NCBI RefSeq assembly: GCF_013377085.1
Contig: NZ_JACAAX010000051.1
Coordinates: forward strand, 1-46,833
Origin: Rhodoplanes sp.
GTDB lineage: Bacteria; Pseudomonadota; Alphaproteobacteria; Rhizobiales; Xanthobacteraceae
DNA: 46,833 nucleotides
Direction: 5' to 3'
Part shown: one piece after another, positions 1 through 46,833 of the stretch
How positions within the stretch are numbered: the first letter of the stretch is position 1
Layout: every line of letters starts with the position of its first letter
The notes under the pieces: generated by a model
Database searches by the model: none
Seen by the model: the letters and a program-made list of their open reading frames with translations, nothing else
What the model was told of the DNA's origin: nothing
Made by a program: the position numbers and the translations under genes

Positions 1-428
1 CCGCGGCACCGCCGCCCCGTCGGGCCGGCGAGCGGCTCGCCAGTGCGCCGCTCGAGCGGCTGCGCCCCTATGTCAACGCGCATGATCCGGCCAAGCCGGC
101 CGCCGCCGGCGAGTCCGGGCTGATTGCGCGCCTTCAGGCCTATGCGACCTCGGGCGTCGGCGCCGACGCGCTGCGTGACGCCGCCCTCGCGGCACGACCC
201 GCCGGCCTCGAGCCGCCCGGCACCAGCACCGGACCGGAGGTCGGCCGTACGCCGGAGCGCAGCGTCACGGCCCCGGCCGTGGACCCCGCGGCCGATCCCC
301 ACGGCGGCATGGGCCATGGCGGTCCCGCCGCCGGAGCCGCGGGCACGCCGGCCGAGCCGCCCGCCATGGCCGGTCCTCCGGTCGGCAGCACGGCCCCGAC
401 CACACAGTCCAACGAGGACAATCGCTGA
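1..428 (+). CDS. C-terminal end of an unidentified protein (cut by window edge)
   Basis: An open frame runs from the window edge (first full codon at 3) to a TGA at 426-428, about 141 residues. The first part reads like a folded domain (RPYVNAHDP, then GLIARLQAYATSG). The last 80 residues are rich in Pro, Ala, Gly and Thr, with a GGMGHGGPAAG stretch, so they look like a disordered tail. I do not recognise the family. A perfect 13-bp stem follows the stop, which supports this frame being a real gene end. In related bacteria gyrA often lies near coaD, but this tail gives no reason to call gyrA. Confidence 0.5.
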   Translation, partial: AAPPPRRAGERLASAPLERLRPYVNAHDPAKPAAAGESGLIARLQAYATSGVGADALRDAALAARPAGLEPPGTSTGPEVGRTPERSVTAPAVDPAADPHGGMGHGGPAAGAAGTPAEPPAMAGPPVGSTAPTTQSNEDNR

Positions 429-440
429 GGCACTGACGCT

Positions 441-473
441 CGCGGCTGAAGTTTTTCAAGAACTTCAGCCGCG
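441..473 (+). terminator. Strong hairpin after the first gene
   Basis: Perfect 13-bp arms (CGCGGCTGAAGTT and its complement) enclose a 7-base loop, 12 bases after the stop at 428. There is no T-run after the stem, so it is a probable terminator or mRNA 3' end stabiliser rather than a textbook intrinsic terminator. Confidence 0.65.
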
Positions 474-576
474 TCGTCCAACGGATTAAAATGTCTTCAG
501 AAAAGTCTTGCGCCGAACCGTCGGGGAGAGGCGTCGAAACGCCGTGTTGGTCGCCGCCGGCGGGCGGGAGGGACCG

Positions 577-1188
577 TTGAATCCCGACCTGTTCATCCCC
601 TTCCTGCTGCTCACCTTGGTGCTGATCCTCACGCCGGGGCCGATCGTCACCCTGATGATCTCGACCGGCGCGACGCAGGGCCCGCGGGCCGTGCTCGCCA
701 CCTCGGTCGGCACCATGGCGGGCAATACCGTGCTGATCGGCTCGGTGGCGTTCGGCCTGAGCCTGGTTCTGGCGAGCGCCGCCGTGGTGTTCGAGGTCAT
801 CCGCTGGGCCGGCGTCGCCTATCTGATCTGGCTCGGCGTCCAGGCTTTTCGGCGGGCCGGGCAAGGGGCGGCCGCGCCGGCGCCCGGCGGCGTCCACGTC
901 TCGCGCGGCTTTCTGGTCGCGGTGTCGAACCCCAAGACCATGGCGTTCTTCACGGCCTTCCTGCCGCAATTCGTCGACCCGAGCCTGCCGACGACCTTCC
1001 AGCTCGCCGTCATGGTGGCCGTCTCGGTGCTGCTGTCCGGCCTGCTCGATGCGGCCTGGGGCATCGCGGCCGGCTTCGGCCGCGCCTGGTTTCTGGCGCC
1101 GTCGCGCCAAAAACTGCTCGGCCGGGTTTCGGGTGCCGTGCTGATCGGCGGCGGCGTCTGGCTGGCGCTGTCGCGGCGGCCGGCGTGA
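577..1188 (+). CDS. LysE/RhtB-family exporter
   Basis: A 203-residue inner-membrane protein of the LysE/RhtB family, which export amino acids or their derivatives. The N-terminus carries the family signature LILTPGPIVTLM in the first helix, and further hydrophobic helices follow, with the PKTMAFFTAFLPQF segment typical of the family near the middle. I chose the TTG at 577 because GGGAGG lies 4 bases upstream and the first helix then begins at once; the frame stays open further upstream to a TTG at 508, but that extension is Arg-rich and unlike the family. It stands alone between an upstream hairpin and coaD. The substrate cannot be told from sequence. Confidence 0.85.
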   Translation: MNPDLFIPFLLLTLVLILTPGPIVTLMISTGATQGPRAVLATSVGTMAGNTVLIGSVAFGLSLVLASAAVVFEVIRWAGVAYLIWLGVQAFRRAGQGAAAPAPGGVHVSRGFLVAVSNPKTMAFFTAFLPQFVDPSLPTTFQLAVMVAVSVLLSGLLDAAWGIAAGFGRAWFLAPSRQKLLGRVSGAVLIGGGVWLALSRRPA

Positions 1189-1253
1189 CGTCGCTGCATC
1201 ACGATACCGTCCGGCACCTTGCCGGCTCTGCGCCGGCAGGCTAGACCCGCACC

Positions 1254-1766
1254 ATGCTGCGCACCGCCCTCTATGCCGGATCGTTCGATCCGGTCACCAA
1301 CGGCCATCTCGATGTCGTTCGCCAGGCCGCCCGCCTGGCCGATCGGCTGGTGCTGGCGATCGGCATCCATCCCGGCAAGGTGCCGCTGTTCTCGGCCGAG
1401 GAGCGCGCCGCCATGCTGGTGGAGACCTGCACGCCGTTGGCCGCGCGCGAGGGCTGCGCCATCGAGGTCGTCACCTTCGCCGGCCTGGTCGTCACGGCGG
1501 CGCGGGAGGCGGGCGCCGTCGCCCTGATTCGCGGGCTGCGCGACGGCACCGACCTCGACTACGAGATGCAACTCGCCGGCATGAACGGGGCAATGGCGCC
1601 CGAGATGGCCACCGTGTTCCTGCCCGCCTCGCCGCTGGTGCGCCCGATCACCGCCACACTGGTTCGCCAGATTGCGGCGATGGGCGGGGACGTCTCGGCC
1701 TTCGTGCCGCCGGCCGTGGCCGCCCGGCTGAAGGTCCGGTTCGCCGCCCGGCCTCCTGGACCCTGA
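1254..1766 (+). CDS. coaD: Phosphopantetheine adenylyltransferase
   Basis: Catalyses the fourth step of coenzyme A synthesis, joining 4'-phosphopantetheine and ATP to give dephospho-CoA. The 170 residues match the usual length (about 160-170). The N-terminal [14 protein letters not shown] holds the nucleotidyltransferase T/SxGH-type signature, and [15 protein letters not shown] and [16 protein letters not shown] are the conserved middle and C-terminal blocks. It heads the order coaD - cyclophilin - cyclophilin - queA - tgt, which is familiar from Hyphomicrobiales. The ATG at 1254 begins directly with the beta-strand leading into the signature, so little extra N-terminus is possible. Confidence 0.95.
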
Positions 1767-1867
1767 GACGCGCGCTTCATGCGATCAGCCCGTTTCACGC
1801 CTCGCCGTCGGCGCGTGCCCGTCCGGGCCGCCGTCGATCGTTCCATCGCAACCCGCAAGGACGTTCC

Positions 1868-2425
1868 ATGATCCGACTGATTGCCGCCTTCGCCGTGCTG
1901 ATGCTCTCGGCCGTCGCGCAGGCCCAGCCGCTGCCGGCCGGGGTCGACCCCCAAAACACCATCCTGCTCGACACCAAGGACGGCCGCATCGTCATCAAGC
2001 TGCGGCCCGATCTCGCGCCCAAGCATGCCGAGCGCTTCAAGCTGCTCGCCCGCGAGAAGTACTACGACAACGTGCCGTTTCATCGGGTGATCGCCGGCTT
2101 CATGGCGCAGACCGGCGACGGCCAGTTCGGCAACGGCACGGGCGGCTCGAAATATCCGAACCTGCCGGCCGAGTTCTCCAACGTGCCGTTCAAGCGCGGT
2201 ATCGTCGGCATGGCCCGCTCCAGCGATCCCAACTCGGCCAACAGCCAGTTCTTCATCATGTTCGCCGAGAACCCCGGCCTCGACGGCAAGTACACGGTGG
2301 TCGGCGAGGTGGTCAGCGGCATGAACGTCGTCGACAAGGTCAAGAAGGGCTCGGAGACCGACAACGGGCGGGTCACCAATCCGGACAAGATCGTCCGCAT
2401 GCAGGTCGCCGCCGACGCCAAATGA
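1868..2425 (+). CDS. Exported cyclophilin-type peptidyl-prolyl isomerase
   Basis: Catalyses cis-trans isomerisation of prolyl bonds to help proteins fold. The 185 residues start with a signal peptide (MIRLIAAFAVLMLSAVAQAQ, cleavage likely after AQA), so it should act in the periplasm. The cyclophilin core is clear: FHRVIAGFMAQTGD carries the catalytic Arg and the Gln-containing strand, followed by SQFFIMFAENPGLDGKYTVVGEV. It is the first of a tandem pair; the second copy lacks the signal peptide, so the pair supplies one isomerase on each side of the inner membrane. Confidence 0.93.
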   Translation: MIRLIAAFAVLMLSAVAQAQPLPAGVDPQNTILLDTKDGRIVIKLRPDLAPKHAERFKLLAREKYYDNVPFHRVIAGFMAQTGDGQFGNGTGGSKYPNLPAEFSNVPFKRGIVGMARSSDPNSANSQFFIMFAENPGLDGKYTVVGEVVSGMNVVDKVKKGSETDNGRVTNPDKIVRMQVAADAK

Positions 2426-2538
2426 TCGCGGCGCGAAAAATGATCACTGCCTAGGAGACGCATCGGCCGCGGCCCGAAGCGCCGCGCCGATGACGAGACG
2501 ACAAACCGAGTTCGCCAACCAGGGACAGCCAAAGAACC

Positions 2539-3009
2539 ATGAGCGAAGCGACCGAGAACACCCTTCTGCTGGAGACCACCAAGGGCCCCGTCACCATCGA
2601 GATGCGGCCCGACCTCGCGCCCGGCCATGTCGCGCGGATCAAGGAGCTGGTCCGCCAGGGTTTTTACGACGGCATCGTGTTCCACCGCGTGATCGAAGAC
2701 TTCATGGCCCAGACCGGCTGCCCGCACGGCACCGGCACGGGCGGCTCCGGCCAGAAGCTCAAGGCCGAGTTCTCCAAGGAGAAGCACACCCGCGGCACCG
2801 TCTCGATGGCCCGCGCCCAGAGCCCGGATTCGGGCGACAGCCAGTTCTTCATCTGCTTCACCGACGCGACCTGGCTCGACGGCCAGTACACGGTTTGGGG
2901 CAAGGTGACGGCCGGCATGGACAACATCGACAAGATCGAGCGCGGCGAGCCGGTCAAGACTCCCGACAAGATCATCACGGCCCGCATGGCCGCCGACGCG
3001 GCGGCCTGA
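2539..3009 (+). CDS. Cytoplasmic cyclophilin-type peptidyl-prolyl isomerase
   Basis: A 156-residue single-domain cyclophilin without a signal peptide, so cytoplasmic. Catalytic core motifs are FHRVIEDFMAQTG, MARAQSPDSGDSQFFI and WLDGQYTVWGKV. It resembles the exported paralogue just upstream throughout the core, which points to tandem duplication followed by a change of location. The start ATG at 2539 is followed by SEATENTLLLETTKG, the usual short N-terminus for this class. A pair of palindromic repeats separates it from queA. Confidence 0.93.
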   Translation: MSEATENTLLLETTKGPVTIEMRPDLAPGHVARIKELVRQGFYDGIVFHRVIEDFMAQTGCPHGTGTGGSGQKLKAEFSKEKHTRGTVSMARAQSPDSGDSQFFICFTDATWLDGQYTVWGKVTAGMDNIDKIERGEPVKTPDKIITARMAADAAA

Positions 3010-3028
3010 TCCGGCGCTTCTTCACCTT

Positions 3029-3139
3029 TCCCCGCGCGCGGGGAGAGGTCGACGCGCGCCGCGCGGCGGGTGAGGGGGCGCCTCCGTATCCACGCAACGC
3101 CGCCTCATCCCGACCTTCTCCCCGCGCGCGGGGAGAAGG
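3029..3139. repeat. Palindromic intergenic repeat, double-stem form
   Basis: Two GC palindromes bracket about 70 bases: TCCCCGCGCGCGGGGA at 3029-3044 and a perfect 26-base palindrome at 3114-3139 whose arms read CCTTCTCCCC. Between them lies a GGTGAGGGGG / CCTCATCC pair. A shorter relative lies at 5650-5674. This is a REP-like element of the kind scattered between genes in alphaproteobacterial genomes. Confidence 0.75.
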
Positions 3140-3169
3140 AGAGCGGTCTCCGTGCCGGCGACTTTCATC

Positions 3170-4249
3170 ATGCGCACCGATCTCTTCGATTTCGTCCTGC
3201 CGCCCGACCTGATCGCGCTGCGGCCCGCGAGCCCGCGCGATTGCGCGCGGCTGCTGGTCGTGCGTCCCGGCGGCGCTCCGGAGCTCGACGACCGCGTCGT
3301 GCGCGACCTGCCGGCGCTGCTGCGCCCCGGCGACCAGATCGTCGTCAACGACACCAAGGTGATCCCGGCGCAGCTTTTCGGCCGGCGGCTCGGCCGCGGG
3401 GCGGAGGCCCGCGTCGAGGCGACGCTGATCGAGCGGCTCGACGGCTCGCGCTGGCGGGCCCTGGTCAAGGGCGCCAAGAAGCTCGCCGCCGGCGACGTGG
3501 TGCGGTTCGGCGACGAGGGAAAGGTCTGCTTCCTCGGCCAGCTCGATGCCACGGTGGAGCAGAAGGGCGACGACGGCGCCGTGACGCTGGCGTTCGCGTT
3601 CCACGGCCCGGTGCTCGACCAGGCGATCGACGAGCGCGGCGCCATGCCGCTGCCGCCCTATATCGCGGCGCGCCGTCCTGCCGACGAAAAAGACCGCGCC
3701 GACTACCAAACCCTGTTCGCCCGCCAGGAGGGGGCGGTGGCGGCGCCGACCGCCGGCCTGCACTTCACCGACGACCTTTTGGCGCGCCTGTCCATGGCCG
3801 GCATCGGGCTGCACACCGTGACGCTGCATGTCGGCCCCGGCACGTTCCTGCCGGTGAAAGCGGAGGACACGGCGGATCACCGCATGCATGCCGAGCACGG
3901 CGTGGTGACGGCCGAGACGGCCGCGGCCTTGAACGCGGCGCATGAAAAGGGCGGCCGCATCGTCGCGGTCGGCTCGACCTCGCTGCGGCTCCTGGAAAGC
4001 GCCGCCGCCGAAACCGGCGTGATCCGGCCGTTTGCCGGCGCGACCTCGATCTTCATCACGCCGGGCTACTGTTTCCGCGCCGTCGACGTGATGATGACCA
4101 ACTTCCATCTGCCGCGCTCGACCCTGTTCATGCTGGTCGCGGCCTTCTCCGGCCTCGACACCATGCGGCGCGCCTACGCGCATGCGATCGAGACGCGATA
4201 TCGCTTCTATTCCTATGGCGATGCCAGCCTGCTGTTCCGCGGCGCGTGA
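3170..4249 (+). CDS. queA: tRNA preQ1(34) S-adenosylmethionine ribosyltransferase-isomerase
   Basis: Transfers and isomerises the ribosyl group of SAM onto preQ1 in tRNA, forming epoxyqueuosine at wobble position 34. The 359-residue protein shows family motifs in order: [16 protein letters not shown] at the N-terminus, [36 protein letters not shown], the [13 protein letters not shown] block, [11 protein letters not shown] and [21 protein letters not shown] prefer the ATG at 3170, which gives MRTDLFDF as in homologues; a GTG at 3152 would add six residues. It lies upstream of tgt, whose product acts one step earlier in the same pathway; a REP-like element sits between the two. Confidence 0.95.
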
Positions 4250-4315
4250 GCCGGCCCATCACGTCGGAAGACGGGACTAGACTATTTTCCGCCGAGGTCG
4301 ACCCACACTCCGTTC

Positions 4316-4381
4316 ATTCCCGCGAAAGCGGGAATCCAGTGCCACGCGTCGAGTGGCCCCTGGATCCCCGCTTTCGCGGGG
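4316..4381. repeat. Palindromic intergenic repeat between queA and tgt
   Basis: Two hairpins: ATTCCCGCGAAAGCGGGAAT at 4316-4335 and CCCCGCTTTCGCGGGG at 4366-4381. The inner flanks (AATCCAG and CTGGAT) also pair, so the whole unit can fold into a branched structure. It differs in sequence from the element at 3029-3139, so it is a second repeat family. Confidence 0.75.
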
Positions 4382-4479
4382 ACGAGCGGACATCAGGATT
4401 GATTCATCGCTATCGAAAACTGCTCTAGGCCGCGCCATCTGATATTCAGTGTCCCCGACACGGACCCGAGACACTCTCG

Positions 4480-5604
4480 ATGAACTTCGATCTCCTCTCC
4501 ACCGACGGCGCCGCCCGGCTCGGCACGCTCGAGACGCCGCACGGCACGGTGCGCACGCCCGCCTTCATGCCGGTCGGGACGCAGGCCGCCATGAAGGGCG
4601 TGCACTGGCACGAGGTGCGCGAGGCGGGCGCCGACATCGTGCTGTCCAACACCTATCACCTGATGCTCCGGCCCGGCGCCGAGCGCATCGGAAAACTCGG
4701 CGGGCTGCACGCCTTCATGGGCTGGTCGGGCCCGATCCTCACGGACTCCGGCGGCTTTCAGGTGATGTCGCTGTCGGACCTGCGAAAGGTCGACGAGCAA
4801 GCGGTGACGTTCCGCTCGCATGTCGACGGGGCCACCGTGGTGCTGTCGCCGGAGCGCGCCGTGGACATTCAGCGGCTGCTCGGCTCCGACATCGCCATGC
4901 AGCTCGACGAATGCGTCGCGCTGCCGGCCGAGCGGGCCGATCTGGCCCGCGCGATGAATCTGTCGCTGCGCTGGGCGGAGCGCTGCAAGCGCGCCTTCGA
5001 GCCGGATCTTCCCTCGGGCCGCGCCCTGTTCGCCATCGTCCAGGGCGGGGACGTTCCGGCGCTTCGTCGCGAGAGTGCGCAAAAACTCGTCGAGATGGAT
5101 TTTCAGGGCTACGCCATCGGCGGACTGGCGGTCGGCGAGCCCCAAGAGACCATGCTGGCCATGATCGAGGAGACGGCGCCGCTGCTTCCCGAGGACCGGC
5201 CGCGCTACCTGATGGGGGTCGGTACGCCGGACGATCTTTTGAAGTCGGTGGCGCGCGGCATCGACATGTTCGATTGCGTGCTGCCGACCCGCAACGGCCG
5301 CCACGGGCTCGCCTATACGCGCTTCGGGCCGGTCAATCTGAAGAACGCGCGCCACCAGGAGGACCCACGGCCGCTCGATCCGGAGAGCCCGTGCCGGATC
5401 GCCCGCGAGGTGCCGCGCGCCTATCTGCACCACCTGGTGCGGGCGAACGAGACGCTCGGCGCGATGTATCTCAGCATCGTCAACATCGCCTATTTCCAGA
5501 CCCTGATGCAGGGCGTGCGCGCCGCCATCGCGGAGCGCCGCTTCGCCGATCACGCGAGCGCCGTCACGGCCGGCTGGAGCGCCGGCGACCTGCCGGCGCT
5601 GTGA
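4480..5604 (+). CDS. tgt: tRNA-guanine transglycosylase, with most zinc ligands replaced
   Basis: Exchanges guanine-34 of target tRNAs for preQ1. The 374 residues have the usual length and the catalytic Asp motifs LTDSGGFQ and DMFDCVLPTRNGRHG; IGGLAVGE matches the bacterial preQ1 pocket. The C-terminal zinc site is odd. Known enzymes carry CxCxxC followed by a His about 26 residues later (HN before xxYY). Here the segment reads DPESPCRIARE and later LSIVNIAYF, so by alignment two of the three cysteines are Ser and Ala and the His is Val. Only one ligand remains. The rest of the barrel looks intact, so the gene is probably functional. I cannot tell whether this loss is common in the lineage. 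Confidence 0.9.
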   Translation: MNFDLLSTDGAARLGTLETPHGTVRTPAFMPVGTQAAMKGVHWHEVREAGADIVLSNTYHLMLRPGAERIGKLGGLHAFMGWSGPILTDSGGFQVMSLSDLRKVDEQAVTFRSHVDGATVVLSPERAVDIQRLLGSDIAMQLDECVALPAERADLARAMNLSLRWAERCKRAFEPDLPSGRALFAIVQGGDVPALRRESAQKLVEMDFQGYAIGGLAVGEPQETMLAMIEETAPLLPEDRPRYLMGVGTPDDLLKSVARGIDMFDCVLPTRNGRHGLAYTRFGPVNLKNARHQEDPRPLDPESPCRIAREVPRAYLHHLVRANETLGAMYLSIVNIAYFQTLMQGVRAAIAERRFADHASAVTAGWSAGDLPAL

Positions 5605-5649
5605 GGGCAGTGCGGGTGAAGTGATTGCAGATTCGCGGCGCCAGCTCTC

Positions 5650-5674
5650 CCTCTCCCCGCATGGCGGGGAGAGG
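5650..5674. repeat. Palindromic intergenic repeat, single stem
   Basis: CCTCTCCCCGC and its exact complement (11 bp each) surround a 3-base loop, between the convergent ends of tgt and the following minus-strand gene. It is related to the stems at 3029-3139 and may double as a transcription end. Confidence 0.75.
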
Positions 5675-5694
5675 TGAAGCAAGGGCGCATCGGA

Positions 5695-6663
5695 TCAATC
5701 CTGCTGCATGCCGCCCGACTTGGCGTAGACCTCGAGCCGGCTGCGCTCGTCGGCGATGTAGCGGGCGAAGTCCTCGATCGAGCCTTCCGCCGTCTCGATG
5801 TCGGAGGCCGCCAGCTTGGCCTTCACCTCCGGAGACTTCATGGCAGTCTGGATGGCGGCGTTCATCCTCTCGATGATCGGCTGCGGCGTTCCCTTGGGCG
5901 CGTAGAGGCCGGCCCAGTGGCCGATCCGGATGTTGGGGAAGCCCTGCTCGGTCGCGGTGGCGAGATCCGGATAGGTGCTCATGCGCTTGCCGTGGGTCGA
6001 GGCGATCGCCTTGAGGTTGCCGGCGCGCACCTGCGGCAGCACCACGATGCTGGCCTCCGAGGTCGCCGGCACGCTGTTCTGCAGCACCGCCGTGACACCC
6101 TCGCCGCCGCTCTTGTAGGGGACGATCTGCAGGTTCAGGCCGGAGGCCTCGCGCAGCATCTCGGCGACGAAATGCGGGGTGGTGCCGCGCCCCGCGGTCG
6201 CCCAGTCGGTGCCGCCGGGCCGGCTCTTGGCCCAGGCGACGAAGCTCTTCAGGTCGGTCGCCGGCACGCTCGGATTGATCGCGATGATCGAGGGCGACAC
6301 CGCGATCATGCCGACCGGGACGAGGTCGGAGTCCGCGTAGGGCAGCTTCTTCGACAGGAGGCTGTTGACCACGACGCCACCGGCGCCGATCAGGAACGTG
6401 TAGCCGTCTGGCCGCGACTTCGCGACATAGTCGGTGCCGATCACGGCGCCGGCGCCCGGCTTGTTCTCGATCACCACCGGCTTGCCGATCTGCTTCGACA
6501 CGGCCTCGGCGGCGACCCGCGCGACCAGGTCGTTGGCACCGCCGGGACCGAACGGGACGATCCAGCGGACGGTGGTTTCGGGCCATTCGGCCTGGGCCGA
6601 GAATGTGCCGCCGAGAAGCAGGAGAGCCGCGAGCAGAGCGCGGGGGAGGGTCATCATGGTCAT
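5695..6663 (-). CDS. Bug/TctC-type periplasmic solute receptor
   Basis: A 322-residue receptor of the Bug (TctC) family, which bind carboxylates and similar small acids in the periplasm. The start MTMMTLPRALLAALLLLGG is a signal peptide ending near AQA. Family blocks follow: WIVPFGPGGANDLVAR, VIENKPGAGAVIGTDYVAKS and DGYTFLIG. No TctA or TctB membrane genes are nearby, so it is an orphan receptor. It is downstream of, and on the same strand as, the MmgE/PrpD gene, with a second Bug receptor on the far side, which suggests uptake and catabolism of one organic acid. The ligand is unknown. Confidence 0.88.
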   Translation of the reverse strand: MTMMTLPRALLAALLLLGGTFSAQAEWPETTVRWIVPFGPGGANDLVARVAAEAVSKQIGKPVVIENKPGAGAVIGTDYVAKSRPDGYTFLIGAGGVVVNSLLSKKLPYADSDLVPVGMIAVSPSIIAINPSVPATDLKSFVAWAKSRPGGTDWATAGRGTTPHFVAEMLREASGLNLQIVPYKSGGEGVTAVLQNSVPATSEASIVVLPQVRAGNLKAIASTHGKRMSTYPDLATATEQGFPNIRIGHWAGLYAPKGTPQPIIERMNAAIQTAMKSPEVKAKLAASDIETAEGSIEDFARYIADERSRLEVYAKSGGMQQD

Positions 6664-6845
6664 CCCTGAAACGACAGTGTGGGGCCGAAGCCCGCCGCCG
6701 GGGACGTGTCGCCGATGAGGTGAGACATGGACGCGGCCGGCGGCGCGGAGCGATGAACGCCCGCGTTCTGGCGGGTGGGGCGGGTCGTGCCGGACCGGCG
6801 CGAGCGGCCGCCCGCCGAAAGATTACATCGCGGTCCGGCCGCTGG

Positions 6846-8273
6846 CTACGGCCGAACCACGGCCGGGTCGAACGGCATGCGTGCTGCTCCGGCGTGCATC
6901 GGGATGCCTTGCGGTGGCGTCCAGGCGCGGCCGAGGGCGGCGACGTCGTCGAGCGTCTCGAAGGCCAGCAGCGCCTCGCGCAGCCGCAGCACGGCCCGGG
7001 GCGGCAGCGCCTTGGCGGCGCAGCCGGCGAATTTCGCGGCGATCAGCTCGGGCGGCGCCGGGTCCTCGGGGCGCCGGCCGTAGGGCGAGTCCATCTTCAG
7101 GTGGAGACGACGGCCGTCGGTCAGCGTCACGGTCAGCTCGGTCAGATAGTTGCCGTCGATGGCCTGCGACGGATCCGGATGCGGCGCGGCCGTGACCCGG
7201 CTCATCAGCTCCTGCAGGCGCGGCTCGGCGCGCGGTGCGGCGCCGAAACTGTCGAGCCCGATGCGGCCGTCGAGCAGGCCGCGGGCGAGGCAGTACTGAA
7301 CGCTGAACTTGGCGTCGAGCTCGGTCGCCAGCGTCGGCCGGTCGACATGCAGCAGCCGCAGCGGATGCACCAGCACGTCCATGCGGGCGACGTCGTCGAC
7401 CGTGAACGCGTGCCGCTTCGCCAGGGTGAACAGCGCATCGAGCGCCGTGTGGGTGCTGTCGCAGCAGGGATAGAGCTTGATCCCGATGCCGGGCTCGACG
7501 ATGTCGAGCGGCGCCGCCCAGTCGCGCGTCGCCGCCGCGGGGTCGAAGGTGCCGGTGCCGTTGTAGACCAGGAAGAATCCCTGCTTGTGCTCGAACGCAT
7601 CCGGGTTGGCCGTGAAGCCCTCGCGGGCCAGCAGCGCCGCCATCAGGCCGTTGCGGGCGCAGTGGCCGACATGGAACGGCTTGGTCATGGTGCCGAAGTT
7701 GGCCTTGATGCCGCTGGCCAGCGAACCGCACATGGACAGCGCCATGGCGACCTGCTCGGCCCGCAGGCCCAACAGCTTGGCGCAGGCCGCGGCGGCGCCG
7801 AACACGCCCATGGTGGCGGTCGGGTGCCAGCCCTTCTCGTAGTGATGGAAGTTGACGCAGCGGGCGAGCCGCGTCTCGGTCTCGAAGCCGGCCACGAAGG
7901 CGAGCAGCAGGTCGCGCCCGCTGACCGTGCGGGTCTCGGCGAGCGCCAGCAAGGCCGGCAGCACCGGCGCGCTCGGATGGCCGCCGATCGCGACATTGAC
8001 GTCGTCGAAGTCGAGCGCATGCGCGGCTGCGCCGTTGACGAGCGCTGCGCAAAGAGGGTCGAGGCGCTCGCGGCGGCCTATCAGCGAGGCCGGCCCGGGC
8101 GTGGCGAGCCCCGGCGTGCGCAGCAGGGTGCGCACCACCGGCTCGTCGGCGCCGGCGAGCGCGCAGCCGACCGTGTCGAGGATCACGGTCTTGGCGTTGT
8201 CGACGGCGCAGGCGGTGAGATCGTCCTGGCTCAGGCGGACGATGCGCTCGGCGAGATCCAGGCTGATGCTCAT
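6846..8273 (-). CDS. MmgE/PrpD family protein
   Basis: A 475-residue member of the MmgE/PrpD family, which includes 2-methylcitrate dehydratase, cis-aconitate decarboxylase and many uncharacterised dehydratases. Visible family blocks are DTVGCALAG, AAAHALDFDDVN, HPSAPVLPALLALAE, GWHPTATMGVFGAAAACAKLLGL and GTMTKPFHVGHCARNG (the conserved lysine/histidine region). The ATG at 8273 gives MSISLDLAERIV, a normal beginning. Methylcitrate-cycle partners (prpB, prpC) are absent, so a role in another acid pathway is more likely. It sits between two Bug receptors on the same strand, and the three genes probably form one catabolic unit. Confidence 0.85.
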   Translation of the reverse strand: MSISLDLAERIVRLSQDDLTACAVDNAKTVILDTVGCALAGADEPVVRTLLRTPGLATPGPASLIGRRERLDPLCAALVNGAAAHALDFDDVNVAIGGHPSAPVLPALLALAETRTVSGRDLLLAFVAGFETETRLARCVNFHHYEKGWHPTATMGVFGAAAACAKLLGLRAEQVAMALSMCGSLASGIKANFGTMTKPFHVGHCARNGLMAALLAREGFTANPDAFEHKQGFFLVYNGTGTFDPAAATRDWAAPLDIVEPGIGIKLYPCCDSTHTALDALFTLAKRHAFTVDDVARMDVLVHPLRLLHVDRPTLATELDAKFSVQYCLARGLLDGRIGLDSFGAAPRAEPRLQELMSRVTAAPHPDPSQAIDGNYLTELTVTLTDGRRLHLKMDSPYGRRPEDPAPPELIAAKFAGCAAKALPPRAVLRLREALLAFETLDDVAALGRAWTPPQGIPMHAGAARMPFDPAVVRP

Positions 8274-8344
8274 GATGAACTCGATCCTTGACCATGCGCC
8301 GGGACGGTGCGGCGCGAAAAGACGGAGCGTCGTCGTCGCGATCG

Positions 8345-9331
8345 TCAGTCGACCGTCACGCCGCTCTGGCGCACCACCGCCTGCCAGATGTCGAGCTCGC
8401 GCTTCAGGACTTCGCCGAAGGCCTCGGGGCTGCCGCGGAACGGCGCGGCGCCTTCCTCCTCGAACCGCTTCACCAGCCCGTCGCCGGTCGCGGCCTCGTT
8501 GATCGCCTCGTTGAGGCGGGCGAGCAGCTCCTTCGACATGCCGGGCGGTCCGACCACGCCCCACCAGGTGCTGACGTCGAAGTCCTTGACGCCCGCTTCC
8601 ATCACGGTCGGCGTGTCGGGAAACAGCGCCGAGCGCTCCCTGCTGGTGACGGCGATCAGCTTGACGGTGTTGCCGCGCACCTGCCCGAGCATGGTCGGCA
8701 CGGTGGCGAAGAACAGCTCCGCCTGGCCGCCCATCACGTCGACGGCCGCCGGCGCGCTGCCGCGATAGGGGATGTGAGTCAGCACCGTGCCGGTGCGCTG
8801 GCGGAACAGCTCGCCCGACAGGTGGTTGATGCTGCCGACGCCGGCCGAGACGTAGTTCAGGGCGCCGGGCTTCGCCTTGGCCCGGGCAACGAGTTGCTCG
8901 ACCGTGTCGATGCCGATGTCCTTGTTGGCGACCAGCAGCAGCGGGCCGCGCCCGAGCAGGGCGATCGGGGTGAAATCCTTCAGCACGTCGTAGCCGAGCT
9001 TGCGGTCGATCGACGCCGTGGTGATGAAGGTCGAGGTGACGAAGAGGAGCGTGTGGCCGTCCGGCTTGGCGCGCGCCACCGCCTGGGCCGCGATGGTTCC
9101 GCCGGCGCCGCCGCGATTGTCGACCACGATGGTGTGGCCGAGCTTCGCCTGCAGGTAGCGGACGAGGTCGCGCGCGATCGCGTCGGTGCCGGCGCCGGCG
9201 ACGAACGGCACCACCATGGTGATGGGGTAGTTCTGCGGAAAGGTCTGGGCCTGCGCGGCGACGGGCAGGAGCCCGATCGCCAGTGCGAGGACGAGACGGG
9301 CGGCATGGCGCGACGGCAGGGCCCGGATCAT
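8345..9331 (-). CDS. Bug/TctC-type periplasmic solute receptor
   Basis: A 328-residue Bug-family receptor. The N-terminal signal peptide (MIRALPSRHAARLVLALAIG..., ending VAAQAQ) is followed by ITMVVPFVAGAGTDAIARD, VVDNRGGAGGTIAAQAVARA and DGHTLLFV. The acid-binding loop PYRGSAPAAVDVMGGQAELFF is present. It is only 71 bases upstream of the MmgE/PrpD gene, the likely next gene in the same transcript. The frame stays open upstream into the neighbouring gene, but the signal peptide fixes the ATG at 9331. No TctAB partner is visible. Confidence 0.88.
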   Translation of the reverse strand: MIRALPSRHAARLVLALAIGLLPVAAQAQTFPQNYPITMVVPFVAGAGTDAIARDLVRYLQAKLGHTIVVDNRGGAGGTIAAQAVARAKPDGHTLLFVTSTFITTASIDRKLGYDVLKDFTPIALLGRGPLLLVANKDIGIDTVEQLVARAKAKPGALNYVSAGVGSINHLSGELFRQRTGTVLTHIPYRGSAPAAVDVMGGQAELFFATVPTMLGQVRGNTVKLIAVTSRERSALFPDTPTVMEAGVKDFDVSTWWGVVGPPGMSKELLARLNEAINEAATGDGLVKRFEEEGAAPFRGSPEAFGEVLKRELDIWQAVVRQSGVTVD

Positions 9332-9513
9332 CTGCGTTCCACTCGATGTCGGAGGAGGTCGTCGGGACGTCGAGGGTTCAGCATATGTCGGCGACGCGGG
9401 GAGGCGCAAAGCCGCACGCGCCCGGCCGCGTGCGCCGGACGCAGTGCCCCCCTGATGTCCATGCATGCCGTCGGGGCGTCGCCCGCCGCAGTCGCGGGCG
9501 ACGCCGAGCTCCG

Positions 9514-10779
9514 TCAGTCCGCAGCCGACTGCGGCCGCGAAAAGGCGAACAGGCCCACATCGATGGCGCCGAGGCGGAAGCCGGTCTCGCAATAGGCGAG
9601 GTAGTACTCCCACATGCGGCGGAAGCGGTCGTCGAAGCCGTGCGGCGCGACCGTGGGCCATGCGACGATGAACCGGTGCCGCCACTCGGCGAGCGTGCGG
9701 GCATAGCTTGCCCCGAACGCCGTGTCGGCGACCGGCACCAGGCCGGCGCGGCGCGCGTGCTCCAGCATCATGGCGCGGGTCGGCAGCATGCCGCCCGGAA
9801 AGATATAACGTTGGATGAAGTCGGGGTTCTTCCGGTAGCTGTCGAAGCGGCTCGCCTCGATCGTGATGGCCTGCAGCACCGCGGTGCCGCCGGCGCGCAG
9901 CCGGGAAAACAGCGTCTCGAAATAGGTCGGCCAGTATTTCTCGCCGACCGCCTCGATCATCTCGATCGAGACGATGCGGTCGAAGGCGCCGTCGACGTCG
10001 CGGTAGTCCTGCAGGCGGAGATCGCAGGCTTCGCCGAAGCCGGCCGCCGTGAGCCGCTGCTGCGCATGGGCGTGCTGCTCGGCCGACAGCGTCAGCCCGG
10101 TGACGCGGCAGCCGGAAGCGGCGATCTTTTCCGCGAGCGCGCCCCAGCCGCAGCCGATCTCCAGAACGTGCTCGCCGCCCGACAGCTTCAGCAGCGTCGC
10201 GATGCGGTCGAGCTTTTCGCGCTGGGCATCCTCGAGCGACTGGTCGGCGTCCGTGTAGATCGCCGACGAGTAGGTCATGCTGCGGTCGAGCCAGGCCGCA
10301 TAGAAGGTGTTGCCGAGGTCGTAATGCGCCGCGATGTTGCGGCGGCTGCCGCGCTTCGTGTTGGCGCGATTGCGGTGGCGCAGCCGGTCGAGCAGGCGTT
10401 CGGTCTTGAGGCCCGCATAGACGTCGGTGAGGCCCGCGTCGTTCTCCGAGAACAGCGTCAGCAGCGCGGGCAGATCCGGGGTCGACCAGTCGCCGTCCAT
10501 GTAGGACTCGGCGAAGCCGAGATCGCCGCGCCACAGCACGCGCCACAGCGGTCGCCAGCGATGCAGCACCCAGGTGGCGGCGGAGCCCGGCTTGCGGCCG
10601 CGATGCTCGATCCTGAGCCCCGACGGCAGCACCACGGTGAGGCTGCCGACATCGAGCCGGCGCAGCACCCGCGCCAGCAGATGACCGGCGAGCGATCGGC
10701 GCGGCCGCGCGACGGCGGCCGGACTGGACGCGACGGCATCCGCGTCGCAACGGGTGTCGCAAGGGGCGACGTGTGTCAT
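9514..10779 (-). CDS. CFA-synthase-like lipid methyltransferase (UfaM candidate)
   Basis: A 421-residue SAM-dependent methyltransferase of the cyclopropane-fatty-acid synthase family, acting on unsaturated acyl chains of membrane phospholipids. The SAM site is EIGCGWG (about 207-213), preceded by the substrate-entry block AAHYDLGNTFYAAWLD. SIEMIEAVGEKYW and the RYIFPGGMLPT segment follow. The ATG at 10779 overlaps the TGA of the DUF1365 gene by four bases (ATGA), so translation is probably coupled. In Rhodobacter sphaeroides and Rhodopseudomonas palustris, CFA-like enzymes of the RpoE regulon make methylated fatty acids that become furan fatty acids. The context fits that role better than plain cyclopropanation; the assignment is inference. 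Confidence 0.82.
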   Translation of the reverse strand: MTHVAPCDTRCDADAVASSPAAVARPRRSLAGHLLARVLRRLDVGSLTVVLPSGLRIEHRGRKPGSAATWVLHRWRPLWRVLWRGDLGFAESYMDGDWSTPDLPALLTLFSENDAGLTDVYAGLKTERLLDRLRHRNRANTKRGSRRNIAAHYDLGNTFYAAWLDRSMTYSSAIYTDADQSLEDAQREKLDRIATLLKLSGGEHVLEIGCGWGALAEKIAASGCRVTGLTLSAEQHAHAQQRLTAAGFGEACDLRLQDYRDVDGAFDRIVSIEMIEAVGEKYWPTYFETLFSRLRAGGTAVLQAITIEASRFDSYRKNPDFIQRYIFPGGMLPTRAMMLEHARRAGLVPVADTAFGASYARTLAEWRHRFIVAWPTVAPHGFDDRFRRMWEYYLAYCETGFRLGAIDVGLFAFSRPQSAAD

Positions 10780-11582
10780 GCTCCACTCCGCACGATGGTG
10801 ACGGGTTGCGCCGGCGGGGCCGGGTGGGGCCGAAGCCCGATGCCCTTGCGCCACAGCTTCAGCGCTTCCCAGTGGATCGCCGCGATCACCTTGGCGGTGA
10901 CCAGCGGATGCGTCAGGAACGTCTTCAGCAGGGTTGCGTCGCTTATCTCACGTCGCTGTCCGGTCAGCGCCGCGACGATCACGCCTTCGCCTGCCTTGAG
11001 GCAGCGGATCGCCACCGAGACCGTGCGGTCGGGCGGCGACACGCGGAACTCGTAGCGCAGGTCCATGTCCATGAACGGCGATACGTAGAAGAGCTTGTCG
11101 CACTCTTGCCGAACGGCGCCGGTCTGATCAGGTTCCGCCGGGATCAGATAGGAGTGGCGCTCGCCGAACGTGTTGGAGACCTCGTAGAGGACGGCGGCCA
11201 GCGTGTCGTCGGCGCGCCGGCAGAAATAGACGCTCAGCGGATTGAAGACGTAGCCCAGCACCCGCGGCATGCACAAAATCTGAACCGAGCCGCCGGTGAT
11301 GTCGAGGCCCGCTTCCGCCAATATATTGTCGATTTGGCTGCGCAGCGGCTCGTCCGTGCCGGCGCCGTGATCGGCGTCGCGGAACGAGAACAGGTTGAGC
11401 TTTTTTCGCGAGAACAGTGTCAGTCGCGACGCCAGGTCGTCGATCTCGGCGAGGTCGAGCAGCATCCAGAAGCAGCGGTAGCGCAGCGCGTGCGACCGCG
11501 GCTTCAGGCGGCGATGGACCACGGCACCCGTGTAGACGGCGGATCTCGGGGCGGCAGATCTGGGGGCGGCAGGTCTCGTCAT
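10776..11582 (-). CDS. DUF1365 family protein
   Basis: A 268-residue protein of the DUF1365 family, which is usually found beside CFA-like methyltransferases and FAD proteins. Family landmarks are YTGAVVHRRLKPRSHALRYRCFW near the start, LGYVFNPLSVYFC in the middle, LYEVSNTFGERHSY, and FYVSPFMDMDLRYEF. No signal peptide or certain membrane helix is visible. The ATG at 11582 overlaps the stop of the upstream flavoprotein gene (ATGA), and its own stop overlaps the next start in the same way, so three proteins are made from one coupled message. A part in membrane lipid modification is inferred from context; its reaction is not known to me. Confidence 0.85.
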   Translation of the reverse strand: MTRPAAPRSAAPRSAVYTGAVVHRRLKPRSHALRYRCFWMLLDLAEIDDLASRLTLFSRKKLNLFSFRDADHGAGTDEPLRSQIDNILAEAGLDITGGSVQILCMPRVLGYVFNPLSVYFCRRADDTLAAVLYEVSNTFGERHSYLIPAEPDQTGAVRQECDKLFYVSPFMDMDLRYEFRVSPPDRTVSVAIRCLKAGEGVIVAALTGQRREISDATLLKTFLTHPLVTAKVIAAIHWEALKLWRKGIGLRPHPAPPAQPVTIVRSGA

Positions 11583-12946
11583 GCCGGCAGCGTCGGTTGC
11601 GGCACGCGCTTGCGTGCCTTGTCGAGCGGAATTCTGCCGCTCTCGTTCGCCACCGTCCAGGGGCGGCGCACGTCGCCGATCGCCTCGGCGACGGCGAGCC
11701 CGGCCTGCAACCCGTCCTCGTGGAAACCGGCGCCGAAATGGGCGCCGCAGTACCAGGTGTTGCCGACGCCCTGCAGCGACCAGAGCTGGCGTTGTGCCGC
11801 GAACGCCTCGAGATCGAACAGCGGATGCTCGTAGGTCTCGCTGTGGATCAGCGTGCCGGCGTGCGGCGGCCGCGGCGGGTTCAGGGTCACGAACAGCGGC
11901 GTCTCCTCGGGGAGGTTCTGCAGCTTGTTCATCCAGTAGGTGACGGTCACGCGGGGCTTGTCGCCGGGACCCGTCCGGGTTCCGATCGCGTTCCAGCTCG
12001 ACCACGCGGCCCGCCGTTTCGGCATCAGCGAGTCATCGGTGTGGAGAACGGCGACATTGCGGCTGTAGCGGAAGGCGCCGAGCAGGGCGCGCTCGTCGAG
12101 GCTCGGATCGGCCAGCATGGCGAGCGCCTGGTCGGCATGGGTGGCGATGACGACGTGATCGAACTCGTGCGCCTCGTGGTTCTGGTCGATCACGGTGACG
12201 CCGGCAGCGTGCCGTTGAATGCGCGCCACGCCGCAGTCGAGGCGGATGCGGTCCTTGAAGGCGCGGGTGAGGCGCTCGACGTAAGTGGCGCTGCCGCCGA
12301 CCACGGTGCGCCACACTGGCCGGTCGCGGATCTTCAGCAGTCCGTGGTTCTCGTGGAAGCGGATGAAGGCGGCGGCCGGATACTCCAGCATCTCCTGCGG
12401 AGCGGCCGACCAGATCGCGCCGGCCATCGGCAGCAGATGGTCGTCGCGGAACGCCCGCGAATAGCCGTTGCGGCGCAGATAGTCGCCGAGCGTGACATGC
12501 ACCTCGTCGAGCCCGCCGGCGTCGTGCGGCGCCTGCCGGTAGAACCGCAGGAGGCCGGCCAGCATCGACCAGAAGCGCGGCCGCAGCAGATTGCGCTTCT
12601 GCGCAAGCAGCGCCGAAAAGCTGCCGCCGCCGTATTCCAGCGCGCCGTCGTCGAGCGACACCGCAAGCGACATGTCGGACGCCAGGGTCGGCACCTCGAG
12701 ATGGCGGAACAGCGCCGTCAGGTTCGGATATGTGCTCTCGTTATAGACGATAAAGCCCGTGTCGACCGGCAGGCTGCCATGGGTCTTTGGGGTGCGCACC
12801 GTGTTGGAGTGGCCGCCGATCCGCTCGGCACGCTCGAACACCGTGACGTCATGGGCTTTCGACAGCAGCCAAGCCGCCGCCATGCCGGAAATGCCGGTGC
12901 CCACCACCGCGACCGAAAGGCGTCGCCCGCCCGCTTGATCCGCCAT
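11579..12946 (-). CDS. FAD-dependent oxidoreductase, amine-oxidase fold (UfaD candidate)
   Basis: A 455-residue flavoprotein. The dinucleotide-binding motif VVGTGISGMAAAWLL starts near residue 14, followed by VTVFERAERIGGHSNTV, which places the FAD ribose. Later blocks are DTGFIVYNESTYPNL and the C-terminal YCGAHFGAGFHEDGLQAGLAVAEAIG, which closes the FAD site. These proteins accompany CFA-like methyltransferases and DUF1365. In furan fatty acid synthesis a desaturase (UfaD) acts on the methylated chain, and this is the natural candidate here (inference). The ATG at 12946 lies about 38 bases from the start point predicted by the TGATCC-N18-TAATCC promoter at 13020-12991. It is the first gene of the minus-strand arm. 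Confidence 0.83.
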   Translation of the reverse strand: MADQAGGRRLSVAVVGTGISGMAAAWLLSKAHDVTVFERAERIGGHSNTVRTPKTHGSLPVDTGFIVYNESTYPNLTALFRHLEVPTLASDMSLAVSLDDGALEYGGGSFSALLAQKRNLLRPRFWSMLAGLLRFYRQAPHDAGGLDEVHVTLGDYLRRNGYSRAFRDDHLLPMAGAIWSAAPQEMLEYPAAAFIRFHENHGLLKIRDRPVWRTVVGGSATYVERLTRAFKDRIRLDCGVARIQRHAAGVTVIDQNHEAHEFDHVVIATHADQALAMLADPSLDERALLGAFRYSRNVAVLHTDDSLMPKRRAAWSSWNAIGTRTGPGDKPRVTVTYWMNKLQNLPEETPLFVTLNPPRPPHAGTLIHSETYEHPLFDLEAFAAQRQLWSLQGVGNTWYCGAHFGAGFHEDGLQAGLAVAEAIGDVRRPWTVANESGRIPLDKARKRVPQPTLPA

Positions 12947-12990
12947 TGCCCCTCGACCCCGTGCGTGCGCCCGCCTGTTGCGGCTGAGAT

Positions 12991-13020
12991 GGATTACGGA
13001 GTGGCCTTGCGGTTGGATCA
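12991..13020 (-). promoter_or_regulatory. Predicted RpoE (ECF11-type) promoter for the flavoprotein operon
   Basis: Read on the minus strand: TGATCC (13020-13015), an 18-base spacer beginning AA and ending CG, then TAATCC (12996-12991). The rpoE-side promoter shares the -35 hexamer, spacer length, the AA and CG at the spacer ends and the TA of the -10. This is the form known for the RpoE-ChrR regulon of R. sphaeroides (recalled). Confidence 0.75.
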
Positions 13021-13045
13021 CCGGCGCGGCCGGGGCGTGCCCTGG

Positions 13046-13075
13046 TGATCCAAGCCGCCGGGATCGCCGTATCGG
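13046..13075 (+). promoter_or_regulatory. Predicted RpoE (ECF11-type) promoter for rpoE-chrR
   Basis: TGATCC at 13046-13051, an 18-base spacer, then TATCGG at 13070-13075. It points away from the minus-strand copy 25 bases to the left, so both arms of the locus would respond together to free RpoE, including the sigma gene itself. Confidence 0.75.
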
Positions 13076-13181
13076 GGACATGCTTGTTAGAACCGCCAAT
13101 CCCGATCACAGTCCCCTGGGCGGCGCCGTGGCGGTGCTGCTGCCGGGACGGCGGTCCCGGCCGTTCCGGCCGGGACAGGCC

Positions 13182-13754
13182 ATGGCGACCGTCGAGGAGG
13201 CAGCGGGAAGCGTGCGGGACTACGACCGGCTGATCGAGGCGATCGCGGCGCGTCAGGACCGCGAGGCCTTCGCGGCCTTGTTCGGCCACTATGCGCCGCG
13301 CGTAAAAGCGTTTCTGATGCGCTCCGGCACGCCGGCCGACCTCGCCGAGGAGCTCGCCCAGGAGACCATGGTCACGGTGTGGCGCAAGGCCGCACTGTTC
13401 GACGCGGCGCGGGCAGGCGCCTCCGCCTGGATTTTCGCCATCTCCCGCAATCTGCGTATCGATGCGGCACGGCGGCAGCGCCGCGAGGCGCTGCATGCGC
13501 TCGCCGAGGAGCCGGAGGCCGAGCTCGCCGCCGCCCCCGACCACGACATGGTCGCGGCCGAGCGGCAGCAGCGGGTCCGCGCCGCCCTCGACCATCTGCC
13601 GGGCGAGCAGCGCCGCATCGTCGAATTGTCGTTCTTCGAGGGGCGGGCGCATGGCGACATCGCCGGCCTGCTCGACATTCCGCTCGGAACCGTCAAGTCG
13701 CGTCTGCGTCTCGCCATGAACCGGATGCGAGCATTGCTGGGTGACCTGATATGA
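13182..13754 (+). CDS. rpoE: ECF sigma factor RpoE (singlet-oxygen response)
   Basis: A 190-residue group IV sigma factor with only regions 2 and 4. Region 2 includes FGHYAPRVKAFLMRSG and ELAQETMVTVWRKAALFD (core binding and -10 recognition). Region 4 has LPGEQRRIVELSFFEGRAHGDIAGLLDIPLGTVKSRLRLAMNR in overlapping parts, the -35 helix-turn-helix. The wording closely follows the R. sphaeroides RpoE paired with ChrR. I chose ATG 13182, because the predicted promoter would start RNA near 13080, making the earlier ATG at 13080 essentially leaderless. Its stop overlaps the chrR start (ATGA), typical of a sigma/anti-sigma pair. Confidence 0.9.
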   Translation: MATVEEAAGSVRDYDRLIEAIAARQDREAFAALFGHYAPRVKAFLMRSGTPADLAEELAQETMVTVWRKAALFDAARAGASAWIFAISRNLRIDAARRQRREALHALAEEPEAELAAAPDHDMVAAERQQRVRAALDHLPGEQRRIVELSFFEGRAHGDIAGLLDIPLGTVKSRLRLAMNRMRALLGDLI

Positions 13755-14401
13755 CCGTGGCCCATCATCCGACCGAAGCGACGCTGGCTGCCTTCGCGGC
13801 CGGGACCCTCGACGAGGGCCGCATGCTGGTCGTCGCAGCCCATCTGGCCGCCTGTCCCGACTGCCGCCGCAGCGTGCGCATGCTGGAGGCGACCGGCGGC
13901 GTCATGCTCGACGATCTCGCCCCGGCCGACTTCGCCGCCGACGGGCTTGTCCGCGCGATGGCGCAGCTCGATGCCCCGCCGGCCGCGCCGGTGGCGGCGC
14001 GGCGCGCCGAGACGATCCCCGGCCTGATGCCGGCGCATGCTCGCCTGCTCGCCCCTTACGATCTCGGACCATGGCGCTGGGTCGGCCCGGGCGTGTCGTG
14101 GCGCATGGTCGACGCGCCGACGCTGCCGGGCGGCCGGGTGTTCCTGCTCAAGGCCACGGGCGGCACCGCACTGCCCGACCATACCCACACGGGCACCGAG
14201 CTCACCTGCGTGCTCACCGGCGCGTTCCGCCACGAGCACGGCCGCTACGGCCCCGGCGACATCGACGAGGCGGACGACGAGGTCGATCACACCCCGGTGG
14301 TCGAGGCGGGCAGCGACTGCATCTGCCTGGTCGCCATGCAGGGACGGCTCAAGCTCAACGGCCTCCTCGGCCGGGTGCTGCAGCCTTTCGTCCGGCTCTA
14401 G
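13751..14401 (+). CDS. chrR: ChrR zinc-dependent anti-sigma factor
   Basis: Holds RpoE inactive and releases it when singlet oxygen appears. The 216 residues have two zinc modules. The N-terminal anti-sigma domain has His6, His31, Cys35 and Cys38 (HLAACPDC), the exact positions I recall for R. sphaeroides ChrR. The C-terminal cupin-like domain has His144, His146 and Glu150 (DHTHTGTE) and His180 (VDHTP), the ChrR set H141/H143/E147/H177 shifted by three. All ligands needed for both zincs are therefore present. It is translationally coupled to rpoE, and a DUF1295 gene starts 15 bases after its stop. Confidence 0.94.
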   Translation: MTVAHHPTEATLAAFAAGTLDEGRMLVVAAHLAACPDCRRSVRMLEATGGVMLDDLAPADFAADGLVRAMAQLDAPPAAPVAARRAETIPGLMPAHARLLAPYDLGPWRWVGPGVSWRMVDAPTLPGGRVFLLKATGGTALPDHTHTGTELTCVLTGAFRHEHGRYGPGDIDEADDEVDHTPVVEAGSDCICLVAMQGRLKLNGLLGRVLQPFVRL

Positions 14402-14416
14402 CGGGGAGAGGCCGTC

Positions 14417-15253
14417 ATGCTGGAGCTCTCCCTGCTGGTCGCCCTGGTCGTCGCCGCGGTGGCGTTCTCGATGGTGATGTCGGTCGCCACCGTGATCGAG
14501 CGGCGGACCGGCAATGCCGGCTGGGTCGACACCATCTGGACCTTCGGGCTCGGCGCCGTGTGCGCCGGGGCGGCGCTGGCGCCGCTCGGCTTCGAAGGCT
14601 GGCCGGCCGCCCGCCAGCTCCTGGTCGCTGTGCTGGTCGCAACCTGGGCGGTGCGGCTCGGTAGCCACATCGCCAAGCGCTCGGCCGGGGCGGGCGACGA
14701 TCCGCGCTATGCGGCGCTGCGCCAGCAATGGGGCCGCGATGCGCCGCGCAAGATGGCGATCTTCCTGCAGATGCAGGCGCTGGTCTCGATCCCGATGATC
14801 GCGACGGCGCTTCTGGCCGCGCACCGGCCGGCGCCGGGACTGGGCCTGTCGGATCTCGTCGGCCTCGCGCTGGTGGTCGCCGGCATCGCCGGCGAGGGCC
14901 TGTCGGACCGCCAGCTCCGCGCCTTCCGGGCGGAAAAGGCCGAGAAGGGCCGCATCTGCGACGCGGGGTTTTGGGGCTGGTCGCGCCATCCCAATTACTT
15001 CTTCGAGTGGCTGACCTGGGTCGGCATCGCCGTGATCGCGCTCGACGTGTCGGGCAGCTACTGGGTCGGTTGGCTGGCGCTCGGCGGGCCGGCCTGCATG
15101 TATTGGCTGCTGGCGCATGTGTCCGGCATCCCGCCGCTCGAGGACCACATGCTGGCCCGCCACGGCGCCGCCTTCCGGGCCTATCAGGCGCGCACCAGCG
15201 CCTTCTTCCCGCTGCCGCCCCGTTCCACCACCGCGACGGACCACCCCCGATGA
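14417..15253 (+). CDS. DUF1295 membrane protein
   Basis: A 278-residue integral membrane protein of the DUF1295 family, related to steroid 5-alpha reductases and isoprenylcysteine methyltransferases. Several hydrophobic helices are clear, beginning LSLLVALVVAAVAFSMVMS. The conserved C-terminal signature GFWGWSRHPNYFFEWLTWVG, then LARHGAAFRAYQARTSAFFPLPPR, is intact. GGGGAGAGG lies just upstream of the ATG at 14417. Its stop overlaps the next start (ATGA). Position in the rpoE-chrR transcript suggests a job on fatty acyl chains, possibly in oxidation to furan acids, but I cannot assign the step. Confidence 0.88.
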   Translation: MLELSLLVALVVAAVAFSMVMSVATVIERRTGNAGWVDTIWTFGLGAVCAGAALAPLGFEGWPAARQLLVAVLVATWAVRLGSHIAKRSAGAGDDPRYAALRQQWGRDAPRKMAIFLQMQALVSIPMIATALLAAHRPAPGLGLSDLVGLALVVAGIAGEGLSDRQLRAFRAEKAEKGRICDAGFWGWSRHPNYFFEWLTWVGIAVIALDVSGSYWVGWLALGGPACMYWLLAHVSGIPPLEDHMLARHGAAFRAYQARTSAFFPLPPRSTTATDHPR

Positions 15254-16278
15254 GCCTGATCGCCACCGCGATCGGCGGCGTCGAGCGCCTGCCGATCCCC
15301 GACCGCGTCACCCGCGCCGGCATCGCGTTCCTGGTCGGCCAGACCCGCCGCAAGCTCGTCGATGTCGATCCGGCGCTGGAGCGCCGCTTCGCCGTCGACA
15401 TGGCGGAGCACCCGATCGCCGTCCATACCGGCGAGGCCAACGCCCAGCACTACGAGGTGCCGGCAGAGTTCTTCGCGCTGGTGCTGGGCCCGCGCAAAAA
15501 GTACTCGTGCTGCCTGTACGGGGAGGGGGCCGAGACGCTGGCGCAGGCCGAGGAGCGCGCGCTCGCCGAGACCATGGCGCACGCCGATCTGGCCGATGGC
15601 CAGAGAATCCTCGAGCTCGGCTGCGGCTGGGGCTCGCTGTCGCTGACCATGGCCGAGCGGTTTCCGAATGCCCGCATCACCGCGGTGTCGAACTCGCTCT
15701 CGCAACGCGCCTTCATCGAGGGCGAGGCGTCACGGCGCGGCCTGCGCAATCTTCACGTGGTCACGGCCGACATGAACGCTTATCGGCCGGAGCAAACATT
15801 CGACCGGGTCGTGTCGGTCGAGATGTTCGAGCACATGGCCAACTGGCAGGCCCTTCTGGCCCGCATCCGGACCTGGCTGACGCCGGGCGGGCGGCTGTTC
15901 GTGCACGTGTTCAGCCACCGCGCCGCGCCCTACCGGTTCGACCATCGCGACAAGACCGACTGGATCGCCCGGCACTTCTTCACCGGCGGAATCATGCCGA
16001 GCCACGGGCTGATCCGTGTCTTCGACGCGTTCAGCGTCGAAGCGGAGTGGCGGTGGAACGGCCGGCACTATCAGCGCACGGCCGAGGACTGGCTGAAAAG
16101 ATTCGACGCTGCCCGCGAAAGGATTGATCCGATCCTGGCCGACGTCTACGGCCCCGACGCCGCCCTGTGGGGGCGCCGCTGGCGGCTGTTCTTCCTCGCC
16201 ACCGCCGGCCTGTTCGGCCACGCCGACGGCGACGAATGGGGCGTCAGCCACTATCGCTTGAAGCCGACCGGGTGGTGA
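15250..16278 (+). CDS. Second CFA-like SAM methyltransferase (FufM candidate)
   Basis: A 342-residue methyltransferase. The SAM motif LELGCGWGSLSL lies near residue 121-132; upstream QHYEVPAEFFALVLGPRKKYSCCLY matches the substrate-entry region of CFA-like enzymes, and VSVEMFEHMANW follows. It is shorter than the enzyme at 9514-10779, lacking most of that protein's long N-terminal region. R. palustris has an extra methylase, FufM, that turns mono- into dimethyl furan fatty acid. A second, divergent methyltransferase in the same RpoE locus is a good candidate for that role (inference). Its start overlaps the DUF1295 stop by four bases, and a 24-base perfect palindrome follows the gene. Confidence 0.82.
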   Translation: MSLIATAIGGVERLPIPDRVTRAGIAFLVGQTRRKLVDVDPALERRFAVDMAEHPIAVHTGEANAQHYEVPAEFFALVLGPRKKYSCCLYGEGAETLAQAEERALAETMAHADLADGQRILELGCGWGSLSLTMAERFPNARITAVSNSLSQRAFIEGEASRRGLRNLHVVTADMNAYRPEQTFDRVVSVEMFEHMANWQALLARIRTWLTPGGRLFVHVFSHRAAPYRFDHRDKTDWIARHFFTGGIMPSHGLIRVFDAFSVEAEWRWNGRHYQRTAEDWLKRFDAARERIDPILADVYGPDAALWGRRWRLFFLATAGLFGHADGDEWGVSHYRLKPTGW

Positions 16279-16303
16279 GCGGGCGAAGTCGGTCTTGCGA
16301 CGC

Positions 16304-16327
16304 CACGCGACGCCGCGGCGTCGCGTG
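16304..16327 (+). terminator. 24-base perfect palindrome after the RpoE operon
   Basis: CACGCGACGCCG and its exact complement abut without a loop, 26 bases after the stop at 16278. There is no T-run. It is a likely transcript end for the rpoE-chrR operon. The remaining bases up to 16692 hold no gene that I can support. Confidence 0.5.
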
Positions 16328-16692
16328 ATCGCAGGATGACGACCCGGTCTTTCGCGCCGTGTCCCGGCCGAACCCAGACAATCCCTGGTCTCTCATCCCT
16401 CCGCCGGTGGTTCGCGGAACGGAGCATGTCGGACGCCGGGCCGCGCCGGGGCCGTCGCGCTGCGGCCGGCGGCGCGACGCGATACAAGGATTGACGCCGC
16501 TCGCAATGGTTGTGTTATCGTCGAATTTCGTCGCCGCGACATTCCTGATCATCCCGGCAACGGTGCAGAGCGTTTTGTCGGTCGACCCGGGGATCGAGCG
16601 TGCGGCTCTCGACATCGAACCGCAATGCCATAGGCGTTCGGTCGCTTCGTTTCGATCGCCTGCAAGCTTTCAACTTCGACAGGGGATTGGGC

Positions 16693-18843
16693 ATGGTGTG
16701 GAAAGGCGATGCCAAGAACCGGCTGGCGAAAAGCTTGGTCACTTTGATCGACGATATCGATCAGAAGGTGCCGTCGCGCGACACCCACAACGATGGAACC
16801 ATCGGTGACGCAGCTCACCAGAAAAAGGGAAAGGCCTCCGATCACAATCCCAATCTGACGCAGGGCGGCAAGGGTATCGTCACGGCCATGGACGTCACCC
16901 ATGATCCGGCCGACGGTTTCGATGCCGGCGCATTTGCCGAGCAGCTTCGGCTGGCCCAGGACCCTCGCATCAAATACGTGATCTTCGACGGGCGGATTTT
17001 CAGCAGCACGGTGTCGCCGTGGACATGGCGGAACCGCGACAAGGGGCCCGGCGACCACAGCGAGCACGTTCATATCTCGGTCGTGGACGATCCGGCGCTG
17101 TTCGACGACACGCGGGCGTGGCCTGTCAATCTGCCCACGTCGACCGTCGGGCGGGTGACCGGCTTCCCGCCCACCATCAAGCTCGGCAGCAGCGGACCGG
17201 CCGTACTCGATCTGCAGAACCTGCTGGGGGTCGGCGCCAGCGGCGAGTTCGGACCGGAGACCGAGCAGGCGGTGCGGGCCTTCCAGGACAGCCGCAACCT
17301 GCTGGCCGACGGGATCGTCGGGTCTCACACCTGGGGAGCCTTGTTCGCATCGCGGTCCCGGTCGGCTGAGCCACGTAGCGCGGGCGGCCTTTCACCGGCG
17401 CTCATCGAGCAGATCTGCACCCTCGCCGGTCGCTCCGATCTCGCCCGCGTCGATTGGCCCGGTCGCCGGGTCGCGCCCGTGGGCTACGTCAAGGGTATGG
17501 CCGTCGCGTTCGGCCACGTCTACGCGAAATGGAAGGGAGGAGATTCCGCCGCCCGTCTGATGGCTGCCAAGAACAGCGGCAACGACGCCAGCGACGCCCT
17601 CTCTTGGTACGATTCCCGTTTCCGCGCCGCCGGCATGGACAATTCCGAGTCCGGCGCGACGACGTTGCGTCACCTGTTCGTGCTGCTGATCGGACTCGGC
17701 ATGCGCGAGAGCAGCGGGAGGCACAATGCGGGGCGCGACATGTCGGCGAGCAATCTGGACGCCGACACCGCGGAAGCCGGACTGTTTCAGATGAGCTGGA
17801 ACGCGCGGCGCGCGAGCCCCGAGATACGGCGGTTGTTCACGGCCTACTCGGCCAAGCCGGAGGGGTTCCTCTCGATCTTCCAGGAGGGCGTGCCGCCGCC
17901 CGCGGCCTCGGACCTGGAGAACGTCGGCACCGGCGAAGGCGTGGAGTATCAACGGTTGTGCAAGGCGTGTCCGGCCTTCGCGGTCGAGACCACCGCCGTC
18001 GGGCTGCGGGTTCTCCGCAAGCATTGGGGACCGATCAACCGCCATGAGGCGGACCTGGCGCCGGCGGCCGATCGGCTGTTGCAGGAGGTGCAAGGCGCCG
18101 TCGATGCCGCCGACGTCGTGGCGGTTGTTCCGCAGCCCGAGCCAGCCGGCACCGTGCCGAAGATCGTGGTGCCGCCGCTGGCCACCGACCCCCTGCATCT
18201 GCTTGTCCTCGTCCTCGTGTTGCTGTCGAAGGAGAAGGCAATGGCCGACGGATCCGCAAGGACGGGACAGGGCGTTGATCCCGTCACCATCCTGTTGCCG
18301 CTGCTGCTGCAATCGCTGCTGACCGGCAAGCGGATCGACACCACGGAGCTTCTCGCCTCCCTGGTGACCGGAAAGCCGATCACGCCGCCGGCGGTCGGCC
18401 AGACGCCGTCGGCGACGCCCGCAACGCAGTCCACGCCGGTGACGGCACCTGCGGCTCAGACGCCGATGGCGCAGCCCATCGATCTCGGCGCGCTGCTGAT
18501 GCCGTTGATCTTCGAAAAGATCACCGGAAAGCCATGGCCCGGCACGACACCGGCCGAGCCGCCCAAGCCGGAGCCCAACCCCAACGAGCCCGTCCTCTCC
18601 AAGCCGAGTGTGCAACTCGGTGTCGCCGGCCTCGCGCTGAGCACGATCCTGCAGGCGCTCGGTGTCGTCGGGCTGCCGTTCGGCATGGGAGGCGGCGGTG
18701 CCGCGACTCAGAACGGCACGCTCGCCACTCTGATCCCGCTCGCGACCGCCGCGGTCGGCGCCACCGGCGGTTTCGGCGCATTGGCGAACGGAGCTGTTGT
18801 TCTGCTCGGCGGGCTGGTGAATCTGCTGAAAAAATCCAAGTAG
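16693..18843 (+). CDS. Multidomain peptidoglycan hydrolase with a holin-like C-terminus
   Basis: A 716-residue mosaic without a signal peptide. Residues about 35-130 resemble M15-type D,D-/L,D-peptidases (SDHNPN..., VTAMDVTHDP, DHSEHVHISV) with the HxD and HxH zinc-ligand pattern. Residues about 160-220 form a peptidoglycan-binding domain (IKLGSSGPAVLDLQNLLGV ... FGPETEQAVRAFQ ... DGIVGSHTWGALF). A lytic-transglycosylase-like part follows (MRESSGRHNAG, AEAGLFQMSW). The last 220 residues are hydrophobic segments split by Pro/Thr linkers, ending in KKSK, like a holin or membrane anchor. AGGGGA at 16681 supports the ATG at 16693. A second strong ribosome site (AAGGAG at 18229) precedes an in-frame ATG at 18241, so the last 200 residues might also be made alone. 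Confidence 0.72.
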   Translation: MVWKGDAKNRLAKSLVTLIDDIDQKVPSRDTHNDGTIGDAAHQKKGKASDHNPNLTQGGKGIVTAMDVTHDPADGFDAGAFAEQLRLAQDPRIKYVIFDGRIFSSTVSPWTWRNRDKGPGDHSEHVHISVVDDPALFDDTRAWPVNLPTSTVGRVTGFPPTIKLGSSGPAVLDLQNLLGVGASGEFGPETEQAVRAFQDSRNLLADGIVGSHTWGALFASRSRSAEPRSAGGLSPALIEQICTLAGRSDLARVDWPGRRVAPVGYVKGMAVAFGHVYAKWKGGDSAARLMAAKNSGNDASDALSWYDSRFRAAGMDNSESGATTLRHLFVLLIGLGMRESSGRHNAGRDMSASNLDADTAEAGLFQMSWNARRASPEIRRLFTAYSAKPEGFLSIFQEGVPPPAASDLENVGTGEGVEYQRLCKACPAFAVETTAVGLRVLRKHWGPINRHEADLAPAADRLLQEVQGAVDAADVVAVVPQPEPAGTVPKIVVPPLATDPLHLLVLVLVLLSKEKAMADGSARTGQGVDPVTILLPLLLQSLLTGKRIDTTELLASLVTGKPITPPAVGQTPSATPATQSTPVTAPAAQTPMAQPIDLGALLMPLIFEKITGKPWPGTTPAEPPKPEPNPNEPVLSKPSVQLGVAGLALSTILQALGVVGLPFGMGGGGAATQNGTLATLIPLATAAVGATGGFGALANGAVVLLGGLVNLLKKSK

Positions 18844-18931
18844 CCGGTCGTTGCCGTCGATACTGGTCCAGCCCGCTCGTCGCGGGCGAGCCCAGTTCGC
18901 TCCGAGCCGGACAGGACGGGTTTCGCGAGGG

Positions 18932-18986
18932 TCACGGCCCCAGCCTCGTCTGCAGCAGCATTTATGCGACAAGGCCGGGGCCGTGA
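18932..18986. terminator. Long-armed hairpin between convergent genes
   Basis: TCACGGCCCC-A-GCCT (18932-18946) pairs with AGGC-C-GGGGCCGTGA (18972-18986) around a 25-base loop. It lies between the hydrolase gene and the convergent DUF2177 gene and could end transcripts from both sides. A smaller CCCGC/GCGGG stem lies just before it. Confidence 0.5.
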
Positions 18987-19069
18987 ACACGACCGGGATG
19001 GCTGATCACCGGTCGTGTATCGGGGTGTCGTCGCACACCGTCCCGGGGGGTGCGTCGAGGCGAAACGTC

Positions 19070-19483
19070 TCAGCCCGCCATCCAGTTGCGCGACGCGGAC
19101 GCCGCCAGATAGCCGGCCGCGGCGCCGAAGCCCGAGAGCACGGCGCCCCAGGCGATGTCGGCGAGGGTGAGCTGCAGCGTCCAGTTGCGCAGCGTCGCGT
19201 AGTTGGTGAGGTCATAGGTCGCATAGGCCAGCGCCCCGAACAGGGCGCCGTAGGCGATCGCCGGGGCGATGCTGCCGGCCTTGAGGGCCGGCGCCACCGC
19301 GAAGGCGACGATCCCGATCGGATAGACCAGATAGAACACCGCGGCGGGCGCCAGCCGGGGCGCCTCCAGCAGGATGTCGCCGAGGGTCGGCCGGTACAGC
19401 ACGCTGCCCATCTTGTAGAGCCAGACCGCGTCGACGGCGATGAAGGCGACGAGCGTGCAGACATAGGCAATGGCGTAGGGCAC
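19070..19483 (-). CDS. DUF2177 membrane protein, predicted RpoE target
   Basis: A 137-residue protein of the DUF2177 family with about four membrane helices (AIAYVCTLVAFIAVDAVWLY, PAAVFYLVYPIGIVAFAVAP, ALFGALAYATYDLTNYATL, LADIAWGAVLSGFGAAAGYL). I chose the GTG at 19483 because AGAGGA lies 8 bases upstream and the first helix starts at once; an upstream extension would be Arg/Pro-rich. A TGATCC-N18-TAAGCG promoter lies just upstream, which puts it with the light-stress genes at 9.5-16.3 kb. The biochemical role is unknown to me. Confidence 0.85.
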   Translation of the reverse strand: MPYAIAYVCTLVAFIAVDAVWLYKMGSVLYRPTLGDILLEAPRLAPAAVFYLVYPIGIVAFAVAPALKAGSIAPAIAYGALFGALAYATYDLTNYATLRNWTLQLTLADIAWGAVLSGFGAAAGYLAASASRNWMAG

Positions 19484-19508
19484 AGGGCAATTCCTCTGGT
19501 TGATGCCC

Positions 19509-19538
19509 CGCTTACGCCGGGGATCCGCCGGCGGATCA
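19509..19538 (-). promoter_or_regulatory. Predicted RpoE (ECF11-type) promoter for the DUF2177 gene
   Basis: Minus strand: TGATCC (19538-19533), 18-base spacer ending in CG, then TAAGCG (19514-19509). Same -35 hexamer, spacer length and -10 TA as the two promoters at 12991-13075. RNA would start near 19502, about 19 bases before the GTG and just ahead of the AGAGGA ribosome site. Confidence 0.72.
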
Positions 19539-19639
19539 CCGTGCCGGGACGGAGCAGGCCGGCCGGGACGGAATGCCGCAAGCTGATCCACGCGCGGCTA
19601 TGCGGCGTAATCGCTCCGCTCTATAGAATAGGAGACGAC

Positions 19640-20272
19640 ATGACCCCGGCCGTGCAGGCGATCGACACGATGGCGAAGCGGACCAAGCTCACCGAGCGCT
19701 CGAAGATCAAAAAGCCCTCGCGCGCGGAGGTGGAGGCGGCGTTCCGCACCATCCTGCGCTGGACCGGCGACGATCCCGATCGCGAGGGCCTGGTGGAGAC
19801 GCCGGCGCGCGCCGCGCGCGCCTACGAGGAGTTCTTCCGCGGCTACGACCAGGACGCGGCCGCGATCTTGCGCAAGACCTTCGAGGAGACCGACGGCTAC
19901 GACGAGATGGTCGTGTTGCGCGGCGTGCGCTTCGAGAGCCACTGCGAGCACCACATCGTGCCGATCATCGGCCGCGCCTGGGTGGCCTATGTGCCGGACG
20001 GGCGGGTGGTCGGCATCTCCAAGCTCGCCCGGGTGGTCGAGGTGTACGCCAAGCGGCTCCAGATCCAGGAGAAGCTCACCTCGCAGATCGCCAACACGAT
20101 CCAGGAGGTTCTCAAGCCCCAGGGCGTCGCCGTGGTGATCAAGGCCGTGCACCACTGCATGACGACCCGCGGCGTGCAGCAGCACACCACCGATCTGGTC
20201 ACCAGCCGCATGCTCGGCGTGTTCCGCGACAATACCGCCACCCGCCAGGAGTTTCTGTCGCTGATCGACTGA
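19640..20272 (+). CDS. folE: GTP cyclohydrolase I
   Basis: Converts GTP to 7,8-dihydroneopterin triphosphate, the entry to tetrahydrofolate and, via QueD/E/C, to preQ1, which queA and tgt in this window use. The 210 residues show GDDPDREGLVETPARAARAYEEFF, FESHCEHHIVPIIGRAWVAYVPDG (zinc Cys and His ligands), VGISKLARVVEVYAKRLQIQE and VVIKAVHHCMTTRGV (third zinc ligand Cys). AGGAGA at 19630 fixes the ATG at 19640. It diverges from the DUF2177 gene across about 156 bases. Confidence 0.95.
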   Translation: MTPAVQAIDTMAKRTKLTERSKIKKPSRAEVEAAFRTILRWTGDDPDREGLVETPARAARAYEEFFRGYDQDAAAILRKTFEETDGYDEMVVLRGVRFESHCEHHIVPIIGRAWVAYVPDGRVVGISKLARVVEVYAKRLQIQEKLTSQIANTIQEVLKPQGVAVVIKAVHHCMTTRGVQQHTTDLVTSRMLGVFRDNTATRQEFLSLID

Positions 20273-20299
20273 CCCGCCGAGGCCGGAGCGGTGCCGTCG

Positions 20300-21229
20300 T
20301 CACGGCGGCGCGAGGGCGAGCAGCACGGTGAGCACCAGCGGGATGGCGACCGCCGCCAGCACGGTCTGGACCGCCGTGATGCCGGCCATCAGCGGCGCAT
20401 CGCCGCCGAGCTGCCGCGACAGGATATAGGCCGAGGAGGCGGTCGGCATCGCCTCGAACAGCAGCACGACCACGAGCGGCGGCCCGCGCAGCCCGAGCGC
20501 GAGCGCGCCGGCGAGCGCCACCACGGGCATCAGCAGGAACTTCGCCGCCGACGACACGGCGACCGGGGCGAGCCAGCGGCGCGCCGCACCGAAATCGAGT
20601 GCCGCACCGACGCACAGGAGGCCGAGCGGCAGCGATGCCGCGCCGAGCGCCCGCAGCGCCGGCTCCAGTCCCGGCGGCAGGCCGAGGCCGGTCGCCTGCA
20701 ACGCGATGCCGCCGACGCAGCCGAGCACCAGGGGATTGCTGACGATCTGGATCACGACGCCGCGCGCGCTCAACCGGGCGGCGCCGAACCGGGCGAAGAC
20801 CAGCACGCAGAGAATGTTGACGACCGGCACGATGGCGGCGGTGCAGATGGCGGAGAGGGTGATGCCCTGTGCGCCGAACAGTCCGACCGCGATGGTGACG
20901 GCGACGTAGTTGTTGAACCGCACGCTGCCCTGGAAGACCGACGTGAACCCCGCCCCGTCGATCCGCATCAGCGGCCTCGCCATGACGACCAGGGCCGCCA
21001 CCGCGAGGATCGAGCCGATCAGCGTCACGGCCATCTCCCAGACCGGCAGGGCCTCGATCCGGGTGGTTGCGAGCCCGTGCAGGAACAACGCCGGCAACAG
21101 CACGAAATAGGCGAGCCGCTCGGCCTGCGGCCAGAACGCGTCGGCCAGGAAGGCCGTGCGCTTCAACCCGTGTCCGAGACCGATCAGGAGGGCGATCGGC
21201 ACCAGCGCGAGGAGAACCGGGCCGGTCAT
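20300..21229 (-). CDS. AEC-family transporter (auxin efflux carrier type)
   Basis: A 309-residue inner-membrane protein with about ten helices, of the AEC family, which move malonate, malate and other small organic acids. The N-terminal LLALVPIALLIGLGHGLKR and WPQAERLAYFVLLPALFLHGLA, the conserved NNYVAVTIA segment, and the C-terminal FEAMPTASSAYILSRQLGGD are typical. It lies downstream of livM and the aldolase remnant on the same strand, with a gap of about 200 bases that includes the remnant, so it may or may not share the liv transcript. The cargo is unknown. Confidence 0.87.
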   Translation of the reverse strand: MTGPVLLALVPIALLIGLGHGLKRTAFLADAFWPQAERLAYFVLLPALFLHGLATTRIEALPVWEMAVTLIGSILAVAALVVMARPLMRIDGAGFTSVFQGSVRFNNYVAVTIAVGLFGAQGITLSAICTAAIVPVVNILCVLVFARFGAARLSARGVVIQIVSNPLVLGCVGGIALQATGLGLPPGLEPALRALGAASLPLGLLCVGAALDFGAARRWLAPVAVSSAAKFLLMPVVALAGALALGLRGPPLVVVLLFEAMPTASSAYILSRQLGGDAPLMAGITAVQTVLAAVAIPLVLTVLLALAPP

Positions 21230-21333
21230 CGGCGCAGGTCCGGGCGAGGGCGGGTTTCTTGGAGGCGGCGAGACACGAGAGATTTCCCGGAACACACGAC
21301 GCAGGAGAGCTGCCGACGCTGCAGCGGTCGCCG

Positions 21334-21435
21334 TCAGGCACGGACGCCATCGTACGCGGCTGCGACAGGCATCGACCACAGATTCCAGATTCGGTCGAGC
21401 ACCACGGCCGCCGTCGTCTCGGCGGTCCGCCGGCC
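21334..21435 (-). pseudogene. 3' remnant of a class II aldolase gene
   Basis: Read on the minus strand, directly after the livM stop and in the same frame, 33 codons encode ...TAETTAAVVLDRIWNLWSM... and end at TGA (21334-21336). The intact aldolase at 30137-30997 ends TNLVVIDRIWNLWSMKITG. At DNA level 21370-21405 and 30161-30196 differ at only 2 of 36 bases. No start or upstream part survives, so this is the tail of a lost copy. Confidence 0.75.
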
Positions 21436-22434
21436 TCAGGCGGGCGGGGCGGGGTTTTGGCGGGCATCCGGCGGCGGCGCCGCCATTCGGACCACGCGGT
21501 CCGCCAGGCTGCGCACCACTCCGGTCACGCCGTTGCGGGCGAACAGCATGGTGAGGATCAGGCACAGCCCGTAGAGGAGGCCGGCGAGCGAGATGTCGAT
21601 CTGCGACGTCCAGTCGGGCATGAAGACGATGAAGATCGCCCCGATCACGGCGCCCGGAATGCTGGTGACGCCGCCGACGATGGCGCCGATCAGGATCTCG
21701 ATCGACTTGGTCGCCTCGAACGAGGACGGGTTGACGAAGCCGTTGACCATCGCGAACAGCCCGCCGGCCAGCCCGGCGAAGGCGGCGCTCACCGCGAAGG
21801 CCGAGAGCCGGACCCTGGTGAGGTCGATCCCGAGCGTCTCGGCGACCAGCGGGTTGTCGCGCAGCGCGCGCAGCGACCGTCCCGAGTCGCCGAAGAGGAC
21901 CCGCAGCGTGATGACGATGCACAGCGCCAGGCCGGCCAGGCACCAGTAGTAGTTCCAGGTCTCGAGCGGTGCCGCGAACCAGCCGGGCAGCACCGGCCGG
22001 CGCAGCCGGATGCCGGCCTCGCCGCCGGTGACGTGGTCGAACTTGATGAGGATCTGCGGGACCAGCGCGGCGAGCCCGAACGTCACGATGGCGAGCTGCA
22101 GGCCGGGCAGACGGAGCGCCGGCAGGCCGACCGCGACTCCGAGCGCGACCGTCACGACCGCCGCGCACAGAAGTGCGGCCGCCGGCGGCACGCCGAAGCG
22201 GCTCACCAGGATGGCGAACACATAGGCCCCGCAGGCGAAGAAGGCGCCCTGGGCGAGGCTGACCTGGCCGGCATGGCCGAGCAGCAGGTTGAGCCCGAGC
22301 ACGGCGATCGCATAGGTCAGCATCACGCTGATCTGGAACAGCAGGAAGCCGGGCACGATCAGCGGCGCCGCGACGGCCGCCGCGACGGCGAGGCCGGTCG
22401 CCAGCCATGGGAGGACGCGCGGCAGCCGGCTCAT
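21436..22434 (-). CDS. livM: Branched-chain amino acid ABC transporter permease LivM-type
   Basis: A 332-residue permease of the LivM family, one of two membrane subunits of a HAAT-type importer. About nine helices are visible, with LNLLLGHAGQVSLAQGAFFACGAY near the N-terminus and the cytoplasmic coupling loop SGRSLRALRDNPLVAETLGIDLTRVRLSAFAVSAAFAGLAGGLFA split across two helices. Its ATG overlaps the livH stop by four bases. It is the last intact gene of the cupin-Bug-SDR-livKGFHM transcript. Many HAAT systems in this group carry aromatic acids or other carboxylates rather than branched-chain amino acids. Confidence 0.9.
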   Translation of the reverse strand: MSRLPRVLPWLATGLAVAAAVAAPLIVPGFLLFQISVMLTYAIAVLGLNLLLGHAGQVSLAQGAFFACGAYVFAILVSRFGVPPAAALLCAAVVTVALGVAVGLPALRLPGLQLAIVTFGLAALVPQILIKFDHVTGGEAGIRLRRPVLPGWFAAPLETWNYYWCLAGLALCIVITLRVLFGDSGRSLRALRDNPLVAETLGIDLTRVRLSAFAVSAAFAGLAGGLFAMVNGFVNPSSFEATKSIEILIGAIVGGVTSIPGAVIGAIFIVFMPDWTSQIDISLAGLLYGLCLILTMLFARNGVTGVVRSLADRVVRMAAPPPDARQNPAPPA

Positions 22435-23312
22435 GCGCGGACCACCGTGGTCTTGCCGAACAGCCCGGCGGGCCGGACCAGCAGCACGGCGAGCGTGATG
22501 ACGATCGGGATGGCGAGCCGGAGCTCCGCCCCGAGGAAGCTCAGATAGGTGGCGCCGAGGCTTTCGGTCACGCCGACCACGATGCCGCCCACCACGGCGC
22601 CGAGCGGACTGTCCCAGCCGCCCAGCGTCGCCGCGGCCAGCGAATAGAGCAGCAGTGGCACCATCATGGTCGGGCTGAGGAATAGCTTCGGCGCCACCAG
22701 CACGGCGGCCATGAAGCCGATCACGCTGGCGAGCCCCCAGCCGAGCAGCAGCATGGTCTCGACCCTTATGCCGACCAGCGGGCTCTTCTCGCGCTCCGCC
22801 GCCGCCGCCCGCATGGCGAGGCCGAGGCGGGTGAAGCGGAAGAAGGCGGAGAGAAGGACGGCGAGCGCCACCACGGCGACCCCGACCCCGACGGCGTGCA
22901 GCGTCACGGTGATGCCGGCGACCGTCCAGGACCGGTTCGGGATGATCTGGAAGAACAGCCGCTGGTCGGCCCCCCAGATCCACAACGACGCGGCCTGGAA
23001 GGCGAGCATGAGCCCGATCGTCACCACCACGATGGTTTCGCCCGACGCGCCCATCAGGGGCCGCACCGCCACGCGGAACACGACGACGCCGAGAACAGCG
23101 GCCAGCAGGACGCCGGCGGAGAGCGCCAGCGCCGGGTGAAAACCCCATTCGTGGAGCTGCCAGGCCACGAAGGTGACGAAGGTCGCCATCTCGCCCTGGC
23201 CGAAATTGATGATTCCGGTGGAGCGGTAGATCAGCACGAGCGCCAGCGCGAGCGATCCGTAGATGCCGCCCGTCGTGATCCCCTCGATGACGTGCTGGAT
23301 CAGCAGGGCCAC
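22431..23312 (-). CDS. livH: Branched-chain amino acid ABC transporter permease LivH-type
   Basis: A 293-residue permease of the LivH family. The family opening IQHVIEGITTGGIYGSLALALVLIYRSTGIINFGQGEMA is complete (read in parts), and TRLGLAMRAAAAEREKSPLVGIRVETMLLLGWGLAS holds the coupling loop. It begins with GTG at 23312, one base after the livF stop codon, and ends by overlapping livM. Together with LivM it forms the channel through which the LivK-bound substrate passes. Confidence 0.9.
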   Translation of the reverse strand: MALLIQHVIEGITTGGIYGSLALALVLIYRSTGIINFGQGEMATFVTFVAWQLHEWGFHPALALSAGVLLAAVLGVVVFRVAVRPLMGASGETIVVVTIGLMLAFQAASLWIWGADQRLFFQIIPNRSWTVAGITVTLHAVGVGVAVVALAVLLSAFFRFTRLGLAMRAAAAEREKSPLVGIRVETMLLLGWGLASVIGFMAAVLVAPKLFLSPTMMVPLLLYSLAAATLGGWDSPLGAVVGGIVVGVTESLGATYLSFLGAELRLAIPIVITLAVLLVRPAGLFGKTTVVRA

Positions 23313-23313
23313 G

Positions 23314-24020
<707 letters not shown>

Positions 24021-24024
<4 letters not shown>

Positions 24025-24806
24025 GCGGCCGCTCCCAGATAGGCGGCGACGACGGCCGGATCGGCGCGCACCTCGGCCGGCGTGCCTTCGGCCAGCTTCT
24101 GGCCGAGATGCAGCACGACGATGCGCGAGCACAGGCCCATCACCAGCTCGATATGGTGCTCGACCAGCAGCACGGCGACGCCGAAGCTCTCGCGGATCGC
24201 GCGGATCAGTGCGCCGAGCTGGGTGACCTCGCCATGAGTGAGGCCGGCGGCCGGCTCGTCGAGCAACAAGACGCGCGGTCCGGCCGCGAGCGCGCGGGCG
24301 ATCTCCAGCCGCTTGAGCAGCGGATAGGGCAGGGAGCCGGCCTCGACGTCGCGCACCTCGGCGAGGCCCAACGTGGCGAGGATCGGATCGCAGGCGGCGG
24401 TCAGCATCGCCTCGTCGCGTCGGCCGGCGCGCGGATCGAGCAGCGCCACCGCGCCGTACTGGCGGGTGCGGTGATGGGCGCCGAGCAGCACGTTCTCCAG
24501 CACCGTCATGCCGGCATAGACGCCGACATTCTGGAACGTGCGGGCGATGCCGAGCCCGATGACGCGCCGGCACGGCACGAGATCGATGCGCGTGCCGGCG
24601 AGCGCGATGGTGCCCGAGGCGGGCGGCACCAGCCGGGTGATGGCGTTGAACAGCGTCGTCTTGCCGGCGCCGTTCGGGCCGATCAGGCCGCAGATCTCGC
24701 CCGGATAGACGTCGAAGCTCACCCCGGTAAGCGCCGCGACCCCGTCGAAGCGGACGCCGAGGTCGCGGATCGAGAGGAGCGGCTCGCGGTGCGGAGCGTC
24801 TGCCAT
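24021..24806 (-). CDS. livG: ABC transporter ATPase LivG-type
   Basis: A 261-residue ATPase. Walker A is GPNGAGKTTLFNAI; the LivG-type IARTFQNVGVYAGMTVLENVLLGAH follows. The signature segment reads LPYPLLKRLEIARALA in place of the usual LSYGQQRRLEIARAL, so the canonical LSxGQ is not preserved in this copy. Walker B is VLLLDEPAAGLTHGE, and LVEHHIELVMGLCSRIVVLHLGQ contains the H-loop His. The weakened signature may lower ATPase activity at one site, or the LivF signature may carry the cycle. It is 106 bases downstream of livK. Confidence 0.9.
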
Positions 24807-24912
24807 GGGCCGTCGCTGTTGCTCTGCGGCGTGACGGCCCGGGCTGCGAATTTGCGAGCCCGGGCCGTGTCGATCTTGTTCAGGTCGTCAGTTCTGGTCG
24901 TCAGCTCCGGTC

Positions 24913-26166
24913 TCAGTCCGGGAGCGGGGTCTTGCCTTCGTACGAGATCACCTCGCCGATCGGCTGGTACTCGGCCCCGTCGAACTGGAAGAGCTGCAGC
25001 GACTCGATCGGATAGCCGTCGACGCCCGACTTGGTCGTCACCTTGATGCCGGGCATCAGCAGGCCGAGCGAGAGGCCGTCGAGATTGCGCGCCGCGCGCA
25101 TCAGGCTTTCGCGCGTCGGCTCCTTGATGGTGGAGAGCAGATGGATCAGCGCGTCGCCGATCAGATAACCCTGCTGCCCGAGCGTGTCGATCTTGTCGAA
25201 GCGCGGCTTGAACGTGTCGTAGGTGTCCGAATAGTCCTTCAGGCCCGGATCGGAGGCGACCTTGCTCTGGTCGAAGGGCTTGAGGAACTGCGCCGTGATG
25301 ACTCCCTTGGCGTTGTCGAGCCCGGCCGGCTTGAGGTTCGCCACCGACGAGGAGGCGTGGGACATCAGGATGGTCGGCTTCCAGCCGCTCTCGGCGGCGT
25401 AGCGCACCGCCTGTGCGCCCTGGCGCGGCGCGGTGGCGATCATCAGCGTGTCGGCCCCGGTGGCGCGCAGATTGCTGAGCTGGGTGTCGACGGTCGGATC
25501 GTTGCTGGTGGTCGCCTGGCTTCCGACCATGGTCACGCCGGTGCCGGCGAGCGCGGTCTTCAGGCCGGCCAGGAAGCCCTGACCCATGTCGGTGTTGAGA
25601 TACAGCACCGCCACCTTGGCGTTCGACTTGAAGCGCTTCAGGTACTCGACGAACACGGCCGCCTCGGTCGGGAACGAGATCAGGAGGCTCATCGACCACG
25701 GATGGGTCTTCTCGCTGCCCCATTCGGCGACCGCCGAGTAGAGGAACAGGTTCGGCACCTTCTGCTCGTCCGCATAGGGCGCGACCGCCTGGTTGCTGGC
25801 CGTCGTCATGGTTCCGACCAGGGCGAACACCTTGTTGGACTCGACCAGACGGCGCGCGTTGGTGAGGGCGCGCTGCGGGTCGACGGCGTCGTCCAGAATG
25901 GTCAGCTCGATCTTGCGGGTCTTGCCGTCCGCCATCTTGACGCCGCCGGCGGCGTTGATGGCGTTGACGCGCAGCTCGATGCCCCGCGACACGCCGCCGA
26001 GCGCGGCGGCCGGGCCGGACACCGGCGCCGTGATCCCGATCAGCACCGAGGTGTCGGTGATGCCGGGACTCGGCGTCTGGGCGGAGGCGCCGGCCGCACA
26101 AAGGGCGGTCGACAGCAGCGGCAACATCAGCAGCGCGGCGCGCCGTGACACTTTGTGCATGGTCAT
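24913..26166 (-). CDS. livK: Periplasmic solute-binding protein of the Liv/HAAT system
   Basis: A 417-residue receptor with a signal peptide (MTMHKVSRRAALLMLPLLST..., cleavage near ASAQ). Mature protein begins with SVLIGITAPVSGPAAALGGVSRG, the type I periplasmic fold typical of HAAT receptors; LVGTMTTASNQAVAPYADEQKVP and YLNTDMGQGFLAGLKTAL follow. GAGAGGGA lies before the ATG at 26166. It is larger than the E. coli leucine receptor (about 369), as is common for aromatic-acid-type HAAT receptors. A short-chain dehydrogenase gene ends upstream; the gap is 68 bases. Confidence 0.9.
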   Translation of the reverse strand: MTMHKVSRRAALLMLPLLSTALCAAGASAQTPSPGITDTSVLIGITAPVSGPAAALGGVSRGIELRVNAINAAGGVKMADGKTRKIELTILDDAVDPQRALTNARRLVESNKVFALVGTMTTASNQAVAPYADEQKVPNLFLYSAVAEWGSEKTHPWSMSLLISFPTEAAVFVEYLKRFKSNAKVAVLYLNTDMGQGFLAGLKTALAGTGVTMVGSQATTSNDPTVDTQLSNLRATGADTLMIATAPRQGAQAVRYAAESGWKPTILMSHASSSVANLKPAGLDNAKGVITAQFLKPFDQSKVASDPGLKDYSDTYDTFKPRFDKIDTLGQQGYLIGDALIHLLSTIKEPTRESLMRAARNLDGLSLGLLMPGIKVTTKSGVDGYPIESLQLFQFDGAEYQPIGEVISYEGKTPLPD

Positions 26167-26234
26167 TGTCGTATCCCTCTCGACGCAGCGTTCGACGATG
26201 GACCGATGGCCGGGCCGAAGGCGCCGGCCGGCTC

Positions 26235-27041
26235 TCACGTGAAATAGGCGCCCTTGTCGGCGACGATGAACTGTCCGGTGATCGCGTCGCTTTCCGGCGA
26301 GCACAGGAAGACGAGCGGCCCCTTCAGGTCTTCGCTGGTGATGTCCTCCTTGATGGCGCGGGCCGTCCGGATGGCGGCGGCGAGCTCCGGCTTCGCCGTG
26401 AAAGCCGCGCCGGCGGCGGGGTTCGCCACCAGGCCGGTCGCCAGCGTGTTGACCCGGATGCCCTGGGCGCCGAGCTCGCGGGCGAGCGCGCGGGTCATCG
26501 CCAGGATGCCGCCCTTCATGCTGACGTAATGCAGCCGGTTGGGCAGGCCTTCCTGCATGGTGGTGGAGCCGATATTGACGATCTTGCCCCAGCCGTTGGC
26601 GGCCATGCGGGGCGCCGCCGCCTTGGCGCACAGGAAGCTGCCGCGCAGGCCGACGGCCATCACCCGGTCCCACGCGTCGACGTCCAGCGCGGCGAGCGGC
26701 ACCGGCGGCACGTTCGAGCCGACCACGGCATTGTTGACCAGGATGTCGAGCCGTCCGAACGCCTCGACGGCCGCTGCCGCCATCGCCTCGACGGAGCGCT
26801 CGTCGGTGACGTCGACCGAAACCGCGAGGGCTCGTCCGCCGGTCGCGCGCAACGCCGCGGCGACCGGCTCGGCGTCGACGATGTCGGCCACCACCACGCT
26901 CGCGCCTTCGGCGCACAAGGCTTCGGCGAACACCGCGCCGAGCGCGGCCTTGGGGCCGTAGGCGGCCCCGGTGACTATGGCGACGCGACCGGCGAGGCGG
27001 CCCTGGCCGCTGCTGCGGTGCACCGACGACGGATCAGACAT
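26235..27041 (-). CDS. Short-chain dehydrogenase/reductase
   Basis: A 268-residue SDR oxidoreductase. The cofactor motif is VAIVTGAAYGPKAALGAVFAEAL (the usual TGxxxGxG has Pro-Lys-Ala after the second Gly), followed by DVTDERSVEAM and LVNNAVVG. The catalytic set is GSTTMQEG (Ser) and YVSMKGG (Tyr-x-x-x-Lys). The start lies 3 bases after the Bug receptor stop, so the two are in one transcript. It probably oxidises or reduces the compound brought in by the neighbouring receptors; which compound is unknown. Confidence 0.88.
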   Translation of the reverse strand: MSDPSSVHRSSGQGRLAGRVAIVTGAAYGPKAALGAVFAEALCAEGASVVVADIVDAEPVAAALRATGGRALAVSVDVTDERSVEAMAAAAVEAFGRLDILVNNAVVGSNVPPVPLAALDVDAWDRVMAVGLRGSFLCAKAAAPRMAANGWGKIVNIGSTTMQEGLPNRLHYVSMKGGILAMTRALARELGAQGIRVNTLATGLVANPAAGAAFTAKPELAAAIRTARAIKEDITSEDLKGPLVFLCSPESDAITGQFIVADKGAYFT

Positions 27042-27044
27042 GGC

Positions 27045-28028
27045 TCAGTGGCCTTCCTTGTATTCCTCGGCCTTGGTGTTCGCGATCCGGATCAAGAGCT
27101 CGGCCGCCTTGCGGTCCTCGTCGAGGAACGTGACGAACGCCTCCGGACTGGTCGGGGCCGACATGACCGCCTGCTGGTCGAGGAACGCCTTGAACTTCGG
27201 CTCGTTGAACAGCTTCACGAACTCGGTGCTGATCCGCTCGATCGCCTCCGGCGGGGTGCCCTTGGGAGCGCCCAGGCCCCACCAGCCGATGCCCGGATAG
27301 TCGCCGATGCCGGCTTCCGCCGCGGTCGGCACGTCGGGCAGCAGCGGCGAGCGCTGCGGCGAGCTGACGGCCAGCGCCTTGACCTTGCCGCTGTCGAGCG
27401 CGCCCAGGAAATTGCCGACGCCGAACCGCGTGATCTGGGCCTCTCCGCCCATCAGGGCCTGTGCGGCCGGTCCGCCGCCCTTGTAGGGGATGCCCTGGAT
27501 CTTGGTGCTCCACTGGTTGTTCATCCAGCGCAGGAACAGATCCGGCAGCGAGCCTTCGCCGAGCGTCGCATAGTTCAGCGCGTCGGGTCGCGCCTGGGCC
27601 TTGGCCTTGAGCTCGGCGATCGTCGCGACCTGCAGGTCGGACGACACGAACACGCCCTCGACCAGGAAGAACAGCCGGCCGATCGGCGCGATCGCGTCGG
27701 GCCGGTAGGGCAGCTTGGTGAACAGCAGCGGATTGTAGGACATCGTGTTGTGATAGACGGCGCAGATCGTGTAGCCGTCCGGCGCCGACTGGGCGCAGGA
27801 CTGGGCGCCGAGGATGCCCGCGGCGCCGCCCTTGTTCTCGATGATCAGGGGCTGTCCGAGACGCGGCTGCAGCTCGTTGGCGGCGGCGCGAAGAATGACG
27901 TCGGTGACGCTGCCGGCCGCGATCGGGACGATCAGCCGGATCGGCTTTTGCGGGTAGGTCTGGGCCTGCACGCCGACCGTCCATCCGGCGACGAGGAAGC
28001 CCAAGGCAAGACGGGTGAGCACCTTCAT
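27045..28028 (-). CDS. Bug/TctC-type periplasmic solute receptor
   Basis: A 327-residue Bug receptor. The signal peptide MKVLTRLALGFLVAGWTVGVQAQ is followed by YPQKPIRLIVPIAAGSVTDVILR, IIENKGGAAGILGAQSCAQS and DGYTICAV. It is the third Bug receptor in the window and again lacks TctAB partners. Unusually it lies inside an operon that also encodes a full HAAT ABC importer with its own receptor. It may present a second substrate to another system or act as a sensor; both are guesses. Confidence 0.88.
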   Translation of the reverse strand: MKVLTRLALGFLVAGWTVGVQAQTYPQKPIRLIVPIAAGSVTDVILRAAANELQPRLGQPLIIENKGGAAGILGAQSCAQSAPDGYTICAVYHNTMSYNPLLFTKLPYRPDAIAPIGRLFFLVEGVFVSSDLQVATIAELKAKAQARPDALNYATLGEGSLPDLFLRWMNNQWSTKIQGIPYKGGGPAAQALMGGEAQITRFGVGNFLGALDSGKVKALAVSSPQRSPLLPDVPTAAEAGIGDYPGIGWWGLGAPKGTPPEAIERISTEFVKLFNEPKFKAFLDQQAVMSAPTSPEAFVTFLDEDRKAAELLIRIANTKAEEYKEGH

Positions 28029-28132
28029 GGGTCGGTCCCCTCTGCGCGTTTTCGCTGTGATTTGTACCGTCCCGTCGGCGGGCCGCGACAGGCGTCGCGA
28101 CGACGGGTCCTCGAGCGTTCCGGTCGGCCCGG

Positions 28133-28549
28133 CTATTTCTCCACGCGCGTGCCGTACAGGCCGTGCGACGTGTCCTTCACTGTGAAGAACACGACGTCGG
28201 CATCCGGCCCGGCGCGGCCGCCATGCACGACGTTGGAGGGCTGATAGATCACGGTGCCGGGGCCGGCCAGGAAGGTCTGCCCGTCGACCTCGGCGTGCAT
28301 CACGCCCTCGATGATGAACGTCCACTGCTCGTTCTGATGCCGGTGCGACTCGGTCACCTCGCCGGCCTTCAGGCGCACCAGGCCGCACATCATGCGCTCG
28401 CCTTCGACGACCTTGCCGGTCGCCGACGTGTAGCCTTTGCCGACATCGAATGAAGCTGCGTCAGCCAGATTGAAGACATACTCCTTGTCGCCCGCTTTGG
28501 TGACGGGCGGCTTCCAGGGCTGCTGCTTCGGATCGTCTGTGGATGTCAT
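28133..28549 (-). CDS. Small cupin-domain protein
   Basis: A 138-residue single-cupin protein. Motif 1 is HRHQNEQWTFIIEGVMHAEVDG (His, His, Glu-type metal ligands) and motif 2 is GPGTVIYQPSNVVHGGR. Small cupins like this bind a metal and may isomerise, decarboxylate or cleave small acids, or act as sensors. It is the first gene of the minus-strand operon, about 104 bases upstream of the Bug gene. GATATC lies where a ribosome site would be and no strong one is visible. Confidence 0.85.
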   Translation of the reverse strand: MTSTDDPKQQPWKPPVTKAGDKEYVFNLADAASFDVGKGYTSATGKVVEGERMMCGLVRLKAGEVTESHRHQNEQWTFIIEGVMHAEVDGQTFLAGPGTVIYQPSNVVHGGRAGPDADVVFFTVKDTSHGLYGTRVEK

Positions 28550-28618
28550 GGCGATATCCTTCTGGCCTCGGTCGCGCTTCAGGTCCTCGACGAACCCGGC
28601 CGTCCCGCAGGCGTCCGC

Positions 28619-28693
28619 GCCGCATGACGCATCTGCGAGCACCGAAGCCGCCTCGGGTCCTCGGGCGGCGCCGGTGACGATGGCAAGGCGGTC
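28619..28693 (-). pseudogene. Short SDR-like fragment upstream of the cupin gene
   Basis: On the minus strand, about 25 codons read DRLAIVTGAARGPEAAS..., close to RVAIVTGAAYGPKAALG of the intact dehydrogenase at 26235-27041. The rest of the fold is missing and the frame runs on into the cupin gene. It is probably a remnant left by duplication. The surrounding 410 bases between the cupin and the AraC-type gene must also hold the promoters of both, which I cannot place. Confidence 0.45.
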
Positions 28694-28959
28694 GGAGCCG
28701 GAGTCGACAGGCCCGCCGCAACGCCGGAATCCTCTGCATGCAAACCGGGACGCGTCAAACCTCGCCGGCCGTTCCTGCACGCACCGAACAGAGATCGTGC
28801 GCTGGCCGAACAAGCCGGGGCTCGCACCAGCGCCGGTGGCCCGCCCGGTCGCCCGGCGGCGGCGCCACGGCAGCCCTGCCGCCGGGCGTGTTGCGGCCGC
28901 CCCGGGGCGGCCCTAGGATCGGAAAAAACAAGAGATCGACGAGATCGCGGGAGGCCGGC

Positions 28960-29916
28960 ATGGTCATGGTCGATCTGGGGACGCAGCCCGGACGCAAGCA
29001 ACGCATCTGGCAGGATGCGATCGCCTGGCATTTCGGCGAGGCCGATCTGTCGATCCAGCGGCCGGACCGCTTCGTCGGCCGGATCGTGACGCTCGGCGAC
29101 GGGCCGATCCGGCTCGTCAAGGTGGAGAGCGACAACGAGATCGGGGTGCGCACCCGCCGGCATGCCGCCGGCGACACCGAGGAGGTCTTCGTGATCGCCC
29201 TGGTGAACCGCGGCGAGGTCGAGTTCCAGCAACGCGGGCGGACCTGCGTGCTGTCGGCCGGCATGACCACCATCTTCGATGCCTCCGAGCCCTATGTGAT
29301 CCGCCACGACAATCCCGCCGACGTGATCAACCTGACGGCGCCGGCCTCGCTGCTGCGGTCCTTCGTGCGGCGCCCGCACGACCATGTCTGCCGCGCGGTG
29401 GCGACCCGCGGCCTGGTCGGCAAGGTGTCGCGCGATCTTCTGGTCGGTCTCGCCGAGGCGGCCCGGGTCGGCCGCGGTGCGGTCTCGCACGGCTCGCTCC
29501 AGCTCGCGCTGGCCAGCATCGCGGTGCTGCTGGAGGAGCGCGAGCCGGCGCAGCCGGGCCTGAGCGCCCGGCAGGCCGCCATGCTGCGGCGCTGCAAGGA
29601 GATCATCGACGCCTCGGTGCACGAGCCGGACCTCGGCCCGAAGCTGCTGGCGCACCGCATGGGCGTCTCGGTGCGCTGCCTGCACGGGCTGTTCCACGCC
29701 GCCGGCACCACGGTGTGCGGCGACGTGCTGGCGGCCCGGCTCGAGAGCAGCCTGAAGGCGCTCGGCGATCCCGGCATGGCGGCGGTCCGCTTGAAGGAGA
29801 TCGCCTTCGCCAGCGGCTTCGCCAACCCGTCGGCGTTCTCGGCGCAGTTCAAGAAGCGCTTCGGGAGGACCCCGGGCGAGATGCGCGAGCAGCTTCTGGC
29901 GCGCCGCGACGCCTGA
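28960..29916 (+). CDS. AraC-family transcriptional regulator
   Basis: A 318-residue regulator. The N-terminal 200 residues form an AraC_binding_2-type sensor (EEVFVIALVNRGEVEFQQRGRTCVL). The C-terminal double helix-turn-helix is clear: LGPKLLAHRMGVSVRCLHGLFHAAGTTV, then LKEIAFASGFANPSAFSAQFKKRFGRTPGEMREQ. GGGAGG upstream supports the ATG at 28960. It faces away from the cupin-Bug-SDR-liv operon across 410 bases, the usual place for a local controller, and converges with the exported aldolase gene. Confidence 0.88.
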   Translation: MVMVDLGTQPGRKQRIWQDAIAWHFGEADLSIQRPDRFVGRIVTLGDGPIRLVKVESDNEIGVRTRRHAAGDTEEVFVIALVNRGEVEFQQRGRTCVLSAGMTTIFDASEPYVIRHDNPADVINLTAPASLLRSFVRRPHDHVCRAVATRGLVGKVSRDLLVGLAEAARVGRGAVSHGSLQLALASIAVLLEEREPAQPGLSARQAAMLRRCKEIIDASVHEPDLGPKLLAHRMGVSVRCLHGLFHAAGTTVCGDVLAARLESSLKALGDPGMAAVRLKEIAFASGFANPSAFSAQFKKRFGRTPGEMREQLLARRDA

Positions 29917-30016
29917 CCGCCGGGGTTCTCGCCGAAGCGGACCGGCGGCAGGCCGCCGGTCGCGGGTTCGACGGCTTGTCCGGGTGGCTCATACCGGTCT
30001 TCACAAACTCCGACTC

Positions 30017-30106
30017 GTCATGCGCGGGCTCGACCCGCGCATCCATCGCCTAAACGAGAGCTTCTTTCGAAGCTCGATGGATGGCCGGCTCAAGCCCGGC
30101 AATGAC
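30017..30106. repeat. Palindromic intergenic repeat, GTCAT...ATGAC form
   Basis: Outer ends GTCATGCGCGGG and CCCGGCAATGAC frame two hairpins (TGCGCGGG-5-CCCGCGCA at 30021-30041 and GCCGG-6-CCGGC near 30085-30100). CATCCATC and GATGGATG also pair. It is the third repeat form here and lies between the convergent AraC-type and aldolase genes. It resembles the large element at 46616-46754. Confidence 0.7.
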
Positions 30107-30136
30107 GATGACGGTCGAAGCCGACGAGGCCTGGCA

Positions 30137-30997
30137 TTATTTGCTCGCGCCCGTGATCTTCATCGACCACAGATTCCAAATTCGGTCGATCACCACCAGA
30201 TTGGTGGCGTCCGCCTTGGCGCCTTCTTCCGCGGTCAGGTAGGTCGGCTCGCCGCCGAGCGCGATCGCCTGCGCCTGCAGCCGCGCATTGACGTCGGTGT
30301 AGTAGGCGCGGAACACCGCGGCCTTGACGGTCGGGCCCACCGTGACGTCGCCGTGGCCGCGCATCAAGACCACGGTCTTGTCGCCGAGCGACCTCGCCAG
30401 CGCCTTGCCGATCGCGGCGTTGCGCACCAGCATGTCGGTCGCGCCGAATTCCGTACGGATGTCGAAGATCGGCACGCCTGCCGCCAGGAAGGCGGGGTTG
30501 TGATACATCGCCTGCAGCGGGACCTTGCTGACGCTGAACGGGATGACACCGGGCGAATGGGTGTGCACCACGCTCATCACGTCGGGGCGCGCCCGATAGA
30601 TTTCCCCATGGATGAAGCGCTCGAGGAAGACGGCGCGGCCGCGCGCGTCGATGGCGTTGCCGTCGAGGTCGAACTCCATGATGTCGTCGGCCGTCACCAG
30701 GGCGGGGGCGAGCGAGCGCGCCATCAGAAAGCGGTTCGGGTTGGTCGGATGGCGCGCGCTGACATGGCCGAAGCCGTCGAGCACGCCGAACTCGGCGAGG
30801 ATGCGGCTGCCGATGACGATGTCGTTGACCAGCGTGGCGTCGACGCCGGCGATCGGGCTGGTCGTCGCCGTCACGGCGGGGGTCTGGGCGGACGCGCCGG
30901 ACACCCCGAGCAGGGTGGCGACGGCGGCGACGAGGCCGAGCCGCCAGCGCGGATCGCGGCGCAGCGGAGCGCGTGAGGACGTCGTGTCGGGATGCAT
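30137..30997 (-). CDS. Exported class II aldolase/adducin-fold protein
   Basis: A 286-residue class II aldolase-type protein. The zinc-site features are present: GFGHVSARHP near the start, VVHTHSPGVIPFS (His-x-His), and MRGHGDVTVG (third His). Unlike the standard cytoplasmic enzymes it has an N-terminal arginine cluster and hydrophobic stretch (RRDPRWRLGLVAAVATLLGVSGASAQ), so it is predicted to be exported. The catalytic Glu of fuculose-phosphate aldolase sits in the N-terminal part in that family; here I cannot place it safely. A 3' remnant of a near-identical gene lies after livM. The reaction is unknown; decarboxylase-type activity is also possible in this fold. Confidence 0.83.
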   Translation of the reverse strand: MHPDTTSSRAPLRRDPRWRLGLVAAVATLLGVSGASAQTPAVTATTSPIAGVDATLVNDIVIGSRILAEFGVLDGFGHVSARHPTNPNRFLMARSLAPALVTADDIMEFDLDGNAIDARGRAVFLERFIHGEIYRARPDVMSVVHTHSPGVIPFSVSKVPLQAMYHNPAFLAAGVPIFDIRTEFGATDMLVRNAAIGKALARSLGDKTVVLMRGHGDVTVGPTVKAAVFRAYYTDVNARLQAQAIALGGEPTYLTAEEGAKADATNLVVIDRIWNLWSMKITGASK

Positions 30998-31153
30998 GCG
31001 GGGGGCTCCTCGGGTTGCCCGGTCTTGGCGCCGGGTGACGGGAGCAGACGGGCGCCGCCGCGGCCTGTCAAGCCGCCGGCCGCTGCCGGCGAGAGAGCGC
31101 CGGGATGGATCCGGCAGCAACGGGGCGCGGCGGAGAGCGTCGCCGAAGTAAAA

Positions 31154-31176
31154 GCGCGAGATCCCGGGTCTCGCGC
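31154..31176 (-). terminator. Hairpin after the DUF2934 gene
   Basis: GCGCGAGA and TCTCGCGC (8 bp) enclose 7 bases. A second stem (GCCGGC-6-GCCGGC near 31229-31246) lies closer to the gene, and GATCTCTTCGGT occurs twice in tandem between them. The stems probably end the message from 31279-31767. Confidence 0.5.
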
Positions 31177-31278
31177 TCGCCCTTCGTTCGATCTCTTCGG
31201 TCCGATCTCTTCGGTTCGATTGCGGATGCCGGCGGGTTCGCCGGCATGCCTGGTGGGCCGCGCTGGACGCGGCCGTTG

Positions 31279-31767
31279 TCAGCGCGCCGCGCGAAGCCGC
31301 GGCTTGGCGGTGGCGGTCGTCTTCTGGTCGGCAGCAGTGCCCGGCTTGTTGCCGGAGAACGCCACCACGGTGGTCGCGGCCGGAGCGGCGACGGGTGCAG
31401 CCGCGATCGGTGCGGCTGGCTTGGCGGCCCGCTTGGCGGCGGCGGCCTTGGCCTTGGCGACGAGGCGCGAGGCCTTCTTCTTGGGCGCCTTGGTCTTGGC
31501 GGTGGCCTTGCCGGCCGGGGTCGATGTCTTGGCCGCTGCAGCCGGTGCGTCGACCGGAGCCGTTTCAACCGGGGCGGCGACGGCCGCTTCGGTCACGGCA
31601 ATGTCGGTGGTCACGGCAATGTCGGTCACGGCTTTGGCGGCGAGCTCGGCCAGCACCTCGCGCTCCGCCTGCAGCCAGTACTGATCGTCACGGCCGTCGA
31701 CCTGCCCGTTCGCATTCCAGATGTGATAGGCGCGCTCGCGTATGAGCTCCTGGAGTGTCTGTGCCAT
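31279..31767 (-). CDS. DUF2934 protein with a histone-H1-like tail
   Basis: A 162-residue protein. The first 45 residues form a DUF2934 domain (LIRERAYHIWNANGQVDGRDDQYWLQAEREVL). The rest is a low-complexity chain of Ala, Lys, Pro and Thr (AKTKAPKKKASRLVAKAKAAAAKRAAK), like eukaryotic H1 tails and bacterial histone-like proteins. The tail is strongly basic and likely binds nucleic acid. DUF2934 has no known function that I can state. The gene stands alone, with an AT-richer stretch upstream (31800-31870). Confidence 0.82.
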   Translation of the reverse strand: MAQTLQELIRERAYHIWNANGQVDGRDDQYWLQAEREVLAELAAKAVTDIAVTTDIAVTEAAVAAPVETAPVDAPAAAAKTSTPAGKATAKTKAPKKKASRLVAKAKAAAAKRAAKPAAPIAAAPVAAPAATTVVAFSGNKPGTAADQKTTATAKPRLRAAR

Positions 31768-31904
31768 TGCAACCTCCTGTCCCTCGGAGCCCCATGGATG
31801 GCGCCGGTATGGTTAACGGAGGGTAAATAACACGCCCTGCGGGAGGCATCGCCTAGTGCGCAAGTTTTAGGCAGCCTGGTCTGGGGGACTATGCTGGCCG
31901 GCCG

Positions 31905-32192
31905 CTACAGCCAGCGGCGTTCGGTGCTCGGGTCCGGGATCCGCCGCGCCGCCACCAGCCGGTTCCAGATGAACAGCACCAGCACGGCCCCGACAGTGGC
32001 GCCGATGAAGCCGGCCCCCTGGTCGATGCGGTACCAGCCGATCGTCTGACCGATCCAGGTGGCCATGAACGCGCCGGCGATCCCGAGCAGGGTGGTGAGG
32101 ATGAAACCTGACGGCTTGTTGGGGCCGGGCGCGAGCAGGCGGGCCAGGATGCCGGCCACGAACCCGATCACGATGATCCACACGATACTCAT
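31905..32192 (-). CDS. GlsB/YeaQ/YmgE-family stress-linked membrane protein
   Basis: A 95-residue membrane protein with three helices (IVWIIVIGFVAGILARLLAPG, GFILTTLLGIAGAFMATWIG, GAGFIGATVGAVLVLFIWNRL). The Gly-rich helix pattern and the GILARLLAPG loop are typical of this transglycosylase-associated family, whose members are often induced by stress. The C-terminus is slightly longer than usual (ARRIPDPSTERRWL). It diverges from the ferredoxin gene across 264 bases with no other gene. Confidence 0.88.
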   Translation of the reverse strand: MSIVWIIVIGFVAGILARLLAPGPNKPSGFILTTLLGIAGAFMATWIGQTIGWYRIDQGAGFIGATVGAVLVLFIWNRLVAARRIPDPSTERRWL

Positions 32193-32456
32193 CAAGCGTC
32201 CTCCGCTGTGCGCCTTCGGGCGCGGCCGGTCTGCCGTGCTCAACGCGCGCATGGGGCTCCGGTTCCCTGGTGTGGCGCCGCAGGCGGCGTGTCGGCAAGC
32301 TGCCACGCCGGGGCGGCTTTGTCCGGAACGCCACACGGGCGGGCGGTCGATCGTGAGAAAACCGCGGCAAATCGAGGGTCCGCCGGCCATTTTCGCGTGG
32401 CACGGCCATTGCGAGAGCTGGCCCATCGTAACCTTCAACTCTGCGCGAGAGGACCA

Positions 32457-32804
32457 ATGGCTGACGTCACCTTCACCTCGCCCGCCATCCCCAAGGACGT
32501 GACCGTCTACGCGGTCGCAGGCGATACCCGCACGCTCCTGTCGGTCGCCAAGGAGCACAAGGTCCCGATCCACTTCGAGTGCGAGAACGGCGAGTGCGGC
32601 TCCTGCGCCTGCGAGGTGTCGGTGCTGACCGGCAAGACCCCGCTCGGCATCAGCCTCACCGAGAAGGAGAAGATCGCCCTCAAGCTGGCCGGCAAGATCA
32701 CGGCCCAGCAGATCCACGATGCCGAGGAGCGCGACCTGCCGCCGCCCTGGCGGCTGGCCTGCCAGTTCATCGTTCGCCACGAGGATATTCTGGTGAAGTT
32801 CTAG
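32457..32804 (+). CDS. [2Fe-2S] ferredoxin
   Basis: A 115-residue plant-type ferredoxin. Cluster ligands are ECENGECGSCACEV (Cys-x4-Cys-x2-Cys) and a distant Cys in RLACQF. The loop between carries a long charged insert (ITAQQIHDAEERDLPPPW) typical of a group seen in phototrophic and nitrogen-fixing alphaproteobacteria. GAGAGGA precedes the ATG at 32457. It is an electron carrier; its partner enzyme is not in the window. Confidence 0.88.
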   Translation: MADVTFTSPAIPKDVTVYAVAGDTRTLLSVAKEHKVPIHFECENGECGSCACEVSVLTGKTPLGISLTEKEKIALKLAGKITAQQIHDAEERDLPPPWRLACQFIVRHEDILVKF

Positions 32805-32902
32805 GGGCGGGCTGCGCCGGCCCGGCCGGCCACCCGGCGCTTCCCGGATTTCACCGACGCTCGGTTCGGGCTACGGTCGCGCCTCTCTCGGGAGGCGTTC
32901 GC

Positions 32903-33118
32903 ATGTACTATTTCAAGGGGCGCGGATTTCTGTGGCACGACACCAAGGGGCCGGTGTTGTGGTGGCCGCTCAACTGGGTGTGGTTCGCGCTGTTCGAGCT
33001 CAAGCGCTGGCGCGAGGACAAGGCGGCCGAGCGGGCCGAGCGGCGGGCGGCTCGCGCCGCCGGCGGGTCTGCGCCCGAGGCTCCGCCTCCCGAGGCCGGC
33101 AAGGCCGGCGGACCGTGA
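32903..33118 (+). CDS. Small hypothetical protein
   Basis: A 71-residue protein. The N-terminal half is aromatic (MYYFKGRGFLWHDTKGPVLWW, then LNWVWFALFELKRW) and could lie on or in the membrane; the C-terminal half is charged and then Pro/Gly-rich. GGGAGGCG precedes the ATG at 32903, which supports translation. The DUF4334 gene starts 20 bases after its stop, so they may be co-transcribed. I recognise no family. Confidence 0.6.
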   Translation: MYYFKGRGFLWHDTKGPVLWWPLNWVWFALFELKRWREDKAAERAERRAARAAGGSAPEAPPPEAGKAGGP

Positions 33119-33137
33119 CGGCCCGACCCTCCGGTCG

Positions 33138-33716
33138 ATGACGGCCATCGCCGACGAGTCCGCGGCGCGGCTCGCCCACCTGGAGGCGGGCACCACCACC
33201 GCCGAGGCGTTCGCGCTCTTCGACGCGCTGCCCGGCGCCACCATTCCCGAGATGATCGGGCGCTGGCGCGGCCGCGGGCTGCCGACCGGGCACCCGTTCG
33301 ACGGTCTGCTCGAATCGCTCGGCTGGTACGGCAAGGAATTTTCAGACCCTGAAACGGTTTATCCACTGTTGTTCAGACGACGTGACGGTTCGGCGGTGGC
33401 GCTCGATCCGGGTCTCCTGCCGGTCGGCCTCCTGGTGCGCCGGCCGCGACTCGCCCGCTCGGGGCTGGCACAGCGCGCCTTCCGGCTCCTGCTGCCGCTG
33501 CTGACGACGCGCCGCCCGAAGGCCCGGCTGCGTCTCGTCGAGTGTCGCGGTCGGCTGGGCGCAGCGATGATCTACGACGACCAGCCGATCTGCGACGTCT
33601 TCCGCACCGTCGATGCCGACACGCGCCTCGGCCTGATGGATCTGCGCGGCCTGCCGGCGCCGTTCTTCTTCGTGCTGCGCCGCGATTTCGGCGCGGCTCC
33701 GGGTCAGCCCCTGTAG
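33138..33716 (+). CDS. GXWXG/DUF4334 domain protein
   Basis: A 192-residue soluble protein. Residues about 37-70 form a GXWXG domain (MIGRWRGRGLPTGHPFDGLLESLGWYGKEF, read in parts), and residues 130-190 match DUF4334 (RLVECRGRLGAAMIYDDQPICDVFRTVD, then DLRGLPAPFFFVLRR). These proteins have no established function. Its last 13 bases overlap the end of the convergent EamA gene, so the two messages are antisense to each other at their ends. Confidence 0.83.
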   Translation: MTAIADESAARLAHLEAGTTTAEAFALFDALPGATIPEMIGRWRGRGLPTGHPFDGLLESLGWYGKEFSDPETVYPLLFRRRDGSAVALDPGLLPVGLLVRRPRLARSGLAQRAFRLLLPLLTTRRPKARLRLVECRGRLGAAMIYDDQPICDVFRTVDADTRLGLMDLRGLPAPFFFVLRRDFGAAPGQPL

Positions 33717-34153
33717 GCGACCAGCACGGCACCGCCGGCGATCAGCGCGACGCCGAGCCAATTCGCGGCCGACAGCCGCTCGCCCAGAAAGGCTGCGCCG
33801 AACACCGCCACCAGCACGACGCTGAGCTTGTCGATCGGGGCGACGCGGGCGGCGTCGCCGAGCTTGAGGGCGCGGAAATAGCACAGCCACGAGCCGCCGG
33901 TGGCCAGCCCGGACAGCGCCAGGAACAGCCAGGTGCGCCCCGGCACCGTGCCGGGCGCCTGCCACTGTCCGGTGGCATACAGGATGGCGGCGAGCACACC
34001 GAGAATCACCCCGGTGCGTACGAAGGTGGCGAAGTCGGAATTGACCGCCTCGACGCCGATCTTGGCGAAGATCGCCGTCAGGGCGGCGAACACGGCGGCC
34101 AGCAGCGCCCAGAACTGCCAGGACGATTGCCACGACGAGAGGAGCGGTCGCAT
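33704..34153 (-). CDS. EamA-family small transporter (half-length)
   Basis: A 149-residue protein with one EamA domain of about five helices (FWALLAAVFAALTAIFAKIGV at the start, LGDAARVAPIDKLSVVLVAVFGAAFLGERLSAANWLGVALIAGGAVLVAY at the end, read in parts). Normal drug/metabolite carriers have two such repeats, so this would act as a dimer, like the small multidrug resistance group. The PxDKxSV segment is well conserved. The substrate is unknown. Confidence 0.85.
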   Translation of the reverse strand: MRPLLSSWQSSWQFWALLAAVFAALTAIFAKIGVEAVNSDFATFVRTGVILGVLAAILYATGQWQAPGTVPGRTWLFLALSGLATGGSWLCYFRALKLGDAARVAPIDKLSVVLVAVFGAAFLGERLSAANWLGVALIAGGAVLVAYRG

Positions 34154-34355
34154 CGGTGCCTCCAGCGGAAACGGTCGTGAGGGGCTTGTAGCGGGCTTTC
34201 GGGCGCCGCCAAAGCCGGCCGGGTGACGGTGATCCCGGCGGCGGGGTGCCGCGTGCCCGCCTCACGGGCGCGAAAAACCCCGATCAGGTTTTTGTGAGGG
34301 GCATCCCGCGACCATTCGGGCTAGATCGGGGCTTCGCAACAGGAGAACGAGTGAC

Positions 34356-34751
34356 GTGAATATCGAACGGTTCGCCGAGCGTTTTTCCCCCATGGTCCTC
34401 AGCCTCGTGCGGATCATGACGGCCTTGCTGCTGCTGCAGCATCCCCTCACGAAGTTCTTCGCATGGCCGGTCGCGGGCCGCACCGTGGAGCTGCTCTCGC
34501 TGTACTGGATCGCCGGGGCGATCGAGATCGTGTTCGGGCTCCTGCTGCTGATCGGTTTCTACACCCGCACGACGGCTTTCATTCTCTCGGGCGAGCTGGC
34601 CTTCGCGTATTTCATCGGACATGCGCCGCGGGGCTTCTTCCCACAGGGCAACGGCGGCGAGGCGGCCGTGCTGTTCTGCTTCATCTTCCTCTATTTCGCC
34701 TGTGCCGGTGGTGGGCCGATCAGCCTCGACGCCCTCTGGCGCCGCCGCTGA
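34356..34751 (+). CDS. DoxX-family membrane protein
   Basis: A 131-residue protein with four membrane helices (VLSLVRIMTALLLLQHPLTKFF, IAGAIEIVFGLLLLIGFYTR, LSGELAFAYFIGHAPRGFFP, AVLFCFIFLYFACAGGGPISLD). The last helix with GGGPxSLD is the DoxX hallmark. Start is GTG at 34356 with AGGAGAA about 9 bases upstream. Members are linked to thiosulfate oxidation or redox stress in various bacteria; no such partner is adjacent here. Confidence 0.87.
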   Translation: MNIERFAERFSPMVLSLVRIMTALLLLQHPLTKFFAWPVAGRTVELLSLYWIAGAIEIVFGLLLLIGFYTRTTAFILSGELAFAYFIGHAPRGFFPQGNGGEAAVLFCFIFLYFACAGGGPISLDALWRRR

Positions 34752-34831
34752 GGCGGCGACGCCGACCGACGTCTCGTGTCGCCCGGGGGCGTCCGCCCGG
34801 GAGGAGTGCCGTCAGAACCGAGAGGTGCATC

Positions 34832-35416
34832 ATGATGGGTCTACGCATCGCCATGGCTGCCGCGGTCGCGGCGGTTCCGTTCGGCCTGCCGGCGCTCGCC
34901 TTCGATCCGCCCGGGGCACGCGGGGACCGCGGCCGCGAGGTCGAGCGGGCGCCTGCGCCCCGCGAGGCCGAACGACCGGCCGCTAATCCGAATCCTGCGG
35001 CGGGCCGTCGTCCCGACGGCCCGCCCGGGCCGCCGCCGCCCGGTCCTCCCGGTCCGGAGCGGCCCGAGGCGGCGTTCGGGCGCCGCGACGTCATCGCGCC
35101 GACCACCAATGTGGTGGCGCCGACCGTGGTGGCCCCGGGCGCCGGAGCGACCGGCGTCGTGGTGGCGCCCAGCCTGCGTGGCGGGCCGGTCGCCGCACCA
35201 GTGGCGCCGCCGCCGTCGTTCGGGACCATCTCCTCGGGGGCCGTCGCCGCCTCCGCCGGCGGCCCTGCCGCGCCGATGCCGGCCGGCGCCGTGCGCACGC
35301 TGCCCGACGGCAGCGTCTCGGTGGTGATGGAGGGGGCGCAGTACTTCCGCTACGGGCCGACCCTCTACCGGGCCATGGTGGAGGGTGGCACCACGGTCTA
35401 CGTGCCGTCGCCGTGA
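34832..35416 (+). CDS. Exported proline-rich hypothetical protein
   Basis: A 194-residue protein. A signal peptide (MMGLRIAMAAAVAAVPFGLPALA) is followed by a charged Pro/Gly-rich region (GPPGPPPPGPPGPERPEA), a repeat-like Val/Ala/Pro segment (VVAPTVVAPGAGATGVVVAP) and a compact C-terminus (VMEGAQYFRYGPTLYRAMVEGG). The C-terminal motif recalls small surface-associated domains in other Hyphomicrobiales, but I cannot name it. It probably sits in the periplasm or envelope. Confidence 0.7.
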   Translation: MMGLRIAMAAAVAAVPFGLPALAFDPPGARGDRGREVERAPAPREAERPAANPNPAAGRRPDGPPGPPPPGPPGPERPEAAFGRRDVIAPTTNVVAPTVVAPGAGATGVVVAPSLRGGPVAAPVAPPPSFGTISSGAVAASAGGPAAPMPAGAVRTLPDGSVSVVMEGAQYFRYGPTLYRAMVEGGTTVYVPSP

Positions 35417-35460
35417 ACGCAGGCCGAGCCGGTCGCCGTTGCTGATGGACATGTGCAGAA

Positions 35461-35500
35461 AACGAAAAAGCCGGCCGCCCTGGGGCGACCGGCTTTCGTT
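35461..35500. terminator. Bidirectional terminator between the exported protein and rpsD
   Basis: AACGAAAAAGCCGGCCGCCC and GGGGCGACCGGCTTTCGTT form a long stem with a short bulge. It has A-rich left and T-rich right flanks, so it can work as an intrinsic terminator in both directions for the convergent genes. Confidence 0.85.
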
Positions 35501-35530
35501 TGTTTGTGCGTCGACGCGCGAAAGAGGAAA

Positions 35531-36148
35531 TCAGCGCGAGTAGTACTCGACGACCAGGTTCGGCTCCATCTGGACGGCATAGGGCACGTCGCCGAGATGC
35601 GGGATGCGGGCGAGCTTGGCCGTCATCTTGCCGTGGTCGGCATCGATGTAGTCGGGCACGTCGCGCTCCGGGAGCTGGACGGCCTCGAGCACGATGGCGA
35701 GCTGCTTCGACTTGTCCTTCACCTCGATCACGTCGCCGACCTTGCAGCGATAGCTCGGGATGTTGACGCGCCGGCCGTTCACCTTGATGTGCCCGTGATT
35801 GATGAACTGGCGGGCGGCGAACGGGGTGGCGACGAACTTGGCGCGGTAGACGACGGCGTCGAGCCGGCGCTCCAGGAGGCCGATCAGGTTGGCACCCGAA
35901 TCGCCCTTCATCCGGATCGCCTCGTCGTAGAGGCCGTGGAACTGCTTCTCGGAAATGTTGCCGTAGTAGCCCTTCAGCTTCTGCTTGGCGCGGAGCTGCA
36001 CGCCGTAGTCGGAGAGCTTGCCCTTGCGGCGCTGTCCGTGCTGGCCGGGGCCGTACTCGCGGCGGTTCACCGGGCTCTTCGGACGACCCCAGATGTTCTG
36101 GCCCATCCGGCGGTCGATCTTGTACTTCGCTTCGTTGCGCTTGGTCAT
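35531..36148 (-). CDS. rpsD: 30S ribosomal protein S4
   Basis: Primary 16S rRNA-binding protein that starts assembly of the 30S body. The 205 residues match the family. [21 protein letters not shown] begins the protein, and the S4 RNA-binding domain is clear ([42 protein letters not shown], read in parts). The zinc-binding cysteines of some S4 proteins are absent, as in other alphaproteobacteria. The ATG at 36148 is chosen because upstream codons are Arg/Pro-rich and unlike S4. Confidence 0.97.
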
Positions 36149-36455
36149 CGCGTCCTCGTGGCGGGGTTGCGCCCGCCTTGTTGGTGGTCGTCCCGCCCGG
36201 CGGCTTCGCCGCAAGTGGGACCATGAGGCTCGCGCCCTCCTTTGATCCGGCCGAAGAAGGCCGGACCCGACAGGCCGCCGCCCTGCGCGGGAGGCTGCCA
36301 CGGGTCGCGAAACGCCGCGCTGGCCGTGAGGCCCGCGTGACGGGTGGGGTTTTAGGGGAACCGGCGGAAATGTCAAACCGGGCAGGGCGCCGGACGCGGG
36401 CCGCCCGCGCCCGCGGGGCCGTCACTTGCCGACGCGTCGGGGGGGGCTCGCCGAA
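36149..36455. other. Intergenic stretch between murI and rpsD
   Basis: About 307 bases with no gene that I can support. It must contain the rpsD promoter and leader. GCGGCTTCGCCGC near 36201 is a small hairpin. No clear S4-binding pseudoknot could be recognised by eye. Confidence 0.4.
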
Positions 36456-37373
36456 TCAAAATCCGTCGGTCGCGCCGTGGGCCACGGCGTCGGTCCGTCC
36501 GGACCCGGCGGGCCGGCGCTTCGCCTCCGGCAATCGCAAGCCGAATCGTGCCAGCACGGCGACGAGGGCCGGCGCCGGGGCGCGTCCGGAGGTGAACACG
36601 ATGCGGTCGCTTCGCCTCGCGCCCCGTCGCGGCTCGCCCCCGTCGTCGCCGGCCGGGACCCCGGCATGGTCGAGCAGGTCGACCACCCGTCGGGCGATCG
36701 CCGGGGCGGGATCGATCCAGGCCACCGGCCACGGGCTCGCCGCCTCGAGCTGTTCGCGCAGCAGCGGGTAGTGGGTGCAGGCGAGTGCGACCGTGTCGGT
36801 GCGACGGTCGCCGTCGGTGACGAAGCAGGGGGCGATCTCGCGGGCGATCGCCGCCGGGTCCACCGGCTGGTCGCGCAGCGCATCCTCGGCGATGCCGGCC
36901 AGATGCGCCGAGCCGACCAGCGTGACGGCGCAGCCCTGGCCGAAATCGCGGATCAGCGCGCGGGTGTATTCGCGCTTGACCGTCGCCTCGGTGCCGAGCA
37001 CCGAAACCAGCTTGCTCTTCGACGAGGCGCAGGCCGGCTTGATCGCCGGCACCGTGCCGACGAACGGCACCGTATAGGTAGCGCGCAGATGCGGCAGCAC
37101 CAGCGTCGAGGCGGTGTTGCAGGCGATGACGACGAGGTCGGGCCGGTGGGCCGCGATCAGCTCGCCCATCAGCGGCACCAGGCGGGCCGTCAGGGCCGCC
37201 TCGCCATGCCGTCCATACGGGAAGAAGGCGTCGTCGGCGGCATAGACGTAGCCGGCGTCCGGCCGCGCCGCGACCACCTCGCGCAGCACGGTGAGGCCGC
37301 CGAGGCCGGAGTCGAACACCAGGATGGCGGGGCCGGGCTGCATGGCGGTATCGGGAATCCCTCGCGTGTTCAT
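36456..37373 (-). CDS. murI: Glutamate racemase
   Basis: Makes D-glutamate for peptidoglycan. The 305 residues carry both catalytic cysteine motifs, VVIACNTASTLVLP and VALACTHYPLLREQL, and the N-terminal LVFDSGLGGLTVLRE with the substrate Asp-Ser. I chose ATG 37373 (MNTRGIPDTAM); an ATG ten codons in would give MQPGPAILVFDSG and is also plausible. It is longer than many racemases (about 265-285) because of a C-terminal extension with GRTDAVAHGATDGF. Confidence 0.93.
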   Translation of the reverse strand: MNTRGIPDTAMQPGPAILVFDSGLGGLTVLREVVAARPDAGYVYAADDAFFPYGRHGEAALTARLVPLMGELIAAHRPDLVVIACNTASTLVLPHLRATYTVPFVGTVPAIKPACASSKSKLVSVLGTEATVKREYTRALIRDFGQGCAVTLVGSAHLAGIAEDALRDQPVDPAAIAREIAPCFVTDGDRRTDTVALACTHYPLLREQLEAASPWPVAWIDPAPAIARRVVDLLDHAGVPAGDDGGEPRRGARRSDRIVFTSGRAPAPALVAVLARFGLRLPEAKRRPAGSGRTDAVAHGATDGF

Positions 37374-37585
37374 GGTTGTAGCGTATTTTCGGGCGGCCCG
37401 ACAGCGTCCGGCCCGGCAGGGCGGGGCTGCGTCGCGCCCGACCACCAGGTGGCCGCACGGACGCCGACGCGGTGATTGCCGATGTCGGATCGCACAAGCG
37501 TGAAGGTGCAAAGTGCGCGTCATGCTTGTGTCACGAAGTCGTCACCCGCATCATTCGGCCGATCTCTCGCGGGTGGGGGCCGAGC

Positions 37586-39388
37586 ATGGCGAAGAACATC
37601 GTCCTGTTGTCCGATGGCACCGGCAACAGCGCATCCTCCGTGCAGAAGACCAACATCTGGCGCCTTTATCGCGCGCTCGATCTCACCGCGGACGATCAGA
37701 TCGCGATCTACGACGACGGCGTCGGCACCGGCTCGTTCCGTCCGCTCGCCGTCGCGGGTCAGGCGTTCGGTCTGGGGCTCGCGCGCAATGTCCGCGACCT
37801 CTTCACGTTCCTGTCGCGAAACTACGTGCCGGGCGACCGGGTCTATGCCTTCGGATTCAGCCGCGGATCGTTCACGATCCGGATGCTGGTCGGCATGGTC
37901 CGCCACAAGGGACTGGTCGACAGATCTCTGCCCGAAGACAAGTTCCAGAAGGAGGTTCTTCGCCGCTGGGCGGACTACCGCAAGCGGTTCGAGCGTCGGA
38001 AGCTGCGCTACACGCTCGGCCGCGGCAAGGACGAGCGGATGGAGAAACGGACGACCCTCACCACCTCGAAGGCCGACCAGGAGGGCTTGGTGCCGGATTT
38101 CGAGTTCGTCGGCCTGTGGGACACGGTGGATGCCTACGGGCTGCCGATCGACGAGCTGATGTACGGCATCGATCTGTGGATCTACCCGGTCAGCTTCGCC
38201 GACCGCCGGCTCACGCGCCACGTGAAGGCTGCCTATCACGCGCTGTCCGTCGACGACGAGCGTCGGACCTTCCATCCGGTCCTGTGGGACGAGATCGCCG
38301 AAGGGACGGATCCCGACATTCCCGCTGATCGACTGAAGCAGGTGTGGTTTCCGGGCGTGCACGCCAATGTCGGAGGCGGCTACGCCAAGGACGGTCTCGC
38401 CCTCGTGTCGCTCGAATGGATGCTGACGGCGCCGGAGCTGAAGACCCTGAAGCTCCATCAGATCCACGTCGACGAGATCAGGCGGCAGGTGGATATCTAC
38501 GACGACCTGATCGATTCCCGGGCCGGGCTGGCCGGCTACTACCGCTATGCGCCGCGCAATATCTCGGCGCTTTGTCACGACGAGTTCGCCGAGGTCGAGA
38601 TCGCGCGCCCGAAGATCCACGAAAGCGTGTTCAGGCGGGTGAAGGGTCATCACGTCGCCTACGCGCCGCCGGGCATCCCGGCGGAATACGACGTCGTCCT
38701 GCGCGACGGCACGATCGTGAAATGGGAGGACCGCGCCTCTGCTCCCGCCGCACAACAGTGCTTCGAGACCGACGATGCTGCCAAGCTCCGGGCGGAGCGC
38801 ATGGAGGCGGCTTGGAACGTGATCTGGTGGCGCCGCGTGGTCTATTTCCTGACGCTGGGCTCGTCGGCGTTCCTGGCGGCTTTGCCGTGGCTGACCTCGT
38901 CCATCGGCGTGTCCGCGGTGCTTCCGCGAATCTCCGGGCGCCTGACCGCGTTGATCACGCCCGTCCTCGACATCGCCGCAACCGTGCTGCCGGGATTCGT
39001 CGCGACAAAATGGTTCGGGGCGTTCAAGCAGGAGCCCATCCTGTTCCTGATCGGTGCCGCCGCGGTCGCCGGGACCATGGCGCTCGGGATGAATCTCAAG
39101 CTGCGGATCGAATGCCGTGCCGGCCAGGTCTGGGCAAACCGTTACGAGGGCGGCGTGGTGCCGGCCTGGGCGAGCGAGGCGATCAAGACGTGGTTCTTCC
39201 GGTTCCGGACGAAACCGATGCTGGTCGCCTGGTACAAGGCGTTCGCGCGCGAGATCCTGCCGACCATCGCGATCTTCGGGACCATCCTGCTCCTGCTCTG
39301 GGCGGCGTCGACGGACTGGCGGATCGCCGTCGCGCTGGCCGTCGTGGCCGTCGTCATCGGTATGCGCAACATCGTCTTGCGGCTCTGA
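37586..39388 (+). CDS. DUF2235 hydrolase with a C-terminal membrane region
   Basis: A 600-residue protein. The N-terminal 370 residues are an alpha/beta-hydrolase of the DUF2235 family: IVLLSDGTGNSAS at the start, AFGFSRGSFTIRML with nucleophile Ser92 in GxSxG, and WFPGVHANVGGGY with the probable catalytic His/Asp region. The type VI secretion lipases Tle1 share this fold, but no secretion genes are nearby. After about residue 410 there are four hydrophobic segments (YFLTLGSSAFLAALPWL, ILFLIGAAAVAGTMALGM, ILPTIAIFGTILLLLWAA, WRIAVALAVVAVVIGM), so the enzyme should be membrane-anchored with the catalytic part in the cytoplasm. Confidence 0.84.
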   Translation: MAKNIVLLSDGTGNSASSVQKTNIWRLYRALDLTADDQIAIYDDGVGTGSFRPLAVAGQAFGLGLARNVRDLFTFLSRNYVPGDRVYAFGFSRGSFTIRMLVGMVRHKGLVDRSLPEDKFQKEVLRRWADYRKRFERRKLRYTLGRGKDERMEKRTTLTTSKADQEGLVPDFEFVGLWDTVDAYGLPIDELMYGIDLWIYPVSFADRRLTRHVKAAYHALSVDDERRTFHPVLWDEIAEGTDPDIPADRLKQVWFPGVHANVGGGYAKDGLALVSLEWMLTAPELKTLKLHQIHVDEIRRQVDIYDDLIDSRAGLAGYYRYAPRNISALCHDEFAEVEIARPKIHESVFRRVKGHHVAYAPPGIPAEYDVVLRDGTIVKWEDRASAPAAQQCFETDDAAKLRAERMEAAWNVIWWRRVVYFLTLGSSAFLAALPWLTSSIGVSAVLPRISGRLTALITPVLDIAATVLPGFVATKWFGAFKQEPILFLIGAAAVAGTMALGMNLKLRIECRAGQVWANRYEGGVVPAWASEAIKTWFFRFRTKPMLVAWYKAFAREILPTIAIFGTILLLLWAASTDWRIAVALAVVAVVIGMRNIVLRL

Positions 39389-39539
39389 TGTCGACGCCCG
39401 CGCCTACGGCGCGGCCGATCACGCAGCACGCCGATGAGGGCCGTGAGCGCGACCACGATCACGGAGCCGTTGACCACAAGCACCAGCACCGGGGGCCGGC
39501 GGACCGTGTCGGGGGTCGGCGGCGGCGGGCCGGGGCTTG

Positions 39540-39878
39540 TCAGCCGGCTTTGCGGCGAGCCTCGACGTAATGCCTCAGAACCGCGTTGATACGGCTCTCA
39601 GCGCGGCCCTGTTCGCGGAAATAGGCGAGTACATCGCGGTCGATCTCCAACGATACGGCTTCCGTTCCGGACGCATCGTCTGCAGTGGCCCAGAAGGCCT
39701 CGTCGAGGCCCGGGTGATCCGGGTCGGACGCCGCGATGGACTCGATCATATCCTCGCTCAGGCGATCGAGTCGGGCGTGATCGGTCTCCGAAGCAACCGG
39801 CCGATATGTCCCGTCGTCCTGGCGGAGCAGCAAGGTGCCGTCGGCCAATCGGGTGAACTCCGAGCTATCTCGCGGCAT
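39540..39878 (-). CDS. brnA: BrnA-type antitoxin
   Basis: A 112-residue protein ending in the BrnA ribbon-helix-helix (VSLEIDRDVLAYFREQGRAESRINAVLRHYVEAR, read in parts). The N-terminal half (TLLLRQDDGTYRPVASETDHARLD) is longer than in typical BrnA and probably folds over the toxin. It starts inside the end of the toxin gene (14-base overlap), so the pair is co-translated. BrnA proteins neutralise BrnT and repress their own operon. Confidence 0.82.
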   Translation of the reverse strand: MPRDSSEFTRLADGTLLLRQDDGTYRPVASETDHARLDRLSEDMIESIAASDPDHPGLDEAFWATADDASGTEAVSLEIDRDVLAYFREQGRAESRINAVLRHYVEARRKAG

Positions 39879-40140
39879 AATGTTCCCGCTCCTTCCGGCT
39901 CGCCGGCCACGCCGTGATGATCCAGGTCACGGGTCCGCGCATCGTGTAGACGACCGTGAAGACACGGCCGAGCGCCTGTCCGATGGTCACACGCCGCTCC
40001 TCGCCGTAGTCGCGCCGACGGTCGACGAAATCCAGGCACTTCGGATCGGCAAAGACTGCGGCCATGTCGCGGACGTCGAAACCCCGCTCGGCGAGCAACC
40101 AGCTTCGCTTCTTCGGATCGCAATCGAACACGCGTTCCAT
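39865..40140 (-). CDS. brnT: BrnT-type toxin
   Basis: A 91-residue RNase toxin of the BrnT family (RelE-like fold). Family features are FDCDPKKRSWLLAERGFDV, AAVFADP, RRDYGEERRVTIGQALGRVFTVVYTMRG and the end IITAWPASRKEREHY. Toxin precedes antitoxin, the usual order. It lies just after purB on the same strand (42 bases apart). Confidence 0.84.
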   Translation of the reverse strand: MERVFDCDPKKRSWLLAERGFDVRDMAAVFADPKCLDFVDRRRDYGEERRVTIGQALGRVFTVVYTMRGPVTWIITAWPASRKEREHYAAR

Positions 40141-40182
40141 CGATCCGAGAATACGAGCGATGGCGTCAATGCGCCACCATCC

Positions 40183-41493
<1,311 letters not shown>

Positions 41494-41735
41494 CGACGTG
41501 CTCGCTCGCTGTGGGACGACGGGCCTCTAGCAGATCGGCTCGCCTCGGGCCATGCCGGATCGCCGGCCCGGTCGCCGCCGGGGGCGCCGCGGGCGCGCCG
41601 AAATCGCCGCTGCTGCAAGGTTTTCGCGAGGCGCCTGCAGCCGTTTCCCCAGGTCGCGAGGCCGACCGCCGCGGTCATCTCCGTAATCCCCCGGCACGAC
41701 GATCGTAACACGGCCGCGCTATGTATTCATGAACG

Positions 41736-41766
41736 TTGACACTTGGGTGCGTCAAGTTAGCATTAC
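41736..41766 (+). promoter_or_regulatory. Predicted puc promoter with shared dyad operator
   Basis: TTGACA (41736-41741), 8 bases, CGTCAA (41750-41755), then CATTAC at 41761-41766. The dyad is TTGAC-N10-GTCAA. TTGACA also reads as a -35 element, with the CATTAC region 18-19 bases further as a weak -10, so a bound dimer would overlap the promoter. The same arrangement occurs at 43155 and 44069. The pucB start is 336 bases downstream of CATTAC. Confidence 0.7.
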
Positions 41767-42101
41767 ATCAATACGGTGTAGCGCCGCCGACGAGGATGGA
41801 TCAAGCAATAATTCGTCACGCTGATTGACTTCCGGAGTGTCTCCGAGGGCGACATTGACGCTGCTTCGGGTCGTTTGAACGACTGCTGCAGCAGTTCCTC
41901 GGGCCAGAGACGAACGAATACGCTCCAGGAGCCCGGCCGAGCCGTGGCGAAAGCTTTTGTGTCCGATCGCCGGCCTGCACCGTAACCGTTGTCTCCCCTG
42001 GCGCGCCCGGGGGAGTGGAGGTCGCGGCGATCCTGCCGCGACAAACCCCGCCGTACGGGCGCCGAGCGGCGTCCCGAGGCAACCCTGTGGAGGGTAATTA
42101 G
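41767..42101 (+). other. Long structured leader of pucBA
   Basis: About 335 bases between the predicted puc promoter and pucB without a convincing gene. It can fold into several stems: GTCGTT-2-AACGAC (41870-41883), CTCCCC-11-GGGGAG (41993-42015), and a perfect 8-bp GTCGCGGC-6-GCCGCGAC (42021-42042). A weak second dyad, TTGAC-N10-GTC, lies at 41855-41872. The ribosome site GGAGGG is at 42089-42094. Confidence 0.45.
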
Positions 42102-42248
42102 ATGGCTGAACCAACCCGGAGCTTGTCCGGCTTGACCGAGCAGGAAGCGGTCGAGTTCCACGCGCAGTTCAAGACCACCTTCAGCGCATTCGTCGTCATC
42201 GCGGTTCTCGCCCACGTTCTCGTGTGGGCGTGGAAGCCGTGGTTCTGA
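42102..42248 (+). CDS. pucB: LH2 antenna beta polypeptide
   Basis: Binds bacteriochlorophyll a and carotenoid in the peripheral antenna ring, spanning the membrane once. The 48 residues (SLSGLTEQEAVEFHAQFK, then TTFSAFVVIAVLAHVLVWAW, then KPWF) hold the B850 ligand His38 in AHVLVW, a second His20, and the terminal Trp47. It closely resembles the beta chain of Phaeospirillum molischianum LH2 (recalled sequence starting AERSLSGLTEEEA). GGAGGG lies 7 bases upstream of the ATG. The pucA start follows after 15 bases. Confidence 0.96.
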   Translation: MAEPTRSLSGLTEQEAVEFHAQFKTTFSAFVVIAVLAHVLVWAWKPWF

Positions 42249-42263
42249 TCGGGAGACATCAAC

Positions 42264-42443
42264 ATGGCCAACCCGCAAGACGACTACAAGATCTGGCTGG
42301 TGATCAACCCGTCGACTTGGCTGCCGGTGATCTGGATCGCGGCGCTGCTCGTCGCGATCGCCGTGCACTCCTTCGTGCTCAACAATCCGCGCTACAACTT
42401 CATCGATCAGAAGGCCGCGGCCGAGAAGATCGAGAAGAAGTGA
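42264..42443 (+). CDS. pucA: LH2 antenna alpha polypeptide, molischianum type
   Basis: Partner of PucB in the LH2 ring. The 59 residues begin [20 protein letters not shown], nearly the P. molischianum alpha chain ([19 protein letters not shown]), including the Asp at mature position 6 that ligates B800 there. The B850 ligand is His at mature position 34 (IAVHSFVL). The C-terminus differs: [10 protein letters not shown] stands where molischianum has AAPGFNWIAL, so the Trp (mature 45) that hydrogen-bonds a B850 acetyl group is Phe here, while a Tyr appears two residues earlier. GGGAGA precedes the ATG at 42264. Confidence 0.96.
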
Positions 42444-42457
42444 TCTAGGCGAGCGTA

Positions 42458-42487
42458 CCGGGATAGGCCGACAACGGCCGATCCCGG
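42458..42487 (+). terminator. Hairpin at the end of pucBA
   Basis: CCGGGAT-A-GGCCG-ACAA-CGGCC-G-ATCCCGG: 12 pairs around one mismatch and a 4-base loop, 15 bases after the pucA stop. No T-run follows. It probably ends or protects the puc message, as 3' stems do in other puf/puc operons. Confidence 0.75.
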
Positions 42488-42684
42488 ATCGCCGATCCTC
42501 CTCGAGGAGTCGTTTCGTCGCCGCGCCGCCGCGACCGTGCCGGGCGATCCCGTGCCGGCTGGGGTGACGCGGACTTCCGACGGAGCGGCAAGCTGCCGGT
42601 GGACCGCTCACGCGGATTTCGGGCTCTCTCCGACCCGAGCCCGTCGTGACCGGTCCTTCGGCTGTTCGCCGCGAGGCGACGATC

Positions 42685-42928
42685 ATGCATCATGTCGCCA
42701 AACTGCTCGAAACCTTGTCCTCGCTGCCGGTGAACGTCGCAGTTCTTGAACCCGACGGGACGATCAGCGAGTTGAACAGGGCGTGGCGGGCGTTCGCCGC
42801 GGCCACCGGCCGCTGACGCCGGACGCCTGCGTCGGCGCCAACGACTTCGACGTCTGCGAGGCCGAACAAGCGAAGGCGCTGCGCGACCTGGTCGCCCGCC
42901 GCCGCGACGTGCGCTCGGGGCCCGCATA
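42685..42928 (+). pseudogene. Frameshifted, truncated PAS-LuxR regulator
   Basis: An ATG at 42685 opens 43 codons (LPVNVAVLEPDGTISELNRAW) that match the PAS start of the two intact regulators (NVTVLDPDGTIVETNATW). It ends at TGA 42814. Shifting frame at 42816 continues the homology (CVGANDFDVCEAEQAKALRDL against GVGADYLAHCTSEQAVGLGAV) until TAG at 42926. The rest of the PAS and the whole DNA-binding domain are missing. No copy of the TTGACA dyad precedes it. The bases from 42929 to 43154 hold no gene that I can support. Confidence 0.8.
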
Positions 42929-43154
42929 GATGCGGGCGGCCGCGACGCCGCAGCCTGGTCCGACCGGCTGAACTGAACGCCCCGACGCTCGACAATGACC
43001 GCGGCGCCCAACAGAGCGCCCCTTCGCTTCGGTGGAATCGGCAGGAGCCCATCCATCTGCTCCCGAAAGTGGCGAGGTGGCGGTGGTCACGGCCATCGTG
43101 CCGTCGCCGGCCGGAGCCGCTGGGACTAGACTCGGCGTGTAGGTGTTCACACGG

Positions 43155-43185
43155 TTGACACCATGAACTGTCAACTACACATTAC
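43155..43185 (+). promoter_or_regulatory. Promoter/operator of the first PAS-LuxR gene
   Basis: TTGACA (43155-43160), 8 bases, TGTCAA (43169-43174), then CATTAC at 43180-43185. Perfect 6-base arms, extended to GTTGACA/TGTCAAC. The spacing to CATTAC is the same as at the puc and second regulator promoters. The gene starts 64 bases downstream. Confidence 0.75.
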
Positions 43186-43248
43186 AAGCATCGATGTCAC
43201 GGGCGGGCCGCCGGCTCATCCGCTCCGCCGCGCATCTGGTGTCGACCC

Positions 43249-44010
43249 ATGACCATGCTCGCCTTGCCGCTGGAGTCCGTGGTGTCGGTGCCGCTCCAGG
43301 TGGCGGTGCTCGATCCGGGCGGCCTCATTCGCGAGGTCAATGCCGGCTGGCGCAATTTCGCGGCCGAGGGCGCGCCCGGTCTGCCGGGCGCCGGCGTCGG
43401 TGCCGACTACCTGGCCCATTGCACGTCCGAGCAGGCCGTCGGCCTCGGCGCCGTGATCGGCGGCCGCTGCGACATCTTCACGGCGGTTTATCCTTGTCAC
43501 GCCGCCGACCTGACCCGCTGGATGCTGATGGTCGGTCTGCCGCTGTCGCCCGGGCGGCCGCGGCGCATCGCCGTGATGCATCTCGAGGTCTCGGCGCTGC
43601 TGCCCTTCGATCCCGGCCGCGACGTGCTGCGGGCGACGCATTTTCCCGAGGTGCTGCCGGCCAATACGCTCGACGCCATCGTCCATGCGGTGGAGCACGC
43701 GATCGCCCGCACCATGCCGCATTCCCCGTCCGGGCCGGTGCCGGCCGCGAGCGCGCCACTGCGCTGCGCCGCAACGCCGTCGCCGCCCGTCACCGCAGGC
43801 CTGCCCAAACGCCAGCGCGAGGTGCTCACGCTGCTCGGCGAAGGCATGAGCAATGCCCAGATCGCCGGCGCGCTCGGCATCTCGATGAACACCGCCAAGC
43901 TGCACGTCTCCGCCGTGCTGCGGCGTCTCGGCCTCGGCAACCGCATGCAGGCCGTCGCGCTCGGCGCCCGGCTTTCGACCGTCCGCGTCGAGTCGGCCGC
44001 CGCCGAATAG
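43249..44010 (+). CDS. PAS-LuxR transcriptional regulator (copy 1)
   Basis: A 253-residue regulator. Residues about 12-120 form a PAS sensor (VAVLDPGGLIREVNAGWRNF, VGADYLAHC, YPCHAADLTRWMLMVGLPL). Cys in YLAHC and YPC correspond to cysteines in the second copy. A linker with an HAVEHAIARTMPHS helix follows. Residues 185-245 form a LuxR/GerE helix-turn-helix (LPKRQREVLTLLGEGMSNAQIAGALGISMNTAKLHVSAVLRRLGL, read in parts). No response-regulator receiver domain is present, so the PAS itself must sense the signal (redox, oxygen or a ligand). The matching dyad upstream suggests self-regulation. The ribosome site before ATG 43249 is weak. Confidence 0.85.
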   Translation: MTMLALPLESVVSVPLQVAVLDPGGLIREVNAGWRNFAAEGAPGLPGAGVGADYLAHCTSEQAVGLGAVIGGRCDIFTAVYPCHAADLTRWMLMVGLPLSPGRPRRIAVMHLEVSALLPFDPGRDVLRATHFPEVLPANTLDAIVHAVEHAIARTMPHSPSGPVPAASAPLRCAATPSPPVTAGLPKRQREVLTLLGEGMSNAQIAGALGISMNTAKLHVSAVLRRLGLGNRMQAVALGARLSTVRVESAAAE

Positions 44011-44068
44011 CCGCGGACGCTCACGCGCCCGCCGCATGGCCACGGCGCCAATCAACCGATCGTTCCGA

Positions 44069-44099
44069 TTGACAAGCGCAGTTGTCAATCTCACCTTAC
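44069..44099 (+). promoter_or_regulatory. Promoter/operator of the second PAS-LuxR gene
   Basis: TTGACA (44069-44074), 8 bases, TGTCAA (44083-44088), then CCTTAC at 44094-44099. Perfect arms, extended to ATTGACA/TGTCAAT. The hexamer starts 25 bases after the first T of the dyad, as in the other two sites. The gene starts 46 bases further on. Confidence 0.75.
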
Positions 44100-44144
44100 G
44101 GTCGGGCTGAACCAACCCGGTTGCAGTCCCGCGGGGGACCCGCA

Positions 44145-44939
44145 ATGCAGATAGCCCTGGCACGGTTCGAGACGTTGCGCGCGCTCGCCGTCAACGTCAC
44201 CGTGCTCGATCCGGACGGCACCATCGTCGAGACCAACGCCACCTGGCGGGACCCCAGCCCCGCCAACGGGGCGACGTTGCCGGATGGCGGGCGCGGCCTC
44301 AATTACCTGTCGCTCTGCCCGCCCGAGCGGGCGCGCCAGCTCGAGGCGCTGATCGAGGGCCATTGCGACCTGTTCACCTGCGTCTATGCCTGCAGGTCCG
44401 CGCGCGACACGCGCTGGATGCTGCTGGTCGCGGTCCCGCTCGACGACACCAGGCCGCGCGGCGTCACGCTCCTGCACGTGAACCTGTCGGGGCTGTTGCC
44501 CTTCGACATCGCCCGCGAGGGCTTGCGGGCCCTGCACGCGCCCGAGGCTGTTCCGGCCCCGACGCTCGACGCCATCGTTCACACCATCGAGGACACCATC
44601 GCGCGCTCGATGGGCCAGGGTCGATCGGCGGCAGGCCCGGGCGCCGTCGCGGGGCCGGTGGCGGCCGCGGGAGCGGGCACCGCAGCGGACGCGACCGCGG
44701 AGCGGTGCGCCGAGGCCGGGTCGGAGCCGGTGTCGATCGTCGATCAGTTCCCGAAGCGCCAGCGCCAGGTGTTCCGGCTGCTCGGCGAGGGGCGCAGCAA
44801 CGGCGAGATCGCCGCGGCGCTCGGCATCTCGGCCAACACCGCGAAGCTGCATGTGGCGGCGGTGCTGCGCCGGCTCGGCCTCGACAACCGCATGCAGGCC
44901 GTGGCGCTCGCCGCCCGCGTCACCGGCGAGCCGAGCTGA
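44145..44939 (+). CDS. PAS-LuxR transcriptional regulator (copy 2)
   Basis: A 264-residue paralogue of the regulator at 43249. PAS region: VTVLDPDGTIVETNATW, LNYLSLCPPERARQLEALIEGHC, YACRSARDTRWMLLVAVPL. An Ala/Gly-rich linker (PGAVAGPVAAAGAGTAADATA) is longer than in copy 1. The GerE domain FPKRQRQVFRLLGEGRSNGEIAAALGISANTAKLHVAAVLRRLGL (read in parts) has almost the same recognition helix as copy 1, so both should bind the same site. The ATG at 44145 is chosen over an in-frame TTG at 44082, which lies inside the operator. The rpe gene converges 21 bases downstream. Confidence 0.87.
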   Translation: MQIALARFETLRALAVNVTVLDPDGTIVETNATWRDPSPANGATLPDGGRGLNYLSLCPPERARQLEALIEGHCDLFTCVYACRSARDTRWMLLVAVPLDDTRPRGVTLLHVNLSGLLPFDIAREGLRALHAPEAVPAPTLDAIVHTIEDTIARSMGQGRSAAGPGAVAGPVAAAGAGTAADATAERCAEAGSEPVSIVDQFPKRQRQVFRLLGEGRSNGEIAAALGISANTAKLHVAAVLRRLGLDNRMQAVALAARVTGEPS

Positions 44940-44960
44940 GTCGTTTGCGGGCGCCTTCGG

Positions 44961-45659
44961 TCACGCCATCTCGCCGCGCGCCGCCGCGGCGGCGGCCCGG
45001 ATCGCCGCGATGTTCTGCGCATAGGCCGCGGGTGTCCGGCCCTTGAACACGGCCGAGCCGGCGACCAGCACATTGGCGCCCGCCGCCGCGATCCGGCCGG
45101 CGTTCTCGGGGGTGACGCCGCCGTCCACCTCGATGTCGATTCGCCGGTCGCCGGCCATCGCCCGCAACCGATGGATCTTCTCCAGCGCGCCCGGGATGAA
45201 GGCCTGGCCGGCGAAGCCCGGATTGACCGACATCACCAGGATCAGGTCGACGTCGTCGATCAGGTGCTCGATGGCGGTCTCCGAGGTGCCGGGATTGAGC
45301 GTCACACCGGCCTTCTTGCCGAGCCGGCGGATCTCCTGGAGCGAGCGGTGCACGTGCGGGCCCGCCTCGACATGCACCGTGATGACGTCGGCGCCGGCCT
45401 TGGCGAACGCCTCGAGATAGGGGTCGCAGGGCGCGATCATCAGATGCACGTCGAAGGGCTTTTTGGTGTGCGGCCGCAACGCCTTCACGATGTCGGGTCC
45501 GATCGTGATGTTGGGCACGAAATGGCCGTCCATGACGTCGACATGGATCCAGTCGGCGCCGGCGGTGTCGATGGCGTGCACCTCCTCGCCGAGACGGGCG
45601 AAGTCGGCCGACAGGATGGACGGGGAAATCTTCAACGGGAGGAGAGGCGACCGGGACAT
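44961..45659 (-). CDS. rpe: Ribulose-phosphate 3-epimerase
   Basis: Interconverts ribulose 5-phosphate and xylulose 5-phosphate in the pentose phosphate pathway and the Calvin cycle. The 232 residues show [34 protein letters not shown] (metal-binding His-Asp), [22 protein letters not shown] and [13 protein letters not shown]. All catalytic Asp and metal His residues are present. In phototrophs it supports CO2 fixation; no other Calvin genes are in the window. Confidence 0.96.
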
Positions 45660-45919
45660 GGGCTCACGCGGGTTCTGAAGCGATGAGCGGGTGTGCCGCA
45701 GATCGCCCCGGCGCTCAAGCGCCGCGCGTGCGGGGGAGGGGCTCGCCGGCGCAGGGCGGGCGCGCCGGATCGACCCGGCAGTTTATGCCCCGGACCCGCA
45801 GGGCGGGCAGCTTCTGCCGGCCGCAGGCGTGTCTGATCTGCTGAATTAAAAGAGAAATATCTTCGGCACGGCTCTTGCTCCTGGTCTTGTCGGATACGGT
45901 CTACCAGACGAGCCACGCC

Positions 45920-46471
45920 ATGATGCTCCTTGCCGGTTCGGCCCTGTCGGCCCTCGATGCTCTGAAATCGCTGCGGGATCTCGTGTCCCCCGGCTCGACG
46001 TCGTCGACCACCGCCACTACGGCGTTCGGGGTCTCCGACACGAGCAGCAGCACCGCCGCGTCGACCAGCTCGGCGCAGGGCACGAGCTCCACGGTGTCGC
46101 CTGACACCATGCGGGCGCTGCTCGCCCTGCAGGCCAAGAACGGCAGCGCCGGCAATCTCTCGTCGCAGCTCTTCGCCCGGCTCGACCGTGACGGCAACGG
46201 CCGCATCAGCAAGACCGAGTTCGACAAGGTGGCGTCGAGCCTCGGCAGCACAACCCAGACCAACTCGCTGTTCGATTCGCTCGACAGCGACGAGGACGGC
46301 GAGATCGGCGGCAACGAGCTGGATGCGGCGCTCAAGCGCCAGACCCTGCCCACGACCCAGACCGTGTCGGCCAATGCGAGCACCCAGGAGCTGTTCCAGC
46401 GCCTGCTGCAGCAGCAGACCAATATGCTCACAACGACGGCGACCGGCCAGACCATGGCCCGCGCGATCTGA
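45920..46471 (+). CDS. EF-hand calcium-binding protein
   Basis: A 183-residue protein with two EF-hand loops: DRDGNGRISKTEF and DSDEDGEIGGNEL, 12-residue Ca2+ sites with Asp/Asn ligands and the closing Glu. A Ser/Thr-rich linker comes before them and a Gln-rich coil after (LFQRLLQQQTNML). The N-terminus (MMLLAGSALSALDALKSL) is hydrophobic but not a clean signal peptide, so the location is uncertain; similar Ser/Thr-rich EF-hand proteins are often exported. ATG 45920 is chosen over an in-frame TTG at 45875. An AT-rich stretch near 45840-45860 could hold its promoter. Confidence 0.8.
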   Translation: MMLLAGSALSALDALKSLRDLVSPGSTSSTTATTAFGVSDTSSSTAASTSSAQGTSSTVSPDTMRALLALQAKNGSAGNLSSQLFARLDRDGNGRISKTEFDKVASSLGSTTQTNSLFDSLDSDEDGEIGGNELDAALKRQTLPTTQTVSANASTQELFQRLLQQQTNMLTTTATGQTMARAI

Positions 46472-46615
46472 TTCGCGAGCGGCGACGCTCGCTCGCCCCG
46501 CAACCGACCACCTTCACGCTCCGACTGTTGACGCGCCGAGGCCGCGCCGCGCCCGATGTCGGCGCGACGGGCTGCGCGTGTCGTCTCAGGCCGGATCCGG
46601 TCGATCCCTTCGGTG

Positions 46616-46754
46616 GTCATTCCGGGACGGCGTCCCCGGGTCCGGCCTTCGGCCGGCCCGAAGACACGCTCCGCGCCGACCCCGGAATCCAACCATGTCC
46701 TCAGCATCCGTCGCTGGATTCAGGGTTCGCACCGTCGGTTCGCCCCGGAATGAC
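46616..46754. repeat. Large palindromic intergenic repeat at the window end
   Basis: Outer ends GTCATTCCGGG and CCCGGAATGAC frame inner stems (GGCCGGCC region near 46650, CCCCGGAATCC and GGATTC near 46680-46725). It matches the GTCAT...ATGAC plan of 30017-30106. The bases from 46472 to 46615 and from 46755 to the window end contain no gene that I can support. Confidence 0.7.
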
Positions 46755-46833
46755 GGTTAACCGGTCAGCCGGATTTCGTCTCAGAGCCTGACTCGAAATT
46801 CGTCCTTTATCGACAGGGCCTGGCGAGGCGGCG

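Follow-up and report, generated by a model that had tools for sequence, protein, structure and literature searches.

The closest described operators are those of the photosynthesis repressor PpsR (CrtJ). They consist of paired TGT-N12-ACA palindromes, close together (8-9 bp) or distant, in which departures by a single letter are tolerated. At bchC of Rhodobacter capsulatus two TGT-N12-ACA palindromes lie over the -35 and -10 elements at -47/-30 and -21/-4, 8 bp apart (PMC5362033, PMC6199135), and PpsR of Rubrivivax gelatinosus is reported to bind a degenerate tandem, (TGa-N12-ACA)-N8-(cGT-N12-ACA), at the crtI operator (PMC4452267). For LuxR-family regulators adjoining LH2-type genes, the nearest case is LhfA, a neighbour of pucBAd in Rhodopseudomonas palustris that is reported to be needed for pucBAd expression (PMC6879726).

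We analysed a window of 46,833 nucleotides (the whole stretch) from Rhodoplanes sp., in which three predicted promoters, those of pucBA and of two genes for PAS-LuxR regulators, carry tandem-like sites in the same register as R. capsulatus bchC. They differ from bchC in having a degenerate or substituted outermost half-site, and in that the targets include PAS-LuxR genes. The crtI operator has similar degenerate letters and the same 8-bp spacing and is PpsR-bound, although it serves another gene in another organism. We put at about 80% the probability that the three sites are PpsR operators through which pucBA and both PAS-LuxR genes would be repressed together; most likely they are PpsR docking sites, and the PAS-LuxR genes would then be newly recognised PpsR targets.

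Three tandem-like sites

All features lie on the plus strand. The LH2 beta and alpha subunits are encoded by pucB (42102..42248; Pfam LHC, E=1.7e-10) and pucA (42264..42443; LHC, E=3.1e-7), and are followed by PAS-LuxR gene 1 (43249..44010; GerE, E=3.5e-15) and gene 2 (44145..44939; PAS_4, E=1.9e-8, and GerE, E=3.6e-14). A preliminary description of this DNA had noticed the dyad TTGAC-N10-GTCAA upstream of pucBA (41736-41755), gene 1 (43155-43174) and gene 2 (44069-44088), and no other good copy. This was borne out: a pattern search of the whole window returned only the copies starting at 41736, 43155 and 44069, none of 100 dinucleotide-shuffled windows had a match, and the three sites are confirmed as real and beyond chance. 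A genome-wide search found the exact dyad at four places in the 6.48 Mb genome, versus one for a reversed-pattern control; the fourth (G000:C25:10017) is 137 bp before a HiPIP/Iro-like gene. The dyads had been called directly upstream of their genes, which suits the PAS-LuxR genes, starting 94 and 76 bp downstream, but not pucB, which starts 366 bp downstream. Between 41600 and 44200, an interval that includes the pucBA leader, no RNA element matched Rfam up to E=0.1.

As described, the distance from the first T of the dyad to the start of C(A/C)TTAC is exactly 25 bases at all three sites. Rather than a fixed box of its own, this hexamer pairs with the dyad's right arm in a TGT-N12-ACA-type palindrome (CGTCAAGTTAGCATTACA, TGTCAACTACACATTACA, TGTCAATCTCACCTTACG), two of the three being one letter off TGT-N12-ACA. 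The dyad lies where two such palindromes, separated by 8 bp, adjoin; since their inner half-sites face each other, a tandem operator can pass for a 20-bp dyad. The operators span 41724..41767 (pucBA), 43143..43186 (gene 1) and 44057..44100 (gene 2). Their lower palindromes read CGT-N12-ACA (41750-41767, 8 bp after the upper one), TGT-N12-ACA (43169-43186) and TGT-N12-ACG (44083-44100). In the upper palindromes the inner half-site is in register at 8 bp at all three sites and coincides with the -35 hexamer TTGACA, while the outer left half-site is poorly matched or missing: TAT at pucBA (a degenerate TAT-N12-ACA, 41724-41741), GTG at gene 1, where there is in effect none, and CGA at gene 2. At pucBA, TTGACA suits the predicted -35 and TAGCAT the predicted -10 of a promoter whose transcript start is likewise a prediction. 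In agreement with the preliminary description, the operator lies across the predicted -35 and the spacer, a position that would be expected of a repressor site.

Match to PpsR models

Two matrices were applied. With one built from 13 R. sphaeroides PpsR sites in the ChIP-seq table of PMC4344238, the seven best of 93,632 window positions all fall within the three sites. The lower palindromes are all top matches (rank 4 at pucBA, rank 2 at gene 1, ranks 1 on the minus and 7 on the plus strand at gene 2), and the upper ones rank 6, 1226 and 39. The other, 44 bp long, is based on 19 distinct sites at bchC promoters in other genera, for whose location the literature model TGT-N12-ACA-N8-TGT-N12-ACA was the sole guide. 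It ranks the pucBA, gene 1 and gene 2 operators 1 to 3 in exact register, with 38.1, 7.6 and 6.9 bits against -0.4 bits for the best of 20 first-order random windows, a match owed in part to the common -35/-10 sequence. The genome itself has two ppsR genes scoring far above the cut-off, the second of them followed at about 200 bp by a phytochrome gene, and its bchC has the same layout as that of R. capsulatus.

Distribution of the operator

Across Rhodoplanes the sites share a conserved 32-bp unit, TTGACA-N8-YGTMAA-N6-WTKACR, whose last two half-sites form the TGT-N12-ACA palindrome of PpsR/CrtJ. That a single operator type is common to pucBA and both PAS-LuxR genes, as first proposed, holds at their orthologues in the genus. 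Searches for the unit are not independent of the Rhodoplanes sites because it was defined on them, and own-genome-wide results are those of pattern searches.

Nine loci of the genome have the unit with at most one mismatch: four puc operons, the two PAS-LuxR genes, bchC, hemA and the HiPIP/Iro-like gene. Its position before hemA recurs in all five near-complete Rhodoplanes genomes. The genome has five puc operons; the one without the unit, on contig C28, is not reached even at three mismatches, and keeps the lower palindrome CGT-N12-ACA and, with one mismatch, the LH2-specific element described below. At two mismatches, C51:21281, C20:3393 and C10:103402 have no photosynthesis-query genes nearby and look like background; the remaining places overlap the C25 site or lie in the carotenoid/bchE region of C35.

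Outside the genus, nine genomes of six genera, picked for carrying the unit, each have one copy at bchC (9/9), and five of the nine have no full-length PAS-LuxR match (E<=1e-12). The operator is thus not limited to genomes with a PAS-LuxR regulator. In the family, 113 of 391 genomes have the unit with at most one mismatch, whereas 48 of the 391 have a bchC gene. It goes beyond phototrophs, and 11 of 41 annotated loci outside the genus have no photosynthesis-query genes near it.

An LH2-specific element

Beside the pucBA operator, 8 bp upstream of the -35, is a second element, TAR-N11-TAYGTATT (41706..41727). All 16 tabulated puc operators of the genus have it at a constant offset and with no more than one mismatch (for relatives, only puc operons found via the 32-bp unit were tabulated), while its 11-bp spacer varies, and each of its 13 exact matches in six Rhodoplanes genomes stands next to a puc operator. 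At every tabulated Rhodoplanes LH2 promoter with this operator it occupies the place of the outer PpsR half-site; in other genera, 11 listed puc-facing operators have that half-site, TGT, in its place. The PAS-LuxR promoters have 7-9 mismatches to the element and 21 listed sites have 4-10.

The element might be a target of the PAS-LuxR proteins, which would activate LH2 there beside RNA polymerase while PpsR takes the dyad region. We regard this as a tentative reading, roughly a one-in-four matter, and as compatible with the PpsR explanation. TACGTA resembles a FixJ SELEX class reported as GTAMGTAG (PMC4999443), and LhfA offers the likeness of a LuxR-family regulator beside LH2-type genes. The pucBAd neighbours reported in PMC6879726 include receiver-domain proteins and phytochromes belonging to a relay, whereas the Rhodoplanes proteins have a PAS-like domain. 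Against the reading, the PAS-LuxR proteins are candidate binders only, the element with one mismatch is no commoner than a reversed control, and related puc promoters are perhaps alike by descent. LhfA itself is a REC-LuxR protein, with a receiver domain. Among the matches listed from the open-access literature, none ties TACGTA to pucBA or light harvesting. With this element, the search for what the PAS-LuxR proteins do has a defined stretch of DNA to start from.

Proposed regulation

At each site, one TGT-N12-ACA-type palindrome would lie over the -10 region, with the inner half-site of a second 8 bp upstream, and PpsR, binding in darkness or in its oxidised form, would cover the promoter. 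In this way pucBA and the two PAS-LuxR genes would be repressed as members of the regulon that also includes bchC and hemA. Low oxygen, or far-red light via the bacteriophytochrome gene beside the second ppsR, would relieve the antenna and regulator genes of repression together, and the PAS-LuxR proteins would form a second, LH2-specific layer. Such a two-layer LH2 switch, in which PpsR gates the antenna and PAS-LuxR genes and the PAS-LuxR proteins act at TAR-N11-TAYGTATT, is speculative as a whole and we think it improbable in full; if true, one 60-bp promoter would combine a local sensor with a global redox/light repressor. What appeared to be a new LuxR circuit becomes a readable extension of the PpsR regulon, PpsR in Rhodoplanes appearing to control dedicated PAS-LuxR regulators besides antenna genes. 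No earlier description of this regulation was found among the matches listed from the open-access literature, in which Rhodoplanes, LuxR and light harvesting do not occur together, most subscription papers being outside its scope.

Possible other readers of the dyad

The preliminary description held that PAS-LuxR dimers bind TTGAC-N10-GTCAA, regulating their own and each other's genes and repressing pucBA, to which competition with PpsR might be added. A dyad of about 20 bp is present at both PAS-LuxR genes and pucBA, and NTAKLHV, in the region of the recognition helix, is the same in all 12 aligned proteins. Of the 14 operators in the PAS-LuxR cluster, 13 have the exact dyad, as against none of the 11 puc operators that bear the unit elsewhere in the genus (two G004:C11 puc operons that adjoin a GerE-type homologue were tallied outside the cluster), although the cluster sites probably stem from tandem duplication and the 13 are therefore not independent events. 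At gene 2, in each of five genomes, the dyad is exact while 1-2 of the six TGT/ACA letters of the lower palindrome are changed. Near-confinement to the cluster could point to a second reader of the dyad.

Several observations speak against this reading. The three sites are the best matches of both PpsR models, and the unit stands at bchC in genomes with no full-length PAS-LuxR homologue. Of 11 loci examined in other genera, two (in G072 and G101) have the exact dyad at bchC, and G072 lacks a full-length PAS-LuxR match. Among PAS-LuxR-type homologues outside the cluster (14 tested of 19 listed), none has the dyad within 400 bp upstream, the best having three mismatches; the two highest PpsR-matrix scores there are 11.4 and 11.2, below the 15.9 reached in 60 mononucleotide shuffles of 400-bp stretches. 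Binding by the PAS-LuxR proteins is thus unsupported and in our view unlikely, and the three sites are probably not a LuxR operator.

It is less likely still, to the point of being hardly tenable, that these are only strong sigma-70 promoters, with TTGACA and TAGCAT 16 bp apart and the rest accidental. Of 16 tabulated puc operators, 10 do have TTGACA-N16-TAGCAT, which suits a promoter, but a sigma-70 promoter does not account for the conserved YGTMAA half-site within the spacer. The PAS-LuxR genes, moreover, retain the half-sites although the hexamer where a -10 would lie differs (ACACAT, TAACCT, CGACGT and others). A FixK/FNR-type site, with half-sites TTGAT-N4-ATCAA, is rejected, the spacing of the dyad being incompatible.

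The PAS-LuxR proteins

An N-terminal PAS and C-terminal GerE domain are recognised in gene 2 by Pfam. Gene 1 has no Pfam PAS match and is PAS-like only by alignment with the N-terminus of gene 2 and by a fold model, which predicts a PAS-like part and a helical GerE part. Among solved structures, VqmA and EL222, PAS/LOV-GerE regulators, are some of the best matches over the full length of this model, with at most 17% identity and low full-length TM-scores, and no comparison of ligand or DNA site with gene 1 is possible. Between pucA and gene 1 lies the remnant of a third PAS-LuxR gene (42646..42929), in two pieces matching PAS-LuxR residues 1-39 and 43-76, with a PAS_4 score (E=0.0037) below the Pfam cut-off; the gene is full-length and free of inner stops in three relatives (G001, G002 and G003).

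Locus layout and the shared dyad

In the 6.48 Mb genome to which the window belongs as contig C47, pucB and pucA (42102–42443) have PAS-LuxR genes downstream: a broken copy just after pucA (42646–42929), open at the equivalent position in three relatives, and the open genes 1 (43249–44010) and 2 (44145–44939). The two open genes encode proteins of 53% identity, with named homologues in Rhodoplanes tepidamans, R. elegans, R. serenus and 'Rhodovulum sp. PH10'; the sequence NTAKLHV in the GerE recognition region is unchanged in all 12 PAS-LuxR sequences. A structure model of the gene 1 product (mean pLDDT 74.6, pTM 0.49) predicts a PAS-like and a GerE domain joined by a low-confidence linker, and VqmA and EL222 are among its closest solved structures, at low whole-length TM-scores. 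In one relative, an additional GerE-type homologue (L044:5537–6235, on contig G004:C11) lies immediately 5′ of two puc operons.

The preliminary description reported a dyad, TTGAC-N10-GTCAA, before pucBA and before each open PAS-LuxR gene. Pattern search bore out its three sites (41736, 43155 and 44069) and showed them to be non-random: the window has no further copy, shuffled sequences gave 0 matches, and the genome holds four places versus one for a reversed control. The fourth, with TTGTCA as third half-site, is 137 bp 5′ of a gene encoding a TAT-type HiPIP/Iro-like protein (L005:5018–5427, contig C25), which matched NCBIfam Iro at E = 2.8e-16, under that model's cut-off, and nothing in Pfam at E ≤ 0.001. 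The dyad is also conserved at the orthologous promoters of four congeneric relatives (G001 to G004), except for a single mismatch in one extra puc operon of G003.

A larger conserved unit

Site alignment revealed three half-sites, TTGACA-N8-YGTMAA-N6-WTKACR, a unit larger than the dyad. With at most one mismatch to the form searched, it occurs at nine loci of the genome: four puc operons (contigs C26, C34, C47 and C51), both PAS-LuxR genes, bchC (C35), the HiPIP/Iro-like gene (C25) and, on the other strand, hemA, for 5-aminolevulinate synthase (L054:4925–4956, contig C15). A tenth match, an opposite-strand overlap with the site at 43155, was not counted. The hemA array is found in all five near-complete genomes of the genus and points away from hemA, so that merely the half-site order is reversed there.

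A search of 391 family genomes for the unit supplied nine carriers from six other genera, selected on that ground; each has one copy at bchC, and in five the unit stands at puc-like genes also. For five of the nine (four genera), a PAS-LuxR search at E ≤ 1e-12 found nothing full-length, the matches being limited to the GerE portion. Of 41 annotated unit loci outside the genus, overlapping ones included, 11 have none of the queried photosynthesis genes nearby; the other 30 adjoin bchC, crt, bchO, puc-like or ppsR genes. The unit extends beyond phototrophs, with matches of at most one mismatch in 113 of the 391 genomes versus bchC in 48. In several family genomes, pattern search also met clustered GTCA-type repeats, seemingly another palindromic site (G216:C280, G083:C1, G333:C26, G397:C77 and others).

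Proposed reading as a PpsR operator

The second and third half-sites together form TGT-N12-ACA, the binding sequence of the photosynthesis repressor PpsR (CrtJ). Two palindromes of this kind stand at R. capsulatus bchC, at −47 to −30 and −21 to −4, with 8 bp between them (PMC5362033, PMC6199135). The window sites would take the same positions if transcripts started 35 bases on from the initial T of TTGACA; the 20-bp dyad would then consist of the inner half-site of each palindrome, turned towards one another over the 8-bp gap.

A tandem model built only from the literature was scanned over 200 bp upstream of bchC, and a site with 0–2 mismatches of 12 was present at every one of the best 30 loci from the 48 bchC genomes, a sample in which nearer relatives weigh more. 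With a matrix of the 19 distinct sites from the 25 of these bchC loci outside Rhodoplanes, the three window sites rank 1, 2 and 3 in the predicted register (starts 41724, 43143 and 44057), scoring 38.1, 7.6 and 6.9 versus −0.4 for the best of 20 random windows. A second matrix was built on 13 PpsR sites mapped by ChIP-seq in R. sphaeroides (rows 1–13 of 19 in Table 2 of PMC4344238; the six omitted lie at hypothetical genes or not at a gene), and its top seven of 93,632 window positions all fall within the three sites.

The preliminary description was right about an operator common to pucBA and both PAS-LuxR genes with a geometry suited to repression. It proposed the PAS-LuxR proteins as binders; judged from both matrices, and from units at bchC in genomes without a full-length PAS-LuxR match, the binder is most likely PpsR instead. 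The new part is modest: in Rhodoplanes the PAS-LuxR genes seem to belong to the PpsR regulon.

Some points are harder to square with PpsR. The window sites have a poor outer left half-site (TAT at pucBA, GTG at gene 1, CGA at gene 2), and the upper palindromes of the tandem rank 6, 1226 and 39 with the PpsR matrix. The core of the lower palindrome at gene 2 departs by one or two letters in all five genomes, while the dyad is exact in all five. Our table covers 25 operators of the genus (16 puc, four gene 1, five gene 2) and leaves out those of hemA and bchC, the C28 puc operon and the HiPIP/Iro gene. An exact dyad is present in 13 of 14 operators in the puc and PAS-LuxR cluster versus 0 of 11 others. 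Possibly, then, a second protein also reads the dyad, as this contrast and the exact gene 2 dyad beside an imperfect palindrome would suggest. The 0/11 arises mostly because GTAAA stands in place of GTCAA; PpsR sites of R. sphaeroides have either letter (PMC4344238), and the cluster copies probably go back to duplication. Against a second reader, none of 14 tested PAS-LuxR-type homologues outside the cluster (19 listed) has the dyad upstream, and of the two exact dyads among 11 bchC loci outside the genus (G072 and G101), that of G072 is in a genome lacking a full-length PAS-LuxR homologue.

An LH2-specific element and long leaders

An LH2-specific element, TAR-N11-TAYGTATT, adjoins the PpsR-type operator, a second modest novelty. 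It lies immediately 5′ of the pucBA −35 (41706–41727) and recurs at constant offset, with at most one mismatch, in all 16 tabulated puc operators; the gene 1 and gene 2 promoters are without it (7–9 mismatches). Exact matches in six genomes number 13, each next to a puc operon; once one mismatch is allowed, the element occurs no more often than its reversed control. At its place, 11 listed puc-facing operators of other genera have TGT, the outer PpsR half-site. The element resembles the in vitro FixJ class GTAMGTAG (PMC4999443), and R. palustris pucBAd expression needs the neighbouring LuxR-family protein LhfA (PMC6879726); by this analogy our guess is that the PAS-LuxR proteins may act at the element.

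About 330 bp (41771–42101) separate the likely pucBA start site from pucB. Long leaders are the rule, since tabulated puc operators of the genus lie 276–719 bp 5′ of pucB; Rfam gave no match in the pucBA leader. Gene 1 promoters of four tabulated genomes share a block of their own, CTAG then AGGTGTT (43125–43147 here).

The ppsR genes

Two genes of the photosynthesis cluster are ppsR, scoring about 533 and 517 bits against a cut-off of 275. A phytochrome gene, with no kinase domain recognised, follows the second by ~200 bp, a pairing reminiscent of R. palustris BphP1–PpsR2, where far-red light antagonises PpsR2 (PMC6899989).
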